This document shows, piece after piece, positions 1 to 64,000 of a stretch of 64,000 nucleotides of DNA. The stretch comes from Selenomonas timonae (GTDB lineage: Bacteria; Bacillota; Negativicutes; Selenomonadales; Selenomonadaceae). Where the stretch lies: contig NZ_CP060204.1 of the NCBI RefSeq assembly GCF_014250475.1, positions 62,001-126,000 on the forward strand, written 5' to 3'. The notes below the pieces were generated by a model, which was not told the DNA's origin, did no database searches, and worked only from the letters and a program-made list of their open reading frames with translations. Numbering within the stretch: the stretch's first letter is position 1; each line of letters opens with the position of its first letter. A program made the position numbers and the translations under genes.

Positions 1-476
1 TCACTGTAGCCGACGAAATGCCCGTTGAGGAAGAGCGCGAGTGCCGCGTCCACGCCGGCAAAGGAAATGAAAACATTTTCCCAGTCCTTCGGCACGTTGA
101 AATACTTTACATAGCAGCCGACGGGGTTGCTGCGCGTCGGAATCTCCCCCGGCGCGATGCTCTCGTGTCCGTCCCATGGATACGTCGTGTTCGTGTAATG
201 CGGTACACCATGCCCCTCCATCTGGATGTGCGCCGGCACACGGATCGTCTCCCAATCGTGACAATCATAATCCGCCGCCTCGAAGCCCTGCGGGATGAGT
301 GTCGTATTCCGCGCATAAGCAAAATGCCAAATGCCGCCGAGCGTGCGGTAGAACGAGGATACGCCGCGTGCCAGTTCCGCCTCATCACGATAGAAGATAT
401 GGTCGCTGTGCGCAGGCAGGCGGTTCTCCGCAAAATACTGCGGGTCTTTCAGTTTCTCAAAATCGAAGCCGCTCAT
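1..476 (-). CDS. lacZ: Beta-galactosidase (GH2 family), N-terminal part, runs off the left edge
   Basis: The reading frame opens at an ATG at 476, seven bases after a GGAGG ribosome site, and stays open to the window edge (about 158 codons seen). The translation has the GH2 N-terminal jelly-roll signature: an 'ENRLPAHSD' segment near residue 17, then 'RTLGGIWHFAY' and 'YTNTTYPWD', followed by 'NVFISFAGVDAALALFLNGHFVGYS'. The active-site domain lies outside the window. It should hydrolyse lactose or other beta-galactosides in the cytoplasm. It is the third gene of a minus-strand unit after a kinase-like gene and a GPH symporter, which supports a lactose role. The family is confident; the exact substrate is inferred from context. 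Confidence 0.93.
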   Translation of the reverse strand, partial: MSGFDFEKLKDPQYFAENRLPAHSDHIFYRDEAELARGVSSFYRTLGGIWHFAYARNTTLIPQGFEAADYDCHDWETIRVPAHIQMEGHGVPHYTNTTYPWDGHESIAPGEIPTRSNPVGCYVKYFNVPKDWENVFISFAGVDAALALFLNGHFVGYS

Positions 477-501
477 ATCAAGACCTCCATTTCTGCAAAG
501 A

Positions 502-523
502 AAGCGGCCGACACCGACCGCTT
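502..523 (-). terminator. Intercistronic hairpin between symporter and beta-galactosidase genes
   Basis: Nine-base arms (502-510 and 515-523, one G-U pair) close a four-base loop. On the minus strand a short interrupted T-run follows. It could partly terminate transcription or stabilise the upstream message, lowering lacZ relative to the transporter. The T-run is weak, so a full terminator is unlikely. Confidence 0.4.
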
Positions 524-543
524 CCACAAATGCTGCCACAGGA

Positions 544-1965
544 TTACTTATTCATTTCATCCCATTTTTCTTCCAGTTCCTCCACAATGCGTGCATGCTC
601 CGCCTCCGTAAGCGTCACCTTCGCACGATAGAGAATCGTCCCAAGCAGGATGAACACAAACGGCAGTGCAAACATGACGAGCTTGAAGTTGAAGAGGTTC
701 TCCGGCGTGATCGTCGCCGCCGTCGCGCCGCTCGTCATGCCGACCCAGATCGCAGTCAGACCGATCAGCCCGCTTGTAATCGCACCCGCGAGCTTATCCA
801 CCAGAGGACGCACGCAGAGGACAAGAGCCTCATCACGATGCCCGAGCTTCAGCTGCCCGTACTCGACTGTATCCGTGATCGTCATGAGCACAACGAGAAA
901 GATCAGCGGCTGCGGCAGAGCAAAGAGACCTGCGGCAAAGAGGGTCATAAGGACGCTCGTGCCCGCCATCGCGTAGAGCACGATGCCAACGAGCATCACG
1001 GCAACCGAGCCGAAGAAGAGCCTCCGACGGCTGAACTTCTCCGTCAGCGTCGGGAAGAGAGCCACGGCGAGCAAGCCGATGATAACGTTGATAACGCCGA
1101 GGAACGAGAACTGTTTTGCGTCGCCGAGCACATAGATAAAGTAATAGAGGTTGAAATTATTGATGACATTCTGCCCAAGAACAAAAACAAGATACGCAAT
1201 CGCCACCCAGAGCAGCTGATCATTCTTGATGAGGATCGAGAACACGTCCTTGAACGAGGTCTCCGTCTTGTTCTCGCGCAGCGCGGAATCCTCCTCCTTT
1301 GTCCCAAGGCCGAGGATAATCGCGCCGAGGGTTGCGATGCCGCCGCCGATGACCGCAAACGCAAACCAGCCCGCAGAGTCACCCGCACCGCCGTTCTCGT
1401 TCAGCGAGAAGTAGAGCACGACGGGCATGACGATCGCCGTGACCAGCTGACCGCCGAACACCGAACCAATACGTGCATAGGTCGCCGTCACCTCACGCTC
1501 GCGCGAGTCGAACGAGAGCGCAGGGATCATCGACCAGATGGCAACGTCCTTTGCCGAGTAGAACACATCCATGATGAGGTAGAGGACTGCAAAGAGGACG
1601 AGGTAGAGCATCGGATTCGACACCGTCAGCCCGCCCATATCCGTAAATAGGATCGCCAGCGTGATCGCCGCAACGAACGCGCCCACAATGACCCACGGCT
1701 TGAACTTGCCCCAGCGTGTCTTGGTCTTGTCGATCGTATTGCCGATGAACGGGTCGAGGAACAGCTCGCCCACGCGCAGGACAAGGATGATCGTCGTCAC
1801 AATGCCGATCATATAGGCATCGTGCTCATGGTTGTCGGAGTGGAACAGATTGCTCGTGACAAAGATCATAAAGTACGTACCGAGCATAGCATAGAACACA
1901 TCATGTCCGAAGGTGCCGCAGGAATAAGCGATGCGCGGCCAGAACTTGCTCTTTTTGTCCGACAT
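544..1965 (-). CDS. GPH-family sugar:cation symporter (MelB/LacS-like)
   Basis: A 473-residue, twelve-helix inner-membrane transporter of the glycoside-pentoside-hexuronide:cation symporter family. The family loop motif is clear at residues 71-91 (DPFIGNTIDK followed by TKTRWGKFKPW). There is no C-terminal EIIA-like domain as in LacS of lactic acid bacteria, so direct HPr control through that domain is not expected. The start ATG follows AGGAGG, which overlaps the stop of the upstream kinase-like gene, so the two are probably translationally coupled. Position before a GH2 beta-galactosidase suggests a beta-galactoside substrate such as lactose, taken up with Na+ or H+. The substrate is inferred from context. 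Confidence 0.9.
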   Translation of the reverse strand: MSDKKSKFWPRIAYSCGTFGHDVFYAMLGTYFMIFVTSNLFHSDNHEHDAYMIGIVTTIILVLRVGELFLDPFIGNTIDKTKTRWGKFKPWVIVGAFVAAITLAILFTDMGGLTVSNPMLYLVLFAVLYLIMDVFYSAKDVAIWSMIPALSFDSREREVTATYARIGSVFGGQLVTAIVMPVVLYFSLNENGGAGDSAGWFAFAVIGGGIATLGAIILGLGTKEEDSALRENKTETSFKDVFSILIKNDQLLWVAIAYLVFVLGQNVINNFNLYYFIYVLGDAKQFSFLGVINVIIGLLAVALFPTLTEKFSRRRLFFGSVAVMLVGIVLYAMAGTSVLMTLFAAGLFALPQPLIFLVVLMTITDTVEYGQLKLGHRDEALVLCVRPLVDKLAGAITSGLIGLTAIWVGMTSGATAATITPENLFNFKLVMFALPFVFILLGTILYRAKVTLTEAEHARIVEELEEKWDEMNK

Positions 1966-1977
1966 GGGAAGCCCTCC

Positions 1978-2583
1978 TCAGCCTTTGACCGTGCGGATGT
2001 AGGCAATGATGCCATCCGCAATCTGCGCGAGCGGCGCACGTCCCGCATTCACAACGAGGTCATAGTGTGCGCCGTCGCCCCACTTGCGCCCCGTATAGTA
2101 GTCATAGTAGCGCGCGCGTTTCTCGTCCTCGCGATCCATCTCCTTGAGCGTCTTGCCCTCGTAGACCGTACGTCCGCGCTCCTCACGGTAGTCGTCGTCC
2201 GCACAGACGAAGATGGAAAACACATCGTCGCGCTTCCGGAGCGCATAGTCCGCGCAGCGTCCGAGGAAGATGCACGGACCGTCATCAGCAAGTTTCCGCA
2301 CAACGTTTGACTCCGCCATGAACATCCCCTGACTGGACTCGCCCATCGCCATGCCGAACGAGTGGAACGGAATGAAGCGCGATGCAAGCGGCTTCACCGT
2401 GTTCTCAAGCTCGAGCAGTTCCTTCTCATGCAGATCGTTGATGCCGAGCTTTGCCGCCGCGAGGTGGACGATCTGGCGATCGTAGAGATGAACGCCCAGC
2501 TTCTCGGCGAGAATGTTCGCAAGTTCCCGTCCGCCGCAGCCGTACCGACGGCTGATTGTGAGGATGAATTTCTTCTCCTCCAT
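1978..2583 (-). CDS. Cytidylate-kinase-like family protein
   Basis: 201 residues of the Cytidylate_kin2 type. The N-terminus 'ILTISRRYGCGGRELANILAEKLG' is the diverged nucleotide-binding loop of this family, followed by 'LYDRQIV'. Members are P-loop-kinase homologues with no well-established substrate, so a true CMP kinase role is not claimed. The ATG has an excellent ribosome site (AAGGAGGG, six-base spacing). It is the first gene after the two-operator promoter and only 12 bases separate it from the symporter gene, so it belongs to the lactose unit. Its role there is unknown. Confidence 0.8.
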   Translation of the reverse strand: MEEKKFILTISRRYGCGGRELANILAEKLGVHLYDRQIVHLAAAKLGINDLHEKELLELENTVKPLASRFIPFHSFGMAMGESSQGMFMAESNVVRKLADDGPCIFLGRCADYALRKRDDVFSIFVCADDDYREERGRTVYEGKTLKEMDREDEKRARYYDYYTGRKWGDGAHYDLVVNAGRAPLAQIADGIIAYIRTVKG

Positions 2584-2670
2584 GTGACTCCCTCCTTCAT
2601 CATGGGAAACGGATGAGTGTTTCCCATAAACAACTCTTGAAAATGATAAAATGGAAAAGGTTTTTGGAAA

Positions 2671-2684
2671 AGTAAACGTTTTCT
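2671..2684 (-). promoter_or_regulatory. Downstream cre/LacI-type operator of the lactose unit
   Basis: The 14-mer AGTAAACGTTTTCT matches 13 of 14 positions of the CcpA cre consensus (TGWAARCGYTWNCW) as I remember it. It is centred on the AACGTT core typical of LacI-family operators. It lies just downstream of the predicted transcription start (about 2692), a roadblock position. Confidence 0.6.
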
Positions 2685-2698
2685 TTCTTACGGTTTTT

Positions 2699-2727
2699 AT
2701 TATACGCCATCATTTTCCAAAAAGCAA
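2699..2727 (-). promoter_or_regulatory. Sigma-70-type promoter of the lactose unit
   Basis: On the minus strand a TTGCTT -35 box (2722-2727) and a perfect TATAAT -10 box (2699-2704) are separated by exactly 17 bases. Predicted start is near 2692, leaving a leader of about 110 bases before the kinase-like gene. Confidence 0.75.
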
Positions 2728-2736
2728 ACGTTTTCT
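2723..2736 (-). promoter_or_regulatory. Upstream cre/LacI-type operator overlapping the -35 box
   Basis: AGCAAACGTTTTCT repeats the other operator with one base changed and overlaps the -35 box. The two copies are offset by exactly 52 bases, close to five helical turns, so one regulator could bind both on the same DNA face. No LacI-family gene lies in the window. Confidence 0.6.
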
Positions 2737-2788
2737 TTTAAACTTTTGATGATAATTACGTGAGTACCATTCAAAATCATCCATATAA

Positions 2789-2834
2789 AAAGATTGCTGC
2801 ATGCGTCCCTTACGAGATCCATGCAGCAATCTTT
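2789..2834 (-). terminator. Rho-independent terminator of deoD
   Basis: Perfect 15-base arms (2789-2803 and 2820-2834) lie just past the deoD stop. On the minus strand the stem is followed by a short T-run. It separates deoD from the lactose promoter. Confidence 0.85.
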
Positions 2835-2856
2835 GATATCTGTGTATGGTATGCGC

Positions 2857-3564
2857 TCAGCCGACCGCCGTCTCGAGTGCGATGCGAATCATGTCGTTGA
2901 ATGTGGTCTGACGTTCCTCCGCCGTGCATTCCTCGCCCGTGAGGAGGTGATTGCTGACCGTGAAGAGCGCGAGTGCCTGCCGTCCATACTTCGCCGCGAG
3001 TGTATAGAGTGCCGCCGCCTCCATCTCGACCGCGAGCACGCCGTACTGACGCAGCTTCGCATTGTCAATCTCCTCATCGTAGAAACGGTCGACGGAGATG
3101 ACATTGCCAACACGCACGGGGAGGTTCAGCTTCTTTGCATTCTCCACAGCGGCGGAGAGCAACTCGTAGTCCGCAAGCGGCGCATAGTTGATCGCACCGC
3201 CGAATATATTGCGGAGCATGGACGAGTCCGTCGTCGCTCCCTGCGCGATGAACACGTCACGCACCTTCACCTTCTCGTGCATGGCGCCGCAGGTGCCGAC
3301 GCGGATGAGCTTCTGCACGCCGTAGTAGTCCATCAGCTCATTCACATAGATGGAGATCGACGGCATACCCATGCCCGTGCCCTGCACGGAGATCGGAACG
3401 CCCTTGTACGTGCCTGTATAGCCGAGGATGTTGCGGATGGATGTGTACTCCTTCGCCCCCTCCAGGAAATTCTCCGCGATGAATTTCGCGCGCAGCGGGT
3501 CCCCCGGCAGCAGGATGCGCTCCGCGATCTCGCCCTTTTCGGCGGCAATGTGCAGTGAACTCAT
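2857..3564 (-). CDS. deoD: Purine nucleoside phosphorylase, DeoD type
   Basis: A full-length 235-residue hexameric-type PNP, which phosphorolyses purine (deoxy)nucleosides to base and (deoxy)ribose-1-phosphate. Visible motifs are [13 protein letters not shown] (19-31), the phosphate-binding GTGMGMPS (62-69), the sugar-site VEMEAAAL (179-186) and the C-terminal [10 protein letters not shown]. The residue equivalent to catalytic Asp204 of E. coli DeoD is Asn (N205, codon AAT, in 'TVSNHLLTG'). The partner Arg (R218) is kept. Asn is found at the functionally analogous place of trimeric PNPs specific for 6-oxopurines, so adenosine may be a poor substrate here; that is inference. The ribosome site AGGAGG precedes the ATG by about seven bases. 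It is transcribed alone, with its own terminator. Confidence 0.95.
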
Positions 3565-3612
3565 GTTGTTTCCTCCTATTGAAATAGATTTGTCGTCCTT
3601 ATTGTAACGCGG

Positions 3613-3954
3613 TCATACCATATCATTATTTTCCGTATATCTCGCGAGCTGCGCTGCGGTATCCCGCCCTCCGTATAAAATGCGGATGACGGTCACAATG
3701 CAGCTCTCGTGCTTCGGTATGTAGAAAACGAGATAATGGTCGACAGGCATAATGCGAAGACCGCACGTGCGCCACGGCTCACCTTCATAGAGCCGATACC
3801 GTTCAGGCATTTCTTCAAGTGCATAGATGTGCTCCTCCAAATGTCGAAAGAGTGCCTCTGCACTACCTATGGCTCGGAGTTCAAATGCGATATACTCATA
3901 AATCTCACGCATATCCTCCTTTGCTTGCGCAGAGAGTTCAACGCGATACATCAT
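3613..3954 (-). CDS. RelE/ParE-superfamily toxin
   Basis: 113 residues of the small RelE/ParE fold: 'MYRVELSAQAKEDMREIYEYIA' at the N-terminus, a central 'LEEMPERYRLYEGEPWRTCGLRIM' and the beta-strand 'YLVFYIPKHESCIVTVIRILYGGRD'. Family members are either ribosome-dependent mRNA nucleases (RelE) or gyrase poisons (ParE), and the sequence does not let me choose. Two Met codons in a row open the frame; the first overlaps the antitoxin stop as ATGA, giving translational coupling. It is the second gene of a two-gene toxin-antitoxin operon. Confidence 0.88.
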   Translation of the reverse strand: MMYRVELSAQAKEDMREIYEYIAFELRAIGSAEALFRHLEEHIYALEEMPERYRLYEGEPWRTCGLRIMPVDHYLVFYIPKHESCIVTVIRILYGGRDTAAQLARYTENNDMV

Positions 3955-4259
3955 AGCCCGTACTCCCGCCGCAGTTCAGCAAAGACCTCGCGCGCGGGTC
4001 GCGTCCGTCCTGCCTCAATATCGGCATAGCCCTTTTCAAGCTCTCTATTAAGCTCCTCTTCCGACAGCCTGCTCACATCAAGAGAGTGTCTGCGCGGTAT
4101 TTTCACATCGAACGGAAGCCCCTGCTGCAGGATCACCTGACGATAGAACATATTGATTGCATTGGATGCCGGAATGCCGAGCGCCGCAAGTATCTCCTCT
4201 GCCCGTTCCTTAACGTCCGGCTCGACTCTCGCATATAGATTGGCGGATTTTGCTGCCAT
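3951..4259 (-). CDS. relB: RelB/DinJ-family antitoxin
   Basis: 102 residues with the ribbon-helix-helix start of RelB/DinJ antitoxins ('ANLYARVEPDVKERAEEILAALGIPASNAINMFYRQVILQQGLPF', given here as the recognised region spanning residues 6-50) and a charged C-terminal half that would wrap the toxin. It should neutralise the toxin encoded next and autorepress the operon. The start ATG lies behind AGGAGGGG. A palindrome over the -35 box of the upstream promoter is the probable operator. Confidence 0.88.
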   Translation of the reverse strand: MAAKSANLYARVEPDVKERAEEILAALGIPASNAINMFYRQVILQQGLPFDVKIPRRHSLDVSRLSEEELNRELEKGYADIEAGRTRPAREVFAELRREYGL

Positions 4260-4302
4260 AATAACGCCCCTCCTTCTTCCTTGCGTAAATCATTCTACTG
4301 AT

Positions 4303-4343
4303 ATTATATCTGTATGTGCGGACAAGTGCAATACATATTACAC
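4303..4343 (-). promoter_or_regulatory. Toxin-antitoxin promoter with overlapping palindromic operator
   Basis: Minus-strand -35 TTGCAC (4326-4331) and -10 TATAAT (4303-4308) are 17 bases apart. An 18-base imperfect palindrome (GTGCAATACATATTACAC, 4326-4343) covers the -35 box, and a short palindrome GATATTATATC covers the -10 box. This arrangement suits autorepression by the RelB-type antitoxin. Confidence 0.65.
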
Positions 4344-4348
4344 TTCCT

Positions 4349-4387
4349 AAAAAAACAGTCCCGCGCATATAAAACACGCAGAACTGT
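4349..4387 (-). terminator. Terminator downstream of the DASS transporter pseudogene
   Basis: Eleven-base arms with two G-U pairs (4355-4365 and 4377-4387) are followed on the minus strand by seven T residues. Confidence 0.8.
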
Positions 4388-4409
4388 CCTTGTATTTAGT
4401 TCACATAGC

Positions 4410-5530
4410 CTACCAAAGTCCGATGACCTTCCACCACGCGCCGCCGAGGATGAGCCAGATGGAGACGTTGACGGTGGTGATGATGAAGCCGAGCCGCCAC
4501 CAATCATTCTGCGATACATAGCCCGCACCGTAGAGGATGGGAGCTGCTCCGCCGCCGTAATGCGTGAGCGGTATCATAATGTTCGACATCGCGGCGAATG
4601 CAATGGCAGCGAGCATCGGCGGCGTGCCGACGGCGATGGCAACCGTCAAGAAGGCGGCATACATCGCCCCGATATGCACCGAGACGCTTGCAAATCCATA
4701 GTGCGAGTATACGTAGATCAGGATGAGCAGGACGAATGCGAGCGTCCAGCTGATGCCCGCCGATTCGATCATGCTGCCCGCACCCTCCGCAACATATTTG
4801 ATAAAGCCGCTCTTAGAGAGCGCCGAGGCAAGTGCAATGAGCGAGCCCATCCAGAACATTGTATTCCATGCGCCTTTTTCGTTCAACACATCGTCCCACG
4901 TCAGAACATCCGTGAGGAGCATGACGACAACGGCGAGCATGCCGACGGTCGTTGCGCCGATGTGGTGGATCTCGGAGGTCGCCCAGAGGACGAGCGCCCC
5001 ACAGAATACAACAGCAACGATCTTCTCCACGCCGGACATGACACCCATTTTCGCGAGCTCGTCCGTCGCCATCTGCTTTGCAAGCGGCATCTCCTCAATC
5101 TCAGGTGGAAAGAGCTTGTAGAGCAGATAGGGCATGACGATGAGCGAGATCATCCCCGGCACGATGGCGGCAAGCGCCCAGCCGCTCCATGTGATCTGTG
5201 TCTCCGTCGCCTTTGCTGCCAGCTCCACGGACAGCGGGTTTCCCGCCATCGCCGTCATGAACATGGCGCAGGTGATGGCATTCGCCTGATACTCGATCTG
5301 CATGATGTACGCACCGAAATGGAAATCGTCCCCGTGAGCGCCGCGACCGTTACGCCGATGAATCCCATCGCGCCGATTGCAATGGGCTGAAAGATAAATC
5401 CCAAAATGGTCGCCGCAAAGATGGCAAAGATATGCCATGCCGCCGGCGTCAGTCCCTCCGGAATCGGCAGGAACCAGAGGACGAGCGCAACAGCCAGAAC
5501 GGCAAGGAGTTTCCTGCGCCGCATATCCAT
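4410..5530 (-). pseudogene. DASS/SLC13-family dicarboxylate transporter, broken by internal deletion and frameshift
   Basis: The N-terminal part (from the ATG at 5530, behind AGGTG) reads as the first two helices of a divalent anion:Na+ symporter ('GLTPAAWHIFAIFAATILGFI', then 'IGAMGFIGVTVAALTGTIS'). It then runs into nonsense. In another frame the family resumes near 5320 with 'GAYIMQIEYQANAITCAMF' and 'TAMAGNPL' and continues intact to the C-terminus, including 'PLTHYGGGAAPILY'. Family members are about 470-490 residues; here roughly 100 residues, including the first SNT sodium/substrate motif, are missing at the junction (about 5315-5330). Transport is therefore very unlikely. A LysR gene is divergent from it. 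The rest of the reading frame is clean, so the lesion looks recent, or could be an assembly error. Confidence 0.85.
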
Positions 5531-5562
5531 TTTATTCACCTCACAAGCAATTCCTTTGAAAA

Positions 5563-5589
5563 GAACCCGGCTGTGATCCCGCCGGGTTC
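5563..5589 (-). terminator. Terminator-like hairpin in the divergent lysR/transporter gap
   Basis: Perfect nine-base GC-rich arms (5563-5571 and 5581-5589) are followed on the minus strand by TTTTC. It points toward the transporter pseudogene and fills much of the 77-base gap. It may be an attenuator in the transporter leader or a relic of a lost gene. Confidence 0.5.
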
Positions 5590-5607
5590 CCCATCAACAC
5601 AAATGAA

Positions 5608-6489
5608 ATGGAATTACGGCAGCTCGAATACTTCCTCATGGTGAGCGACCTCGCGAGCTTTACGCGCGCAGCGGAGCGTCTGTACGTCTCACAGCCCGCC
5701 GTTACGAACGCGGTACGCAGCCTCGAGGAAGAACTTGGCATACAGCTGCTCGACCGCAGTCAGCGCAAGGTGACGCTCACGGCAGAGGGAAAGATATTCC
5801 ATCGGCACATTCAGAACATCATGCAGGGCATATCGACAACGCTAAATGAGATCAACGACCTCAAATCCCACAACCGAGGTCATCTCGTGATCGGCGTGAC
5901 GCCGCTCGCGGGAATCGCATCCACGAGCCGTCTGCTCGCAGAGTTCCGCGCCGCCTACCCCAATATCAACATCTGCTTTGCGGAACACGATGTTGGACAG
6001 CTGCTCGAACTGCTGCACGCAGACAAGCTCGACTTTGCCTTTGTGTTTGATCTGACGGAGCAGGAGCGCACGCGTCTAAACGAGCTCCCGCTGCCGCGCG
6101 AGGAGCTCATGGTGTGCTGCGCCCGCAGACACGCGCTGAGCCGCAGGAACTCCATCACACTCGCGGAGTTGACAGAGGAGTCCTTCATCCTCATGGAGTC
6201 GACCTGTCTTTTTCGCCAAATACTCGTAAAGCATTTCGAGGAAGCAGACAGTATGCCGCCCGTCTGCATGGAAATTGCACAGGTGCAGCTGCTCAAGTCG
6301 CTCGTTGCCGAGAATGCGGGCATCTCCATCCTGCCCGAGAGCCTCATCGAGCACGACGGAAATCTCAGCGCCGTCCCACTCACACCGTCGATCTACCTGC
6401 ATCCGAGTGTCGTATACAAGACAGACAAGCTGCTCTCCCATGCGGCACAGGCATTTGAAGAAATGGCACGGAAAGGAGCGCAATCATGA
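5608..6489 (+). CDS. LysR-family transcriptional regulator
   Basis: 293 residues. The winged HTH fills residues 1-60 ('MELRQLEYFLMVSDLASFTRAAERL' pattern, then 'VSQPAVTNAVRSLEEELGIQLLDR'), followed by the periplasmic-binding-like effector domain ('HLVIGVTPLAGIAST'). The start is placed at the standard LysR Met; no good Shine-Dalgarno sequence is visible. It is divergent from the DASS transporter pseudogene, which suggests control of dicarboxylate uptake and autoregulation. It overlaps the next gene by four bases (ATGA), so the pair is one unit. With its presumed target broken, it may now act elsewhere. Confidence 0.92.
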   Translation: MELRQLEYFLMVSDLASFTRAAERLYVSQPAVTNAVRSLEEELGIQLLDRSQRKVTLTAEGKIFHRHIQNIMQGISTTLNEINDLKSHNRGHLVIGVTPLAGIASTSRLLAEFRAAYPNINICFAEHDVGQLLELLHADKLDFAFVFDLTEQERTRLNELPLPREELMVCCARRHALSRRNSITLAELTEESFILMESTCLFRQILVKHFEEADSMPPVCMEIAQVQLLKSLVAENAGISILPESLIEHDGNLSAVPLTPSIYLHPSVVYKTDKLLSHAAQAFEEMARKGAQS

Positions 6490-7325
6490 ATGTGAAAATC
6501 GCAGCCGTCGGCAGCAGCTCCCTCATCGCAGAGGAAATCCGTGATATTGCGCGTGCCCTGCTGAGCGAACGTCTCCCCGTCATCCTCCGCCGCACGGAGG
6601 AGATCACAGATGATCGGAGCGCCGATCTCTATCTGTGCGCACGCACCCAGTACGATCATCTCTCCCGCATCATTCCGAAGGAGCGGCTCTTCCTCATGGA
6701 ACTGCAGCCGGATTCGACCTTCTTCTTTGCCATATCGCGCATTCCTGCGGAGAGTGATGTCTATATCTTCAACAATCACATCGCCTATCCGAAGGAACTC
6801 GCGGCATACTGCCGCACGCTCGGCATGGATCAGGTGAACTACATCCCGCTCGCATTCGAGGAGCTCCCAAAAGAGGAGCTGCTGCGCATCCTATCCAACG
6901 CCCCCTATATCATCGGCGTGGATCGCTTCGTGAGCTTGCTGAAACAGCCCCCCTATGCTGGCGTCCTGCGCCCCGATGTCCAGATCATCGCAGGAAAGCG
7001 CACGGCATCCCTCCGCTCCGCCTTTGCCGTGCTACGCAGCCTCGCGGGCATCCTGCTGGACGATCTGCGCGCACGTTGGCACTCTGAAGCGCATTCTCCT
7101 GTACAGCTGCGGGAGATCGCCGCCGATGTGGACAGCGCCATCGACATCCTGCAAGCGGGTACGATCCGCACAGTCGTCAGTCAGGCGGCAATTGCAGAGC
7201 CGGACAGTATTCCTGCAGCGCACACGCATAGAGAGCTGCCGCCCGAAAGGCTGCAAGACTACATCTCGGAGCGGTTGGAACTGCTCCAATTTCTGCACGA
7301 GAAGATTGATGCTCTCAAGAAGTAG
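6486..7325 (+). CDS. Unknown protein co-translated with LysR regulator
   Basis: 279 residues that I do not recognise. It is soluble, with no signal peptide or membrane helix. The N-terminal 150 residues ('VKIAAVGSSSLIAEEIRDIARALL', then 'LPVILRRTEEI') alternate strands and helices like a Rossmann or receptor-type ligand fold, loosely recalling the PrpR/sensor N-terminal domain, with no HTH visible in that part. The C-terminal 60 residues are helical and charged. The start ATG overlaps the LysR stop (ATGA). It may be a ligand sensor or modulator partnering the regulator; this is inference from coupling only. Confidence 0.7.
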   Translation: MNVKIAAVGSSSLIAEEIRDIARALLSERLPVILRRTEEITDDRSADLYLCARTQYDHLSRIIPKERLFLMELQPDSTFFFAISRIPAESDVYIFNNHIAYPKELAAYCRTLGMDQVNYIPLAFEELPKEELLRILSNAPYIIGVDRFVSLLKQPPYAGVLRPDVQIIAGKRTASLRSAFAVLRSLAGILLDDLRARWHSEAHSPVQLREIAADVDSAIDILQAGTIRTVVSQAAIAEPDSIPAAHTHRELPPERLQDYISERLELLQFLHEKIDALKK

Positions 7326-7327
7326 AA

Positions 7328-7364
7328 AATCCCCTTCGACGATTCATTGCCGTCGAAGGGGATT
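7328..7364. terminator. Bidirectional terminator between convergent genes
   Basis: Perfect 14-base arms (7328-7341 and 7351-7364) are followed by a T-rich stretch on the plus strand and flanking A/T on the other. It serves the LysR unit and htpX. Confidence 0.85.
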
Positions 7365-7377
7365 CCATTTTTGTTGG

Positions 7378-8247
7378 TTAACGAATATGCATGCGCTGTG
7401 CTTGCTCGCGCAGACGCGCAATGCGCTCCTGCGTATCGGGATGGGTCGAGAACAGGCTCTTGAACGAGATGTCACGCCCCGTCAGCGGGTTGATAATGCA
7501 CATGTGCGCCGTGGCGGGGGTCGCTTCCGGCAGCTGTGCGCCGTGTACGGCATAGTACTCGATCTTCTCAAGTGCCGCCGCGAGGTAGTTTGGGTTGCCG
7601 CAGATTTCTGCGCCGCCCTCATCTGCGCTGTACTCGCGCGAGCGTGAGATCGCCATCTGGATGAGTGCTGCCGCAATCGGCGCGATGATTGCTGTCGCAA
7701 TCATGCCGATGATGCCGCCGCGGTCATCGTCGCTCGAGCGACCGCCGCCGAAGATCGCCGCCCACTGAGCAATGCTAGCGGCATAGGAGATGACAGTCGC
7801 CATTGTCGCCGCAATGGTCGAGATGAGGATATCACGGTGCTTGACGTGCGCGAGCTCGTGTCCGAGCACGCCCGAGATCTCGTTGTAGTCAAGCGCACGC
7901 ATGAGTCCCGTCGTGACGGCAACTGCTGCGTTCGAGGGATTGCGCCCCGTTGCAAATGCATTCGGCGCATCCTCGTTGATGATGTAGACGCGCGGCATGG
8001 GCAGCTCCGCACGCCCCGCAAGTTTCTCCACCAATCCGTAGAGTTCAGGTGCACTCGAGCGGTCAACCTCCTGCGCGTTATACATGCTGAGCACCATGCG
8101 GTCGGAGAACCAGTATGAGAAAAAGTTCATACCAAGTGCGATGATGAGCATGACGGTCATGCCTGTATGTCCGGCGAAGATACCGCCGAGGGCAACCATG
8201 AGTGCCATGAGGAGCGCCATGAGCATTGTGGTCTTGAGTGTATTCAT
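7378..8247 (-). CDS. htpX: HtpX membrane zinc metalloprotease
   Basis: 289 residues, the usual HtpX length. Two N-terminal membrane helices (about 7-25 and 29-47) precede the catalytic domain with the zinc motif HELAH at residues 130-134. A second hydrophobic pair lies at about 142-195, and the third zinc ligand is in '[12 protein letters not shown]'. It should act in the cytoplasmic membrane on damaged or misfolded membrane proteins, alongside FtsH. The start ATG follows GGGAGG. It is monocistronic between a terminator and serA. Confidence 0.95.
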
Positions 8248-8391
8248 AGGCTTCTGCCTCCCTTATCAATCAAGTCTTTGTCCTTTTGACTATATCATAC
8301 AGATTGATTATGGAAAAAGGATGAAATTCTTACGTTGATTCCAATGTACATTCCTTAATCGTTCGCGTGGGGCTTGCACAGGAATTTCGTT

Positions 8392-9987
8392 TTATATCGT
8401 CTCAAAGTTGACAAATTTTGCATCGAAGATGCCATCGATCGCAAGCACACGCGCAAGCGTATCATCGGGGATGTCATGGTCGATCGTGAGTGCCATGATG
8501 CTCATGCCCTCACGCTTGGACTTGCCGACCTGCATCGACGAGATGTTGATGCCTGCCTCGCCCATGATGGAGCCGACCGTGCCGATGACACCGGGACGGT
8601 TGATATGCGGACAGATGAGGAGGCGTTCGTGCGGGTCGATGTCCACACGGAATCCGTTGATCCGTACGATGCGCCCCTCCGTGCCGAAGAGCGTGCCCTG
8701 CACCTCTGCCGTGCCCGCTTCTGCCGTCCCCGCCGCCGTCGTGACACGCACGGTGATGAGCGTCGAATAGTGCGACGTTTCCTTTTCCTTGATCTCCGTC
8801 ACCTTGATGCCGCGCGACTTCGCAACACTCGGCGCGTTGACATAGTTGATCTCGCTCTCAAGGATCGGGTTGAGCATTCCCTTGAGGAGTGCCGTCGTAA
8901 GAAAACTCGTATTGACCTCTGTGATCTCGCCGTTGTAGACGACCTCCACATGGGAGATGGGCCCTTCGGCGAGCGAGCAAACGGTGCAGCCAAGCTGCTC
9001 CGCAAGCGTGATGTAGGGACGAATGACGCGCATGACTTCCTTCGAGACGGGTGCCATGTTGACCGCCGCCGTCACGGGTTCGCCGCGCAGAGCCGCACGA
9101 ATACCCTCCGCCACATCGACGGACACACCGATCTGTGCCTCCACGGTAGATGCGCCGAGGTGCGGTGTGAGCACAATGCCCGGGACGCCGCGCAGCGGAT
9201 GATCCTCTGCAAGCGGCTCGCTCTCGAACACGTCGATCGCCGCCCCCGTGACGATCCCATCCTTGACCGCCGCCGCCAAATCACTTTCGTTGATAATGCC
9301 GCCGCGCGCGCAGTTGACGAGGCGCACGCCCTTCTTCATCTTACGCAGCTCCGGCATCGAGATCATGCCGCGCGTCTCCTTCGTCAGTGGCATATGTACT
9401 GTGATAAAGTCTGCCGCCGCAAAGATGTCGTCGAGCGTCCCGACGGTCACGCCGAGTGCCTTTGCACGCTCCTCATTGATGTACGGGTCATACGCAATGA
9501 TGTTCATATCGAAGGCGAGCGCACGCTTTGCGACACCGCTGCCGATACGCCCCATGCCGATCACGCCGAGCGTCTTGCCGCGCAGCTCCACGCCGACGAA
9601 TGACTTGCGATCCCACGCCCCCGCGTGCATCGTCGCATCCGCCGCAGGAATCTTGCGTGCGAGCGAGAGCATCATCGCCATCGTGTGCTCCGTCGCGGCG
9701 ATTGTATTGCCGCCCGGCGAGTTGATGACAATGATCCCGCGCTCCGTCGCCGCCTTTACATCGATGTTGTCCACGCCGACACCTGCACGTCCGATGATCT
9801 TGAGTTTATCCGCGCGCGCGAGCACATCCGCCGATACCTTCGACGCAGAGCGCACCATGAGCGCATCGTAGTCGCCGATGATCTCCACGAGCTCCTCGTG
9901 CGCAATCTTATCGCGTACGTCGACCTCATACTCCGCCAGCAGCCCGATCCCCTCGGGCGAAATCCCATCCGCAGCCAAAATCTTCAT
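8392..9987 (-). CDS. serA: D-3-phosphoglycerate dehydrogenase
   Basis: 531 residues, the long type of SerA: an N-terminal substrate domain, an NAD-binding Rossmann domain with 'GVIGMGRIGSGVAKRAL' near residues 144-160, the catalytic His in 'LTPHLGAST', then an ASB (intervening) domain and a C-terminal ACT domain ('LLICPHINRPGVIGTVGSIMGEAGINI' region). It oxidises 3-phosphoglycerate to 3-phosphohydroxypyruvate, the first step of serine synthesis. The ACT domain suggests serine feedback. The ATG has a GGGAGGG ribosome site. It has its own promoter and no co-transcribed serine genes here. Confidence 0.97.
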   Translation of the reverse strand: MKILAADGISPEGIGLLAEYEVDVRDKIAHEELVEIIGDYDALMVRSASKVSADVLARADKLKIIGRAGVGVDNIDVKAATERGIIVINSPGGNTIAATEHTMAMMLSLARKIPAADATMHAGAWDRKSFVGVELRGKTLGVIGMGRIGSGVAKRALAFDMNIIAYDPYINEERAKALGVTVGTLDDIFAAADFITVHMPLTKETRGMISMPELRKMKKGVRLVNCARGGIINESDLAAAVKDGIVTGAAIDVFESEPLAEDHPLRGVPGIVLTPHLGASTVEAQIGVSVDVAEGIRAALRGEPVTAAVNMAPVSKEVMRVIRPYITLAEQLGCTVCSLAEGPISHVEVVYNGEITEVNTSFLTTALLKGMLNPILESEINYVNAPSVAKSRGIKVTEIKEKETSHYSTLITVRVTTAAGTAEAGTAEVQGTLFGTEGRIVRINGFRVDIDPHERLLICPHINRPGVIGTVGSIMGEAGINISSMQVGKSKREGMSIMALTIDHDIPDDTLARVLAIDGIFDAKFVNFETI

Positions 9988-10043
9988 CCGTAAGCCCTCC
10001 CATGCGGCACAGCACCGCAGTCTATTTGCACCGTGTGAGCTTC

Positions 10044-10073
10044 ATTATAGACAAAAGGGGCGACGTGTGTCAA
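10044..10073 (-). promoter_or_regulatory. serA promoter
   Basis: Minus-strand consensus boxes: TTGACA (10068-10073) and TATAAT (10044-10049), 18 bases apart. The leader is about 50 bases, with no T-box or riboswitch seen. Confidence 0.75.
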
Positions 10074-10126
10074 ATACTTGAAAAAACGCCGATAAATTCA
10101 CGCATATTCATATCTTTACGCTTCGG

Positions 10127-10156
10127 TTGACAATCTTCTTCCATGGGCGATATACT
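10127..10156 (+). promoter_or_regulatory. Promoter of the ABC importer operon
   Basis: TTGACA (10127-10132) and TATACT (10151-10156) are 18 bases apart. An ATTGT/ACAAT inverted pair follows in the leader (about 10164-10194) and could be an operator. Confidence 0.7.
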
Positions 10157-10231
10157 AAGAACCATTGTCTAACAGATAAATGATAAAAAACAATCGTCCA
10201 CCTCAAAAACCTACAATATAATGGAGTACCT

Positions 10232-11164
10232 ATGACATACAAGACCATCCTCGGGCGATGTCTGCAATTCATCCCCGTCTTTTTCGGCGTCACCCTGCTT
10301 TCCTTTGGACTCATCTACATCGCCCCCGGCGATCCCGTCGGCATCCGTCTCTCGGCGGGCGGCATCGCCGCCGATCCGCAGCTCGTGGAGCGGATGCGTG
10401 CGGAGATGGGGCTCGATCAGCCATTTCTCGTGCAGTACGGACACTGGCTCATCCATTTCCTCCAGGGCGATATGGGCAAATCCTACATCACCGACCTGCC
10501 TGTCGCTGCAACGTTTTGGAAGGCACTCCCCTACACGCTCCGTATGGCGGGTACGGCGATGGGGCTCACACTCCTCATCTCCCTGCCGCTCGGCATCGCC
10601 ATCGCCGCGTGCCGCAACAGCCGCATGGACTATGTCGTTCGCTTTCTCACATTCGTCCTGAATGCGACGCCCGGCTTTATCATCGGGATTGTCCTCATGT
10701 TTATCTTTTCCTATCGGCTCGGATGGATTCCCGTACTCGCAACGACGAAGCCGATCGGCATGATCCTGCCCGCGCTGACGCTTGGACTCGTCATGTCCTC
10801 ACGCTACATCCGCCAGATTCGTGCAGCGGCACTCGACGAACTGGCAAAGGACTATGTGATCGGGCTGCGCGCACGCGGCATCACGGAGCGCGTGATCCTG
10901 TTCCGCAATGTCCTGAAGAACATCATGGTCATCGTCATCACACTCACGGGCATCTCCATCGGCTCGCTCCTCGGCGGCACGGTGATTATTGAGACCATCT
11001 TTAACTGGCCGGGCATCGGCAGCCTCATCATGGGGGCAATCGGGAATCGCGACTATCCCGTCATTCAGGCGGTGGTCGTCTGGATGGCACTCGCATTCTT
11101 CCTTGTAAATCTCATCGCCGACCTCTCCTATCGTTATTTCAATCCGAAAATCAAGGATCTCTAA
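10232..11164 (+). CDS. ABC importer permease, DppB/NikB type
   Basis: 310 residues, six predicted membrane helices. The N-terminal helix 'FIPVFFGVTLLSFGLIYIAPGDPV' is diagnostic of DppB/OppB/NikB permeases. The cytoplasmic coupling motif 'AALDELAKDYVIGLRARGITERVILFRNVLKN' lies near residues 200-230. It is the first gene of a permease-permease-binding protein-ATPase operon and leaves no gap before the second permease. The substrate class is peptide or nickel (or a metal chelate); the sequence alone does not decide. Confidence 0.92.
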   Translation: MTYKTILGRCLQFIPVFFGVTLLSFGLIYIAPGDPVGIRLSAGGIAADPQLVERMRAEMGLDQPFLVQYGHWLIHFLQGDMGKSYITDLPVAATFWKALPYTLRMAGTAMGLTLLISLPLGIAIAACRNSRMDYVVRFLTFVLNATPGFIIGIVLMFIFSYRLGWIPVLATTKPIGMILPALTLGLVMSSRYIRQIRAAALDELAKDYVIGLRARGITERVILFRNVLKNIMVIVITLTGISIGSLLGGTVIIETIFNWPGIGSLIMGAIGNRDYPVIQAVVVWMALAFFLVNLIADLSYRYFNPKIKDL

Positions 11165-11998
11165 ATGATGAAGTTCTTTCTGCAAACGCCGCTCCTCTTT
11201 CGCACGTTCGCGTTTCTCGCGGCACTTATCCTGATCGTAAGCCTCTTCTCCGCGCAGCTTGCCCCCTATGACCCGTATGTGACCGATCCGCAGCTGATCC
11301 TAAAGGCACCGTCTGCAGAGCATCTCCTCGGCACGGACAACTACGGCAGGGACATCCTCTCGCGCATTCTCGCGGGTGGAAAAACGAGCATCTTTGCCGC
11401 GCTCTTCATCATTCTCGTCGCCGGCTCGCTCGGCAGTCTCATCGGACTGCTCGCGGGCTACTACCGGGGGCGGATGGATGCAATGCTGATGCGCGTAACC
11501 GACATCTTTCAGGCATTCCCCGACATCGTCCTTGCCATTGCGGTTGCGGGTGTGCTCGGCGGCGGACTTGTGAACGCTGTACTCGCACTCATCCTTACGA
11601 CATGGACACAGTACGCGCGCATTGCGCGGAGCGCGGCGGTCGCGGCAAAGGAGGAGACATACATACAGGCGGCACGCCTCTCAGGATGCAGCGATACGCG
11701 AATCCTCTTCGGACACATCCTGCCGAACATCGCGGGGCCTCTCGTCGTCACCGCTGTGCTCCACGTCAGCACAATGATGATGGGGCTCGCGGGGCTGTCC
11801 TACCTCGGCATTGGCGTTCAGATTCCCGCTGCCGAGTGGGGGGCGATGATCAGCGAGGGGCAGAAATATCTCCAACAGGCACCGTGGGCGGCACTCGCAC
11901 CGAGCGCGGTGATGGTCGCCGTCATGATGGTGTTCAATATGTTTGGCGATCAGCTGCGTGACCTGCTCGATCCCAAGATGCGGGAAAAACAAGTGTAA
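11165..11998 (+). CDS. ABC importer permease, DppC/NikC type
   Basis: 277 residues. It has the DppC/NikC pattern: one N-terminal helix, the periplasmic 'LAPYDPYVTDPQLILKAPSAEHLLGTD' with 'NYGRDILSRIL', then a five-helix core with the EAA loop 'ARIARSAAVAAKEETYIQAARLSGCSD' region. It begins directly after the stop of the first permease, so the two are coupled and should form the heterodimeric channel. Confidence 0.92.
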   Translation: MMKFFLQTPLLFRTFAFLAALILIVSLFSAQLAPYDPYVTDPQLILKAPSAEHLLGTDNYGRDILSRILAGGKTSIFAALFIILVAGSLGSLIGLLAGYYRGRMDAMLMRVTDIFQAFPDIVLAIAVAGVLGGGLVNAVLALILTTWTQYARIARSAAVAAKEETYIQAARLSGCSDTRILFGHILPNIAGPLVVTAVLHVSTMMMGLAGLSYLGIGVQIPAAEWGAMISEGQKYLQQAPWAALAPSAVMVAVMMVFNMFGDQLRDLLDPKMREKQV

Positions 11999-12017
11999 AG
12001 GCAGTTTTATGATGCAA

Positions 12018-12171
12018 GTCCTACGCAAACACCTCGTTACGCAAACGGTCGCGTGCTCGTCCGCCTAAATACCTGCGGACTTCTTAAACGCGCTTCGCTT
12101 GGACGAAAGAAATCCGCAGGGGGCGGGTCGCACGCTTTTCTCCGTTTGCTCCACTAGGATTCGCTTTAGGA
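12018..12171. repeat. Long imperfect inverted repeat inside the ABC importer operon
   Basis: About 70-base arms fold on each other with interruptions. Matching blocks read from each end inward are GTCCTA, GCAAACGG, GCGTGC, CCGCC, CCTGCGGA and TTCTT, around an apex near 12090-12105. It occupies most of the 230-base gap between the second permease and the binding-protein gene. It could be a dispersed palindromic repeat, an mRNA processing/stability element or a partial terminator. Confidence 0.65.
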
Positions 12172-12228
12172 CATGGCATCATATTACCACATATTATCAT
12201 CCCTTGTGCATTTCTAATAGGAGGAACC

Positions 12229-13752
12229 ATGAACAAAACACTGAAACGTCTCTGCGCCGCGCTCCTGCTCGCCGTTCCGCTCACCATGAGCGGCTGCGGC
12301 GGCTCGGATCAGGCGGCAGACAGCAAGAAAATCGTGCGCGTCGGCGGCACAGTCGCCGTGACGAGCTCGATGGATCCCGCGAAGGAGTGGATGGGCTGGT
12401 ATGCCGTACGCTACGGTGTCGGCGAAACACTCTTCCGTCTCGATGACAGTATGAAGCCGCAGCCGTGGCTCGCAGAGAAGGCGGAGAATGTCGAGCCGAC
12501 CGTCTGGCGCATCACACTGAAGGACAATGTCACGTTCTCCAACGGGGAGAAGATGACGGCGGACAAGGTCATCGCCTCGCTCAAACGCACGGCGGAGACG
12601 AACGACCGCGCCGCATGGCTGAAGGATGCAGAGTACACGGCAGAGGGAAATGTCCTCACGATCCGTACGAAAGAGCCGTATGCGACCCTCGTCAACGATC
12701 TGTGCGACCCGTACGCTGTCATCGTCGATGTCGCAGGCACGAAGGACTTTGAGAATGCACCCATCTGCACGGGGCCGTTTGTCATGAGCAGCTTTGAAGC
12801 AGACAAGCACGCCGTCATGACGAAGAACCCGAAGTATTGGGGCGGTGACGTGAAAGTCGACGAGGTCGAGTATACGAAGATCGCAGACTTCAACACGCTC
12901 GCAATGGCACTGCAGGGCGATGAGATCGACGTAGCACTGGATCTCAGCCCCGAGACGGCAGAGACGATTGCGGCGAATGACAAGTTTACGGTTGTCAAGA
13001 CACCGCAGACGCGTACCTATCAGCTCTACATGAATCTCGATAAGCTCACCGATCCTGCGGTTCGTCAGGCGATCATGTACGGTGTCGACAAAAAGACCAT
13101 CGGCGACCAGTACCTCAAGGGCGCAATGACAGCGTCGAACAGTGCGTTCCTCGCCTCCACGCCCTATGGCGATCCCGCGCTCAAGGCACGCTCCTACGAT
13201 CCCGAAAAGGCAAAGCAGGTGCTTGCGGCGGCAGGATATACGGACACGAACGGCGACGGCATTGTCGAGAAGAACGGACAGCCGCTGACCGTCGAGATGG
13301 GTGTCTACAAGCGTCTCTTCAACGAGAACATCACAACGGAGATGCAGGCACAGCTCAAGAAAATCGGCATCAATGTCAACATTGTTTCGCATGAGAAATC
13401 GAACTACTACAAGGCGGGCGAATACGAAATCGGTCTTTACTCCGTCATCACCATGCCAACGGGCGACCCGTATGCATTCCTGCGTGACGTGCTGAGCGCA
13501 AAGGGCGTTGCAAACTTTGGGCACTACACGAACCCCATCGTGGAGCAGCTGCTGGCCGACCTGCCGAATACATTTGACTCGACAAAGCGCATCGCGCTCG
13601 TCAACCACATTCAGCAGCAGGTGATCGACGATGCGGCAATGGACTTCATTGGGTTCAACAATATGCAGGTCGGCATCTCGAAGAAGGTCAGCGGATTCCT
13701 CTCCACGCCGAGCGACTACTATCATGTGACAAAGGATCTGGACAAGAAGTGA
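12229..13752 (+). CDS. Extracytoplasmic solute-binding lipoprotein (SBP_bac_5; nickel/peptide class)
   Basis: 507 residues. A lipoprotein signal with lipobox 'LTMSGC' puts the acylated Cys at residue 23. The mature part is an SBP_bac_5 domain ('GVGETLFRLDDSMKPQPWLAEKAE' region, 'WRITLKDNVTFSNGEKMTADKV', and 'DPAVRQAIMYGVDKKTIG'). The smaller size, and a 'GWYAVRYGVGETL' start like that of nickel or metallophore binding proteins, lean toward a metal complex rather than oligopeptides; this is a tentative call. It has its own strong AGGAGG site and lies between the permease genes and the fused ATPase gene. Confidence 0.88.
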   Translation: MNKTLKRLCAALLLAVPLTMSGCGGSDQAADSKKIVRVGGTVAVTSSMDPAKEWMGWYAVRYGVGETLFRLDDSMKPQPWLAEKAENVEPTVWRITLKDNVTFSNGEKMTADKVIASLKRTAETNDRAAWLKDAEYTAEGNVLTIRTKEPYATLVNDLCDPYAVIVDVAGTKDFENAPICTGPFVMSSFEADKHAVMTKNPKYWGGDVKVDEVEYTKIADFNTLAMALQGDEIDVALDLSPETAETIAANDKFTVVKTPQTRTYQLYMNLDKLTDPAVRQAIMYGVDKKTIGDQYLKGAMTASNSAFLASTPYGDPALKARSYDPEKAKQVLAAAGYTDTNGDGIVEKNGQPLTVEMGVYKRLFNENITTEMQAQLKKIGINVNIVSHEKSNYYKAGEYEIGLYSVITMPTGDPYAFLRDVLSAKGVANFGHYTNPIVEQLLADLPNTFDSTKRIALVNHIQQQVIDDAAMDFIGFNNMQVGISKKVSGFLSTPSDYYHVTKDLDKK

Positions 13753-13783
13753 GCGCACACACAGCGCACAGCGGAGCAGCATC

Positions 13784-15433
13784 ATGCAGGAACTCTTACG
13801 AATTGACCATTTGACTGCGGGGTACGGCGGCGATGCCGTGATCGAGGACATCAGCATCAGCCTTCACACGGGCGAGGTGCTTGGTATTGTCGGCGAGAGC
13901 GGCAGCGGCAAATCCACCCTGCTCAAGGCAATCGCGCAGATTCGCGGGCTCTCCACCGAGATTCACGCAGGTACAGTCTCCTTTGACACGAAGAACCTTG
14001 CCGTACTCTCCGAGGGAGAGCGGCGCAGACTGCGCGGCGAGGAGATCGCAATGGTGTTTCAGTATGCAGGTGCATCGCTGAATCCTACGCGGCAGATTGG
14101 CACACAGCTCGTTGAGACGATGCGTGCACACACCGATCTGTCGCGTGAGGAAATCTACGCACGCGCGGCAGAGGTATTCGGCGGCATGGGGTTTCCCGAC
14201 GTGCGTCGTATCCTCGCAACGTATCCGTTCGAACTCTCGGGCGGCATGGCACAGCGTGCGGCCATCGCACTTGCCGTTATCCTGCGCCCGCAGCTCCTCC
14301 TCGCCGATGAGCCGACCTCGGCACTCGACGCGACAATCCAGCTGCAAGTCCTCGACGAGCTGCGTGCGCTCAAAGAGCGCACGGGCACGGCAATCCTCCT
14401 CATCACGCACAACATCGGCGTCGTGCGGCACATCGCTGACCGCGTCGCCGTCATGTGCAAAGGGAGGATCGTCGAGCAGGGCAGTGTCACGGAGGTGCTC
14501 GAAAATCCGCAGCATCCCTATACGCGGGAACTGCTTGCAGCCGTACCGAAGATGTCCGCTGCGACACATATGGACTGCGACCGCAGAGATCATACAGAGG
14601 AAAATGCCGTCCCGATAGCCTCCCCCGTCACGACGGGAGAGGAGGACCGCATAAGCAGTGGAAGGGGCGCCCATTTCCAAGACCTCCTGCGCTTTGATAA
14701 CGTCTCCATGCACTTTGACGATGCGGCGGGACGCGTCCAGGCAATCGACGGCATCTCCTTCTCCCTTGCGCGGCGCGAACTCCTCGGCATTGTCGGCGAG
14801 AGCGGCAGCGGCAAATCTACCATTGCAAAACTGCTCACGGGACTGCATACACCGACGGGCGGGAAGATTCTCCTCGACGGCAAGGATATCACCCACGCAG
14901 TCGGAAAGGAGCGGCGCACGCTCTACACGCGCATCCAGATGGTGTTTCAGGACGCAGTGGGCTCGTTCAACCCGCGTCGCACTGTTGGTGCAATGATCGG
15001 CGAGACCATCTGCCGCCTCTGCACACCGGACGCACGCGCAACAGAAAAACGTGTCGCCGAGCTCCTTACGGAGGTAGGGCTTCCCACATCCTATGCCACG
15101 CGCTACCCGCACGAGATGAGCGGCGGCGAGTGCCAGCGGGCGGCAATTGCGCGGGCGATGGCAGTTCACCCCGAAATTCTCGTCTGCGACGAGGCGACCT
15201 CAGCACTCGACGTGTCCGTACAGGCAAAGATCATCTCCCTACTCCTGCATCTGCAGCGAGAGCATGGCATGAGTCTCCTCTTCATCTCACACGATCTGCC
15301 GCTCGTCAGCTCCATCGCCGACCGCGTTCTCATCATGCAGAATGGCCGCATCGTCGAACAGGGCGAGACCAGCCGCGTCCTCAGAGAACCAAGCGAGGAC
15401 TATACGCGGAATCTCCTGCGGGCGGCATTATAG
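13784..15433 (+). CDS. Fused dual ABC ATPase (DppD-DppF/NikD-NikE fusion)
   Basis: 549 residues holding two complete ATPases. The first has Walker A GESGSGKST at 37-45, signature LSGGMAQR at 151-158 and Walker B with LLLADEPTSALD at 171-182. The second has an identical Walker A at 338-346, signature MSGGECQR and 'LVCDEATSALD'. Most relatives encode the two subunits separately. The linker (about 258-300) is low in conservation and its DNA contains a palindromic repeat (14619-14645). The two halves should form the ATPase dimer of the importer. The stop codon TAG lies at the first bases of another dispersed repeat (15431-15471). Confidence 0.93.
   Translation: MQELLRIDHLTAGYGGDAVIEDISISLHTGEVLGIVGESGSGKSTLLKAIAQIRGLSTEIHAGTVSFDTKNLAVLSEGERRRLRGEEIAMVFQYAGASLNPTRQIGTQLVETMRAHTDLSREEIYARAAEVFGGMGFPDVRRILATYPFELSGGMAQRAAIALAVILRPQLLLADEPTSALDATIQLQVLDELRALKERTGTAILLITHNIGVVRHIADRVAVMCKGRIVEQGSVTEVLENPQHPYTRELLAAVPKMSAATHMDCDRRDHTEENAVPIASPVTTGEEDRISSGRGAHFQDLLRFDNVSMHFDDAAGRVQAIDGISFSLARRELLGIVGESGSGKSTIAKLLTGLHTPTGGKILLDGKDITHAVGKERRTLYTRIQMVFQDAVGSFNPRRTVGAMIGETICRLCTPDARATEKRVAELLTEVGLPTSYATRYPHEMSGGECQRAAIARAMAVHPEILVCDEATSALDVSVQAKIISLLLHLQREHGMSLLFISHDLPLVSSIADRVLIMQNGRIVEQGETSRVLREPSEDYTRNLLRAAL
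14619..14645. repeat. Palindromic repeat within the ATPase-fusion linker
   Basis: The CCTC...CCCGT / ACGGG...AGAGG palindrome here closely resembles the intergenic hairpin at 37621-37648 in the opposite orientation (shared cctctcccgt and acgggggaggct segments). It is read through in frame. Confidence 0.55.
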
Positions 15434-15471
15434 GAAGCACTGATAAATTCAGCTTTATCAGCGATTCCTTA
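15431..15471. repeat. Short dispersed palindromic repeat, copy A
   Basis: 41-base imperfect palindrome starting TAGGAAGCACTGATAA and ending TCAGCGATTCCTTA. A shorter relative sits at 27319-27350. Its first three bases are the stop codon of the ATPase fusion. Confidence 0.6.
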
Positions 15472-15489
15472 CCCCATTATACAAAGCAT

Positions 15490-15535
15490 AACGAGGGGGC
15501 TCGCACGAATATTATTTCGTGCGAGCCCCCTCGTT
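15490..15535. terminator. Strong bidirectional terminator
   Basis: Perfect 20-base GC-rich arms (15490-15509 and 15516-15535) with a six-base loop lie between the convergent ATPase and hcp genes. Confidence 0.9.
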
Positions 15536-15553
15536 TATATCATTCTATTTTTC

Positions 15554-17215
15554 TTACACAGCAGCGGCTTCGGGCACATTCACCTCAATGCCAAACATTG
15601 CCATATCATCCTCAACATTCGTGATGCCGCCGATGCCGAAAGTCTCGACGAGTACCTTTGCGACATTCGGAGAGAGGAACGCGGGAAGCGTGGGGCCGAG
15701 GTGGATGTTCTTCACACCGAGGTGGAGCAGCGCGAGGAGAACGATGACCGCCTTCTGCTCATACCACGCAATGTTGTACGCAATCGGGAGCTTGTTCACA
15801 TCATCCAGACCGAATACTTCCTTGAGCTTCAGCGCGATCAGTGCAAGCGAATAGGAGTCGTTGCACTGCCCCGCATCGAGGACGCGCGGGATGCCGCCGA
15901 TGTCGCCGAGATCCTTCTTGATGTACTTGTACTTCGCGCAGCCCGCCGTGAGGATAACCGTGTCGTGCGGCAGAGCCTCCGCGAACTCACCGTAGTACTC
16001 ACGCGACTTCATGCGGCCGTCGCAGCCTGCCATGACGACGAACTTCTTGATCGCACCGCTCTTCACCGCCTCGACGACCTTATCCGCGACAGCAAAGACC
16101 TGCTCATGCGCGAAGCCGCCGACGATCTCGCCCGTCTCCAGTTCCGTCGGAGGCGCGCACTTCTTCGCACACTCGATTACAGGCGTAAAGTCCTTCTCAC
16201 CGTTCACGAGAGGAATGTGCGTGCAGCCCGGCACGCCAACCGCAGCCGTTGTGAAGAGACGATCCTTGTAGCTGTCCTTCGGCGGAACAACGCAGTTCGT
16301 CGTCATGAGAATCGCGCCGTTGAACTTCTCGAACTCCTCTTTCTGCAGCCACCATGCGTTGCCGTAGTTGCCGACGAGGTTGTCGTACTTCTTGAATGCG
16401 GGGTAGTAATGTGCGGGAATCATCTCGCCGTGCGTATAGACATCGACCCCCGTGCCCTTCGTCTGCTCCAAGAGACGCTCGAGATCCTTGAGATCATGTC
16501 CTGAGATGAGAATCCCGGGGCGGCTGCCGACACCGAGCTTCACCTTCGAGATCTCGGGATGTCCATACGTGCTCGTGTTCGCGCCATCGAGCAGAGCCAT
16601 ACCGTCCACGCCCCACTTGCCCGTCTCAAGCACAAGTGCCGTCAGCGCGTCGCCATCCATCGTATCGTCGAGAAGCTGCGCAAGCGCACGCTGCATGAAC
16701 GCATCGATCTCCTCGTTCTCGTGGCCGAGTGCATTCGCATGCTCAACGTAGGCGGACAGCCCCTTCAGGCCGTACATCGTCAGTTCGCGCAGACTGCGGA
16801 CATCCTCGTTCTCCGTCGCGAGTACGCCGACCGTCTTTGCCTTCGCCTCGAAGTCCGCGCGCGGAGCCGTCCAATGTGCCGCCTCGGGCAGCTTCGATGC
16901 ATCGGCAAGCTGTGCGAGCAGATCCGACTTCAGCGCGAGCGTCTCCTCGATCACATCGATGATTGCCTCACGGTCGAAATTCGCATTCGTGATCGTAATG
17001 AAGAGGTTCATCGTCACGCGATGGTTGACCTCAATCGCAACCTTCTTGCCCTCTGCGCGCAGTGCCGTCGTCACCGCGCCGAGCCCCTTCGTCACATAGA
17101 CGAGCAGATCCTGCATCTCCGCGACATCCGGCTTCTTTCCGCAGACGCCCTGCACCGTGCAGCCCTTGCCGCCCGCCGTCTCCTGACACTGATAACAAAA
17201 CATTTTAGCATCCAT
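15554..17215 (-). CDS. hcp: Hybrid cluster protein (hydroxylamine/NO reductase)
   Basis: 553 residues, the usual length. The N-terminal cysteine cluster ('[23 protein letters not shown]', residues 5-27) binds the cubane cluster. The C-terminal Cys-containing motifs of the hybrid Fe-S-O cluster follow ('VPGCTHIP', 'MAGCDGR', 'TAGCAKYKY'). Hcp removes nitric oxide and hydroxylamine under anaerobic nitrosative stress. The start chosen is the ATG at 17215 behind AAAGGAG; an upstream in-frame Met lacks a ribosome site. A class-II CRP/FNR-type site precedes the promoter. No hcr reductase gene lies nearby. Confidence 0.97.
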
Positions 17216-17262
17216 GAGAAACTCTCCTTTGCTGTCATATACAATACACATTTGTTGTGTTG

Positions 17263-17304
17263 ATTATAGCAAAGGAGTCTCTCCATAGACGTAACATATG
17301 TTAC
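17263..17304 (-). promoter_or_regulatory. hcp promoter with CRP/FNR-family activator site
   Basis: A TATAAT -10 box lies at 17263-17268 with no good -35 box. The perfect palindrome GTAACATATGTTAC (17291-17304) is centred 41.5 bases upstream of the predicted start (about 17256), the classical class-II activator position. HcpR or another NO/redox-responsive CRP/FNR-type factor is the likely partner. Confidence 0.7.
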
Positions 17305-17333
17305 CGTGTGCTAATCAATAAAAATTCTCAAAT

Positions 17334-17741
17334 TTAATCATCAAGATTTTCGAGCGCATCCTCACCGAGCAGGTCGACGATCTTCGCACGTGCCTGCGCG
17401 CGAATCTCATCATTGATATAGACCTGCGCAAGTGCAACAGCCGCCGCAATCGCCGCCGCATCGTCGGCGAAACCGATGCCCGGCATAAAGTCCGGAACGA
17501 GATCGAGCGGCGAGATCAGATAGCCAAGCGCACCGATGATGCCCGCCTTGATCTTCGTGGGACAGTTCGGCGACTGCGCCACATAGAAGAGGAGCAGCGC
17601 CTGATAGATGACCTTCACACCGATTTTCGCGATGTTCTTGCGGATCTTCTCCCAAAGCCCCTCCTCGGAGTACTTGTCCCTGTACTTCTCAATATCGAGA
17701 TTTTCAATCTCTTCGGCTTTGATTTCATCATGTGTGCTCAT
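17334..17741 (-). CDS. DUF1232 (YkvA-like) small membrane protein
   Basis: 135 residues. The DUF1232 core 'YLISPLDLVPDFMPGIGFADD' is at about residues 92-112, with a hydrophobic helix before it and another after it. An N-terminal 30-residue charged stretch is extra. The function of the family is unknown. A paralogue is encoded at 59537-59896 beside topB. It lies upstream of hcp in the same direction, but the hcp promoter lies between, and no shared role is evident. Confidence 0.85.
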   Translation of the reverse strand: MSTHDEIKAEEIENLDIEKYRDKYSEEGLWEKIRKNIAKIGVKVIYQALLLFYVAQSPNCPTKIKAGIIGALGYLISPLDLVPDFMPGIGFADDAAAIAAAVALAQVYINDEIRAQARAKIVDLLGEDALENLDD

Positions 17742-17836
17742 GTCACAACCTCCATTTGATCCCTACTTATACTGTATACGAATTTTTCGTACAACAATCC
17801 CATTTTTCGTCCGAAAATCTCCTGTACCCATTGACC

Positions 17837-18994
17837 TCAGACCAGCTTCCTGAATACATAGAAGCCAACAGTCGCCTGCAGGATGCTGAGCGCGGCGAGC
17901 ATGCCAAATGCTGTCGTGAGGCTCGTATGCGCGGAGACGAAGCCGATGGCGGCAGGACCTGCGAGTACGCCGAGATAGCCCATCGTGCTGACCGCAGAGA
18001 CCGCCGTGCCGACGGGCATAACGTTCTGCCGCCCCATGAGGGAGAAGAAGACGGGCACGATGTTCGCACTGCCGATGCCGATGGCGAAGAAACCGAGATA
18101 CAGGAGCGCATCCACGGGCGCGAACATGACGAGCAGGATGCCGACGAACGTGAGCAGTGCACCGCCCACGGCGACGGGGCACTGACCGACCTTCTGCGTG
18201 GTGCGGTCGCCGAGGAAGCGCATGAGCAGCATGGCAGCGGAGAAGACGGAGAAGCCAACGCCGGCAAGCGAGAAATCCATGCCGCGCACCGTCGTGAGGT
18301 AGACGCCGCTCCAATCCATAACCGCGCCCTCACTGAGGAATGCGATGAACGCCGCCACGCCGATGAAGGCGACAATCCCGCGTGGGATGGCGATGAGTGT
18401 GCCACCGCCCCCGCCATAGGGAATGAGATACCTGCCGAACGCAGCCGTCAGCGTGAGCATGAGTGCTGCGGCAATCAGGGTTGACTGAAGCGGCGTCAGC
18501 CCCACGAGACCAACCCAGACGCCGTAGAGACCCGCGCCGACGAAGCCGCCGAGACTCCAAAAGGCATGCATGCCGCTCATGATGCGCCGCCCGATCCCCT
18601 GCTCCACGATGACCGCCGCAATATTCATGACAACATCGACACAGCCCATCAGTCCGCCGAATAGGAAGATGACGGGAACAGCGACCCGGAAGGAGTCTAC
18701 AAAGCAGATAGAGAGAAGACTCACTGCATAGAGGACTGCCCCCACGATCAGCACGCGCCTACATCCGATGCGCTCAGCAAGCGTTCCCGCAAGCGGCATG
18801 GTGACGATTGACCCAATTCCGATACAGAGGAGAAGCAGCCCCAGAAGATCATCCCCGATTACGAGGCGCTCACGCAGAACAGGCACGAGCGGTGCCCACG
18901 ATGCCGCGCCAAAGCCGCTGACAAAGAAGATCGCACGCGTCGCGTTTGCCTCGCGGTCGCCAATCTTCGTCTCTCGTTCTCCAAATTCCGTCAT
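17837..18994 (-). CDS. MFS transporter
   Basis: 385 residues, twelve predicted helices of the major facilitator superfamily, with the loop 2-3 motif seen as 'GTLAERIGCRRVL'. The internal organisation resembles fucose-permease-like MFS proteins, but no substrate can be assigned. The ATG at 18994 is chosen because a run of G residues lies seven bases upstream; an ATG six bases earlier is too close to it. It is divergent from another MFS gene. Confidence 0.88.
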   Translation of the reverse strand: MTEFGERETKIGDREANATRAIFFVSGFGAASWAPLVPVLRERLVIGDDLLGLLLLCIGIGSIVTMPLAGTLAERIGCRRVLIVGAVLYAVSLLSICFVDSFRVAVPVIFLFGGLMGCVDVVMNIAAVIVEQGIGRRIMSGMHAFWSLGGFVGAGLYGVWVGLVGLTPLQSTLIAAALMLTLTAAFGRYLIPYGGGGGTLIAIPRGIVAFIGVAAFIAFLSEGAVMDWSGVYLTTVRGMDFSLAGVGFSVFSAAMLLMRFLGDRTTQKVGQCPVAVGGALLTFVGILLVMFAPVDALLYLGFFAIGIGSANIVPVFFSLMGRQNVMPVGTAVSAVSTMGYLGVLAGPAAIGFVSAHTSLTTAFGMLAALSILQATVGFYVFRKLV

Positions 18995-19085
18995 TTCCAT
19001 TCCCCCCCTAGCTGCATGCCGCCCGAACGGCGCGCAAAAAACTTCTGCCATTCTATCACAGCATGGCAAAAAAGCAAGTACCGCC

Positions 19086-19114
19086 TTTACACAATGTTTT
19101 CTTCGTAGTATATT
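19086..19114 (+). promoter_or_regulatory. Promoter of the plus-strand MFS gene
   Basis: TTTACA (19086-19091) and TATATT (19109-19114) are 17 bases apart, followed 38 bases later by the start codon with an AGGAG site. Confidence 0.65.
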
Positions 19115-19151
19115 GAAAAGCACCGTTAAAAAGGGGAAACAGGAGACACTT

Positions 19152-20330
19152 ATGAATCAACAGGGCGAACGCCAAAAAATTTGGACGCGCGAGTTTATCG
19201 GGATGAGCCTGAGCAACACCTTCATCTATGTTGCACAGTATGCCATGATCGCGGCGCTGCCGATTGTTATCATGACGGAGTACGGCGGCGGCGATGTCGA
19301 GGCGGGTCTTGCGATGACCTTCTTCCAGATCGGCACGGTCGTCGCCCGCCCCTGTGCAGGCATCCTCATCGATGCCGTCAACAAGCGGAGGCTCATGATT
19401 TCCATTCTGACAGTATTCTTCATCCTCATGTGCAGCTTTGCATTCGCTGCGACGCTCTCCGCACTCTACGGTCTGCGCCTCGTGCACGGAGTCGTCTTTG
19501 CCGTTGCAACCACGACAGCGGCAGCGCTCGCCGCTCTCATCCTCCCGCCCGCACGCAAGGGTGAGGGCATCGGCTACTTCGCCCTCTCGACGAATCTTGC
19601 GATGGTCGCAGGTCCCATGATCGGACTTTTGATCTTGGAGTATTTCACCCCAACCGTACTCTTTGCCGCGCTCAGCGTACTCGCCGCCATCTCCATCGCA
19701 GCTGGCGGGGCGCATCGTCTACCGGACGAGATCATCCTGCCCGCGAAGACAGGGCGCGCACTCTCCGTCACTACATTCATCGAACGGCGTGCGCTCGCGC
19801 CCGCGCTCATTGCAGGGATTCTCTTCTTCGCGTACGGCAGCGTGCTCACCTTCATCCCGCTCTACACGCGCAGCCTCGGTCTCTCCTCCGAGACGAGCCT
19901 CTTCTACGCGTGCTATGCGGGCGCAATTCTCGTGACACGCCCCTTCGTCGGGCGCATCTTCGACCGAAAGGGATCAGACTACACCGTCTATCCGGGGCTT
20001 GCCCTCTTCGCGGCGGGGATGTTCCTCCTCGGAAATATCGAGGGGTTATCGGGTCTGATCGCAGCTTCACTGCTGCTCGGTGCCGGCTTTGGTGCCGTCA
20101 CGCCCGCCCTCCAGACGCTCGCCGTTCGCAGCGCGCCGCCCGCACGTGCAGGTGTCGCTACGGCGACCTACTTCTGGTCACTCGACATCAGCGTCGGGCT
20201 TGCCGCCGCAGGGCTCGGCGTTGTCGCCGTCACCTACGGCTACGCATTCACCTACAGCATCGTCGACGTTGCGGTCATTGCGCTCGGCGCAGTCTGCTAC
20301 GCACTGTGGCGCAGATCTGCACGCACGTAA
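19152..20330 (+). CDS. MFS transporter (drug/metabolite efflux-like)
   Basis: 392 residues, twelve helices. The N-terminal half carries 'GIDAVNKRRL'-like loop features (seen as 'AGILIDAVNKRRLM', about 67-80) and the C-terminal half carries 'GRIFDRKGSD'. The overall pattern resembles the YfcJ/arabinose-efflux branch of the MFS. The substrate is unknown. The start follows AGGAG with an eight-base spacer. It is divergent from the other MFS gene and convergent with the M48 protease gene. Confidence 0.88.
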   Translation: MNQQGERQKIWTREFIGMSLSNTFIYVAQYAMIAALPIVIMTEYGGGDVEAGLAMTFFQIGTVVARPCAGILIDAVNKRRLMISILTVFFILMCSFAFAATLSALYGLRLVHGVVFAVATTTAAALAALILPPARKGEGIGYFALSTNLAMVAGPMIGLLILEYFTPTVLFAALSVLAAISIAAGGAHRLPDEIILPAKTGRALSVTTFIERRALAPALIAGILFFAYGSVLTFIPLYTRSLGLSSETSLFYACYAGAILVTRPFVGRIFDRKGSDYTVYPGLALFAAGMFLLGNIEGLSGLIAASLLLGAGFGAVTPALQTLAVRSAPPARAGVATATYFWSLDISVGLAAAGLGVVAVTYGYAFTYSIVDVAVIALGAVCYALWRRSART

Positions 20331-20332
20331 AA

Positions 20333-20353
20333 GGCGCGGCACAGAGCCGCGCC
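20333..20353 (-). terminator. Terminator of the M48/TPR protease gene
   Basis: Eight-base perfect GC arms (20333-20340 and 20346-20353) are followed on the minus strand by TTTT, just past the stop at 20359. Confidence 0.75.
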
Positions 20354-20358
20354 CCTCA

Positions 20359-22179
20359 TCAATCTGTACTGCCGTCCGTCGGACGGCTTTTTTTGTCGAG
20401 CTGCTCCCGCAGCTCCTTCTCATGCGCCTCACGCGCTTTCTTCTTCTCCATCATCCGCTTCTCGTAGGCACGCTTGTCCACCGCCTCGAGATACTCGTCC
20501 GGAATGCGCCCCAAGGCATCCTTTTCGACTGCATAGAGCTTCTTGAAATACTCCTGCGCCTGTGCCTTCTCCCCCATCTCATCATAGAGCTCGGCGGCAA
20601 TCAGATAGCCGTACGGATTCTTCGCATCCACCTCAATCGCCTTCAATGCATCCGAGAGCGCACCCGTGCGGTCGCCGAGCATGCGGCGCACATCCGAGCG
20701 GTTCAGCCACGTGTAGACATCCTTCGGGTCATCCGTAACGCCGCGATCGGCATCCGCGCGTGCCTGCGCCGCATCGCCCTGCACGGCATACGCACGTGCG
20801 CGGATGACGAAGCTCTGCGCACGGCTGTCATCGTGCTCTGAGGTAAAGACGCGCTTCATCAGCGCGAGCGCCCGCTGACTGTCGCCGTAGTCGCTGTATG
20901 CATCACTGTTCTCACGCATCTTCTTGATCGCCTTTGCATCAGCATTCTCGACCTCACTGCGCTCTGCCGCTCGTGCGTCCGCACGTGCCTTCTCCTCTGC
21001 GCGCAGCTTCTCACGTGCACCCGTCTCCGCCTCACGTGCATATGCCTCATGAACAAGCGAAATAAGCTGCGCCCCCGCTCGCTCCTTTGCGAGAAAATGC
21101 ACAAGCAGTTCATTCACACGCGAATCGCCGCCGAGAGTTGCCCCACCATCCCGCGTCAGTGCGAGGTTCCAATCCTCCGCACGGTCATAGTCATGGAAGG
21201 CACGCGCAAGTGCACCCGCCGTGAGATAGGCATTCTCGGGACTGTTGTCATAGTCCTCATTCGTCCACGTAACAGTCAGGAGCGGCGTACCGTCAATACA
21301 AATTGTTTTTCGATCAATAACCGTTACATGACCCGCGCTGTAGTCTGTCATGAACTCCGCCAGCTTTGCCTCACGCCGTTCCGTCGCAGGGTGATCGGAG
21401 AAATCATCCTGCGGCAGATCCTTCTGTGTTGGATCTTGGTACTCCTGGAGTTCCTGCGTCACATAGGTCAGGTAGTAGCCCATACGCGCCATTGCCGCCG
21501 CCCCGCCGCCGGGGTTGAAGCCCGCACTCGTCATAATGCGGAAGCCGCCCTCATCCGCCTCGTATTCCGTGGGGAGCGTAACATTTTTCGCAATGGAGTA
21601 TCCCACGAGCGCGTTAAGCTTGTTCCAGTCCATCAGGCCAAAATTCATGTTGAGGAAGCTGAGCCCGTAGAACTGCGCTGCCGCCTTGGCATAGTTGTGC
21701 GCGCTGTGCTGACGGATGCCGTGCGTCATCTCGTGCCCGAGCACGGCGGCAAGCTCATCCACATTGCCGTTCAGCCCACGGATCAGCCCGCGGTTGATGC
21801 TCACGTAGTCCGTCGGATAGCAAGCGGCGTTAAAGACAGGGCTGTCCGTCACCGCCCATGTAAATGGCAGTGAGTTCACACGCAGCACATAGTCGCCATC
21901 CTTCACGAGGCGTTCCATGATGCTGTCCACAAGTTCGATGTCGCGTGCATTCCGCGCGCGCCCGTTTTCCGCAACATCCTGCCGCTTACTCTGCACCTGC
22001 GCGTGGACATCGTTGCCGAGCGCAAGTACCGCACCGAGTGCCGAGTGGTATGCACCGAGCACACCGAGTGCCTGCGCCGCAATCCCCCACGCATCAATCG
22101 CCTCTGCGCGCGCAGGAGGAAGGAGTACCGCTGCCGCAATCACGAGAACCGAAAGCATTGCTGCCGCTGTTTTCCGCAT
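20359..22179 (-). CDS. Secreted M48 metalloprotease with TPR repeats (BepA-like)
   Basis: 606 residues. A signal peptide (1 to about 28, 'PPARAEA') is followed by an M48 peptidase domain with the zinc motif HEMTH at 149-153 and the third ligand in 'EYEADEGG'. A long alanine/charged linker follows, then C-terminal TPR-like helices ('QSFVIRARAYAVQGDAAQARAD', 'PYGYLIAAELYDEMGEKAQAQEYF'). The architecture is that of periplasmic BepA/YfgC-type proteases that assist or degrade outer-membrane proteins, fitting a diderm Firmicute. Its C-terminal coding end also holds the terminator of the convergent MFS gene. Confidence 0.9.
   Translation of the reverse strand: MRKTAAAMLSVLVIAAAVLLPPARAEAIDAWGIAAQALGVLGAYHSALGAVLALGNDVHAQVQSKRQDVAENGRARNARDIELVDSIMERLVKDGDYVLRVNSLPFTWAVTDSPVFNAACYPTDYVSINRGLIRGLNGNVDELAAVLGHEMTHGIRQHSAHNYAKAAAQFYGLSFLNMNFGLMDWNKLNALVGYSIAKNVTLPTEYEADEGGFRIMTSAGFNPGGGAAAMARMGYYLTYVTQELQEYQDPTQKDLPQDDFSDHPATERREAKLAEFMTDYSAGHVTVIDRKTICIDGTPLLTVTWTNEDYDNSPENAYLTAGALARAFHDYDRAEDWNLALTRDGGATLGGDSRVNELLVHFLAKERAGAQLISLVHEAYAREAETGAREKLRAEEKARADARAAERSEVENADAKAIKKMRENSDAYSDYGDSQRALALMKRVFTSEHDDSRAQSFVIRARAYAVQGDAAQARADADRGVTDDPKDVYTWLNRSDVRRMLGDRTGALSDALKAIEVDAKNPYGYLIAAELYDEMGEKAQAQEYFKKLYAVEKDALGRIPDEYLEAVDKRAYEKRMMEKKKAREAHEKELREQLDKKSRPTDGSTD
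20371..20394 (+). terminator. Terminator of the MFS gene, inside the 3' end of the convergent gene
   Basis: GCCGTCC/GGACGGC arms (20371-20387, three-base loop) are followed by seven T residues on the plus strand. It lies within the last codons of the opposite gene. Confidence 0.75.
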
Positions 22180-22259
22180 CTTTCACCTCACATTTCTGTC
22201 TGATCGAGGCTCAGTATAGCAGTTGTTTCCTAAAACAGACTGAAAGACGCAATACAAAA

Positions 22260-22303
22260 GGCACGGGCAAACGGCAGATGTGATCCGCCGGATTTGCCCG
22301 TAC
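22260..22303 (-). terminator. Terminator of the ankyrin gene
   Basis: Interrupted stem with GGGCAAA/TTTGCCC inner arms, followed on the minus strand by TTTTG. Confidence 0.7.
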
Positions 22304-22321
22304 CGAAGGAGTTCATGACGA

Positions 22322-23164
22322 TTACTGACGCTGATAGGTCTGGATATAACGCGCACTCTCGAGATCGTTCTGTTCAATGCAGTAGTCGACCGCCGTCTTT
22401 CCGGACTTGTTCCGAACGTCGGGATCCGCGCCTGCATCGAGCAGCATTTTGAGGAGGTTCTGACGCTCTCCTGAAGAAATATACTTCGCCGCAGCATTGA
22501 TGAGCGGTGTTGCACCGCCCTCGCTCGTCACATAGTTTACATTGATTCCCTGTGCAATGAGATAGCGCCGAATATTCATATCATCGGATGACGTACCCAG
22601 CGTAAAAAGAGCATTGAAAAAACCCGTTCCCCAATCCCACGAAACGCCATTGATGTCCGCGCCCCAGTTGTGCAGATACTGCACAAGTGCAAGATCTCCC
22701 TTATCGGCGGCTTCTACCAGATAGGAGTGCGTGCGGTTCTCTCCGCGATGAAAGACATAGCCCTGCACATCTGCGCCGCGCTCGAGAAGGAACTGAATCG
22801 TCGTACGGTTGTTGAGCGCCATGGCGCGCCCGAGCGGCGTCGTCCCTTTTTTTGTGTAGTAGGCATTGATGTCAACGCCCTTGTCGAGCATCAGCTGCAT
22901 CGTATTGTAGTCCGCCTTCTCGATGGCAAGGAAGAACATATTTTCATCCGTCGTAAGGTCGCGATCCACAAACGGTGTGGTAATCTGTCCGGGGATGTGG
23001 ATCGTGGGACGTGCACCGGGCGCCGAAGTAGGCGCAGTCACCGTAGGCGATACCACGGGAGCATCCGCAAAAAAGACCCCCGCGGCCTCTGTCGGAGAAA
23101 CGAGTACCGTGCTTCCCATGCCCAGCACAGCTGCCGAAAGGGTCACTGCCATATATTTCTTCAT
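22322..23164 (-). CDS. Secreted ankyrin-repeat protein
   Basis: 280 residues with a signal peptide (about 1-28, 'VLVSPTEAAG'). A short Pro/Thr-rich stretch is followed by four to five ankyrin repeats from about residue 75 ('NMFFLAIEKADYNTMQLMLDKGVDI', 'TTPLGRAMALNNRTTIQFLLERGADV', 'NLLKMLLDAGADPDVRNKSGKTAVDY' cores). It is a predicted periplasmic or surface protein-binding module with no catalytic domain. It stands alone upstream of the M48/TPR protease in the same direction; a terminator separates the two. Confidence 0.85.
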   Translation of the reverse strand: MKKYMAVTLSAAVLGMGSTVLVSPTEAAGVFFADAPVVSPTVTAPTSAPGARPTIHIPGQITTPFVDRDLTTDENMFFLAIEKADYNTMQLMLDKGVDINAYYTKKGTTPLGRAMALNNRTTIQFLLERGADVQGYVFHRGENRTHSYLVEAADKGDLALVQYLHNWGADINGVSWDWGTGFFNALFTLGTSSDDMNIRRYLIAQGINVNYVTSEGGATPLINAAAKYISSGERQNLLKMLLDAGADPDVRNKSGKTAVDYCIEQNDLESARYIQTYQRQ

Positions 23165-23325
23165 TTGAAATCCCCCTCATAGACGTGAAAGACATTCAAC
23201 AGTAATAATAATTCGTTGTACGTCCCCTATTTCCTGCAATTTCAAGGGATGTTCCGAAAAATCCCGCCGATTCTCTCTGTTTTATGCTATACTTTAAGAA
23301 GAATCTACACGAGGAGGTAATCATC

Positions 23326-23838
23326 ATGGAATTCAATGAACTCATTCAGGATCGCTTCTCCTGCCGCGCCCTCTCGGACAGCGAGATCCCTCACGAATCA
23401 CTCGACCGCATCTTCGAGGCGGCACGCGTCGCCCCCACGGCGGTCAACAAGCAGCCGTTCAAAATCTGGGCAGTCGAAAGCCCCGAGGCACGGGCAAAGC
23501 TCGCGGAGACGACAAACTACACCTTCGGTGCGGGTGTTTTCCTCGTTGTCGGTGGAAAGCACGAAGACGCATGGGTGCGACAATACGACGAACGCAACTT
23601 CGCCGACGTGGATGCAAGCATCGTCGCAACCTACATCATGCTCGCCATTCACAATGAGGGACTGCGCTCTACGTGGGTCGGACATTTCGATGCGCCAAAA
23701 CTCAAGGAGGCATTCCCTCAGATGGCAGACTACGACCTCATCGCCATCTTCCCCATCGGCTATGCCACAGAGAAGGGCGTCCCCTCCCCGCGCCACACAC
23801 AGCGTAAAGCTGCTGTGGAGCTGGTAGAGATATTGTAA
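23326..23838 (+). CDS. Nitroreductase-family FMN protein
   Basis: 170 residues. The family pattern is clear: 'LIQDRFSCRALSDSEIPHESLDRIFEAARVAPTAVNKQPF' spans residues 6-45 (the FMN phosphate contact is 'RFSCR' and 'PTAVNKQPF'), and 'GIGYATEKG'-like FMN binding appears as 'FPIGYATEKGVPSP'. It likely reduces nitro compounds or quinones with NAD(P)H; the substrate is unknown. The start is the ATG at 23326, behind GAGGAGG. It is monocistronic with its own terminator. Confidence 0.92.
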   Translation: MEFNELIQDRFSCRALSDSEIPHESLDRIFEAARVAPTAVNKQPFKIWAVESPEARAKLAETTNYTFGAGVFLVVGGKHEDAWVRQYDERNFADVDASIVATYIMLAIHNEGLRSTWVGHFDAPKLKEAFPQMADYDLIAIFPIGYATEKGVPSPRHTQRKAAVELVEIL

Positions 23839-23855
23839 GAGCGCCCCACATACAC

Positions 23856-23885
23856 AAAAATCCCCCGCCGCAGCGGGGGATTTTT
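23856..23885. terminator. Bidirectional terminator between nitroreductase and enolase genes
   Basis: Perfect 13-base arms with A5 and T5 tails (23856-23885) suit termination in both directions. Confidence 0.92.
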
Positions 23886-23903
23886 CATCCGTAATGGAAT
23901 ATC

Positions 23904-25220
<1,317 letters not shown>

Positions 25221-25249
25221 TCATCACCAAACAAAGGGAGCATCCCCTC

Positions 25250-25317
25250 CGAATACGCCACTCTATGGAGCGTATTCTCCTTCTCGATATTATACGATTT
25301 TTTTTCTCAAAAAGCAA
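25250..25317 (-). promoter_or_regulatory. Enolase promoter and leader hairpin
   Basis: TTGCTT (25312-25317) and TATAAT (25289-25294) are 17 bases apart on the minus strand. Immediately downstream, GAATACG/CGTATTC arms (25250-25276) can form a stem near the 5' end of the message, typical of stability elements. Confidence 0.75.
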
Positions 25318-25478
25318 TGCAGGAGCCGCATGCAGAGTCCCATATCTGAGATATTTCTAAGAAATTCTTCAAGCACTGCACAGTACATCGATCACACAAA
25401 AATTTTCGATATTTTTCATTCTTAATGTATCTTTTTTTGTATTGTGTGACTTGGGTTACAAAATTTTCAAAAATAATA

Positions 25479-25487
25479 TGATATAAT
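25479..25487 (+). promoter_or_regulatory. Extended -10 promoter of the candidate small RNA
   Basis: TGATATAAT gives an extended -10 element with a perfect TATAAT (25482-25487). The -35 region is weak (TTACAA at 25456, 20 bases away). No coding region follows before the terminator at 25691. Upstream, 25318-25478 is AT-rich and holds nothing I recognise. Confidence 0.6.
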
Positions 25488-25493
25488 ACAGAT

Positions 25494-25691
25494 GTCAACG
25501 GGAACTACGAAACGTCCTCCCCGACATTTTCCCCGTTGATCATCCCTCTATAGGAACGTTTCCCTGCGTTCCTCATTGTAAGGCAAATAACCCTTACATC
25601 CCATTTCTCAAGCCGCAGGTTTTTCCCGACCTGCGCGCATCCCTTTCCAGGAAAAAGAGCCGCTTGGCACCCCGCCAACGGCTCTTTTTCT
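25494..25691 (+). ncRNA. Candidate small RNA with serial hairpins and C-rich loops
   Basis: The segment between the extended -10 promoter and a strong terminator (about 198 bases) has no credible reading frame. It folds as a chain of local hairpins: TCAACGGG/CCCGTTGA (25495-25539), GGAACG/CGTTCC (25553-25572), TGTAAGG/CCTTACA (25577-25598), CGCAGGT/ACCTGCG (25614-25635), and the terminator. Unpaired segments repeat TCCC/TTTCCC/CCTCCCC, complementary to Shine-Dalgarno sequences. No end-to-end pairing as in 6S RNA and no tRNA-like ends as in tmRNA are seen. Transcription is inferred from the promoter and terminator only; I cannot name a family. Confidence 0.55.
25652..25691. terminator. Terminator shared by the small RNA and the ZIP transporter gene
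   Basis: Arms 25652-25662 and 25679-25689, with an inner TTGGC/GCCAA helix, end in TTTTT on both strands. Confidence 0.88.
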
Positions 25692-25711
25692 ATTTTCTTT
25701 TTTATCCGATT

Positions 25712-26491
25712 TTATCCGAGTGCGACATCGAGCATCATCATGAGCGAGAAGCCCGCTGCGAACGAGATGACGCCCACATCCGAATGCTCCCCCTCACTCA
25801 TCTCCGGAATCAACTCCTCGACGACGACGTAAAGCATCGCACCCGCTGCAAATGCGAGTGCATATGGCAGAATCGGCACGACGAGAGCCGTCGCGAGAAT
25901 AGTGAGAGCACCGCCGATCGGCTCTACTGCGCCAGATAGGACGCCGCCGCCGAACGCACGCCACTTCCCCATCCCCGCCGCACGCAGCGGCATGGATATG
26001 ATCGCGCCCTCGGGAAAGTTCTGAATTGCAATGCCGAGCGAGAGCGCGAGCGCTGCGCCGAGCGTAATCCCCTCGCTGCCGCTCATCCACCCCGCATAGA
26101 TCGCGCCGACCGCCATCCCCTCTGGGATATTGTGGAGCGTCACTGCAAGACAGAGCATCGTCGTCCGCGAGAGGCGGCTGTGCGGTCCCTCTGCTTTCTT
26201 TGCGTTCATGTGCAGATGCGGGATGATGTGGTCGAGCGCAAGCAGGAAGAGGGTTCCTGCCCAGAAGCCCACAACGGCAGGTACAAACGCAAGCTGCCCC
26301 ATCTCCGCAGAGCCTTCCATCGCGGGGATCAGCAGACTCCAGATCGACGCCGCAACCATCACGCCCGCTGCAAAGCCCGTCAGCCCGCGCTGCACGTTGC
26401 GGTTCAGCGCCCCCTTGAGAAAGAATACGCAGCCCGCACCGAGCGCCGTGCCGATGAACGGTATCATCAATCCTTGAAAAATATCCAACAT
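25712..26491 (-). CDS. ZIP-family divalent metal transporter (ZupT/GufA-like)
   Basis: 259 residues with eight predicted helices. The metal-binding helix 'LAVTLHNIPEGMAVGAIYAG' and the following 'GIAIQNFPEGAIISMPL' are diagnostic of the GufA/ZupT branch. A His-rich cytoplasmic loop ('HIIPHLHMNAKK') lies near residue 88. It should import zinc or a related divalent metal across the cytoplasmic membrane. It is monocistronic, with no metalloregulatory box recognised. Confidence 0.92.
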   Translation of the reverse strand: MLDIFQGLMIPFIGTALGAGCVFFLKGALNRNVQRGLTGFAAGVMVAASIWSLLIPAMEGSAEMGQLAFVPAVVGFWAGTLFLLALDHIIPHLHMNAKKAEGPHSRLSRTTMLCLAVTLHNIPEGMAVGAIYAGWMSGSEGITLGAALALSLGIAIQNFPEGAIISMPLRAAGMGKWRAFGGGVLSGAVEPIGGALTILATALVVPILPYALAFAAGAMLYVVVEELIPEMSEGEHSDVGVISFAAGFSLMMMLDVALG

Positions 26492-26573
26492 AAGTGTTCA
26501 CCTCATGACGGATATTATAGCACGGTCACTTCTTATTCACAAATGATAATTTTTTCAATAATATTGCAAAAAA

Positions 26574-26606
26574 GAGCGACTCCTCTCCCATAAGAGCTGA
26601 GCCGCT
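26574..26606 (-). terminator. Terminator of the LuxR-type regulator gene
   Basis: A GCGACTC-CTCT / AGAG-CTGAGCCGC stem with one G-U pair and a small bulge is followed by TTTTTT on the minus strand. Confidence 0.75.
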
Positions 26607-26614
26607 TCGTATGA

Positions 26615-27292
26615 TTATTCCAACGTGACGATCTTATTCTTGAGCACGTAGACGAGTGCCTGTGTACGGTCATTGACCTTGAGCTTGTGAAAGATGCTCG
26701 TCAAATGGTTCTTGACGGTCTTTTCGCTGAGGCCAAGAGCCTTGCCGATATCCTGATTCGAGAGTCCCTTTGCGATACAGCCGAGCACATCCATCTCGCG
26801 CGGTGTGAGGCGTTCGCCGCGGCTCTCATCCCAGATCTCCTTTGCCATCCGGCTGACATCGCCGTAGACCGCGGTGCTGCCAAAGAGGCGCTCCGCGAGC
26901 TTCGGATAGACGAATGGATTGCCCTCGTTGACCATGTGGATTGCCTTGATGAGGACGTTCGGCTCAACATCCTTCAGCAGGTAGCCGAGCGCGCCGTTCT
27001 TCAGGAGCTCGAGCACATAGTTGTCGCTGTCATGAATTGTGAGCGCAATGATCTTCGTGCGCGAGCGCGCCTGCTTGAGCTGCTTCGTGACATCGAGTCC
27101 CGTCAGCCCCGGCATATTGATGTCGAGCAGGAGGATGTCAGGCTTCAGCATGAGCGTGCGCGCGAGGGCTTCCTGTCCGTCCTCCGCTTCGCCGACGACC
27201 TCGAGATCATCCTCGAAGTTCAACACACGCTTGATTCCCTGCCGCAAAAGTGCGTGATCATCCGCAAGTAATATCCTGATTGCCACTGACAT
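26615..27292 (-). CDS. NarL/LuxR-type response regulator (orphan)
   Basis: 225 residues from the ATG at 27292. The receiver domain has acidic residues D11/D12, the phosphoacceptor D57 in 'LLLDINMPG' and the conserved Lys in 'GYLLKDVEP'. The C-terminal LuxR HTH reads 'LTPREMDVLGCIAKGLSNQDIGKALGLSEKTVKNHLTSI'. A GTG two codons inside has better spacing to AGGAG and may be the true start. No kinase is adjacent. It lies downstream of the secretin gene, separated by a short repeat, and may or may not be co-transcribed. Confidence 0.93.
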   Translation of the reverse strand: MSVAIRILLADDHALLRQGIKRVLNFEDDLEVVGEAEDGQEALARTLMLKPDILLLDINMPGLTGLDVTKQLKQARSRTKIIALTIHDSDNYVLELLKNGALGYLLKDVEPNVLIKAIHMVNEGNPFVYPKLAERLFGSTAVYGDVSRMAKEIWDESRGERLTPREMDVLGCIAKGLSNQDIGKALGLSEKTVKNHLTSIFHKLKVNDRTQALVYVLKNKIVTLE

Positions 27293-27318
27293 CTCCTCTT
27301 TTCCATGCATCCTGCATT

Positions 27319-27350
27319 TAGGAATCACTGATAATCACTGATTCCTTATA
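27319..27350. repeat. Short dispersed palindromic repeat, copy B
   Basis: TAGGAATCACTGATAA...TCACTGATTCCTTA matches the ends of copy A at 15431-15471, with about nine central bases missing. It fills the gap between the secretin and response-regulator genes. Confidence 0.6.
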
Positions 27351-27353
27351 TAT

Positions 27354-28640
27354 CTATTCTTCATCCAACACGTGAGCTGTGAGAAAAATCATGAGTTCGG
27401 TCTCGGTCTTGCTCGTCCGCACGGAGCGGAAAAACGCGCCAAGTATGGGAATGTCTCCGAGAAACGGTATTTTTGAAAGCGATCGTGATTCATCACTGTC
27501 GATGAGGCCGCCGATCACCATCGTCTCGCCATTTTTCAGACGGACGGTCGTGTCTGCACTCCGTTTCTGAAAGCGGTACGCCTTGAGATCCTCGACAAAG
27601 ACAGGCGTGCTGACTTCTGTGTGCACACGCGCGACAATGTTGCCGTCTGCGGTGACACGCGGCGTATAGCGCAGGATGATTCCCGCCTCGCGGTAGTCAA
27701 TGCCTGTCGTGGTGACGGTATTCGAGGTCGTCGTGCGCGGTACAGGTACCTCCGCGCCGATGTTGATGAGCGCCTCGTGTCCCTGCACTGTCGTGATGTT
27801 CGGACGTGCAAGCATCTTTGCCCTGCCGTCCGTGATGAGCGCGCGAATCGCCGCGGAGTAGTAGAACTCGAAGGGAACACCCTCGGGTCCTCTGCCAAAG
27901 CGGATGATCCCCGGTGCGCTCGTCCCCTCGTTTCCGGCATTCCGCCCGCCAACCTCCCATGCGCCATCATCGCCGCGCCTAACACGCGGATACTGCGGGA
28001 GCGCTGACCATGACCAGTCCACGCCGAGTTCCTTTGCCGCCTGCTTAGAGATAGCAATGACACGAGCCTCAAGCGATACCTGCCGTGGAGCGACATCGAG
28101 TGCGGAGATAATTTCGCGCACGGAAAGAGCCTCAGATTCTGTCCCATAAAAGAGAAGCGTATTCGTTGCCCGATCGACGAGCACACGCCGCTGGGTATCA
28201 GAATCTGAGCCCTCATTCCATCTCTCTTCGTTATTTTTCGACACTATTGCCCGTTTTCCTTCACCTGTTAGGGATAAATTTGCAGCATGTGCCAATTCCT
28301 CCGGGTCGGCATAGCGCACGGTGTAGACGTGCACGCGCCGATTCTCCGTGCGTGCGTCTGCAGAAAGTGCAAGAAAGACCGAACCGTGCCGCTCGATGTG
28401 AATGCCGCGTGCGGCAGCCACGAGGCGCAGAACCTCCTCGCCCTCGCCTGTCAGATGCGCTGTCACCGCCCCCGCCACACCGTCGTCAACGATGAGGGGG
28501 ATATTCGCCATGCGTGCAACAGCAAGCAGAACGGCACGCACATCGCCGCCCGTCACGTCGATCGTCACGGGTGCAGCGGCGGCAGGAACGGAGAGGAGGA
28601 GTGTCCACACAAGAGCTGCTGCTGTCATCCATCGTTTCAT
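27354..28640 (-). CDS. Secretin (PilQ/GspD-like), short form
   Basis: 428 residues. A signal peptide (about 1-22, 'SVPAAAA') is followed by a TonB/STN-like N-terminal domain ('VTGGDVRAVLLAVARMANIPL'), one N1-type domain ('RVHVYTVRYADPEELAHA' and 'RATNTLLFYGTESEALSVREII'), and the secretin core with 'QVSLEARVIAIS', 'EVPVPRTTTS' and the C-terminal 'TVRLKNGETMVIGGLIDSDES'. It should form an outer-membrane channel for type IV pili or a related export machine. It is shorter than classical PilQ. It is six bases downstream of a PilP-like gene; other pilus genes are absent from the window. Confidence 0.88.
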   Translation of the reverse strand: MKRWMTAAALVWTLLLSVPAAAAPVTIDVTGGDVRAVLLAVARMANIPLIVDDGVAGAVTAHLTGEGEEVLRLVAAARGIHIERHGSVFLALSADARTENRRVHVYTVRYADPEELAHAANLSLTGEGKRAIVSKNNEERWNEGSDSDTQRRVLVDRATNTLLFYGTESEALSVREIISALDVAPRQVSLEARVIAISKQAAKELGVDWSWSALPQYPRVRRGDDGAWEVGGRNAGNEGTSAPGIIRFGRGPEGVPFEFYYSAAIRALITDGRAKMLARPNITTVQGHEALINIGAEVPVPRTTTSNTVTTTGIDYREAGIILRYTPRVTADGNIVARVHTEVSTPVFVEDLKAYRFQKRSADTTVRLKNGETMVIGGLIDSDESRSLSKIPFLGDIPILGAFFRSVRTSKTETELMIFLTAHVLDEE

Positions 28641-28646
28641 ACAGTT

Positions 28647-29186
28647 CTACTCCCTCGCTACCGTGATGCTGCCCGACATCGTCTCCAATGTCGCAGATGT
28701 GTCCGTCAGTCCTCGGAGGGTATGTCCCTCCCACGTCTCTCCAACGCTCAGTGCCGCACCCTCTGTCCCCTTGCCGAGGATGGCGATGCGCACGCCGTTC
28801 GCATCCGTCACCACACCGCGCAGGACGAGCGGCGCGGGAGGAGGTGCGGGAGGAGTGCTTGCAGGTGAAGGCTGTGCCAGTGAAACAGACTGCAGCGGTG
28901 GATGTCCGTCACCCTTGGAATTTTCTATAGCAGGAGAAGTCTCCGCAATCGTCTCATGCGCGTACGAAAAAGGATTGCGCAGCGGCATTTTCTGCGCCGC
29001 TGCAGAAAGTCCTGCAATCTCCGTTGCTGACTGCGGCACAGGCTCCTGTTGAAGTGTGACGACAGTCTCCGTATCATCTGTCCACAGGAGCGCAATGCCG
29101 CTGATTCCGCCCAAAAGAAATGCACCAATGAGTACCATCTGTCGCGCAGACAATTCGCGCAGACGCGCACGCCACATTTCGATCAC
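28647..29186 (-). CDS. PilP/GspC-like secretin partner
   Basis: 179 residues. One N-terminal membrane helix (about 18-36) leads to a Pro/Ala-rich stretch (about 103-118) and a C-terminal HR-like domain ('PLVLRGVVTDANGVRIAILGKG', then 'ALSVGETWEGHTLRGLTDTSATLE'). This layout matches inner-membrane proteins that dock to secretins. It is directly upstream of the secretin gene with a six-base gap. Primary sequence similarity is weak, so the call rests on architecture and context. Confidence 0.7.
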   Translation of the reverse strand: MIEMWRARLRELSARQMVLIGAFLLGGISGIALLWTDDTETVVTLQQEPVPQSATEIAGLSAAAQKMPLRNPFSYAHETIAETSPAIENSKGDGHPPLQSVSLAQPSPASTPPAPPPAPLVLRGVVTDANGVRIAILGKGTEGAALSVGETWEGHTLRGLTDTSATLETMSGSITVARE

Positions 29187-29218
29187 AAGAACCTCCCGCT
29201 ATTTCCTAACACACAGAA

Positions 29219-29240
29219 AGGGACTGCCGCAGCAGCCCCT
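29219..29240 (-). terminator. Probable terminator of pgi
   Basis: AGGGACTGC/GCAGCCCCT arms (one G-U) with a four-base loop follow the pgi stop. The T-run is short. Confidence 0.5.
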
Positions 29241-29270
29241 CCCCTCATGAAGGCATCCACCTTCGAAAAT

Positions 29271-30719
29271 TTATCCCTTCAGCGCCTGAAGCTTCGGCCC
29301 CATGATCCGCTTGTACGCCTCCACACCCGGCTGATCGAATGCGTCCACATCCGCGAGCTCGCCCTCGTAGGCGACAGACATCGCAAGCAGGTAGAGCAGC
29401 TCGCCGAGATGGTACGGCGTCAGCTCCGGCAGAGCAAAGACGGCGCTGTAGCGCTTGTTCGACGCAAGTGCGTCCGCGTTTGACTGACGCGCAACCTCGA
29501 GCGCCGCCCCCATCGTGACGCCCGCAATATCCGCGAGCTTCTTCACATCGGGGAAGACGTTCGGGATGACGAGATCATCCGCCCATTTATCCACGCGGAT
29601 AAACTGCACAACCTTGTTGAGTTTGCCCTCCTGGTGCTGCTGCGTCTGTGCGTGCATATCGGTCGTGCCGACGGCGACAACCGGCGTGCGCCCGTAGCAG
29701 ACCTCCTTGCCCTCCTTGTTGAACTGCTTTCCGAGGGATTCGGCAAGCAGCTGGATGTACCACTCGGAGACGGATTTCAGATAGTCTCCATACGGCATCA
29801 TGACCTCAATGTCGCGCCCGTGCTTCTCCGACGCGGCAAACTTCAGCGCCGCATTGAGCATTGCAGGGTTCTGCCAGAGATCGTCATTCTGACATGCCGC
29901 ATCCATATCACGTGCGCCCGCAAGGAAGTTCTCGATGTCAAAGCCGATGCACGCGGCAAGCGTCAGTCCGACCTCGGTGAACACCGTGAAGCGCCCGCCT
30001 ACGCCGTCCGGCACGGCAAACTGCTTCCACCCCTTGTCCATCGCGAGTTTTTTCAGCAGCGTCGGCTTCGCCTCGTTCGGGTCGGTGACCGCAACCACCT
30101 CGACCTCGACATTATCCGCCTTCATGAATTCGTCATACATGACCATGAAGTTCGACATCGTATCGAGCGTGCCGCCCGACTTCGAGATGACGAGGAGCAT
30201 GATGCGCAGCGGCTGTCCGCCATGCGTTTTCTTGATCTGGGCAACGTCTTTCAGATGATTGATGATGTCGCCTGTGCGGCGCGGGTCAATGTTGTTGCCG
30301 CTGAAGTAGATGCGCGGGTAATTGTCGCGCTGCTCGTTCGAGAGCGAGTTCCAAAGCTCGCCGCAGTGCACATCGAACAGTACCTTGTTCCCGAGGAACG
30401 AGCCGCCGATGCCGAGCGAGATAAGGACATCCGTATGCTCCTGCGCATGCTTCCCGAGTTCCTTCAGACGTGCAATCGACGCAGGTGAGTTGATATGCCC
30501 GTCCTCTATGTAGGGTGTCTGCGAGAAGAGCACCTTCTCAGGCTCGCCGTCCTTCGAGAGATGTCCACGGATGAAGCCGTTCTTGCGCATCACCTTCATC
30601 GCCTCATGCGCCTTCTTGAGATCGTCCGCATAGAATGCGAGGTCGGCGTCCGTCACCTTGCCCTCGCCATAGAGATTGTCATAGTCAAATGTAAATCCGG
30701 ATTTCAGTACAAGGCTCAT
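29271..30719 (-). CDS. pgi: Glucose-6-phosphate isomerase
   Basis: 482 residues. It shows the sugar-phosphate site 'LISLGIGGSFLGNKVLFD', 'MLLVISKSGGTLDTM', the loop 'GGRFTVFTEVGLTLAACIGFDI' and the C-terminal catalytic segments. It interconverts glucose-6-phosphate and fructose-6-phosphate. The start is the ATG at 30719, seven bases after GGAAGGAG; a TTG directly before it is in frame but poorly placed. It follows the phosphohexomutase gene by 30 bases, so both likely form one operon at the glucose-6-phosphate branch point. Confidence 0.97.
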   Translation of the reverse strand: MSLVLKSGFTFDYDNLYGEGKVTDADLAFYADDLKKAHEAMKVMRKNGFIRGHLSKDGEPEKVLFSQTPYIEDGHINSPASIARLKELGKHAQEHTDVLISLGIGGSFLGNKVLFDVHCGELWNSLSNEQRDNYPRIYFSGNNIDPRRTGDIINHLKDVAQIKKTHGGQPLRIMLLVISKSGGTLDTMSNFMVMYDEFMKADNVEVEVVAVTDPNEAKPTLLKKLAMDKGWKQFAVPDGVGGRFTVFTEVGLTLAACIGFDIENFLAGARDMDAACQNDDLWQNPAMLNAALKFAASEKHGRDIEVMMPYGDYLKSVSEWYIQLLAESLGKQFNKEGKEVCYGRTPVVAVGTTDMHAQTQQHQEGKLNKVVQFIRVDKWADDLVIPNVFPDVKKLADIAGVTMGAALEVARQSNADALASNKRYSAVFALPELTPYHLGELLYLLAMSVAYEGELADVDAFDQPGVEAYKRIMGPKLQALKG

Positions 30720-30749
30720 CAAAAAACTCCTTCCTGTACCAGTACGCGA

Positions 30750-32105
30750 TCAGGCACGAATCTCTGCAAGCAGTTCGTCCGTCTTTTCCTTCAGCAGTGC
30801 CTTATCCTGCCGCGTCTCGACGTTCAGGCGGATAACGGGCTCCGTGTTCGACATACGCAGGTTGAAGCGCCATTTATCAAACTCGATGGAAAGACCGTCC
30901 ACCTTCGTCACCTTGCCGGAGGAACCGTACTTCGCCTCGATGCGATCCATGACCGCCTTTGCGTCCGTGACCTTGCTGTTGATCTCACCCGAGGTCGGAT
31001 AGCGATCCATGCGCGCCTTCATCAGCTCGGAGAGCGTCTTGCCGCCCGATGCACTCATCAGCTCCGCCACGAGCAGCCACGGAATCTGACCGCTGTCGCA
31101 GTACGAGAAGTCGCGGAAATAGTGATGTGCGCTCATCTCGCCGCCGTAGATCGCATTGACCTTACGCATCTTGTCCTTGATGAACGCGTGACCGCTCTTG
31201 CACATGACGGGCTTGCCGCCGAGGCTCTCGGCGATCTCGATCGTGTTCCAAATGAGACGCGGATCGTAGATCACGCTCGCGCCCTTGTTCTTCTTGAGGA
31301 ATGCCTCGGAGAGGAAGCCGACCATGTAGTACCCTTCGATGAAGCCGCCCTTCTCGTCAAAGAGGAAGCAGCGGTCGAAGTCGCCATCCCATGCAACGCC
31401 GAAGTCCGCGCCGGTCTCGCGCACGACCTTTGCCGTCGCCTCGCGGTTCTCCTGCAGGATCGGATTCGGTACGCCGTTCGGGAAATTGCCGTCCGGCTCG
31501 TTGTAGACCTTGACCAGTTCGAACGGGAGGAACTTCTCCATTGCGTTGATGATGGGCCCCGCCGCGCCGTTGCCCGTGTTGACGACGATCTTGTACGGCT
31601 TCAGTTTGCTCACATCGACATAGGTAAGGATGTGCTTCACATACTCATTGAGTATGTCCACCTGCTCGATCTTGCCGGGCGTCGCTGCGGGTGCGGGATA
31701 GGTCTCGCCGACCGCCATTGCCGCAATGTCCTTGAGCCCCGTGTCGCTGGAGATCGGACGCGACTCCTCGCGCACGAACTTCATGCCGTTGTACTGCTTC
31801 GGATTGTGGCTCGCCGTAATCATGATGCCGCCGCCGAGCCCGAGATGCGCCGTCGCGAAGTAGATCATCTCCGTGCCACACTGACCGATGTCGACAACAT
31901 CGCAACCCGCCTCCGTGAGCCCCTTTGCAAGTGCGTCGCGGATCGCAGGTCCCGAGAGACGAATGTCATGTCCGACGGCAACCTTCTTCGCGCCGAACAG
32001 CGTGGGGAAACTGCGTCCGACACGGTAAGCGAGCTCCTCGTTCACCTCGTCGGGATAGATACCGCGTACATCGTATGCGCCAAAACCTTTGTCTGTCACT
32101 GCCAT
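30750..32105 (-). CDS. Phosphomannomutase/phosphoglucomutase
   Basis: 451 residues of the alpha-D-phosphohexomutase superfamily, PMM/PGM (AlgC/ManB) type. The catalytic phosphoserine loop is 'GIMITASHNPKQYNG' near residues 98-112. The metal loop 'VAWDGDFDRCF' is near 230, the sugar loop 'GGEMSAHHYFRD' near 320, and the C-terminal phosphate-binding domain ends 'RMSNTEPVIRLNVE'. It should interconvert hexose 1- and 6-phosphates for envelope sugars. The start is the ATG at 32105 after GGAGGAGGGG; the frame extends upstream but without support. Confidence 0.95.
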   Translation of the reverse strand: MAVTDKGFGAYDVRGIYPDEVNEELAYRVGRSFPTLFGAKKVAVGHDIRLSGPAIRDALAKGLTEAGCDVVDIGQCGTEMIYFATAHLGLGGGIMITASHNPKQYNGMKFVREESRPISSDTGLKDIAAMAVGETYPAPAATPGKIEQVDILNEYVKHILTYVDVSKLKPYKIVVNTGNGAAGPIINAMEKFLPFELVKVYNEPDGNFPNGVPNPILQENREATAKVVRETGADFGVAWDGDFDRCFLFDEKGGFIEGYYMVGFLSEAFLKKNKGASVIYDPRLIWNTIEIAESLGGKPVMCKSGHAFIKDKMRKVNAIYGGEMSAHHYFRDFSYCDSGQIPWLLVAELMSASGGKTLSELMKARMDRYPTSGEINSKVTDAKAVMDRIEAKYGSSGKVTKVDGLSIEFDKWRFNLRMSNTEPVIRLNVETRQDKALLKEKTDELLAEIRA

Positions 32106-32294
32106 GTAACGTCCCCTCCTCCATGGGAAGCCCCCTCGGCGTCCCACAAACACCCTTCCGCTCCATTTGATGCGGAGTCTCCGGGTCATAACAAAACACT
32201 ATATAACATAGGGTAAATATTCGCCGCCCTTTCCTCCTTTTCCTCTCTCTCACATCAAAATCTTACGAACTTTTCTTGCCATTTTTTCCACGGA

Positions 32295-32332
32295 TTGTAA
32301 ATGTTTACAACGCCTGTGACTTGTGCTAGGAT
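32295..32332 (+). promoter_or_regulatory. Promoter and palindromic operator of the AEC permease pair
   Basis: TTTACA (32304-32309) and TAGGAT (32327-32332) are 17 bases apart. The palindrome TTGTAAATGTTTACAA (32295-32310, seven-base perfect arms) overlaps the -35 box, a repressor position. Confidence 0.6.
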
Positions 32333-32373
32333 GAACGCACCATCCGAATTGATTGGGAAAGGCTGGGAATCTT

Positions 32374-33330
32374 ATGGACGGAATCAATGCGCGCCTGATC
32401 TATCTCTTCACCGATCTGATCCTGCCACTCATCGTCGGCTATCTCCTCTATCAGCGTCGCCTCCTCTCGGATGCGGCCGTCAACCTGCTCATCCGCATCA
32501 ATGTCATCGTATTCTTTACCCTGCTCTCGCTCTTCAGCTTCTGGGCGTTGCCGCTCACGCGGGATCTCTTCATTCTGCCCGCGTTCTTCGCATTCATTAT
32601 CCTCTTCCCGGGCTTCATCAGCTGGCGATTTCTCGGACGGCGCTTTCACAGTCCCATCGACCGCGGCACGCATCTCATATCCGCACTGCTCTCGAACATC
32701 GGCACGCTCGGCGGCATCTGCGCCTACATCATCTACGGAGAACGCGGCTTTGCCTATGCGCAGATCGGCGGCGCGTGCCAGAACCTCGTGCTCGTTCTGC
32801 TCGCATTCCCGATCGCACAGTACTTCTATCTGCTTCACAAGGCGCGTGGACGTGCGCCACGTCTCGAGGGGCGCGGCTTCCTCGGGCTCCTCCTCTCGTG
32901 GAATCAGCTCAGCATCCTCGGCATGACGGCGGGACTCCTGCTGAACGCCTCGGGCATCGCGCGTCCGCCTGTCCTGTCGGATGCATTCGGCTGCATCATC
33001 CACATTGCGGCGTGGTTCGGCATGCTGCCCATCGGCTCGCTCATCAACTTTCGCCGCGCGCGCCATTTCGTCTATCTGACGCTCGACATGATCGCGCTCC
33101 GCTTCCTCGTCGTTCCCATTGTCACCTTTGCCGCCGCGCTCCTCCTCATCAGCGACCCGACCGTGCAGAACGCACTCGTGATCTTCGCGAGCGCCCCGGG
33201 AGCGATCAACGCGACGCTCACCGCGCGTCTCTACCATCTCAACGTCGACTATACGATTGCCGTCTTCCTCGTGACGACAGTGCTCTACCTCACCGTGCTT
33301 TTCCCCGTGACATTTTTCCTGTTTCGTTAG
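32374..33330 (+). CDS. AEC-family (auxin efflux carrier) transporter 1
   Basis: 318 residues, about ten helices in two five-helix halves. It has the AEC pattern: an N-terminal 'DLILPLIVGYLLYQRRLLSDAAVNLL', a central 'NQLSILGMTAGLLLNASGIARPP' and a C-terminal 'LLTARLYHLNVDYT'-like segment. Bacterial AEC proteins move organic acids such as malate, malonate or 2-oxo acids; the substrate here is unknown. The ATG at 32374 has a moderate upstream purine stretch. It lies 15 bases before a close paralogue. Confidence 0.85.
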   Translation: MDGINARLIYLFTDLILPLIVGYLLYQRRLLSDAAVNLLIRINVIVFFTLLSLFSFWALPLTRDLFILPAFFAFIILFPGFISWRFLGRRFHSPIDRGTHLISALLSNIGTLGGICAYIIYGERGFAYAQIGGACQNLVLVLLAFPIAQYFYLLHKARGRAPRLEGRGFLGLLLSWNQLSILGMTAGLLLNASGIARPPVLSDAFGCIIHIAAWFGMLPIGSLINFRRARHFVYLTLDMIALRFLVVPIVTFAAALLLISDPTVQNALVIFASAPGAINATLTARLYHLNVDYTIAVFLVTTVLYLTVLFPVTFFLFR

Positions 33331-33345
33331 AAAGAGGCGTTTCTC

Positions 33346-34299
33346 TTGGACAATTCTGATTTCCGCATCATCTACCTCTTCACCGACCTCCTCGCACCGC
33401 TCATCGTCGGCTATCTGCTCTATCGGCACGGCAAGATCTCCGACGCCCTCATCAGCCGCATCCTGCGCCTGAACGTCATCATCATCTACACCGTGCTCGC
33501 CCTCATGAGCTGCTGGACGCTCCCCATCTCGTGGGATCTCGCCCTCATTCCGATCTACGGCATCCTCATCGTCCTCTTTCCGGGACTTGTCGGCTGGGCG
33601 TTCTTCATCCGCAAATATCACAACCCGCTCGATCGCGGCGCGTATCTCTCGAACGCGATGATGTCCAACATCACCACGCTCGGCGGCGTCTGTGCTTACA
33701 TCATCTACGGTGAGCAGGGCTTTGCCTACGCGCAGATCATGGGCATCTTTCAGACGCTGATGCTTGTCCTCGCCGTCTTTCCGATGGCGCAGTATTACTA
33801 TCTGCAGCACAAAAACCATGGGCGCGGCGGCAGGATTCACATGCGCTTCCTCGACATCTTCCTCTCGTGGAACCAGCTCAGCATCATCGGCATGGCGGCG
33901 GGGCTCGCGCTCAACGCAGCGGGCATCGAGCGCCCTCCTGCAGTCGGCACGGCATTCGAGGGACTCATCCACTTCGGCGCATGGTTCGGCATGCTACCCG
34001 TCGGCGCGCTTGTCAATCTCCACCGCGCACGACGCTATGCACCGTACACCCTCGACCTCTTTGCCCTGCGCTTCCTCATCCTGCCTGCGTTCATGATGGC
34101 GGTCAGCTATCCCTTCGTCCGCGATCCCGTCCTCCTCGGCGCAATCCTCGTCTTCTCCGTCACTCCGGGTGCGATTAACTCCGTCACGGCGGCGAAGCTC
34201 TATCATCTGAACGTCGACTACACGATCTCTGGCTTCCTCACAACAAGCATTGCATTCTTCTTCATCGTCTACCCTGCACTGTTCTTTTTCCTGCGCTGA
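33346..34299 (+). CDS. AEC-family transporter 2 (tandem paralogue)
   Basis: 317 residues, aligned end to end with the preceding gene: both share 'RIIYLFTDL'/'RLIYLFTDL', 'IVGYLLYR', 'NITTLGGVCAYIIYGE(Q/R)GFAYAQI', 'LSWNQLSI(I/L)GM' and 'KLYHLNVDYTI'. This implies a local duplication. The start is TTG at 33346, eight bases after AAAGAGG, and no better codon is near. The two proteins could form a heteromer or handle related organic acids. Confidence 0.85.
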   Translation: MDNSDFRIIYLFTDLLAPLIVGYLLYRHGKISDALISRILRLNVIIIYTVLALMSCWTLPISWDLALIPIYGILIVLFPGLVGWAFFIRKYHNPLDRGAYLSNAMMSNITTLGGVCAYIIYGEQGFAYAQIMGIFQTLMLVLAVFPMAQYYYLQHKNHGRGGRIHMRFLDIFLSWNQLSIIGMAAGLALNAAGIERPPAVGTAFEGLIHFGAWFGMLPVGALVNLHRARRYAPYTLDLFALRFLILPAFMMAVSYPFVRDPVLLGAILVFSVTPGAINSVTAAKLYHLNVDYTISGFLTTSIAFFFIVYPALFFFLR

Positions 34300-34318
34300 A
34301 CCTTATGCGAGGCATCAC

Positions 34319-34348
34319 AAAAGCCCTGCCGCATCGCGGCAGGGCTTT
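34319..34348. terminator. Bidirectional terminator between AEC pair and chemoreceptor
   Basis: Perfect 13-base arms around a three-base loop are flanked by short T-runs on each strand. Confidence 0.85.
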
Positions 34349-34377
34349 CTGCATACTGTATGCGTTCGAACGGCAGA

Positions 34378-36513
34378 TCAAACGCGGAAGCGCGAGATCT
34401 CGTTCTGCAGATCCGTCGCGATCTGCGCCAAGCTCTCGCTCGCCTCGGCGATATCCGCAAGCGCCTGCGTCTGCGTGTCAACGGAGGACTCAGCCTCATC
34501 CGTCGTCGCATCATTCTCACGTGCCATATCCATCAGCTTGCGGCTGAGGTCGGCAATCGCCTTGTTCTTCTCCGTCAGCTTCTCGGAGGAGGTGTTGAGC
34601 TTCTTCACAACGCTGTTCGCACCTTGGACAGCCTCGGCAATCATGTCAAAGCGGCGCTGTGTACGCTCGAGGTTGACATTGCTCTCCTCGACAAGCTTCT
34701 TGGAGACCTCCATCGTATCGACTGCCTGCTGCGACTTCATCTTGAGCTCACCGATGATGCCGTTGATCTCATCCGTAAAGCCGCGCGACTGCTCGGCAAG
34801 CTTGCGGATCTCCTCGGCAACGACGGCGAATCCGCGTCCTGCCTCGCCCGCACGCGCTGCCTCGATGGCAGCGTTGAGCGCGAGGAGGTTTGTCTGCTCG
34901 GAGATGGACTGAATCATCGCGCTCGCCTCTTCGATGCGATCCGCACGCTGATTCGTCTCCTCGACCACACGCGAGACCTCCTGTGTGGCATCGGCGGTCT
35001 CGGCAGACTTCTTCATGAGGTCGGCGAGAATCTCCGCGCCCTCGGTCTGGCGTTTATGGATGTTCTCCGTCGCCTCGTTCATCTCCGTCATGACCTTGCG
35101 GTTGTCCTCGAGCAGCTGGAGGATTTCATCCGTATGATCGACCGCGTTCTGCGTGTCCGCAACCTGCACGCGCGCGCTCTCGGCAATGTCATGGATGCCC
35201 TTGCGCACCGTCTCCGCCGAGTGCGCCGTGTTCTGCGCCGTCGCTGTCAGTTCCTCGCTCGTTGCCGCAACCGACTGGGACGCGCCGTTGATCTTGCCGA
35301 TGATCTCGCGCAGGCTGTTCGCCATACGCCCGAGCGAGCGAACCATCGCACCGACCTCATCGGAACGCTCCAGATAGATCACGGCATGCTTACCCTTCTC
35401 GCGATCCAGATCGAGATCGGAAAAACGTGTCAAAATATCCGTCACATCCCCAATGGGAACGATCAGACGCCGCTGAATGAACACAGCAAGTGCAATGGCA
35501 AGCACCACGGTACAGATCACGGCAAGTACCACGGAGAAGATCACCATATCGCGCGCGGCACCGGTGAACTTATCCTTGTCCGTAATGGAGAAGATCGACC
35601 ACGGCGTATCCACACCTGCAAAGTGGACTGAGCGGAAAATGTAGACCGAGTCCTTGCCCGTCGTCGGCGAAACCTGCGACTTGCTGTACGGAGCCTCCGA
35701 GAAGGCTTCCTTCTTTTCCTCCTCCGGAGACTGCATGATCGTGAAGGCGTTCTTCATGATCGACTCCGGGCTCGTCCCATGCGCGACGAGATCGCCCTCG
35801 TTGTCCATCAGCAGATAGATGTTGTCCGGCGTACTGATCTTGGCAAGATCCTCCTGAAGCTGCGTGACATCGAAGTCGAGCGAGAGCGCACCGACGAAGC
35901 GCCCATCCACAATGAGCGGCATGCCGATGGAGACGAGCAGAGCTTTTTTCCCGTTTACTTCGTCATAGTATGCCTCCGAGAGAACCTGCTTGGACGTAGA
36001 CTTTGGCTTCTGGTACCACGTCTCGGTCTCATAGCCCGTGCAGCCCTCAAACTCGACTGCATTTCCCTCACGGTTCGCATAGGGCATCACGCGCCCGGAC
36101 TCATCCGAAAGCGGATCCCCGACATGTGCCGCATCCTGCCCATCGAAGGCGTTCGGCTCAAACACGACACCAATTCCCGAGAGATTGTCATTCGAAGCAG
36201 CCGCATCTGCAAACATCTCGTTCAGCGCCTCGCGGCTGCGCGCTGCAGGCGGATGCTGCTGCATATACGTATAGATGCGCTGGCGCACATCCTCTCCCGA
36301 CTGCTGGACAGACTCATAGCGGCTAATGACCGCCTTTGAACGCTCACCCAATTCGTTGTACTGCGCCACCGTCCCCATCTCGAGAAGCTCATCATAAGCT
36401 CTGTAGCCAACGAACGAGACAAGGATCGTCACCATCACAACAATCCCGATGAGCGTGATCGCGTTCAGCTGGAAGCCAATACCCCTTCCCCTTTTCTGCC
36501 CTTGTTCTTGCAA
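34378..36513 (-). CDS. Methyl-accepting chemotaxis protein with dCache sensor
   Basis: 711 residues from a TTG start at 36513, chosen because AAAGGAG lies eight bases upstream. TM1 is at about 16-38. The periplasmic dCache-type sensor (about 40-315) has the 'WYQKPKSTSKQVLSEAYYDEVNGKKALLVSIGMPL' pattern near its middle, given as the recognised region. Next come TM2 (about 318-342), HAMP, and a signalling domain with the hairpin tip 'AASAMIQSISEQTNLLALNAAIEAARAGEAGRGFAVVAEEIRKLAEQS' region. The dCache pattern suggests amino acids or small organic ligands. No other chemotaxis gene is in the window. An ATG far upstream is less likely. Confidence 0.93.
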   Translation of the reverse strand: MQEQGQKRGRGIGFQLNAITLIGIVVMVTILVSFVGYRAYDELLEMGTVAQYNELGERSKAVISRYESVQQSGEDVRQRIYTYMQQHPPAARSREALNEMFADAAASNDNLSGIGVVFEPNAFDGQDAAHVGDPLSDESGRVMPYANREGNAVEFEGCTGYETETWYQKPKSTSKQVLSEAYYDEVNGKKALLVSIGMPLIVDGRFVGALSLDFDVTQLQEDLAKISTPDNIYLLMDNEGDLVAHGTSPESIMKNAFTIMQSPEEEKKEAFSEAPYSKSQVSPTTGKDSVYIFRSVHFAGVDTPWSIFSITDKDKFTGAARDMVIFSVVLAVICTVVLAIALAVFIQRRLIVPIGDVTDILTRFSDLDLDREKGKHAVIYLERSDEVGAMVRSLGRMANSLREIIGKINGASQSVAATSEELTATAQNTAHSAETVRKGIHDIAESARVQVADTQNAVDHTDEILQLLEDNRKVMTEMNEATENIHKRQTEGAEILADLMKKSAETADATQEVSRVVEETNQRADRIEEASAMIQSISEQTNLLALNAAIEAARAGEAGRGFAVVAEEIRKLAEQSRGFTDEINGIIGELKMKSQQAVDTMEVSKKLVEESNVNLERTQRRFDMIAEAVQGANSVVKKLNTSSEKLTEKNKAIADLSRKLMDMARENDATTDEAESSVDTQTQALADIAEASESLAQIATDLQNEISRFRV

Positions 36514-36698
36514 AATATTCTCTCCTTTCCCCAGCACCCGGCCATTCCGACACAGAACGAGGAGCACCTTGCCATAACCGTGCGCAAAGACAGCAGCGCA
36601 TGCTGCCGTCAAAAATAACTTTAGTATACGATAATTTTAATTCGCCACATACTTATTTTTTCCTGCTAAGGAAAATTTTATTTGCGTTTTATGCACAA

Positions 36699-36726
36699 AA
36701 ATAGCGCCCCCATCGGATCGCTGTTT
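36699..36726 (-). terminator. Possible terminator of the PepSY gene
   Basis: A short AGCG/CGCT stem with an inner CC/GG helix is followed on the minus strand by ATTTTTG. The stem is weak. Confidence 0.45.
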
Positions 36727-36746
36727 CTGTATGCCGTATTTTGTCA

Positions 36747-37427
36747 TTAGAAAATATCGTCGTCCACATCCACTTCGCTCGAAAGTACTGTTCCCGTCAC
36801 GGCGTCGATGCGGATCTTGTACTCGACGCTACCCGCATAGCACTTCACCTTGTAGACCGGATGGAACATCGGCTGCGGTGTGGGCGCATTCGCCGCGTCG
36901 TCTGCCGGCGGTGCGGGCTGACCGTTTCCGGCATCCGGCGCCTGTGCCGGTGCTGCCTGCGGCATCATACCGGGATGCTCGCCGCGATCATGCATACAGC
37001 GTCCGTCACGGTGCTCCCTGTCATCGTGCTTTCCATCGCGCCAGTCATCATGTTTGTTTCCATGTTTGTTTCCATGTTTGTCGTCACGATGATTTTTGTG
37101 ATGCTTTCCGTCTCTGTCGTGATCCTTCTCCGTCAGATAGACGGAGCGGAAGTCCAGCTCCGTCTCGGACTTCCCGATCGCCTCCGCCGCAATCGACCGC
37201 ACCTTTGCCTCATCGAGGAGCACGATGCCACGCTGCTGCGCCTGCACTGCAATCATTTCGGAGCGTGCCTGCTTTTCGGCGACCGAGCGTGCTTCCGCCT
37301 GGCCGTGGTGGTAGTACGCACCACCCGCAGTGACGACGCCGACGAGTACGGCGAACGCCACTGCCTTTTTGAGACGCGCGGGGGTAAAGATATTCGTGAC
37401 CTGATTCTTGACATTCTGCATTTCCAT
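36747..37427 (-). CDS. Membrane-anchored PepSY-domain protein with His/Asp-rich insert
   Basis: 226 residues from the ATG at 37427 (behind GGAGG). One N-terminal helix (about 22-38) is followed by a first PepSY-like half ('VRSIAAEAIGKSETELDFRSVYL'). A 45-residue insert is rich in His, Asp, Lys and Gly ('HDRDGKHHKNHRDDKHG', then KHGNKHGNKH encoded by 12-base tandem repeats). A Pro/Ala stretch follows, then 'VKCYAGSVEYKIRIDAVTGTVLSSEVD', the second PepSY half. The insert looks metal-binding. It is divergent from a kinase/regulator pair and could be its sensor partner or target; that is inference. Confidence 0.8.
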   Translation of the reverse strand: MEMQNVKNQVTNIFTPARLKKAVAFAVLVGVVTAGGAYYHHGQAEARSVAEKQARSEMIAVQAQQRGIVLLDEAKVRSIAAEAIGKSETELDFRSVYLTEKDHDRDGKHHKNHRDDKHGNKHGNKHDDWRDGKHDDREHRDGRCMHDRGEHPGMMPQAAPAQAPDAGNGQPAPPADDAANAPTPQPMFHPVYKVKCYAGSVEYKIRIDAVTGTVLSSEVDVDDDIF

Positions 37428-37771
37428 GATGTTTTCCTCCTCTGCCTTTCGGCGTTCATGTTTGTGTTTATCATTGCTGATGGGTACATCATACGGGGAA
37501 AGTTTAAACAAAGTGTAAACACAAAAATAACTTTTTTGAAATTCCTCACAGCGCGCAGATTTTTTTGCGCATTTCGGTTATAATAGGTCTGTTTATTGTA
37601 CCCCTTCCACCGCATTGCGATCCCTCTCCCCCGTCAAACGGGGGAGGCTTTGAGTTACAGCGTATTAGCTTCCCCCGTCGAAACGGGGCATGTGCGCGGA
37701 ACGTGTAGAAGTGGCGAGCTTGCGAGCCGATAGGGGCGCCTCGCACTCCCCAACGGAAAGTGAGGTTCTCC
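37428..37771. repeat. 344-base divergent gap with palindromic repeats
   Basis: A plus-strand TATAAT at 37579-37584 may be the -10 box for the kinase unit (no clear -35). Downstream, two GC-rich hairpins (about 37621-37648 and 37671-37688, both built on CCCCCGT/ACGGGG) and a further GC-rich stretch form a repeat cluster. Part of this resembles the palindrome inside the ABC-ATPase linker (14619-14645). No reading frame here is credible. Confidence 0.6.
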
Positions 37772-39268
37772 ATGCGGCTCCGCGACCTGTCCCTCAAGAA
37801 AAAACTGCTCGTGACGAACGCGCTCATGATCGTCATCCCGATTGTCGTGCTCATCGCCATCGGCGCGGTGCTGCTCGGCGGTCTGCGCCACGCGGGCACC
37901 CTTCAGCAGCAAGCACTTGCCCTCCTCTGGCCGGAGGAGGGACGGACGCTCTCCGTGCAGGTCGCACTCAGCTCTCTGCGCGCCGAGTCAGAGAAACGCA
38001 AGTTCAAGCTGGATAATATCGAACGCGACATCCACGTCCTCGAAGGAGCGGGGGTGCGCATCCTCACCGTGGCAAAGGAGAAGGACAGCGCCTATCTGAC
38101 GCCCGGGAGCAATCCGGATGAGCTTCAGCACATCGTTGCACGCAAATGCGGCGTGCGCGGCTCCGCGCTCAGCTGGGACATGGACGGTCTTGTCTTCCGC
38201 TATGAGGGTCTGCGCAGCGGTACAGTCATCATGGGCGTCGGCGATGTACCCATGATGCGCGGCGATGAACCGCCGCCGATTCCGCACGATACGCGAGACT
38301 TCATCCTGAATGCCGCACTCATCCTCCTCATCCTCACGACCTCGGCGGGCATCCTGCTCCTCGGTCGCTACCTCGCGCGCCTCCTCTCCGCGCAGATTCT
38401 CACCCCGCTCGAGGAGATGCGCCGTGCGGCGGCCGCAATCCAACGAGGCGATCTGAGTCATGAACTCCCGCCGATGGGCAGCGACGAGGTGGGCGCAACC
38501 TGCCATGCATTCGACGAGATGCGCAGGGAGCTCCTGCGCGCTCGCATGCGTGAGGAGCGCGAGGAGGCACGGCGCAGAGAGCTCTTCATTGGCATCCTCC
38601 ACGACATCGCAACCCCGCTCACCGCGATCAAGGGCTATGCGAGCGGCATTCTCGACGGCATTGCACGCACGCCCGAGAAGCAGCGTACCTACGCCGAACG
38701 CATCAGCCAATCCGCCGCAACAATGGAGCGCCTGACGACGCGTCTGCGCGAGTTCCTGCGCCTCGACACGGATGAGCTGCCGCTCACATGGGAGACGGTC
38801 AGCGCAAGGGATTTTCTCACAGAATACATCCATGAACACGCCCCCGCCCTTGCCGAGGACGGCGTGCATATCTTGATGGAGAAGACGAATACAGCGGCAA
38901 AGATACGGATTGACCACGGGGAGTTCGCCCGCGTTCTCAAAAATCTGTGGGAGAACAGCAGCAAGTATCGGCGCGGCGCAGAGGTACACGTATGTATGTC
39001 GCTCAGCGAAGAAGGACGGCAGCTCGCCATCCGCTGCGATGACGACGGCATCGGCGTCGATGCTGCAGAGCTGCCGAAGCTCTTTGACAGCTTCTACCGC
39101 ACGGACACGGCACGCACGAACGTCGCGGGCGGCAGCGGGCTGGGGCTTGCCATCGTACGGCGGATCATGACAGCATTCGGCGGCAGCGTGCGCGCAGAAG
39201 TGTCGATCGAGGGAGGGCTGTGCATGGTGCTCCTCCTGCCCATTGCAAGCGAGGGAGATATGAAATGA
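37772..39268 (+). CDS. Sensor histidine kinase
   Basis: 498 residues. TM1 is at about 18-38, a periplasmic sensor (about 40-175) follows, TM2 is at about 178-198, and then HAMP. HisKA has the phospho-accepting His277 in 'ILHDIATPLTAIKGYASG'. The ATPase domain has an N-box 'LKNLWENSSKYRRG', G1 'DDGIGVDAAELP' and G2 'GGSGLGLAIV'. It should autophosphorylate in response to an envelope signal. The start is the ATG at 37772, after GTGAGG; a GTG 12 bases upstream is in frame but lacks a site. It overlaps the regulator gene by four bases (ATGA). Confidence 0.95.
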   Translation: MRLRDLSLKKKLLVTNALMIVIPIVVLIAIGAVLLGGLRHAGTLQQQALALLWPEEGRTLSVQVALSSLRAESEKRKFKLDNIERDIHVLEGAGVRILTVAKEKDSAYLTPGSNPDELQHIVARKCGVRGSALSWDMDGLVFRYEGLRSGTVIMGVGDVPMMRGDEPPPIPHDTRDFILNAALILLILTTSAGILLLGRYLARLLSAQILTPLEEMRRAAAAIQRGDLSHELPPMGSDEVGATCHAFDEMRRELLRARMREEREEARRRELFIGILHDIATPLTAIKGYASGILDGIARTPEKQRTYAERISQSAATMERLTTRLREFLRLDTDELPLTWETVSARDFLTEYIHEHAPALAEDGVHILMEKTNTAAKIRIDHGEFARVLKNLWENSSKYRRGAEVHVCMSLSEEGRQLAIRCDDDGIGVDAAELPKLFDSFYRTDTARTNVAGGSGLGLAIVRRIMTAFGGSVRAEVSIEGGLCMVLLLPIASEGDMK

Positions 39269-39972
39269 AAAAGATATTACTGGTTGAGGATGATAACGAC
39301 ATCGCTGAACTCGAGCGCGACTATCTCGAGGCGAGCGGTTTCGCCGTCGACATCGTATCCGACGGCGACGAGGGCAAGCGCCGCGCGCTCACGGGCGAGT
39401 ACAGGCTCCTCCTGCTGGATGTCATGCTGCCGGGCGCAGACGGCTTTGCCATCTGCCGCGATGTCCGCAAGACGCTCGACATCCCGATCCTCATGGTCTC
39501 GGCGCGCCTCGAGGACGTGGACAAGATCCGCGCGCTTGGTCTCGGCGCAGATGACTACATCGTCAAGCCGTTCAGCCCGAGCGAACTCGCCGCGCGCGTC
39601 AAGGCGCATATCACGCGCTATGAGCGCCTCAAGGGCGGCGCACAGACGACGCCCACCGTCCTGCGGTTTGGCGCGCTCGAGATCCAGCCGTGGACGCACC
39701 GCGTCTTTGTCGCGGGACGCGAGGTACATCTCGCCGCACGCGAGTTCGATCTGCTCCTCTTTCTCGCGGAGCACCCGCAGATCGTATTCAGCAAGGAGAC
39801 GCTCTACGACCGCGTCTGGGATCTGGACGCGATGGGCAATACCTCCACCGTCTCCGTCCACATGAACCGCCTGCGCGAAAAGATTGAGGACGATCCGTCG
39901 CACCCACGCTGGCTTCAGACCGTCTGGGGCGCAGGCTACCGCTTCAATAGCGAAGCGACGGAGGAGGAATGA
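39265..39972 (+). CDS. OmpR/PhoB-type response regulator
   Basis: 235 residues. The receiver has acidic D9/D10, phosphoacceptor D52 in 'LLLLDVMLPG', and the Lys in 'YIVKPFSPSEL'. The winged-helix domain ends 'RVWDLDAMGNTSTVSVHMNRLREKIE', then 'RWLQTVWGAGYRF'. It is the partner of the preceding kinase, with ATGA overlap. The divergent PepSY gene is a reasonable target. Confidence 0.95.
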   Translation: MKKILLVEDDNDIAELERDYLEASGFAVDIVSDGDEGKRRALTGEYRLLLLDVMLPGADGFAICRDVRKTLDIPILMVSARLEDVDKIRALGLGADDYIVKPFSPSELAARVKAHITRYERLKGGAQTTPTVLRFGALEIQPWTHRVFVAGREVHLAAREFDLLLFLAEHPQIVFSKETLYDRVWDLDAMGNTSTVSVHMNRLREKIEDDPSHPRWLQTVWGAGYRFNSEATEEE

Positions 39973-39991
39973 ATTTTTGCGTGAGGATATT

Positions 39992-40019
39992 TTGCCAAAT
40001 CCTGTTTTTTTGTTATAAT
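39992..40019 (+). promoter_or_regulatory. Promoter of the NhaC antiporter gene
   Basis: TTGCCA (39992-39997) and TATAAT (40014-40019) are 16 bases apart. Confidence 0.65.
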
Positions 40020-40070
40020 GGGAAACGGTCTTTATCGGATATCAATCTATATAGGGAGTGTATCTAACTC

Positions 40071-41582
40071 ATGACAGCAACCGCATGGTCGATTCTGCCG
40101 CCGATCATCACCATCGTCCTCGCGCTCTGGACGAAGGAAGTCTATATGTCGCTCATCATCGGCATCTTCTCGGGCGCAATGCTCTTCGCGGGCGGGAATT
40201 TCCTGCAGGCGACGCTCACGATGTTTCAAGTCATGGCGGACAAGGTCGGCAGCAATGTCAACATCCTCGTCTTTCTCGTCATCCTCGGCATCCTCGTCGC
40301 AGCCATCACGCGCTCGGGCGCAATGAACGCCTACGGCGAGTGGGCGACGCGAACGATCAAGGGCAAGCGCAGCGCCTCCCTCGTCACCGTCCTGCTCGGC
40401 ATCGTCATCTTCATCGACGACTACTTCAACTGTCTCACGGTCGGCACGGTCATGCGCCCTGTCACGGATAAATTCCAGATTGCGCGCACGAAGCTCGCCT
40501 ACATCATCGACGCGACCGCCGCGCCGATCTGCATCATCGCCCCCGTCTCGAGTTGGGCGGCGGCAGTCGGTTCCTCGCTGCCCGAGGACAGTCACATCGA
40601 CGGCTTCATGCTCTTTCTGCAGACGATTCCCTTCAACCTCTACGCATGGCTGACGATTCTCTTCATGCTCTTTGTCATCTGGACGGGGCGCGACTTCGGG
40701 GCAATGCGGCAGAGCGTAGAGAAGTCAAATGTTCATTTCGAGATTCCGAAGGAGTATCAGGACACGGCGGAGGCATCTGCAAGCGCAGCGAGCGAGGGGC
40801 GCGGCAAGATGATCGACCTCATGCTGCCGCTGCTCGTCCTCATCGGCGCGTGTATCTACGGCATGCTCTACACGGGCGGTATCCACGAGGGCAGGAGTAT
40901 TGCGGACGCATTTGCCAACTGCGACTCGTCAAAGTCGCTCGTGCTCGGCTCGTTCATCGCCTTCGTCTTTACTGGGCTGCTCTATCTGCCGCGCCGCGTT
41001 GTCTCGTTCAACGTGTTCTGCGACAGCTTCGGCTGGGGCTTCAAGGCGATGACCCCCGCCATCTTCATTCTCTGCCTCGCGTGGACGCTCTCGGGTATCT
41101 GCAGCAAGGAGTACCTTGACCTCGGCGGCTTCGTTGGCTCCGTCGTCTCGGCGAATGCGGGCGTCGTCATGTTCCTGCCGCCGCTCTTCTTCCTCGTCGC
41201 AGCAGGGCTTGCCTTCGCGACGGGCACGAGCTGGGGCACGTTCGGCATCCTGATTCCGATCGCCATTGCCGTCCTCGGGCAGACAGCTCCTGACATCCTC
41301 GTCGTTTCCGTCGCCGCCATCCTCTCGGGCGCGGTCTGCGGCGACCACGCCTCGCCCATCTCGGATACCACCATCCTCGCTTCGGCGGGCGCACAGTGTC
41401 ACCACCTCGACCATGTATCGACACAGCTGCCCTACGTCGGCGTTGTCGCCTCCTGCTCCCTCGTCGGCTACATTGCCGACGGACTCACGGGCAACGGCTA
41501 CATCGGCCTCACCGTCGGCATCGCTACCCTCGCCCTCACAATGGCAGCAATTTCCACACGCGTGACATCTGCAGAGAAGTAA
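40071..41582 (+). CDS. NhaC-family Na+/H+ antiporter
   Basis: 503 residues, eleven to twelve helices of the NhaC type: 'IDDYFNCLTVGTVMRPVTDKF' near residues 115-135, 'SSWAAAVGSSLP', 'ATGTSWGTFGILIPIAIAV' and 'SGAVCGDHASPISDTTILAS' are hallmark re-entrant motifs. It likely exchanges sodium (or another cation with organic anion) for protons. It is monocistronic with its own promoter and a stem-loop after the stop. Confidence 0.93.
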   Translation: MTATAWSILPPIITIVLALWTKEVYMSLIIGIFSGAMLFAGGNFLQATLTMFQVMADKVGSNVNILVFLVILGILVAAITRSGAMNAYGEWATRTIKGKRSASLVTVLLGIVIFIDDYFNCLTVGTVMRPVTDKFQIARTKLAYIIDATAAPICIIAPVSSWAAAVGSSLPEDSHIDGFMLFLQTIPFNLYAWLTILFMLFVIWTGRDFGAMRQSVEKSNVHFEIPKEYQDTAEASASAASEGRGKMIDLMLPLLVLIGACIYGMLYTGGIHEGRSIADAFANCDSSKSLVLGSFIAFVFTGLLYLPRRVVSFNVFCDSFGWGFKAMTPAIFILCLAWTLSGICSKEYLDLGGFVGSVVSANAGVVMFLPPLFFLVAAGLAFATGTSWGTFGILIPIAIAVLGQTAPDILVVSVAAILSGAVCGDHASPISDTTILASAGAQCHHLDHVSTQLPYVGVVASCSLVGYIADGLTGNGYIGLTVGIATLALTMAAISTRVTSAEK

Positions 41583-41601
41583 ATACGATCTACTAAATAC
41601 A

Positions 41602-41638
41602 AACGCCGCCGATGAGGTACAACCCCATCGGCGGCGTT
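41602..41638 (+). terminator. Stem-loop after the NhaC gene
   Basis: Perfect 13-base arms (41602-41614 and 41626-41638) form a strong stem, but the following T-run is interrupted. Confidence 0.7.
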
Positions 41639-41713
41639 ATGTATTATACATTACTTTTTTCAAAAAAACTATCCAGATTCTATGTGTATCCGGTGGCAAA
41701 AAGACTCAAAGCA

Positions 41714-42550
41714 TTAGGCTCTCGCCATCTGTTCAACTTCCTCAAGCGGCAGCTGGGTCGCTGCGGCAATCTGGGAAATCGTCAATTTTCCCAAGGAAAT
41801 CAACGCCAGCGCCGTTGCACGAGCCGACTCCAACCGTCCCTCGGCGCGTCCCTCGGCACGCCCCTCGGCACGCCCCTCTTCCATCTTCTTCTCTCCAAAC
41901 TTTTCCATCAGTTCGCACATGGTATTTACCCCCTCCACTTCCGCCTTAAAGTAACTGGCGCGTTTTGCAAGTTCCTTGTAGTGCATCTGCTCCGCACGCT
42001 CACAAAAGAAATCCTGCATCAGACGACCGAGAGGCGTGTCCTCACGATTCGCCCCGTTCACATAGAGAATATGCGCGCCGTCGTCAAACGGACGTTGAAG
42101 CTCTTGAATGACGCGCTCCACATGGTAGAGCGGATGCCCCGCGCGGTATATGTCATTCTCCGTGATAAAGATCACCCACGTTTCGGGCAGTGCGGAGAAT
42201 TTTGCAGATTTTTCCAGCTCACGCGTATCCATCATGCTGCTGTTGTATCGCGCACGACGCGCGACTGCACCCTCGTTTGCCCGCTGAACCTCGCAGTCGT
42301 AGAGCTTCCCATCGCTGTCCTCAGCGAGCACATCGAAACGAACGCCGCGTCCATAGAGATTATCAACGCTCTGCTGTGTAACGACACGCTTTACCACGAG
42401 ATCGTCCCGATCAAGGAAGATGCGCAACAGAAGCTGTATTCCCTCGGTGTTGTTGTCGAAACATACATTGAAAAACGTGTCATCTATCAAACGGAGTTTC
42501 TGAATCAATGCAAGATATTCCGCCGGAACATTCTTCTTGATGATACTCAT
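41714..42550 (-). CDS. Rpn-family PD-(D/E)XK nuclease (recombination-promoting)
   Basis: 278 residues. The nuclease core reads 'DDTFFNVCFDNNTEGIQLLLRIFLDRDDL', then 'VRFDVLAEDSDGKLYDCEVQRANEG', giving the D...ExQ form of the motif at about residues 73-93. 'RARYNSSMMD' follows. The C-terminal part carries tandem EGRA units (EGRAEGRAEGRAEGRLES) encoded by 12-base repeats. Rpn/PDDEXK_2 proteins are DNA nucleases linked to horizontal transfer and phage defence and occur as many copies in Negativicutes. It stands alone, and no partner transposition ends are visible. Confidence 0.85.
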   Translation of the reverse strand: MSIIKKNVPAEYLALIQKLRLIDDTFFNVCFDNNTEGIQLLLRIFLDRDDLVVKRVVTQQSVDNLYGRGVRFDVLAEDSDGKLYDCEVQRANEGAVARRARYNSSMMDTRELEKSAKFSALPETWVIFITENDIYRAGHPLYHVERVIQELQRPFDDGAHILYVNGANREDTPLGRLMQDFFCERAEQMHYKELAKRASYFKAEVEGVNTMCELMEKFGEKKMEEGRAEGRAEGRAEGRLESARATALALISLGKLTISQIAAATQLPLEEVEQMARA

Positions 42551-42650
42551 TGATTCGCCTCTTTCTCCTTTGATACTATCATATTATGGAAAACAAGGGT
42601 TCTTGTCAAGAATGAAAATTTCGACTCATCCCATTCCTCCATGAGACAGC

Positions 42651-42699
42651 AAAACGCTCCTTGCAGACGGCAGTCATGCACATCTGTAAGGAGCGTTTT
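42651..42699. terminator. Bidirectional terminator between srlD and the Rpn gene
   Basis: Arms 42651-42667 and 42683-42699 (one mismatch), with A4 and T5 tails, follow the srlD stop. Confidence 0.85.
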
Positions 42700-42713
42700 T
42701 CAATGTCAGGTTT

Positions 42714-43523
42714 TTACCCGCGTGTCTTGCCGCCCGCGACGTTGTAGGTAACGCCGTGGATGTAGGAGGCGCGCTCGGAGGCGAGGTAGGCGACGAGGTC
42801 GGCGACCTCGGAGAGTTTGCCGCTGCGTCCGAGCGGCGTGGTCTTCGTACTCGCGTACCCCTTGCGCAGGTCATCGACGGTGATGCCGCGCGTGTAGGCG
42901 AGTGCTTCCTCATAGGCGAGAGTGCGGAGCCCCGTTGCCTCGAGGATGCCAGGTGCGACGCCGATGACGCGTACGCCGTACTTGCCGAACTCCTTCGCCC
43001 ACGAACGCGTGAAGGAGTTGACGGCATTCTTCGTTGCAGCGTAGATGCTCTGCCCCTCAGAGCCCTCAATGCCGCTCTCGGAGCTCATGTTGATGATCAC
43101 GCCGTGTCCCTGTGCGACGAGCTCGCGTCCGACCGCCTGTGCGCAGAGGTAGACGCCCTTGAGGTTGACTGCCGTGACCTTGTCGAAGACGGCGTCGTCC
43201 AGCTCGTACTTCCCATGCGGATCCTTCGGGTCGACGAGGAGGCGCGGGATGTTGATACCCGCGTTGTTGACGAGGATGTCGATCGCACCGAACGTCTTCT
43301 TCGCCTCTGCGACCATTGCCTCGACGCTCTCGCGCTTCGTGACATCGGTGACAACATAGAGAACCTTGCCGTTCTTTGCATCAAATGCGGGTGCCTCCGG
43401 GTTCATATCGCAAACAACCACGTTCGCGCCCTGTGCCAGGAACTCCTCCACAACGGCCTTACCGATGCCCGATGCACCGCCCGTGACGATGGCAGTTTTT
43501 TCTTCGAGATTCAACCAACTCAT
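42714..43523 (-). CDS. srlD: Sorbitol-6-phosphate 2-dehydrogenase (SDR family)
   Basis: 269 residues of the short-chain dehydrogenase family: NAD site TGGASGIGKA (about 14-23), 'LVNNAGIN' at about 85, and the catalytic Ser in 'NMSSESG' with 'YAATKNAV' (Tyr/Lys) near 163. It oxidises glucitol 6-phosphate to fructose 6-phosphate. Last gene of the glucitol PTS operon, which makes the substrate call firm. Confidence 0.93.
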   Translation of the reverse strand: MSWLNLEEKTAIVTGGASGIGKAVVEEFLAQGANVVVCDMNPEAPAFDAKNGKVLYVVTDVTKRESVEAMVAEAKKTFGAIDILVNNAGINIPRLLVDPKDPHGKYELDDAVFDKVTAVNLKGVYLCAQAVGRELVAQGHGVIINMSSESGIEGSEGQSIYAATKNAVNSFTRSWAKEFGKYGVRVIGVAPGILEATGLRTLAYEEALAYTRGITVDDLRKGYASTKTTPLGRSGKLSEVADLVAYLASERASYIHGVTYNVAGGKTRG

Positions 43524-43565
43524 AATAGATTCTCCTTCTGCACTGCTCTGTGTTCAGCGAAAAAC

Positions 43566-44564
43566 TTAGCTCTCGTAGAGGCCTGCACTGGCAATCCACG
43601 CAATGATGACGGCGAGAGGGCCGGTCATGAAGCGCGAGTAGAGGACAGCGGGCACACCGATCTCAACGGTCTTGGCATCTGCCTCGGCAAGGCCGAGTCC
43701 GACGGGGATGAAGTCGCAGGCGCACTGTACGTTGATGGCAAAGACTGCGGGAAGCGCAAGGTTCGGCGGGATGTGCCCGAGACCGATCTCGACGCCGATG
43801 AGAACGCCAACGACCTGCGCGATGACCGCCCCTGGTCCAAGGAACGGGGAAAGGAGTGGGAAGGAGCAGATCAGCGCGAGGATGACGAGCCCGATCGGCG
43901 ACGCGGCAAGCGGCGAAACGAAGTGCGCGACGAAGTCGCCGAAGCCCGAACCGAGGATGACACCGATGAGCATGGAGACGAATGCCATGAAGGGCAGGAT
44001 CGTCGTGATAAGCGTGTTGATGGACTCACGGCCTGCCTGATAGAAGGTAGCAACGATGCCGCCCATCATCTGCCCGACCTTTGCCATGAGGCTGCCGGAC
44101 TGCTCCGTGATCTTCTTCGAGGTATCATACTTCGGCTTGTTCTCTTCTTCTGCGAGCGCTGCGGCAGGTGCTGCTGCAGGAGCTGCCGTGCCGTCGCTGA
44201 ATGCGATGTTTGCGGGCTTTACTGCCGAGACGTAGATGTCCTCTTTGATGTACTGGGCAAGGGGTCCCGAGGGTCCCGTCTGCTTGATGTTGACGGTAAA
44301 GATGCGCTTCTGCGGATAGATGCCGCAGCGCAGCGTGCCGCCGCAGTCGATAACCGCCGCGAGGATCTCATCCTCGGGAACACTGGTCTTGAAGCCGTCC
44401 ACGACCTCCGCACCCGTCATTTCGCCGAGGCGTACGGCAACATCCGAGATCACACCGCCCGTGATGTTGACGATCTTGTTCTTCTTCTCATCCGGCGTAA
44501 GGGTCAGCGGGCCGCCAAATCCGCCCGAGCCTGCCGACACGATGACGCTCTTGTATTCGCTCAT
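43566..44564 (-). CDS. srlE: PTS glucitol/sorbitol EIIB component (SrlE)
   Basis: 332 residues. The N-terminal EIIB part has the phosphorylation motif '[17 protein letters not shown]' with Cys74 as the likely phospho-cysteine. An Ala/Glu linker (about 125-150) leads to a membrane domain of four to five helices ('[18 protein letters not shown]', '[21 protein letters not shown]'). It transfers phosphate to incoming sorbitol. Length is normal for SrlE, so the gene is intact. No EIIA (SrlB) gene is present between its neighbours. Confidence 0.94.
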
Positions 44565-44588
44565 GATAATTTCTCCTTTCGGCTTTCC

Positions 44589-45143
44589 TTACGACTTGAG
44601 GACGGCGGGTTCTTTGCTGAGCTTTACGCCCTGCTGACGTTGGACATAGGCGACTGTGAAGTCTGTGAGCCAGCCGCGCAGGAAGTTGACGATGAGTCCG
44701 ACGAGCAGATAGCGAAGCGCCAGATCCGTGTACGGAAGACCGAGGGTCGTGATACCGTTTGCAACGCCGAGGAAGACGAACATCTCACCGGGGTTGACGT
44801 GCGGGAACATACCGTTCATCGTGTGGCATGCAGACGAAGCTGCTGCATAGTAAGAGGGCTTGTAATACTCGGGCATGAATTTGCCGAGCGAGAGCGCCAT
44901 CGGGTTGCAGAGGAAGAACACGCCGATGAACGGTAGTACAACGTAGCGAGAGATGGGATTGCCGGCACAGAGGTGGGCAAATCTCTCAACGCGCTCATTG
45001 CCGACAAAGAGCACGATCGCATTCATCGCGACGAGCAGGCAGACAAGGGTCGGGATGATGCCCGTGACCCACCCGATCAGGGTTTCGCCGCCCTTGTTGA
45101 ACATGCCGATGAATCCCTCGGCAAAGAGAATCAGAGTATCCAT
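44589..45143 (-). CDS. srlA: PTS glucitol/sorbitol EIIC component (SrlA)
   Basis: 184 residues, four predicted helices: '[37 protein letters not shown]' at the N-terminus (residues 7-43) and the family block '[38 protein letters not shown]'. It forms the sorbitol channel together with SrlE. The 24-base gap to srlE supports co-expression. Confidence 0.94.
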
Positions 45144-45173
45144 GTGTTTCTCCTTTCAGTGGAAACAAAGCCT

Positions 45174-45572
45174 TTATGCATGACTGGCAAGGGTCTCGCC
45201 CTGCTCCTGATAGATGATGTACTCCTCACGAGCACCGAGCACGGCGCGGCGCGTCTGACGGTCATAGCCCGCGACGCTCTCCTCGTCGAGATCGAGCAAA
45301 TTCTTGCCCGTGAAGTCCTCAAATGGGCGAAAGCCCGCAAATACGGTGACACCCTTCATGATCTCGCCGCGCAGAATATTGCACTCTGCATCAATCACAA
45401 AGAGGACAATCGCCCCCGCAACGAAGCGCCCCTTCGCCTTGCCGATGGCAACGCGCCCTTCGCGGCGCATCTCCTTCACATGTGAGGCAAAGCGGCGGAA
45501 CTGCAGAATGCTCAGAACCAGCTGGAGCACCCACATGCCTACGGCAATCAAAACAAGCCAGAGCATTCTCAT
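45174..45572 (-). CDS. gutM: GutM-type glucitol operon activator
   Basis: 132 residues with one N-terminal membrane helix (about 3-23) and a soluble remainder ('GRVAIGKAKGRFVAGAIVLFVIDAECNILRGEIMKGVTVFAGFRPFEDFTGKNL', a typical GutM block). GutM is an accessory activator of glucitol operons; its mechanism is not settled. It lies between the regulator and PTS genes, as in lactobacillal gut operons. Confidence 0.87.
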   Translation of the reverse strand: MRMLWLVLIAVGMWVLQLVLSILQFRRFASHVKEMRREGRVAIGKAKGRFVAGAIVLFVIDAECNILRGEIMKGVTVFAGFRPFEDFTGKNLLDLDEESVAGYDRQTRRAVLGAREEYIIYQEQGETLASHA

Positions 45573-45591
45573 CGTTCCTTTCTTAATCTGT

Positions 45592-46530
45592 TCACTCGTT
45601 CAGCAGAATCTTCGCTGTCTCATCATCTGTGATGAGGACGTTAATGTAGCGCCCGCGCAGTGCCCCGAGGATGGCGGGTACCTTCTCGCGCGACGCCGCC
45701 ATGCCGATGCTGTAGTCTAGCGCACGGAGGCGCTCGAGCTCAACGGCGATGATGCGATCCTGAAACTCCGTCTGGACGGGACGCCCCTCGATGTCATAGA
45801 ACATGGAGCAGATCTCCCCGACCACGCGCTCGCGCAGGAGGCTTTCGATCGCCTCGCGACCGAAGCTACCCATCCAGACGAGGTTCGAGGACTTTACAGG
45901 TGCGCCGATGCCGACGATGCCGATGTCGAGCCGCGCCCAGAGATTCATGATCTGCTCGAAGTTCACATCCTGCCGGATTGCCGCCGCAATCTCTGCCGTG
46001 CGCGCAATCGCGGGGGCATAAATGTAGTGGCTGCGTCCGCCGAATGCGTTTGCGAGTTCGTAGCAGAGCGTGTTCACGTGGAGATCGCTGTCGAGGCTCT
46101 CAGGCCCGCCGTCAAGCGGTACGAAGTCCGCGCTCACGGGGTGAAGGCGCTCCGCCGCCGCGCAGCGCGTCAGCTCGCGGATGCTCGTCCCCCATGCAAG
46201 ACCAATGGTCTGTCCTTTGGCGACAATGCGACGCAGGAGACTCAGCCCCGCCTGCGCCATGCGTCGCTTGACCTGCTCGAGATCAATGCTGCGTGCGACA
46301 ACGTACGCTTCACGAAGCCCAAAGCGTCGTTCGAGCGCGCTCTCTAGCTCCTCGTTGTTGTCCGTCTCGACGGTGATGCGTACAATCCCCGCCGCAAGGG
46401 CACGCTTCAGATACTTGCTCACCGTTGTGCGGTCAACGCCGAGACGTGCCGCAATCTCCCCCTGTTTCAGACCGTCGGTGTAGTAAAGGTTTGCCGCCTT
46501 GATAAGGATCCGTTTATCCACGGCCTGCAT
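45592..46530 (-). CDS. SorC/DeoR-type sugar-binding transcriptional regulator
   Basis: 312 residues. The N-terminal HTH is 'YTDGLKQGEIAARLGVDRTTVSKYLKRALAAGIV' (about 14-47), followed by the sugar-phosphate-binding domain of SorC proteins ('GLAWGTSIRELTRCAAA', 'GSFGREAIESLLRERVVGEIC'). It should sense glucitol 6-phosphate or a related ester and control this operon. The start is the ATG at 46530, after GGGAGG. First gene of the operon, so it controls itself; a palindrome at the transcription start is a likely operator. Confidence 0.92.
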   Translation of the reverse strand: MQAVDKRILIKAANLYYTDGLKQGEIAARLGVDRTTVSKYLKRALAAGIVRITVETDNNEELESALERRFGLREAYVVARSIDLEQVKRRMAQAGLSLLRRIVAKGQTIGLAWGTSIRELTRCAAAERLHPVSADFVPLDGGPESLDSDLHVNTLCYELANAFGGRSHYIYAPAIARTAEIAAAIRQDVNFEQIMNLWARLDIGIVGIGAPVKSSNLVWMGSFGREAIESLLRERVVGEICSMFYDIEGRPVQTEFQDRIIAVELERLRALDYSIGMAASREKVPAILGALRGRYINVLITDDETAKILLNE

Positions 46531-46583
46531 ATTGTTTTCCTCCCGAGAGTATTTACCTTCACATTTGTGATTATTTAGCGCTT

Positions 46584-46631
46584 TTGTCATCCTGACAACC
46601 TGAATATATCCTGAAACCGAAAATATGGCAA
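46584..46631 (-). promoter_or_regulatory. Glucitol operon promoter with start-site operator
   Basis: TTGCCA (46626-46631) and TATATT (46603-46608) are 17 bases apart on the minus strand. The palindrome TTGTCA-TCC-TGACAA (46584-46598) covers the predicted start, an arrangement suited to a SorC-type repressor. Confidence 0.65.
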
Positions 46632-46633
46632 GT

Positions 46634-46669
46634 AAAAACGCTGTGGATTTTGCATTCCACAGCGTTTTT
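46634..46669. terminator. Terminator between DUF488 gene and glucitol operon
   Basis: Perfect 14-base arms with A5 and T5 tails (46634-46669) end the upstream minus-strand unit. Confidence 0.88.
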
Positions 46670-46733
46670 CGGTCATTTTCAGTTTTTATCGTCACATACG
46701 TGAAGTATTCATCTCATAAGTGATGATATCTTC

Positions 46734-47105
46734 TCACTTATCCATCATCGCATACATCCATTCCTGCAAGACACGGGCATGGTTGACCGCGGGATCTTTC
46801 GCCCCATAGAGCAACGTTACATTTTCCCCTGCTGCAAGATGTTCAGCTACCGTTACCATATGAGTTGGTGCAGCCCTTCCTGTCGAGAGTTCCACGCGAT
46901 ATTTCACAGCAAATTCCTCAAAATGCTCCGCCTTGTGTCCAAACCACGTACGGAGTTCCGGCGATGGAGCAATATCCTTCCACCAGTCATCGAGTGCCGC
47001 ACGTTCCTTTGAGATACCGCGCGGCCAGAGGCGGTCAACGAGCACACGAAAGCCGTCATCCGCAGACATTGCCTCATAAATACGTTTGATTCGAATCTCA
47101 GCCAT
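46734..47105 (-). CDS. DUF488 family protein
   Basis: 123 residues with the family signature 'IKRIYEAMSADDGFRVLVDRLWPRGISKERAALDDWWKDIAPS' (residues 5-47) and 'HFEEFAVKYRVEL'. The function is unknown. The start codon is immediately after the stop of the zinc-ribbon gene (TGAATG), with a GGGAGG site inside that gene, so both are co-translated. Confidence 0.88.
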   Translation of the reverse strand: MAEIRIKRIYEAMSADDGFRVLVDRLWPRGISKERAALDDWWKDIAPSPELRTWFGHKAEHFEEFAVKYRVELSTGRAAPTHMVTVAEHLAAGENVTLLYGAKDPAVNHARVLQEWMYAMMDK

Positions 47106-47753
47106 TCAGCCCGCCTCCCGTTCCATATATGCGCGCACCGAGTCAAACTTCCCTGAGCGAAGTGCGTCAATCATGCGGTTGATGCGCGGTGGAGGCGTCC
47201 ATGCCAGAGGCAGGAAACAGTCCGCGCAGTCGTTGTACATCGCACGCAGGTCGTTCTCTGCATCGCGGCGCAGGAGCGCGTACTCCGCCTTACGGCGTTC
47301 GTAGCGGCGGCCGGCACGCAGATAGCCGACAGTGGTGACCGCGCCCCAGAGCACGAAGTAGTATGCCCAGATGAAATCCGGCAGGAATGGGGAGAGAGGG
47401 AAGTAGACGAGTGCCGCGACCAGTCCGCCGGAGAGCAGCCAGAGCACAAAGGACGGACGGTGCAGACCGCTCTCGATGTAGTCCAGATCCTCAACAATCT
47501 TGTAAAGGTTGCTGTGCTGAACGAAGTAGTCCTTCAGGCGCTCCAGTCCGTCGATCTGCGCCGTGCGTTCGTCGGGGATCGGTACGGGTTCGTTCAGCAC
47601 AATCTCTGCGGGCATTTCGCGCCGATGTTTGTCCGCCGTATCAGCAATGAAGTTCCATGTTTCGAGTTCATCGTCGATCAGCGCCCGCTCGCCACAATGC
47701 GGGCAAATACGCGTCAGCCCTTCAATTTTTTCGCCGCATTCTTTGCAGATCAT
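47106..47753 (-). CDS. Zinc-ribbon membrane protein of unknown function
   Basis: 215 residues. An N-terminal zinc ribbon (CKEC at 3-6 and CPHC at 17-20) precedes a soluble helical region and two membrane helices (about 102-120 and 125-145: 'FVLWLLSGGLVAALVYF', 'FIWAYYFVLWGAVTTVGYL'). The last 60 residues are cytoplasmic and charged. No family function is known to me. Co-translated with the DUF488 gene. Confidence 0.75.
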   Translation of the reverse strand: MICKECGEKIEGLTRICPHCGERALIDDELETWNFIADTADKHRREMPAEIVLNEPVPIPDERTAQIDGLERLKDYFVQHSNLYKIVEDLDYIESGLHRPSFVLWLLSGGLVAALVYFPLSPFLPDFIWAYYFVLWGAVTTVGYLRAGRRYERRKAEYALLRRDAENDLRAMYNDCADCFLPLAWTPPPRINRMIDALRSGKFDSVRAYMEREAG

Positions 47754-47840
47754 ATGATATTCCTCCTTGCTGTCAAAATTTTATTACATATTCTAACACA
47801 AATTTATTTTTTTGTCTAATGAAAAAGACGGTATACAAGA

Positions 47841-47871
47841 AAGGGACACACACAGTTTGTGCATGTCCCTT
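47841..47871 (-). terminator. Probable terminator of the amino-acid permease gene
   Basis: AAGGGACA/TGTCCCTT arms, with further pairing inside the loop, follow the stop at 47884. The T-run is interrupted. Confidence 0.55.
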
Positions 47872-47883
47872 GGCATTCCATTA

Positions 47884-49233
47884 TTATCCTCTTCTGCGCC
47901 TCGAACGATACCCAATCCACAGTACGAGCAGCCATGTGGGCAGGATTGGCACAGCGAGCTGCATGCCCGGAATCTGCGCCATCATGACGACAACGCCGAT
48001 GAGGAAGAAGAGACAGAGATAGTTGATCCACGGGCAGAACGGTGCGCGGAATTTGATCGGCGTTCCTTCGTGCTCCATCTTGCGACGAAATTTCAGATGT
48101 GTCACAACGATCATCACCCAACTGATGACGGCGGCGCAGGTAGCAATCGAGATGAGATAGAGGAATGCATCCCCCGGGAAGAAATAGTTGAGGAATACAA
48201 CAATGAGCGTAAAGCCCGAAGAAATCAATATGCCGAGCACGGGCACACCGCGCACGGAGAGACTCCTCAGCACCTGCGGCGCGTCCCCGCGCTGCGCCAG
48301 TCCGTAGAGCATACGGCTGTTGCTGTAGATCGCAGAGTTGTAGACGGAGATTGCCGCCGTCAGCACGACGAAGTTCAGAATATGCGCGGCGGCAGGAATG
48401 CCGACGTTCTGGAAAATCTGCACGAAGGGGCTTGCCTCCATGCCGACCTCGTTCCACGGCCAGAGTGCCATAAGCACCGCCATCGTGCCGACATAGAAAA
48501 TCAGGATGCGCCAGATGACCTGATTGATCGCCTGCGGGATTGTGCGGTCGGGATCCTCCGCCTCACCCGCCGTGATGCCGATCAGCTCGATGCCGCCGAA
48601 CGAGAACATGACGACGGCGGTGCCGAGGAAGAATCCCCACCATCCGTTCGGCAGGAAGCCGCCGTGTTCCCAGAGATTGCTGACGTTCTCGGGGAACGGC
48701 GCACCTGTAACGAGCAGCCAGCCGCCGAGTCCGATCATGAGGACAATCGCCGTGATCTTCACGAGTGCCATCCAAAACTCCGTCTCGCCGTACGCGCGCA
48801 CATTCGTGAGGTTGAGCGCGGTGATGACGGCAAGGCAGATGAGCGCCGAGAGCCACTGCGGGAGGTCGGGCAGCCAGAAATTCATGTAGATGCCGACCGC
48901 CGCAAGCTCCGCCATCGAGACGATGATGTAGTTGAACCAATAATTCCAGCCGGAGAGGAAGCCCGGGAAATCGCCCCAGTATTTGCCCGCGTAGTGACTG
49001 AACGAGCCGGAGACGGGCTCATCGACCGCCATCTCTCCGAGCATGCGCATGATGAAGAAAATCATGATGCCGCCGAGGAGATAGGCGAGCATGACCGCAG
49101 GCCCCGCAAGCGCGATGGTGGATGCCGAGCCGTAGAAAAGTCCCGTCCCGATTGCGCCGCCGAGCGCGATCATCTGGAGATGTCTGTTCTTCAGCCCGCG
49201 CCTCAGGACGGGCGATGCTTCCTTTTCCTGCAT
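47884..49233 (-). CDS. APC-family amino-acid permease (ProY/GabP-like)
   Basis: 449 residues, twelve helices of the amino acid transporter branch of the APC superfamily: 'HLQMIALGGAIGTGLFYGSA' (17-36) with the substrate-contact GTG motif, 'PVSGSFSHYAGKYWGDFPGFLSGWNYW', and 'MFSFGGIELIGITAGEAEDPDRTIPQAINQ'. It imports an amino acid with a proton; the specific residue (GABA, proline or other) cannot be decided. It follows smpB by 12 bases and has an AGGAG site, so it rides in the rnr-smpB unit, where ssrA is found in Bacillus. Confidence 0.92.
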   Translation of the reverse strand: MQEKEASPVLRRGLKNRHLQMIALGGAIGTGLFYGSASTIALAGPAVMLAYLLGGIMIFFIMRMLGEMAVDEPVSGSFSHYAGKYWGDFPGFLSGWNYWFNYIIVSMAELAAVGIYMNFWLPDLPQWLSALICLAVITALNLTNVRAYGETEFWMALVKITAIVLMIGLGGWLLVTGAPFPENVSNLWEHGGFLPNGWWGFFLGTAVVMFSFGGIELIGITAGEAEDPDRTIPQAINQVIWRILIFYVGTMAVLMALWPWNEVGMEASPFVQIFQNVGIPAAAHILNFVVLTAAISVYNSAIYSNSRMLYGLAQRGDAPQVLRSLSVRGVPVLGILISSGFTLIVVFLNYFFPGDAFLYLISIATCAAVISWVMIVVTHLKFRRKMEHEGTPIKFRAPFCPWINYLCLFFLIGVVVMMAQIPGMQLAVPILPTWLLVLWIGYRSRRRRG

Positions 49234-49245
49234 ATATGCTCCTAT

Positions 49246-49719
49246 CTAGCCGCGCTGACGTTCCTTGAGCGCCTGCTCCACCTCACGTTTTGCAGACTTC
49301 GCCTTGAGCGTCTGACGCTTGTCGTAGTTGTGCTTGCCGCTTGCAAGCGCGAGTTCCAGCTTTGCCCGCCCGCGCTTGAAATAGACCTTCAGAGGGACGA
49401 GGGTCATGCCCTTCTCGCGTGTCTTGCCGAAGAGTTTCAGAATCTCCGCCTTGTGCATGAGGAGGCGGCGGACGCGCAGCGGGTCGTGGTTGAACTGGTT
49501 GCCCTGCTCGTAGGGGCTGATGTGCATATGGTCGAGGAATACTTCCCCGTTCTTGATATAGGCGTAGCTGTCGCGCAGATTCGCGCGCCCTGCACGCAGG
49601 GACTTGACCTCCGTCCCGACGAGCTCCATGCCCGCTTCGTAAGTTTCGTGGATAAAATAATCATGACGCGCCTTGCGGTTCTCGCAGGCGATCTTGATGC
49701 TTTCGTTCTTCTTTCCCAT
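49246..49719 (-). CDS. smpB: SsrA-binding protein
   Basis: 157 residues. The OB-fold core is intact: '[42 protein letters not shown]' at 9-50, and the C-terminal basic tail '[25 protein letters not shown]'. SmpB pairs with tmRNA to rescue stalled ribosomes. The tmRNA gene itself is not in this window. It follows rnr by nine bases. Confidence 0.97.
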
Positions 49720-49728
49720 AGAAATTCC

Positions 49729-52440
49729 TCACTCGGCGTTGCCGGTGCCGCCCTCTGTCTTGCGGTTCATGCGGCGTGCGGGACGCGGCGCGCGACGAGG
49801 CTTCTCCGACGGCTCCGCGTCAGGTCTCTGCGCGCGGTAGCCCGGCGGATCCGGCCAGACGGCGCTATTCAGCCCCGTGACCTTGACGCGGTGATAGTCG
49901 CGCGAGCCGCGCTCGTCATCATAGCGATCCGAGGATCTGCCACGCCCGCGGTCACGCCACTCTGCGCCCGCCTGCGGTGCACGCGCAGGACGCTGCCCGC
50001 GCGCACCGTCCGCCCTCTGTGCAGTTGCACGCGGCTTTGCGGGCACGCTTGCCGCCGCCGTGCGCGCCGCACGCTCGCCCTCCTGCACGCGCTTGCCCTG
50101 CGTACCGTGAGCGCCGCGCGTCTTCTTGCGGCGCTCGGCGGGCGTTGCGGCGACATCCGCGATAATTGGCTCATGCCGTTTCTCATTCTTCTTTTTACGG
50201 GAGCAACGTCGGCGCCCGTCTTTATTTTTTTCACCCTCCGCCTTCGGCTTTACTGCAGTTTTCGCAGGTTTCGCCATGTTCGGCTCGTAAACGCCGTTGT
50301 CCTTCAACACGAAGTCGAGCGTCCGCGCCTGTACGTCCGCGCGCGTGATGATGACGGTCACGGCGTCGCCGAGGCGATAGCGCGTGCCCGTGCGCTCGCC
50401 GACCATCGCATACTGCTCCTCGACGTAGCTGTAGTAATCGTTCACCATCGTCGAGACGTGGACAAGCCCCTCGACGCCGTTCTCGAGCTCAACAAAGATG
50501 CCGAATGCCGTGACGCCGCTGATGATTCCCTCGAAGGTCTCACCGACGAACTGCGCCATGTACTCAATCTTCTTCATATCCGTGGTCTCGCGCTCCGCCT
50601 CGATGGCAATGCGCTCGCGCGCGGAGGAATGCTCCGCCGCCTCGGCGAGGGTCGCGCGCAGCCGCTCCCGCTTCTCGGGCGGGATATGCCCTGTCGCAAA
50701 CGTCTCGCGCAGGAGGCGGTGGACAAGGAGGTCGGGGTAGCGGCGAATGGGCGAGGTGAAATGCGTATAGTAGCGCGCGGCAAGCCCGAAATGTCCGAGA
50801 CTCGCCGTTGCATAGCGCGCCTGCTGCATGGAGCGCAGCGCGACCGCGCCGATGATGCGCTCCTCGGGCGCCCCCTTCACACGGTCGAGCACCTGCTGAA
50901 TGTCGCGCGGGCGCACCTTGCCGTCCTCGTCGATGTGGAGGCGCAGCCCGAGCGCGGCGAGGAGACTCTGAAAGCGTTCGATTTTCTCGCTGTTTGGCGT
51001 CTCGTGGACGCGATAGACGAACGGCTCCTCCTTCAGTTCCATATGGCGCGCAACCGTCTCGTTCGCGATGAGCATGCACTCCTCGATGATGGACTCGCCG
51101 ACCGAGCCCGTGCGCTTCACGAGCGCAACGGGATGCCCCTCGGCGTCGAGCTTTACCTTGATCTCGGGCAGCTCGAAGTCGATCGATCCACGACGGTGGC
51201 GCTTTGCGCGCAGTGCCTCACGCAGACGGCGCAGCGTCTCGAGCATGGGGCGGATGTCCTCGTTGTCGGAGACAAACGGCTCCTCGCCCGCGAGCACGCG
51301 GTTGACGAGCGTATAGGTGAGGCGGCGCGCAACGTGGATGACGCACGGCACGATCTCGTAGCTGCGCACCTCGCCGTCCGCACCGATCTCCATCTCGCAC
51401 GCCATCGAGAGGCGGTCAACGCCCTCGTTCAGGCTGCATATGCCGTTCGACAGTTCCTTTGGCAGCATGGGGATGACGCGGTCGACCAGATAGACACTCG
51501 TCCCGCGCCGCGCCGCCTCGTTGTCGAGCGGCTCGCCCGCGCGGACATAGTGGCTCACGTCCGCGATGTAGACGCCGAGGAAGAAGCCGCCGTCCTTCTC
51601 ATACGCATAGATGCCGTCGTCGATGTCCTTCGTATCCTCGCCATCAATCGTGACAATGGGGAAATCGCGGCGGTCACGCCGTCCCGCATACTCCTCCGGC
51701 AGCGGATGCGTCGGACAGTGCGCGGCTGCCTCCGCCACGGCGGGCGGAAAGTTCTCATCGAGATCGTAGGCGCGCATAACGGCGAGCACATCGACCCCCG
51801 GGTCGCCCGTCTTGCCGAGCACCTCGATGACGCGCCCCTCGGCGCTGCGGCGCTCCTCCGGCCACTTCGTAATCTCGACGACAACCTTGCTCCCTGTCTT
51901 TGCGCCGCCGAAGTCCTTTTTCAAAACAAAGATATCGCGCCCGATCTTCGCGCTGTCGGGCGTCACAAAGCCAAACGCCTTGCTGCGCTCGAATGTGCCG
52001 ACAATATGCGTGTTCGCACGCTCGAGGATGCGGATGATCTCGCCCTCACGCGCGCGCCCCGGCATCTCGGACGGCGTAACGCGTGCAACCACGCGGTCGC
52101 CGTGCATGGCGGTCGCGAGCGCAGAGCCTGGTACAAATACATCCGACTCGTCCTCCGTCGCACGCACGTCGGGGATGATGAAGCCGAAGCCCTTCGGCGA
52201 CATGGAGAGCCGCCCGACGACGAGATTCATGCGGCTCGGCAGACCATAGAGGCCGCTGCGGTTGCGGATGATCGCGCCCTCCGCCTCAAGTGCCGCGAGG
52301 GCAGACGAAAGAAGCTGCTCCTCCGATTCGGGCAGCCCGAGTTCCGTCCGCACCTCAGCCTCGGGCAGCGGGCGATAGGCGTCCTCCCGCATAAAGGCGT
52401 GTACGCGCTCTTTCAGTGTATCCAGTTGTTCCTGTTCCAT
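49729..52440 (-). CDS. rnr: Ribonuclease R with long basic C-terminal tail
   Basis: 903 residues. An N-terminal winged-helix domain and two cold-shock domains lead to the RNB catalytic core ('DTKDIDDGIYAYEKDGGFFLGVYIADVSHYV' with the metal-binding Asp cluster near 268-290) and an S1 domain ('GETFEGIISGVTAFGIFVEL', about 615-690). A disordered tail of about 190 residues, rich in Arg, Ala, Gly and Lys, follows and makes it longer than typical Firmicute RNase R (about 750-810). It degrades structured RNA from the 3' end and works with SmpB/tmRNA. Spacing to smpB is nine bases. Confidence 0.96.
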   Translation of the reverse strand: MEQEQLDTLKERVHAFMREDAYRPLPEAEVRTELGLPESEEQLLSSALAALEAEGAIIRNRSGLYGLPSRMNLVVGRLSMSPKGFGFIIPDVRATEDESDVFVPGSALATAMHGDRVVARVTPSEMPGRAREGEIIRILERANTHIVGTFERSKAFGFVTPDSAKIGRDIFVLKKDFGGAKTGSKVVVEITKWPEERRSAEGRVIEVLGKTGDPGVDVLAVMRAYDLDENFPPAVAEAAAHCPTHPLPEEYAGRRDRRDFPIVTIDGEDTKDIDDGIYAYEKDGGFFLGVYIADVSHYVRAGEPLDNEAARRGTSVYLVDRVIPMLPKELSNGICSLNEGVDRLSMACEMEIGADGEVRSYEIVPCVIHVARRLTYTLVNRVLAGEEPFVSDNEDIRPMLETLRRLREALRAKRHRRGSIDFELPEIKVKLDAEGHPVALVKRTGSVGESIIEECMLIANETVARHMELKEEPFVYRVHETPNSEKIERFQSLLAALGLRLHIDEDGKVRPRDIQQVLDRVKGAPEERIIGAVALRSMQQARYATASLGHFGLAARYYTHFTSPIRRYPDLLVHRLLRETFATGHIPPEKRERLRATLAEAAEHSSARERIAIEAERETTDMKKIEYMAQFVGETFEGIISGVTAFGIFVELENGVEGLVHVSTMVNDYYSYVEEQYAMVGERTGTRYRLGDAVTVIITRADVQARTLDFVLKDNGVYEPNMAKPAKTAVKPKAEGEKNKDGRRRCSRKKKNEKRHEPIIADVAATPAERRKKTRGAHGTQGKRVQEGERAARTAAASVPAKPRATAQRADGARGQRPARAPQAGAEWRDRGRGRSSDRYDDERGSRDYHRVKVTGLNSAVWPDPPGYRAQRPDAEPSEKPRRAPRPARRMNRKTEGGTGNAE

Positions 52441-52482
52441 AATTTCCTCGTTTTCCCGTTCCTATTTCCGTTCCTACAAAAT

Positions 52483-53232
52483 TTACAGAGTATCCCCCGT
52501 CAAAAACGCCGCCGTGCGCGCAAAGACGCGCTCTCTGACCCCCGTATCGAGCGGCAGCAGATGCCCCGCATCGGGCAGGATGAATTTCTCGCAGTGAGGA
52601 CTCCCCACGTTCTCATAGAGATAGTCCGCACTCTTCGGATCCGCCGTATGATCCCGCTCCCCGTGTACAATCAGGAGCGGCGCCGTCACGCGCCCGATCT
52701 GACGGCAGAGGATTGCGACAACATCCAAGAGCTCATGAATGGAGACGAGCGGCATGCGCCGATAGGTGTTGTTCGCGCCCTGCGGCACGTCCCTGAGTTT
52801 CCTGCGTGCCTTTGGTACATAGCGGTCAATGCACGCCTCGCGCGTGGGCAGATGCTCGAGTCCCTGCTCGGGCGCAATCATGATCGGCGCACCGAGGCTG
52901 ACAACGTGGGCAACCTCCGCCTCGACGGAGAGCAGGAGGGCAAATACCGCACCCATCGAATGTCCGACGACGGAGATCCGATCACATGCACCGCTGAGGA
53001 TGGCATAGCCGTCGCGCACGGAGTCCATCCAATCCTCGTGCTCCATGCGGCTCAAATCCTCGACCGTCGTCCCGTGCCCCGCAAGGCGTATCGCAAGCAC
53101 TGTGAATCCGCGCTCGTTCAGATACGCACCGAGCAGGCGCAGCTCTGCCGGCAGACCCGTAAAGCCGTGAATGAGAAGCACGCCATGCCGCCCACCCGGC
53201 AGGAAAAATGGCTCCGCGCCCACTAAGTGCAT
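52483..53232 (-). CDS. Carboxylesterase (alpha/beta hydrolase, YvaK/Est30-like)
   Basis: 249 residues from the ATG at 53232. It has an oxyanion 'LLIHGFTGLPAE' (19-30), the nucleophile elbow GHSMG (about 90-94), acid 'HGERDHTADP' and the catalytic His in 'DAGHLLPL'. It matches the esterase found between secG and rnr in Bacillus (YvaK). Its natural substrate is unknown. Frame extends further upstream, but that part overlaps the secG terminator and lacks a ribosome site. Confidence 0.92.
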   Translation of the reverse strand: MHLVGAEPFFLPGGRHGVLLIHGFTGLPAELRLLGAYLNERGFTVLAIRLAGHGTTVEDLSRMEHEDWMDSVRDGYAILSGACDRISVVGHSMGAVFALLLSVEAEVAHVVSLGAPIMIAPEQGLEHLPTREACIDRYVPKARRKLRDVPQGANNTYRRMPLVSIHELLDVVAILCRQIGRVTAPLLIVHGERDHTADPKSADYLYENVGSPHCEKFILPDAGHLLPLDTGVRERVFARTAAFLTGDTL

Positions 53233-53272
53233 GACATTCCCTCCTCTTCCTGATCGTTCCCTGTTTGAAAAA

Positions 53273-53301
53273 ATCCCTGCCCCGCATAGCGGTACAGGGA
53301 T
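53273..53301 (-). terminator. Terminator between secG and the esterase gene
   Basis: ATCCCTG/CAGGGAT outer arms with a CCGC/GCGG inner helix are followed by TTTTTT on the minus strand. It may attenuate rather than end transcription, since the downstream genes lack a clear promoter. Confidence 0.75.
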
Positions 53302-53314
53302 ATTCCCTTTTCGA

Positions 53315-53542
53315 TCAGCTCGACATCCGCGCAATCACAATCGTAATCACACCGAACAAAATCGCAAATATGATCGTCACGCGCGCAAGCAGCGCGTCCA
53401 TTCCGCGTGCCTTGCCCGAAAAGACCGTATCGCCGCCGCCGTCGAGCCCGCCCATGCCGGCGGACTTTGCCTCCTGCCCGAGCACGGATGCGATTAGGAT
53501 GATTGCAACGATTGCATCAAGTACCATTAAAAGCGTGAGCAA
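53315..53542 (-). CDS. secG: Preprotein translocase subunit SecG
   Basis: 75 residues, two membrane helices (about 3-22 and 53-72) joined by the conserved 'GQEAKSAGMGGLDGGGDTVF' loop. It is an accessory of the SecYEG channel. The start is TTG at 53542, seven bases after GAAGGGG; an internal ATG would remove part of the first helix. Confidence 0.95.
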   Translation of the reverse strand: MLTLLMVLDAIVAIILIASVLGQEAKSAGMGGLDGGGDTVFSGKARGMDALLARVTIIFAILFGVITIVIARMSS

Positions 53543-53581
53543 GAAAAAGCCCCTTCCTTCTGCAAGATATTATATTCGTCT

Positions 53582-53611
53582 ATCATAGCACAGACCGCGC
53601 CGCAGTGGCAA
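53582..53611 (-). promoter_or_regulatory. secG promoter
   Basis: TTGCCA (53606-53611) and TATGAT (53582-53587) are 18 bases apart on the minus strand, just past the hexokinase stop. Confidence 0.65.
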
Positions 53612-53618
53612 GCAGTTT

Positions 53619-54911
53619 TCATCCGCGCTCCGCCATTGCCGCCGCGAGCGCCGCACCGAGTCCCGATCCGCCGCTCGCGAGAATGGTGTCAACCTTGCCC
53701 GCATCCGCGCCGAGGAGTTCCGCAAAGACGTTCGCCATCTGCTCCTTGACGAGCGGCATCTTCTCATAGACCGAGCCGTCGACGGCGATGTGCTGCGCAC
53801 GTATCTCCCCGCTGCCCGTCACCTGCCAGAGTGTCCCGACAAATGTCGCCGCAATGAGGCGCGCGGAGCGTACAACGATGGCGCGCGCAAGGCCGCGCGC
53901 GCGCAAGGCATCCTCAGCCGTAAGCCGCTGTCCCGTCAGCACCTCGACAAGGGTCGCCGCCGATGTCGCATCCTCGCTCACATCCTCGAGCATGCGGCTG
54001 AGATCAACGCTCGTAAAGCCGTATTTGCTACCCGCTGCACCAAGGAGCTCGGCAAGCGCCATCTCGAAGAGCTCTCCCATGTAGCGACCCGAGACCATCT
54101 TTTCGAGGCGCTGCTCCCCCTTTTTCTCAGACGCTGCGTCGAGCGCCACGTCGAAGCGGTTCGGCACGAGCTTGGAGAAGCCGCCCGACTCCATGTTGAG
54201 GATCATCGGTGGCTGCGCCATACCCGTATACGGCTCGAGGTAGCAGGTGTTGTGCCCCGTCGCGTAGATTGCGCCGATGGCGGTCTCGCCGTGGATGTAG
54301 GCGGCAGCGAGGAGCACGGCAACCGTGTCGTTGATGACGGAGTTCGGCGTGACATTCGTCAGCCCCTGCCGCACGAGTGCCGCACGCAGGAGATCGTTGA
54401 CAACCTCGCCCTCAACACCGCGCGCTGCGAATTCCTTCGTCCAGATGATGAGCCGCGCGTCGCTGATATTCGTCTGCGCGGACGGGAAGGAGAAGGTGTG
54501 TCCGAGGAGGTACGGCGTCTCATGGTCGCCGCCGACTGCCTCGTCGACGAGCGCCGCGATGAAGTCAAACATCTGCTCGCCCGTCGCCTCCGCGCCGATG
54601 AAGTCATAGACGCCGTCGACCTTGAGCGGCTTTGCGACGTGGGAGAGTATCTCGTATTTCCCATTGCCCTCGAGACGATAGAGCAGGACGCGCACATTCG
54701 TCCCGCCGAAGTCGAGCGCGAGATAGTCGCCGCGCTCTTTTCCCGTCGGCAGTCCGAGATAGGAGGGCAACATGCGCAGCGAGGAGTCGGGGGAACCGGA
54801 GAGGCCAAGGCGCATATCCTGACGGAAGTTTGCCGCCGCCTCGTGCAGATGCTCCGCATCCACCGTAAACGCAGCGATGATTTCATCGTAAAGCACGGGA
54901 TCGAATGCCAT
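53619..54911 (-). CDS. Eukaryotic-type hexokinase
   Basis: 430 residues of the eukaryotic hexokinase fold (Hexokinase_1 plus Hexokinase_2), rather than the ROK or Glk type usual in bacteria. Visible are phosphate-1 'LALDFGGTNVRVLL' (64-77), the sugar loop 'LGHTFSFPSAQTN' (136-148), catalytic Asp195 in 'VINDTVAVLLA', and phosphate-2-like 'GAIYATGHNTCYLE' (213-226). Length is about that of yeast hexokinase. It phosphorylates glucose or other hexoses with ATP. The ribosome site lies in the Glu codons ending the upstream gene, so translation is coupled to it. Local context of glycolytic genes fits. Confidence 0.9.
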   Translation of the reverse strand: MAFDPVLYDEIIAAFTVDAEHLHEAAANFRQDMRLGLSGSPDSSLRMLPSYLGLPTGKERGDYLALDFGGTNVRVLLYRLEGNGKYEILSHVAKPLKVDGVYDFIGAEATGEQMFDFIAALVDEAVGGDHETPYLLGHTFSFPSAQTNISDARLIIWTKEFAARGVEGEVVNDLLRAALVRQGLTNVTPNSVINDTVAVLLAAAYIHGETAIGAIYATGHNTCYLEPYTGMAQPPMILNMESGGFSKLVPNRFDVALDAASEKKGEQRLEKMVSGRYMGELFEMALAELLGAAGSKYGFTSVDLSRMLEDVSEDATSAATLVEVLTGQRLTAEDALRARGLARAIVVRSARLIAATFVGTLWQVTGSGEIRAQHIAVDGSVYEKMPLVKEQMANVFAELLGADAGKVDTILASGGSGLGAALAAAMAERG

Positions 54912-54913
54912 TT

Positions 54914-56257
54914 TTACTCCTCCTCATGCGGCGCGATCTCCCCCTGCGCCTCCAATACCGTATGCAGGAGATGGACGAGCACGCGCGTGATGCGCACGCC
55001 GTCGACCTCCTCGACGTAAAACAGTGTCCCTGCGTGCGCCGCCATCTGCCCGATGCGCGGAGCCTCGCCCAGCTGGTCGTAGAGCCAACCGCCGATGCTG
55101 TCCACATCCTCGTCCTCGATGCGCACGCCGAGGAGATCGGCGACCTCTTCGAGCAGCAGCTTTGCGTCAATCGAGCAGACAGCGCCTGCGCGCCACTCGA
55201 CACTCTCGCGCTCCTCATCGAACTCGTCGCGGATATCGCCGACGATCTGTTCGATGATGTCTTCGACCGTTACCATCCCCGCCGTGCCGCCGTATTCGTC
55301 GACCACGATCGCAAGCTGCGACCCTTGCTCCTGCATCGTGCGCAGGAGGACACTGCCGTCCATGCTCTCGGGCACAACAAGCGCCTTGCGGATGTAGCGG
55401 CGCAGGTTCAGCCGCTCCCCTCGGACGAGCGGCGGCAGGAGATCCTTGACATGGATAAAGCCGATGATGTGATCCTTGTCCTCGTAGCAGACGGGATAGC
55501 GCGTCTGCTGCTCCTCGAGGATCGTCTTGATGCGCTCGGTGGGCGTGTCGTCGAGGTAGAGGCAGATCATATCCGTGCGCGGCACCATGATCTCGCGCGC
55601 ATTCAGCTCCGTGAACGAGAATACATTGTCCACGAAGTCCGCCTCGGTGCTGTTGATGAGTCCCTGCCGATAGCTTTCCTTCATCAGGAGGCGGATCTCC
55701 TCCTCTGTGTGCGCGTCCTCATTCTCCCCCTTTACATCGTAGCCAAAGCGACGGCTAATTGCATTTGCAACTGTGTTCAGGATCCAGACAAACGGTCGCA
55801 TGACACGTCCAAAGAGCACCATTGGAAACGCGATGGAGAGCATGATGTTCTCGACATTTGCAATCGCCATCGACTTCGGCGTGAGCTCGCCGAGCACGAT
55901 GTGCAGCGAGGTGATGATCGTGAAGGCGACTGCGAGCGCGACCGTATGCCCGACCTCATCGGGCAGCCCGACGGCGCGCGTCACTGGAAGGATCAGCGTT
56001 GCGAGTGCCGGTTCACCCACCCAGCCGAGGCCGAGCGAGGCGAGCGTGATGCCGAACTGTGTCACCGAAAGGGAGTAGTCGAGATGCTCCGTGAGCTGCT
56101 TGGCGTATTTTGCGCGGCTGCTGCCCTCCGCAATGAGGGTCTCAAGGCGCGAGGTGCGGATCTTCACGCAGCAGAACTCCGCCGCAACAAAGAAGCCGTT
56201 CATGAAGATCAGAAAGGCTACAAGCAGTATATCCAATAATGTGGGCACGATGTCCAC
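54914..56257 (-). CDS. CNNM/CorC-family transporter-like protein (DUF21-CBS-CorC_HlyC)
   Basis: 447 residues: a four-helix DUF21 membrane domain (about 1-190, 'AFLIFMNGFFVAAEFCCVKI'), two CBS domains (about 205-330, 'MVPRTDMICLYLDDTPTERIKTIL' and 'ALVVPESMDGSVLLRTMQEQ'), and a C-terminal CorC/HlyC domain. Family members take part in magnesium or cobalt efflux and resistance. The start is GTG at 56257, nine bases after AGGAGG. It ends two bases before hexokinase. Confidence 0.93.
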   Translation of the reverse strand: MDIVPTLLDILLVAFLIFMNGFFVAAEFCCVKIRTSRLETLIAEGSSRAKYAKQLTEHLDYSLSVTQFGITLASLGLGWVGEPALATLILPVTRAVGLPDEVGHTVALAVAFTIITSLHIVLGELTPKSMAIANVENIMLSIAFPMVLFGRVMRPFVWILNTVANAISRRFGYDVKGENEDAHTEEEIRLLMKESYRQGLINSTEADFVDNVFSFTELNAREIMVPRTDMICLYLDDTPTERIKTILEEQQTRYPVCYEDKDHIIGFIHVKDLLPPLVRGERLNLRRYIRKALVVPESMDGSVLLRTMQEQGSQLAIVVDEYGGTAGMVTVEDIIEQIVGDIRDEFDEERESVEWRAGAVCSIDAKLLLEEVADLLGVRIEDEDVDSIGGWLYDQLGEAPRIGQMAAHAGTLFYVEEVDGVRITRVLVHLLHTVLEAQGEIAPHEEE

Positions 56258-56302
56258 GAACGGAGGCCTCCTTTGGAAAACGGTGGAAATCGGAGCATGT
56301 CA

Positions 56303-57406
56303 TCAGGCGCGCGGCAGACGGGAGAGTTCAATCTCCATGCGCGCAGCGAGCGCCTTCAGTTTGTCCATCTCCTTCTCATCCACGAGCGAGATGACCGCGC
56401 CCGCCTTGCCCGCGCGTGCCGTGCGCCCCGCGCGGTGGCGGTAGGTGCGCACGTCCTCGGGCAGATCGAGGTGGATGACATAGTCCACATTCTCGATGTC
56501 AAGTCCGCGCGCGGCGAGATCGGTGGAAATCAGCAGCTCGGCGCGCCCCGCACGAATCGCGTCCAGTGCCGCGCGCCGCTGATCGCGCCGCTCCTGTCCG
56601 AGGAGCGCGACCGCCTTGATGCCCTCGTAGCGCAGCTTTTCGAGCGCGTGCGCCGCATCGAAGCTGCGCCCGACGAAGACAAGTCCGCGCCTCACCGGCA
56701 GACGGCGTGTCAGCTTCTGTACTGCCTTTATTTTATCACGAAACGATACAATATGATAGTAGTTTTCATAGCCCCCGTTCGTGCTCTCCGCGCGGATGAG
56801 GCGCGGCGCAAAGAGGCTCTCCGCCATGCGCACCGCCGCCGTGCCCGCTGTCGCCGAGAGTAGGAGCGCCTGACGCTCGGGCGGCAGGAGGCGGACGACG
56901 GCGCGCACCTCGTCCAGCTGCTGCTTGCCGAAGAGGTGATCGAACTCGTCCAAAACGAGCAACTTTACGCCCGCGAGCTTCAGCTTGCCGAGGCGGTGCA
57001 TCTCTGCAATGCGCGGTGCAGAACCGACGATGACGGCGGGCTTCTTCTTGAGCGCTTCGATCTGCCGCTTGACATTCGCGCCGCCGATGAGCGCCTGTAC
57101 GCCGAACGCGAGTCCAGCCGCCTGTACGAGTTCGCGCGCAACGGTCGCAATCTGCATGGCAAGCTCGTGCGTCGGTGCGAGGATGAGTGCCTGTGCTGTA
57201 CGCTCGGCAGGGTCGATGCGCGTGAGGAGCGGCAGGAGATAGGCGAGCGTCTTGCCCGTGCCCGTCGGTGCCGTGCCGATGAGGTTCTCCCCCGCGCATG
57301 CGGCGGGGATGAACGCCGCCTGTATCTCGGTCGGCACCGTAATGCCGCGTTTCTCGAGCGCCGCCGCAAAGCTCTCGGGCACGCCGAGAGATGTAAATGT
57401 TGTCAT
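56303..57406 (-). CDS. DEAD-box-like RNA helicase with DEFD motif II
   Basis: 367 residues, minimal two-RecA core. Q motif 'FTSLGVPESFAAALEKRGITVPTEIQ' (4-29), motif I 'APTGTGKT' (about 46-53), motif II is DEFD instead of DEAD, motif III 'LSATAG', motif VI 'HRAGRTARAG' near 340. It lacks the long basic tail of CsdA/DbpA. It probably remodels RNA or ribosomal intermediates. The ATG at 57406 has a GGAG site; one base separates it from the topB stop. Confidence 0.92.
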   Translation of the reverse strand: MTTFTSLGVPESFAAALEKRGITVPTEIQAAFIPAACAGENLIGTAPTGTGKTLAYLLPLLTRIDPAERTAQALILAPTHELAMQIATVARELVQAAGLAFGVQALIGGANVKRQIEALKKKPAVIVGSAPRIAEMHRLGKLKLAGVKLLVLDEFDHLFGKQQLDEVRAVVRLLPPERQALLLSATAGTAAVRMAESLFAPRLIRAESTNGGYENYYHIVSFRDKIKAVQKLTRRLPVRRGLVFVGRSFDAAHALEKLRYEGIKAVALLGQERRDQRRAALDAIRAGRAELLISTDLAARGLDIENVDYVIHLDLPEDVRTYRHRAGRTARAGKAGAVISLVDEKEMDKLKALAARMEIELSRLPRA

Positions 57407-57407
57407 G

Positions 57408-59540
57408 TTATTCTCCAAAAAAGATTGCATCCATCTCCGCCTGCTCGTCCGCTGTCGGCGTATAGCTGCGCCGCCCCGTCATTGCTGCGGCAGGTGCGCC
57501 GCCCTCCTGTGCGCCCAATGCACGTGGAATGCGCCGCCCCGCAAAATCAGGCTTGCCGTCCACATCATTTGCCGTCATGCGGCACCGAGGGAATGCGGAA
57601 CAGCCCCAAAAATCGCCGTGTTTTCCCTTGCGCTTCTGCATGACGCCGCGCCCGCACGCAGGACAGGGAATGCCCCCGCCGCCCGCAATCTTCGCTGACA
57701 ATGCAGCATTGCAGAGCTCGCGCGCAAACGCCGCCTGTCCCGCAAGGAATTCCTCGGGCGTCCCCTCGCCCTCCGCCATCGAGTGCAGACGATCCTCCCA
57801 GACCGCCGTTGCGTCCGGATAGGTCATCGTGTCGGGCAGGGCGTCAATGAGGAGATACGCCGCCTCCGTCGGCGTCAGCACCTTTTTCTTGCCCGCCGCA
57901 TTTAGGAACTTCCGCCGAATCAGATCCTCGATGATGCTCGCACGCGTCGCCTCTGTGCCGATGCCGGAGACATCGCGCAGCATCTTCTTCGCAGCTTCGT
58001 CCTTGACGTATTTGTGGATCTCCTTCATACCCTGCAGGAGAGTCGCGGGCGTAAAGCGTGTGGGCGGCTTCGTCTGGCGCGTGCCGAGCTCTACGGACAT
58101 ATAGTCCGCCGCGTCGCCCTTTTTCATCGGCGGCAGGACGGCACTTTCTTCGTCCTCTTTCTCCGCATCCTCCTCGTTTTTCGCCGTACGATACATCGCA
58201 CGCCACCCCGCCGCGCGCTCCGTGCGCCCGCTCACCGAGAACAGCTCTCCGTGATAGGTGACCTCGACCTTCGTCTGATCGTAGACATAGTTCGGATGAA
58301 ACTGCGCAATGTAGGCGCGTGCAATCAGCTCGTAGATATTGCGCTCCACCGCACTCAGTCGCGCGAGGTTCACGGGCACGGTCGTCGGAATGATCGCGTG
58401 ATGCGCCGAGATCTTCGCATCGTTCCACGCGCGCGATTTCTGCTTTGCATCCGCCTCACGCGCCCATGCACCGAGCGGCGTGTCCGCGAGCGCAGCGAGA
58501 TTGCCGAGGATCTTTGGCGCGTCCTTGTGCTGATTCACGGGCAGATACTCCGCATCCGAGCGCGGGTAGCTCGTCAACTTCTCCTCATAGAGCTTCTGCG
58601 CCGTATCGAGCACCTGCTGCGGCTCGTAGCCGTATCGCTTGCCCGCGAGCACCTGCAATGCCGAGAGAGAAAATGGGAGCGGCGGCGGCTCCTCCTTCTT
58701 CTTGCGCTCATAGCGCGTGATCTTCGCGTCCTGCGGATCGCCGCCGAACGCCTCCAACGCAGCGCGTGCGGCGCTCTCGTCTACAAGCCGTCCCTCGGGA
58801 TCGAGCGTCGTGCGCTCCTCCGACGGCTTCCACCGTGCACGAAACGATTCGCCCATCTTCTCATGACGAAATACAGCGTCGAGCAGATAGTAGGTTGCGG
58901 GCTTAAAGTTCTCGATCTCGCGCTCGCGTCGCACAACGAGGGCGAGCGTCGGCGTCTTAACCCGCCCGATGGGAAGCACGAGCCGGTCATGCCCCGCACG
59001 CCGCGCCGCAAGCGTATAGGCGCGCGAGAGATTCATCCCGATGAGCCAGTCCGCACGCGCACGCGCGAGCGCCGAGCGCTTGAGCGGCAGGAAGTCCCGA
59101 TTGTCGCGCAGATCGCCGAGCGCATCGTGGATGCTCTTATCGTCGAGCGCGTTGATGAGGATGCGGCGCACGGGCTTCTCGTTGCCAAGATAGTCCAGTA
59201 CCTCATCTACAAGCAGCTGCCCCTCGCGGTCGGGGTCACCGCCGTGCACGATCTCATCCGCACGCTCGATCAGCCCCTTGACCACGGCGAACTGCTGCGC
59301 TGCGCTCTCGTTCACGACGAGCCGCCACTCGGTGGGCAGGATCGGCAGATCCTCCGCGCGCCAGCGCTTTAGTTTCGGATCGTATTCCTCCGGCTCCGCC
59401 TGCCGCAGGACGTGACCGAAGAGCCACGTCACCACGCCGCCGCCCGTCTCGATCCATCCCTGTCCCTTGCGATGCGGCTGCGGCAGACACGCGGCAAGTG
59501 CACGCCCGACGCTCGGCTTCTCCGCGATGTAGAGCCTCAT
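57408..59540 (-). CDS. topB: DNA topoisomerase III
   Basis: 710 residues. TOPRIM is at the N-terminus ('LYIAEKPSVGRALAACLPQP', 'HGGDPDREGQLLVDEVL'). The core carries the active-site Tyr in 'EKLTSYPRSDAEYLP' (about residue 318). A C-terminal zinc-ribbon is 'CPACGRGVMQKRKGKHGDFWGCSAFPRC'. It decatenates replication or recombination intermediates. It overlaps the upstream DUF1232 gene by four bases and leads into the helicase gene. Confidence 0.96.
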   Translation of the reverse strand: MRLYIAEKPSVGRALAACLPQPHRKGQGWIETGGGVVTWLFGHVLRQAEPEEYDPKLKRWRAEDLPILPTEWRLVVNESAAQQFAVVKGLIERADEIVHGGDPDREGQLLVDEVLDYLGNEKPVRRILINALDDKSIHDALGDLRDNRDFLPLKRSALARARADWLIGMNLSRAYTLAARRAGHDRLVLPIGRVKTPTLALVVRREREIENFKPATYYLLDAVFRHEKMGESFRARWKPSEERTTLDPEGRLVDESAARAALEAFGGDPQDAKITRYERKKKEEPPPLPFSLSALQVLAGKRYGYEPQQVLDTAQKLYEEKLTSYPRSDAEYLPVNQHKDAPKILGNLAALADTPLGAWAREADAKQKSRAWNDAKISAHHAIIPTTVPVNLARLSAVERNIYELIARAYIAQFHPNYVYDQTKVEVTYHGELFSVSGRTERAAGWRAMYRTAKNEEDAEKEDEESAVLPPMKKGDAADYMSVELGTRQTKPPTRFTPATLLQGMKEIHKYVKDEAAKKMLRDVSGIGTEATRASIIEDLIRRKFLNAAGKKKVLTPTEAAYLLIDALPDTMTYPDATAVWEDRLHSMAEGEGTPEEFLAGQAAFARELCNAALSAKIAGGGGIPCPACGRGVMQKRKGKHGDFWGCSAFPRCRMTANDVDGKPDFAGRRIPRALGAQEGGAPAAAMTGRRSYTPTADEQAEMDAIFFGE

Positions 59541-59896
59541 GCAAACACCTTCGAGAGCGCCCAGATGAGGAGGACAAACCAGAGAATCACGACAATGGAT
59601 GCCACAACGAGTATGAGCGTCCCGTAGCGCGCCACGCGCCGCTCGCCCTCCGCACGCGCGTCGGGGGGCAGCATCCGCACGAGCAGCTCCGTCGCTGCCG
59701 GCAGGATCACCATATCATCCACCGCACCGAGCAGCGGAATCGTATCGGGTATGATGTCAATCGGGCTGACAAGGTAGAGCAGTGCAAGCGGGAAGAGAAA
59801 CTTCACCGCACGCGGCGTATCGCGCCGCACCATCGCAAAGAGCAGCACGGCGATATCGCGCCGCAATGCACGCAGCAGCACCAAGAATCGCAGCAT
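59537..59896 (-). CDS. DUF1232 (YkvA-like) small membrane protein, second copy
   Basis: 119 residues. The core 'YLVSPIDIIPDTIPLLGAVDD' is at about 41-61, with a C-terminal membrane helix (about 96-117). It is the same family as the gene at 17334-17741. It overlaps topB (ATGA) and heads a DUF1232-topB-helicase run, but no shared function is known. Confidence 0.85.
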   Translation of the reverse strand: MLRFLVLLRALRRDIAVLLFAMVRRDTPRAVKFLFPLALLYLVSPIDIIPDTIPLLGAVDDMVILPAATELLVRMLPPDARAEGERRVARYGTLILVVASIVVILWFVLLIWALSKVFA

Positions 59897-59967
59897 AGAA
59901 ACCTCCGATCATTTCATATCATTATGCTCAGTATACCATTCCGCCCGCCCTCTTTCAAATGGAAATG

Positions 59968-60001
59968 AAAAGGGCAGACGCGCAACGGCATCTGCCCTTT
60001 T
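59968..60001. terminator. Terminator after gpmI
   Basis: Perfect 11-base arms with A4 and T4 ends (59968-60001) close the gap-pgk-tpiA-gpmI unit where eno would follow in many Firmicutes. Confidence 0.85.
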
Positions 60002-60019
60002 GGATAGGTTCAAAGATTT

Positions 60020-61576
60020 TTACGCAAGCGTAATGAGCGGCTTGCCCGTCATCTCCTTCGGAATGGGAAGCCCTGCGAGCGTCAGAAGCGTCGGTGCGAT
60101 GTCGCAGAGTGCACCCGTATGCACTTCCTTCACGCGGTCGGAGACCACGATGAACGGCACGGGGTTTGTCGTGTGTTTCGTGAACGGCTGATTCGTCTCG
60201 TAGTCCCACATCTTGTCGGCGTTGCCGTGATCCGCCGTGATGCAGACCTCGCCGCCGACCTCGCGGATGGCGTCGACAAAACGCCCAACGCAGGTGTCGA
60301 CCGTCTCAACCGCCTTCACAACCGCAGGGACGACACCCGTATGACCGACCATGTCGCAGTTCGCATAGTTGAGGATGATGAAGTCATACTTCTTCGACTT
60401 GATCGCCTCGACCACCTTGTCCGTGACCTCGATCGCGCTCATCTCGGGCTGCAGATCGTAGGTCGCAACCTTCGGGGAGTGCACGAGGATGCGATCCTCG
60501 CCCTTGTACGGTTCCTCGACGCCGCCGTTGAAGAAGAACGTGACGTGTGCGTATTTCTCCGTCTCGGCGATGCGCAGCTGCGTGTAGCCGAGATCCTGCA
60601 CATACTGACCGAACGTGTTGTCGATCTCCTCGGGCGGGAACGCCACGAGCGCGTTCATCCCCGCCTCGTACTGCGAGAACGTCGCAAATGGGATCTTCAG
60701 CGACTCGTCACGCCGGAAGCCGTCAAACTTCTCATCGACGAATGCGTGTGTGAGCTGGCGCGCACGGTCGGGACGGAAGTTGTAGAAGATCGCGCCGTCA
60801 CCGTTCTTCATGCCGGGGTATCCCTCGACCACGAACGGGACGACGAACTCATCCGTCACGCCCTCGGGCTTCTCGCTCGTATCGGCGTAGGAGGCGAGCA
60901 CGCCGTCGACCGCCGTCTTTGCCACAGTCTTTGCCTTGGCGTGTGCAATCGCCTCATAGGCGAGCTGCTCGCGCTCCCAGCGGTGGTCGCGATCCATCGC
61001 GTAGTAGCGTCCGCTGACCGTTGCAATCTTGCCGACGCCGATCTCCGCCGCCTTCTTTTCAACTGCCTCGAGATATTCCTGCGCGCTCTTGGGCGGCACG
61101 TCACGGCCGTCGAGGAACGCATGAATCCAGACCTCGGTCAGCCCCTCGCGCTTCGCCAGCTCGAGCACGCCGAAGAGATGATCGTCATGGCTGTGCACGC
61201 CGCCCGGAGAGACGAGCCCCATGACGTGCAGTGCCCCACCGCGCTCACGCACGCCGCGCACGATCGTGAGCAGCGCCTCGTTCTTGAAGAAGTCGCCGTT
61301 CTTGATGTCGCGCGTGATGCGCGTAAGCTGCTGATAGACGATGCGGCCTGCGCCGATGTTCGTGTGACCGACCTCGGAGTTGCCCATCTGCCCATCCGGC
61401 AGCCCGACATACTCACCCGAGGCAAAGATCTGATTGTATTTGTATGTTTTCTTCAGCCCGTCAAGGATCGGTGTATTCGCCATGGCGATGGCGTTGTACT
61501 TCATATCGTTCGGGTCGCCGTTGCCGAAGCCGTCCATGATGATAAGAGCGACCGGTGCATTCTTAAGTTTTGCCAT
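60020..61576 (-). CDS. gpmI: 2,3-bisphosphoglycerate-independent phosphoglycerate mutase
   Basis: 518 residues. It shows the metal/phosphoserine site 'VALIIMDGFGNGD' and 'MGNSEVGHTNIGAGRIVYQ' (with catalytic Ser), 'SGRYYAMDRDHRWER' and 'ITADHGNADKMWD'. It converts 3- to 2-phosphoglycerate using Mn2+. Last gene of the lower-glycolysis operon here. The ribosome site is weak. Confidence 0.97.
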   Translation of the reverse strand: MAKLKNAPVALIIMDGFGNGDPNDMKYNAIAMANTPILDGLKKTYKYNQIFASGEYVGLPDGQMGNSEVGHTNIGAGRIVYQQLTRITRDIKNGDFFKNEALLTIVRGVRERGGALHVMGLVSPGGVHSHDDHLFGVLELAKREGLTEVWIHAFLDGRDVPPKSAQEYLEAVEKKAAEIGVGKIATVSGRYYAMDRDHRWEREQLAYEAIAHAKAKTVAKTAVDGVLASYADTSEKPEGVTDEFVVPFVVEGYPGMKNGDGAIFYNFRPDRARQLTHAFVDEKFDGFRRDESLKIPFATFSQYEAGMNALVAFPPEEIDNTFGQYVQDLGYTQLRIAETEKYAHVTFFFNGGVEEPYKGEDRILVHSPKVATYDLQPEMSAIEVTDKVVEAIKSKKYDFIILNYANCDMVGHTGVVPAVVKAVETVDTCVGRFVDAIREVGGEVCITADHGNADKMWDYETNQPFTKHTTNPVPFIVVSDRVKEVHTGALCDIAPTLLTLAGLPIPKEMTGKPLITLA

Positions 61577-61683
61577 AATATTTGATTCTTTCTAAGAGCT
61601 TTCGCTCAATACTCAGGAGGCGCAGATTCTCCGCAAAACGAAGCATCCGCGCCAACCAAGCAAGTGTATAAACCTTTTTGAAA

Positions 61684-62433
61684 TCAGAAATTGACGATCG
61701 CTGCGAAATCCTGCGCCTTGAGTGCCGCACCGCCGACGAGCGCGCCGTCGACATTCGGCTTCTCCATGAGGCCTGCGATCGTTGCGGGCTTCACGCTGCC
61801 GCCGTACTGGATGCGTACGCCCTCGGCTGCCGCCGCGCCGTACTTTGCCTCGATGGTCTTGCGGATGTGGGCGCAGACCTCCTCCGCCTGCTCGAACGTC
61901 GCCGTCTTGCCCGTCCCGATCGCCCAGATCGGCTCGTAGGCAATGACGAGCTTCGCCACGTCTGCCGCCTCGAAACCCGCAAGTGCAGCCTCGATCTGAT
62001 AGGCGACGTAGGCAAGGTACGTGCCCGCCTCGCGGATCTCGAGTGACTCGCCGCAGCAGATGATCGGTGTGATACCCGCCGCATACGCCGCATGGGCACG
62101 CTTGTTCACGCCCTCGTTCGTCTCGCCGAAGTAGTCGCGACGCTCGCTGTGGCCGAGCACGCAGTAGGAGACACCGAGCTCCGTGAGCATATCCGTCGAG
62201 ATCTCGCCCGTATACGCGCCGCTCTTCTCCCAGTGCACATTCTGTGCGCCGACTGCGATGTTCGTCCCCTTGACCGCCTCGGTGACACCCGCGAGAGCCG
62301 TTGCCGTTGGGCAGACGACGACCGTCGCCTTTGCGTCCTTGACGAGCGGAGCGAGCTCCTTCACAAGCGCGACGCCCGCCGCAACAGTGTTGTTCATCTT
62401 CCAGTTGCCTGCAATGATCGGTGTTCTTGCCAT
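61684..62433 (-). CDS. tpiA: Triosephosphate isomerase
   Basis: 249 residues. It has N-terminal 'IIAGNWKMNNTV', electrophilic His in 'VLGHSERR', and the catalytic Glu in 'VIAYEPIWAIGTGKTAT'. The phosphate loop 'QYGGSVKPATI' and 'DGALVGGAALKAQDF' follow. It interconverts dihydroxyacetone phosphate and glyceraldehyde 3-phosphate. 27 bases after pgk. Confidence 0.98.
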   Translation of the reverse strand: MARTPIIAGNWKMNNTVAAGVALVKELAPLVKDAKATVVVCPTATALAGVTEAVKGTNIAVGAQNVHWEKSGAYTGEISTDMLTELGVSYCVLGHSERRDYFGETNEGVNKRAHAAYAAGITPIICCGESLEIREAGTYLAYVAYQIEAALAGFEAADVAKLVIAYEPIWAIGTGKTATFEQAEEVCAHIRKTIEAKYGAAAAEGVRIQYGGSVKPATIAGLMEKPNVDGALVGGAALKAQDFAAIVNF

Positions 62434-62460
62434 ATGTATGATTCTCCTCTATCGTTCGTC

Positions 62461-63654
62461 TTATTCGTCCGCGAGTGCCGCAATGCCCGGGAGCACCTTG
62501 CCCTCGAGCAGCTCCAGCGTTGCGCCGCCGCCCGTCGAGATGTGCGAGATCTTCTCCGAGAGCCCCGTCTTCTTCAGCGCCGCGATGGAGTCGCCGCCGC
62601 CGACGATGGAGATTGCGCCCTCCTTCGTCGCCTGCGCCACAGCGCGTGCAACCGCCTCCGTGCCCTTTGCAAAAGCATCAAACTCGAACACGCCCATGGG
62701 ACCGTTCCAGATGACCGTCTTTGCGCCCTTCAGTGCATTGACGTACTCCTGGGAGGTCTTCGGGCCGCTGTCAAGCGCCTGCCAGCCGTCGGGCACCTTG
62801 TCCACATCGACAATCTTCGTATTGGCATCCGCCGCGAACTTGTCCGCAATGACGAGATCGACGGGCAGAACGACCTTCACGCCCTTCTTCTCCGCCTTCT
62901 CGAGCAGCTCCTTCGCGAGGTCGATCTTATCGCGCTCGACGAGAGAGTCGCCGACCGGATAGCCCTTCGATGCGTCAAAGGTATGCGCCATACCGCCGCC
63001 GATGATGATCGTGTCGACCTTGTCGATCATGTTCTCGATGACGCCGATCTTGTCCGAGACCTTCGCGCCGCCGATGATGGCGACAAACGGACGCTTCGGG
63101 TTCTCGAGCGTCTTGCCGATGTAGTTGATCTCCTTCTCCATGAGGAAGCCCGCGACCGTCTCGAGATACGCCGTGATGCCGACGTTCGAGGCATGCGCGC
63201 GGTGTGCAACACCGAAGGCATCGTCCACAGCAATGTCTGCAAGCGAAGCCAGCTGCTTTGCAAACTCAGGATCGTTCTTCTTCTCTGCCTTGTGATAGCG
63301 CAGGTTCTCGAGGAGCAGCACCTCGCCCGGCTTCAGATCGGCAGCAGCCTTCTCCGCCTCAGGACCCACACAGTCAGGCGCCCATTTTACAGGCTGTCCG
63401 AGGCACTCCTCAAGGCGCGCCACAATCGGACGTGTCGAGAACTGCGGCTCGCGTGCCTCCGTCGGACGGCCGACATGGCAGGCAAGGATGACCGCTGCAC
63501 CCGCATTCAGGAGATGCTGAATCGTCGGGAGCGTCGCGCGGATGCGCGTGTCGTTCGTAATGTGCTGATTCTCATCCATCGGCACGTTGAAGTCCACGCG
63601 GACAAATACCTTTTTCCCGTGCGGCTCAATGTGAAGCATTGTCTTTTTGTTCAT
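62461..63654 (-). CDS. pgk: Phosphoglycerate kinase
   Basis: 397 residues from the ATG at 63654, behind GGAGGGG. The N-domain has 'KKVFVRVDFNVPMD' and 'HVGRPTEA', with 'LLENLRYHKAEKKND'. The nucleotide domain contains 'AIIGGAKVSDKI' and 'IVGGGDSIAAL', and 'ISTGGGATLELLEGK' closes the protein. It makes ATP from 1,3-bisphosphoglycerate. Confidence 0.98.
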   Translation of the reverse strand: MNKKTMLHIEPHGKKVFVRVDFNVPMDENQHITNDTRIRATLPTIQHLLNAGAAVILACHVGRPTEAREPQFSTRPIVARLEECLGQPVKWAPDCVGPEAEKAAADLKPGEVLLLENLRYHKAEKKNDPEFAKQLASLADIAVDDAFGVAHRAHASNVGITAYLETVAGFLMEKEINYIGKTLENPKRPFVAIIGGAKVSDKIGVIENMIDKVDTIIIGGGMAHTFDASKGYPVGDSLVERDKIDLAKELLEKAEKKGVKVVLPVDLVIADKFAADANTKIVDVDKVPDGWQALDSGPKTSQEYVNALKGAKTVIWNGPMGVFEFDAFAKGTEAVARAVAQATKEGAISIVGGGDSIAALKKTGLSEKISHISTGGGATLELLEGKVLPGIAALADE

Positions 63655-63675
63655 ATTGTCCCCTCCATAAAGAAA

Positions 63676-63707
63676 CGAGATCCGGCCCAAACGTCGGCCG
63701 GACCTCG
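63676..63707 (-). terminator. Hairpin between gap and pgk
   Basis: Twelve-base arms (63676-63687 and 63696-63707, one mismatch) are followed by TTTCTTT on the minus strand. Similar gap-pgk hairpins elsewhere act as attenuators or processing sites, letting gap exceed pgk. Confidence 0.65.
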
Positions 63708-63786
63708 TGAAAGATCGTATGCATACGGTACCATGGAGCAAACGCTAGCTATCCGCATCCACGTCCCATATATCTCTGTTTACTTG

Positions 63787-64000
63787 TCAGCCGAGTTCCG
63801 CAAAGTACTTGATCGTGCGAACCATCTGGCTCGTGTAGCTGTTCTCGTTGTCATACCAGGAGACCACCTGAACGAGCGTGTTGCCGTCGCCCGTGTCGCT
63901 GACCATCGTCTGCGTCGCGTCGAAGATCGAACCGTACGTCGTACCGATGATGTCGCTGGAGACGATCTCGTCCGTGTTGTATGCGAACGACTCCGTTGCT
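63787..64000 (-). CDS. gap: Glyceraldehyde-3-phosphate dehydrogenase, C-terminal part
   Basis: The last 71 codons are seen before the right edge. The translation ends with the hallmark GAPDH block '[26 protein letters not shown]', preceded by '[18 protein letters not shown]'. The catalytic Cys and NAD domain lie outside the window. First visible gene of the gap-pgk-tpiA-gpmI run. Confidence 0.96.

Follow-up and report, generated by a model that had tools for sequence, protein, structure and literature searches.

The 64,000 nucleotides of Selenomonas timonae DNA analysed here (the window) contain a non-coding RNA gene of about 198 nucleotides, which is regarded as a real, stand-alone gene with near certainty. 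It occupies positions 25494-25691, in the gap between eno and a gene that matches the Pfam Zip family of transporters, both of which are encoded on the opposite strand (Table 1). As a whole, it is slightly favoured that the gene gives a genus-specific small RNA which is activated by a protein of the CRP/FNR family and covers Shine-Dalgarno sequences. The gene, its fold, its conservation and the common geometry of its operator are established here.

The segment has its own promoter, a terminator, a conserved fold and no conserved reading frame (the frame being judged by eye), as is expected of a bacterial small RNA gene. The boundaries proposed in the first-pass annotation proved to be right: a TG-extended -10 element is found 5' of 25494, and the segment closes at about 25691 with a strong terminator hairpin and its T-run. 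In the -10 element, the letters TG, TA (25482-25483) and AT (25486-25487) are invariant in 14 of 14 genomes of the genus. A simple scan for -35/-10 pairs did not list TATAAT with a -35 hexamer and gave instead TATGAT, three bases off, with GTTACA, at 9 of 12. The symmetry of the A-run and the T-run suggests that the terminator also stops ZIP transcription arriving from the opposite strand. The segment had further been called non-coding, and this was confirmed; a short frame has its ATG at 25492-25494 in G000 (the genome of the window), but this ATG is missing in several congeners, and the RNA alignment, judged by eye, has single-base indels which leave no conserved reading frame. An Rfam scan had been recommended at the same time. 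When it was run with Rfam 15, the window as a whole gave no match at the gathering threshold, and over 25494-25691 even matches with E up to 1 were lacking.

Table 1. Positions of the small RNA gene, its parts and its neighbours in the window
Feature	Positions	Strand	Basis or remark
eno	23904-25208	-	
Palindrome TGTGACTTGGGTTACA, predicted CRP/FNR-family operator	25445-25460		GTGAC and GT.ACA invariant in 14/14
Extended -10: TG 25479-25480, TATAAT 25482-25487	25479-25487	+	TG, TA and AT positions invariant in 14/14
Small RNA gene	25494-25691	+	5' end predicted; fold z -9.44; 14/14 genus genomes
Hairpin 1, inner loop CUCCCC at 25517-25522	25494-25540	+	Fold; two outer-stem positions with both-side pair changes
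Linker 1, CAUCCCUCUAU	25541-25551	+	Unpaired in 200-nt fold; CAUCCCUCUA invariant in 14/14
Hairpin 2, loop UUCCCU	25552-25573	+	Fold; 100% of cells paired
Hairpin 3, loop without UCCC	25577-25598	+	Fold; 99% of cells paired
Linker 2, UCCCAUUUCUCAA	25599-25611	+	Unpaired in 200-nt fold; 13/14 identical
Hairpin 4, loop UUUCCC	25612-25638	+	Fold; one pair altered on both sides
Linker 3, AUCCCUUUCCA	25639-25649	+	Unpaired in 200-nt fold; invariant in 14/14
Intrinsic terminator hairpin and T-run	25650-25691	+	Lower stem kept, upper part variable
ZIP transporter gene	25712-26491	-	Pfam Zip match

The 200-nt fold has an energy of -77.5 kcal/mol, against a mean of -38.9 (sd 4.09) for shuffled sequences, and none of 200 shuffles was as good. 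Four hairpins are seen before the terminator, as had been described, and the first of them contains a small inner hairpin. It had also been stated that C-rich words are found mainly in loops and single strands, and the fold agrees with this. UCCC occurs seven times in the RNA against a dinucleotide-shuffle mean of 2.9 (4 of 1000 shuffles reach seven), and six of the seven are unpaired in the 200-nt fold, in loops or linkers, the other one (25530) being within stem 1. In a slightly shorter fold the last UCCC (25640) is half paired, and in 9 of the 14 single-genome folds linker 3 is partly paired, a small extra hairpin tying part of it to the foot of the terminator. Most of the 14 genomes have seven copies of UCCC; five to six are present in G004, G007, G003 and G002, and a one-base difference in linker 2 of G004 abolishes one of them. 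Repeated UCCC in loops and single strands, which is a trait of C-rich small RNAs that block Shine-Dalgarno sequences, is therefore present in this RNA.

Over the core of the RNA, the 13 congeners are 0.89-0.98 identical to the window's copy, compared with 0.53-0.87 at fourfold sites of eno, and purifying selection on the RNA appears well supported by these alignments. All 14 sequences fold singly into the same serial hairpins, with z between -6.0 and -13.3, that of G009 having an additional outer helix. Standard pairs account for 98.1% of 742 cells, and for 39.9-52.7% when the partner is slid. Changes on both sides of a pair are seen in eight cells against a shuffle mean of 2.9 (0 of 500 shuffles reach eight); they involve only 3 of 53 pairs, a number reached by 25 of 500 shuffles. 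Covariation is hence present but thin. The covariance alignment, which the first-pass annotation had called for, showed conserved stems with a few compensatory changes, and with the promoter, the terminator, the fold, the presence in 14 of 14 congeners and the purifying selection, its description of the segment as an unnamed small RNA that forms serial hairpins is upheld.

When 100 genomes were searched at the DNA level, the RNA was present in all 14 members of the genus and in 0 of 47 genomes from the other genera of the family; at class level, 2 of 39 genomes (G070 and G074) match the promoter end of the query only. A covariance model was run against 189 genomes of the family, with strict filters and 16 candidates scored per genome, so that weak relatives can have been lost, and it recovered the 14 genus members with E from 1.9e-49 to 2.6e-42. 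Two weak matches among the 175 other genomes (E 0.0034 and 0.009) were not accepted, as both fall within coding frames, in antisense orientation. An exact 18-mer scan of a named genome collection gave ten genus records, namely Selenomonas artemidis, S. infelix, S. noxia, S. flueggei, S. felix, S. massiliensis and Centipeda periodontii, and strains F0473, FOBRC6 and oral taxon 892, which bear no species name. Five exact 18-mer matches in unrelated organisms were discarded, being at about the chance level (estimate 7 to 8); four of them reach no more than 16.9 bits under the model, and the fifth, in Streptomyces, is absent from the model matches listed. The 18-mer scan of plasmids and phages gave none.

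The RNA is present here in one copy. Across the 14 genus genomes eno adjoins it in all, and ZIP in 12 (not in G002 and G013). In other genera, eno was located in 17 of 29 genomes, and the covariance model gave nothing at E up to 1 on these 17 loci. One of them (G034) has a like box, with up to two mismatches, within 700 bases upstream; at this locus TGTGACTCAGGTTACT stands just upstream of eno, about 22 nt before a TATGAT directed into eno. The promoter and the RNA are set apart in G011 by almost 600 N in a row (L017 about 907-1498; L009 from about 1710). The end of an interspersed repeat, GCACTGATAAATTCAG or its complement, was found at window 15437, L168 4955 and 5574, L171 1266, L175 5964, L180 9363, L182 16727, L005 1763 and L017 1759, with seven copies in 464 kb of G000; in G006 it follows directly after the terminator of the RNA.

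Upstream of the -10 element there is a palindrome, the main feature of the promoter, which was missed in the first-pass annotation and which is the best clue to the role of the RNA. Its consensus, GTGAC-N4-GTYACA, stands before the extended -10 of all 14 genus genomes, and the spacing from box to -10 is 21 nt in 13 of these and 22 nt in G002. A spacing of 21 nt would place the centre of the operator near -41.5, given a transcription start at 25494. This is the layout of a class II CRP/FNR promoter, in which a box like TGTGA-N6-TCACA at about -41.5 stands before the -10, and it is found in 14 of 14 genomes with the start site being predicted. Genome-wide, the operator pattern with up to two mismatches occurs 110 and 104 times and the control 119 and 122 times, showing no excess. 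The operator sequence alone is thus not rare; the argument rests on its position and conservation.

The same geometry is found at other promoters. At the narK promoter, an exact TGTGA-N6-TCACA stands 21 nt before the -10 in all 13 genomes which have an orthologue of the regulator L051 (see below; spacings by eye). In 464 kb of G000, TGTGA-N6-TCACA with up to 2 mismatches of 10 was searched for together with a TATAAT-like -10; five matches were obtained at a spacing of 21, two of which (narK and the RNA) were already known when the 464 kb stretches were picked, compared with 14 at 39 other spacings together. Besides narK and the RNA, the matches belong to a TOBE-domain gene, a cupin gene and a methyltransferase gene, and all five are intergenic by crude gene calls. 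Three control patterns gave 1, 1 and 0 matches at a spacing of 21, out of 12, 9 and 13 in all. The box of the TOBE-domain gene is present in the 13 genomes having the gene (none in G003), with a spacing of 21 in 12 of them and 22 in G002, and that of the cupin gene is present in 12 of 14, G009 and G010 being without it. The TOBE-domain gene of G005 (L210/L211) was matched as two adjacent pieces, which suggests a frame break. Since the box is common to the promoters of the RNA, narK, the TOBE-domain gene and the cupin gene, the RNA is probably activated by a protein of the CRP/FNR family, and control of CRP/FNR type is considered very likely.

Five HTH_Crp_2 matches exceed the cut-off in G000. 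Four of these proteins (L049-L052) have a match to the cNMP-binding family too, which in two cases stays below the cut-off of that family. L051 is over the cut-off for both families, has the recognition helix ARESLNR and carries CENCGKDIC at its C-terminus. Its gene is divergent from that of a NarK-family transporter, with genes for the gamma and delta subunits of nitrate reductase nearby, and orthologues are present in 13 of 14 genus genomes. We take a cysteine cluster like that of L051 and a narK neighbour to be features of B. subtilis Fnr also. The NCBIfam matches of L051 are all below the cut-off, and no model of B. subtilis Fnr is among the matches listed. According to passages of Rodionov et al. 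(2005; PMC1274295), R180 and E181 of CRP/FNR proteins are linked to G3 and A6 of the site. Both L051 and L049 (AREVVSR) carry R and E, which are conserved in L049 of all 14 genomes, and by this code L051 agrees with Fnr of the B. subtilis type in its CRP/FNR fold and its R180/E181-type helix. G013 has no L051 orthologue (best match 24% identity), yet keeps the boxes at the RNA, the TOBE-domain gene and the cupin gene. L051 (Fnr) as the sole regulator was therefore dropped; an L049-type protein, which is present in 14 of 14 genomes, or regulators acting in an overlapping way must be ranked no lower than the narK-linked L051 as candidates.

It is quite improbable that the small RNA is real but that the palindrome serves another kind of regulator, such as Rex or HcpR, or is unused. 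The right half of the palindrome is GTTAC in 10 of 14 genomes, which is the half-site of the HcpR2 consensus GTAACnnnnGTTAC given in PMC1274295, and an HcpR2-like protein, L050 (RPSLSR), which fits the code for this consensus, is encoded. The left half, however, is GTGAC without exception in the 14 genomes, each narK box is a perfect TGTGA-N6-TCACA, and it is the hcp gene of the window that carries the full GTAAC-N4-GTTAC instead. This hcp motif, GGTAACATATGTTACG (about 17290-17305, - strand, upstream of hcp at 15554-17215), equals the HcpR2 consensus of those passages, stands 21 nt before TATAAT by eye and fits the HcpR2-like L050. It is very improbable that the segment is a cis element rather than a small RNA gene, that is, a part of eno or ZIP (antisense or untranslated) or just a spacer with a common terminator. 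Though it sits between two opposite-strand genes and probably has its terminator in common with ZIP, it overlaps no coding frame of either, possesses a conserved promoter and a conserved terminator of its own, and is retained in the two genomes where ZIP is not adjacent; in G034 (L090), which belongs to another genus, ZIP and eno lie near each other with neither the RNA nor a match to its model at E up to 1.

That the RNA is a trans-acting small RNA which blocks Shine-Dalgarno sequences is judged to be fairly probable. Start regions were sampled in 464 kb with 402 crude gene calls, and GGAGG was found in 154 and GGGA in 113 of 401 start regions, compared with 4 and 25 in the coding control, although starts were chosen partly by Shine-Dalgarno sequences, which favours such words. 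In pairing with start regions, the segments AAACGUCCUCCCCGACAU and AUCAUCCCUCUAUA (about 25510-25527 and 25540-25553) outdo their own shuffles by about 3 and 2 sd, with values of -11.43 against -8.93 (sd 0.79) and -8.53 against -6.67 (sd 0.90), respectively. The last linker is slightly stronger than its shuffles (-11.50 against -10.23, sd 1.18), and the other three of the six C-rich segments are within half an sd of theirs or weaker at start regions. Strong duplexes number 97 in total; ten shuffled sets gave 44-125, and a single set of the ten reached or exceeded 97. In the 464 kb sample targets were not separable from background and none stood out. The anti-Shine-Dalgarno role put forward in the first-pass annotation thus has only partial support: two segments clearly and the last linker slightly outdo their shuffles, whereas three segments and the target search did not bear the role out. 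Covering of Shine-Dalgarno sequences is plausible from the anatomy and in part backed by the pairing energies.

It is possible, though unlikely, that the RNA is controlled by a CRP/FNR protein but that its C-rich sites are not generic Shine-Dalgarno blockers and serve instead for protein binding, as a sponge for G-rich RNA, or for one or two specific targets via the long invariant linkers. The outcome of the target search is in line with this, as are linkers such as linker 2, which is nearly invariant past its C-run yet pairs no better than shuffles at start regions. Against it are the two segments that beat their own shuffles and the layout of the RNA, which is that of known Shine-Dalgarno blockers as they are described in passages of PMC8216469, PMC4132741 and PMC3771888.

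In the mechanism that we infer for a Shine-Dalgarno blocker, which extends to transcription, the acting regulator, the blocking and the targets, an activator of the CRP/FNR family would bind GTGAC-N4-GTYACA at about -41.5 and turn on the extended -10 promoter of the RNA. The same activator would also turn on narK, together with a TOBE-domain gene, a cupin gene and perhaps others. In the transcript, some 198 nt long, rigid hairpins would be interspersed with exposed C-rich loops and linkers (UCCC, CUCCCC), and these loops and linkers would pair with the G-rich Shine-Dalgarno regions of target mRNAs, so that translation is blocked and the regulon acquires a repressing arm. Hfq is encoded.

Several known small RNAs resemble this one in part. 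RsaE/RoxS of Staphylococcus and Bacillus pairs through C-rich regions with ribosome binding sites and is controlled by ResD and Rex (passages of PMC8216469); the C-rich regions and a control of respiratory or redox type are alike, but the RNA described here has more hairpins and a CRP/FNR-type box, and at E <= 0.001 the RsaE/RoxS model (RF01820) matched none of the 14 genus genomes, a B. subtilis control being positive. In LhrC of Listeria, target binding is mediated by UCCC-bearing loops and linkers and Hfq is dispensable, according to excerpts of PMC4132741, which describe RNAs of 111-114 nt in five copies under LisRK, unlike the single, longer copy found here. The sX13 RNA of Xanthomonas has rigid stem-loops, like the present RNA, whose apical C-rich loops act on G-rich motifs near start codons; it is proteobacterial, with three stems and 4C/5C loops (sections of PMC3771888). 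FnrS of E. coli, which is under FNR/ArcA (text portions of PMC10993149), and PaiI of Pseudomonas, which is under nitrate/NarXL control (abstract of PMC5703892), have a similar kind of control in different hosts. The lack of an Rfam match also sets the RNA apart from LhrC, sX13, FnrS and PaiI. The RNA most likely works like RsaE/RoxS, LhrC or sX13 but, by the tests made, belongs to none of these. Among the literature matches listed for small RNAs of Selenomonas and the Negativicutes there was no characterised one; the RNA may be present without a name in a survey of candidate RNAs in human microbiomes (PMC8040213).

Tentatively, the RNA may represent a new small RNA family of only oral Selenomonas and Centipeda, acting after transcription as one branch of an Fnr-type regulon for nitrate respiration in these anaerobes. 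It could then be a functional counterpart of FnrS and RoxS of separate descent; perhaps its gene arose in the small interval that separates ZIP from eno, in which G034, a relative from another genus, carries just a like box. If the explanation favoured here is right, this would make the RNA a strong first small RNA candidate for Selenomonas and the Negativicutes and another C-rich small RNA under a respiratory regulator, and it would tie an RNA to the nitrate respiration genes of bacteria of the mouth.
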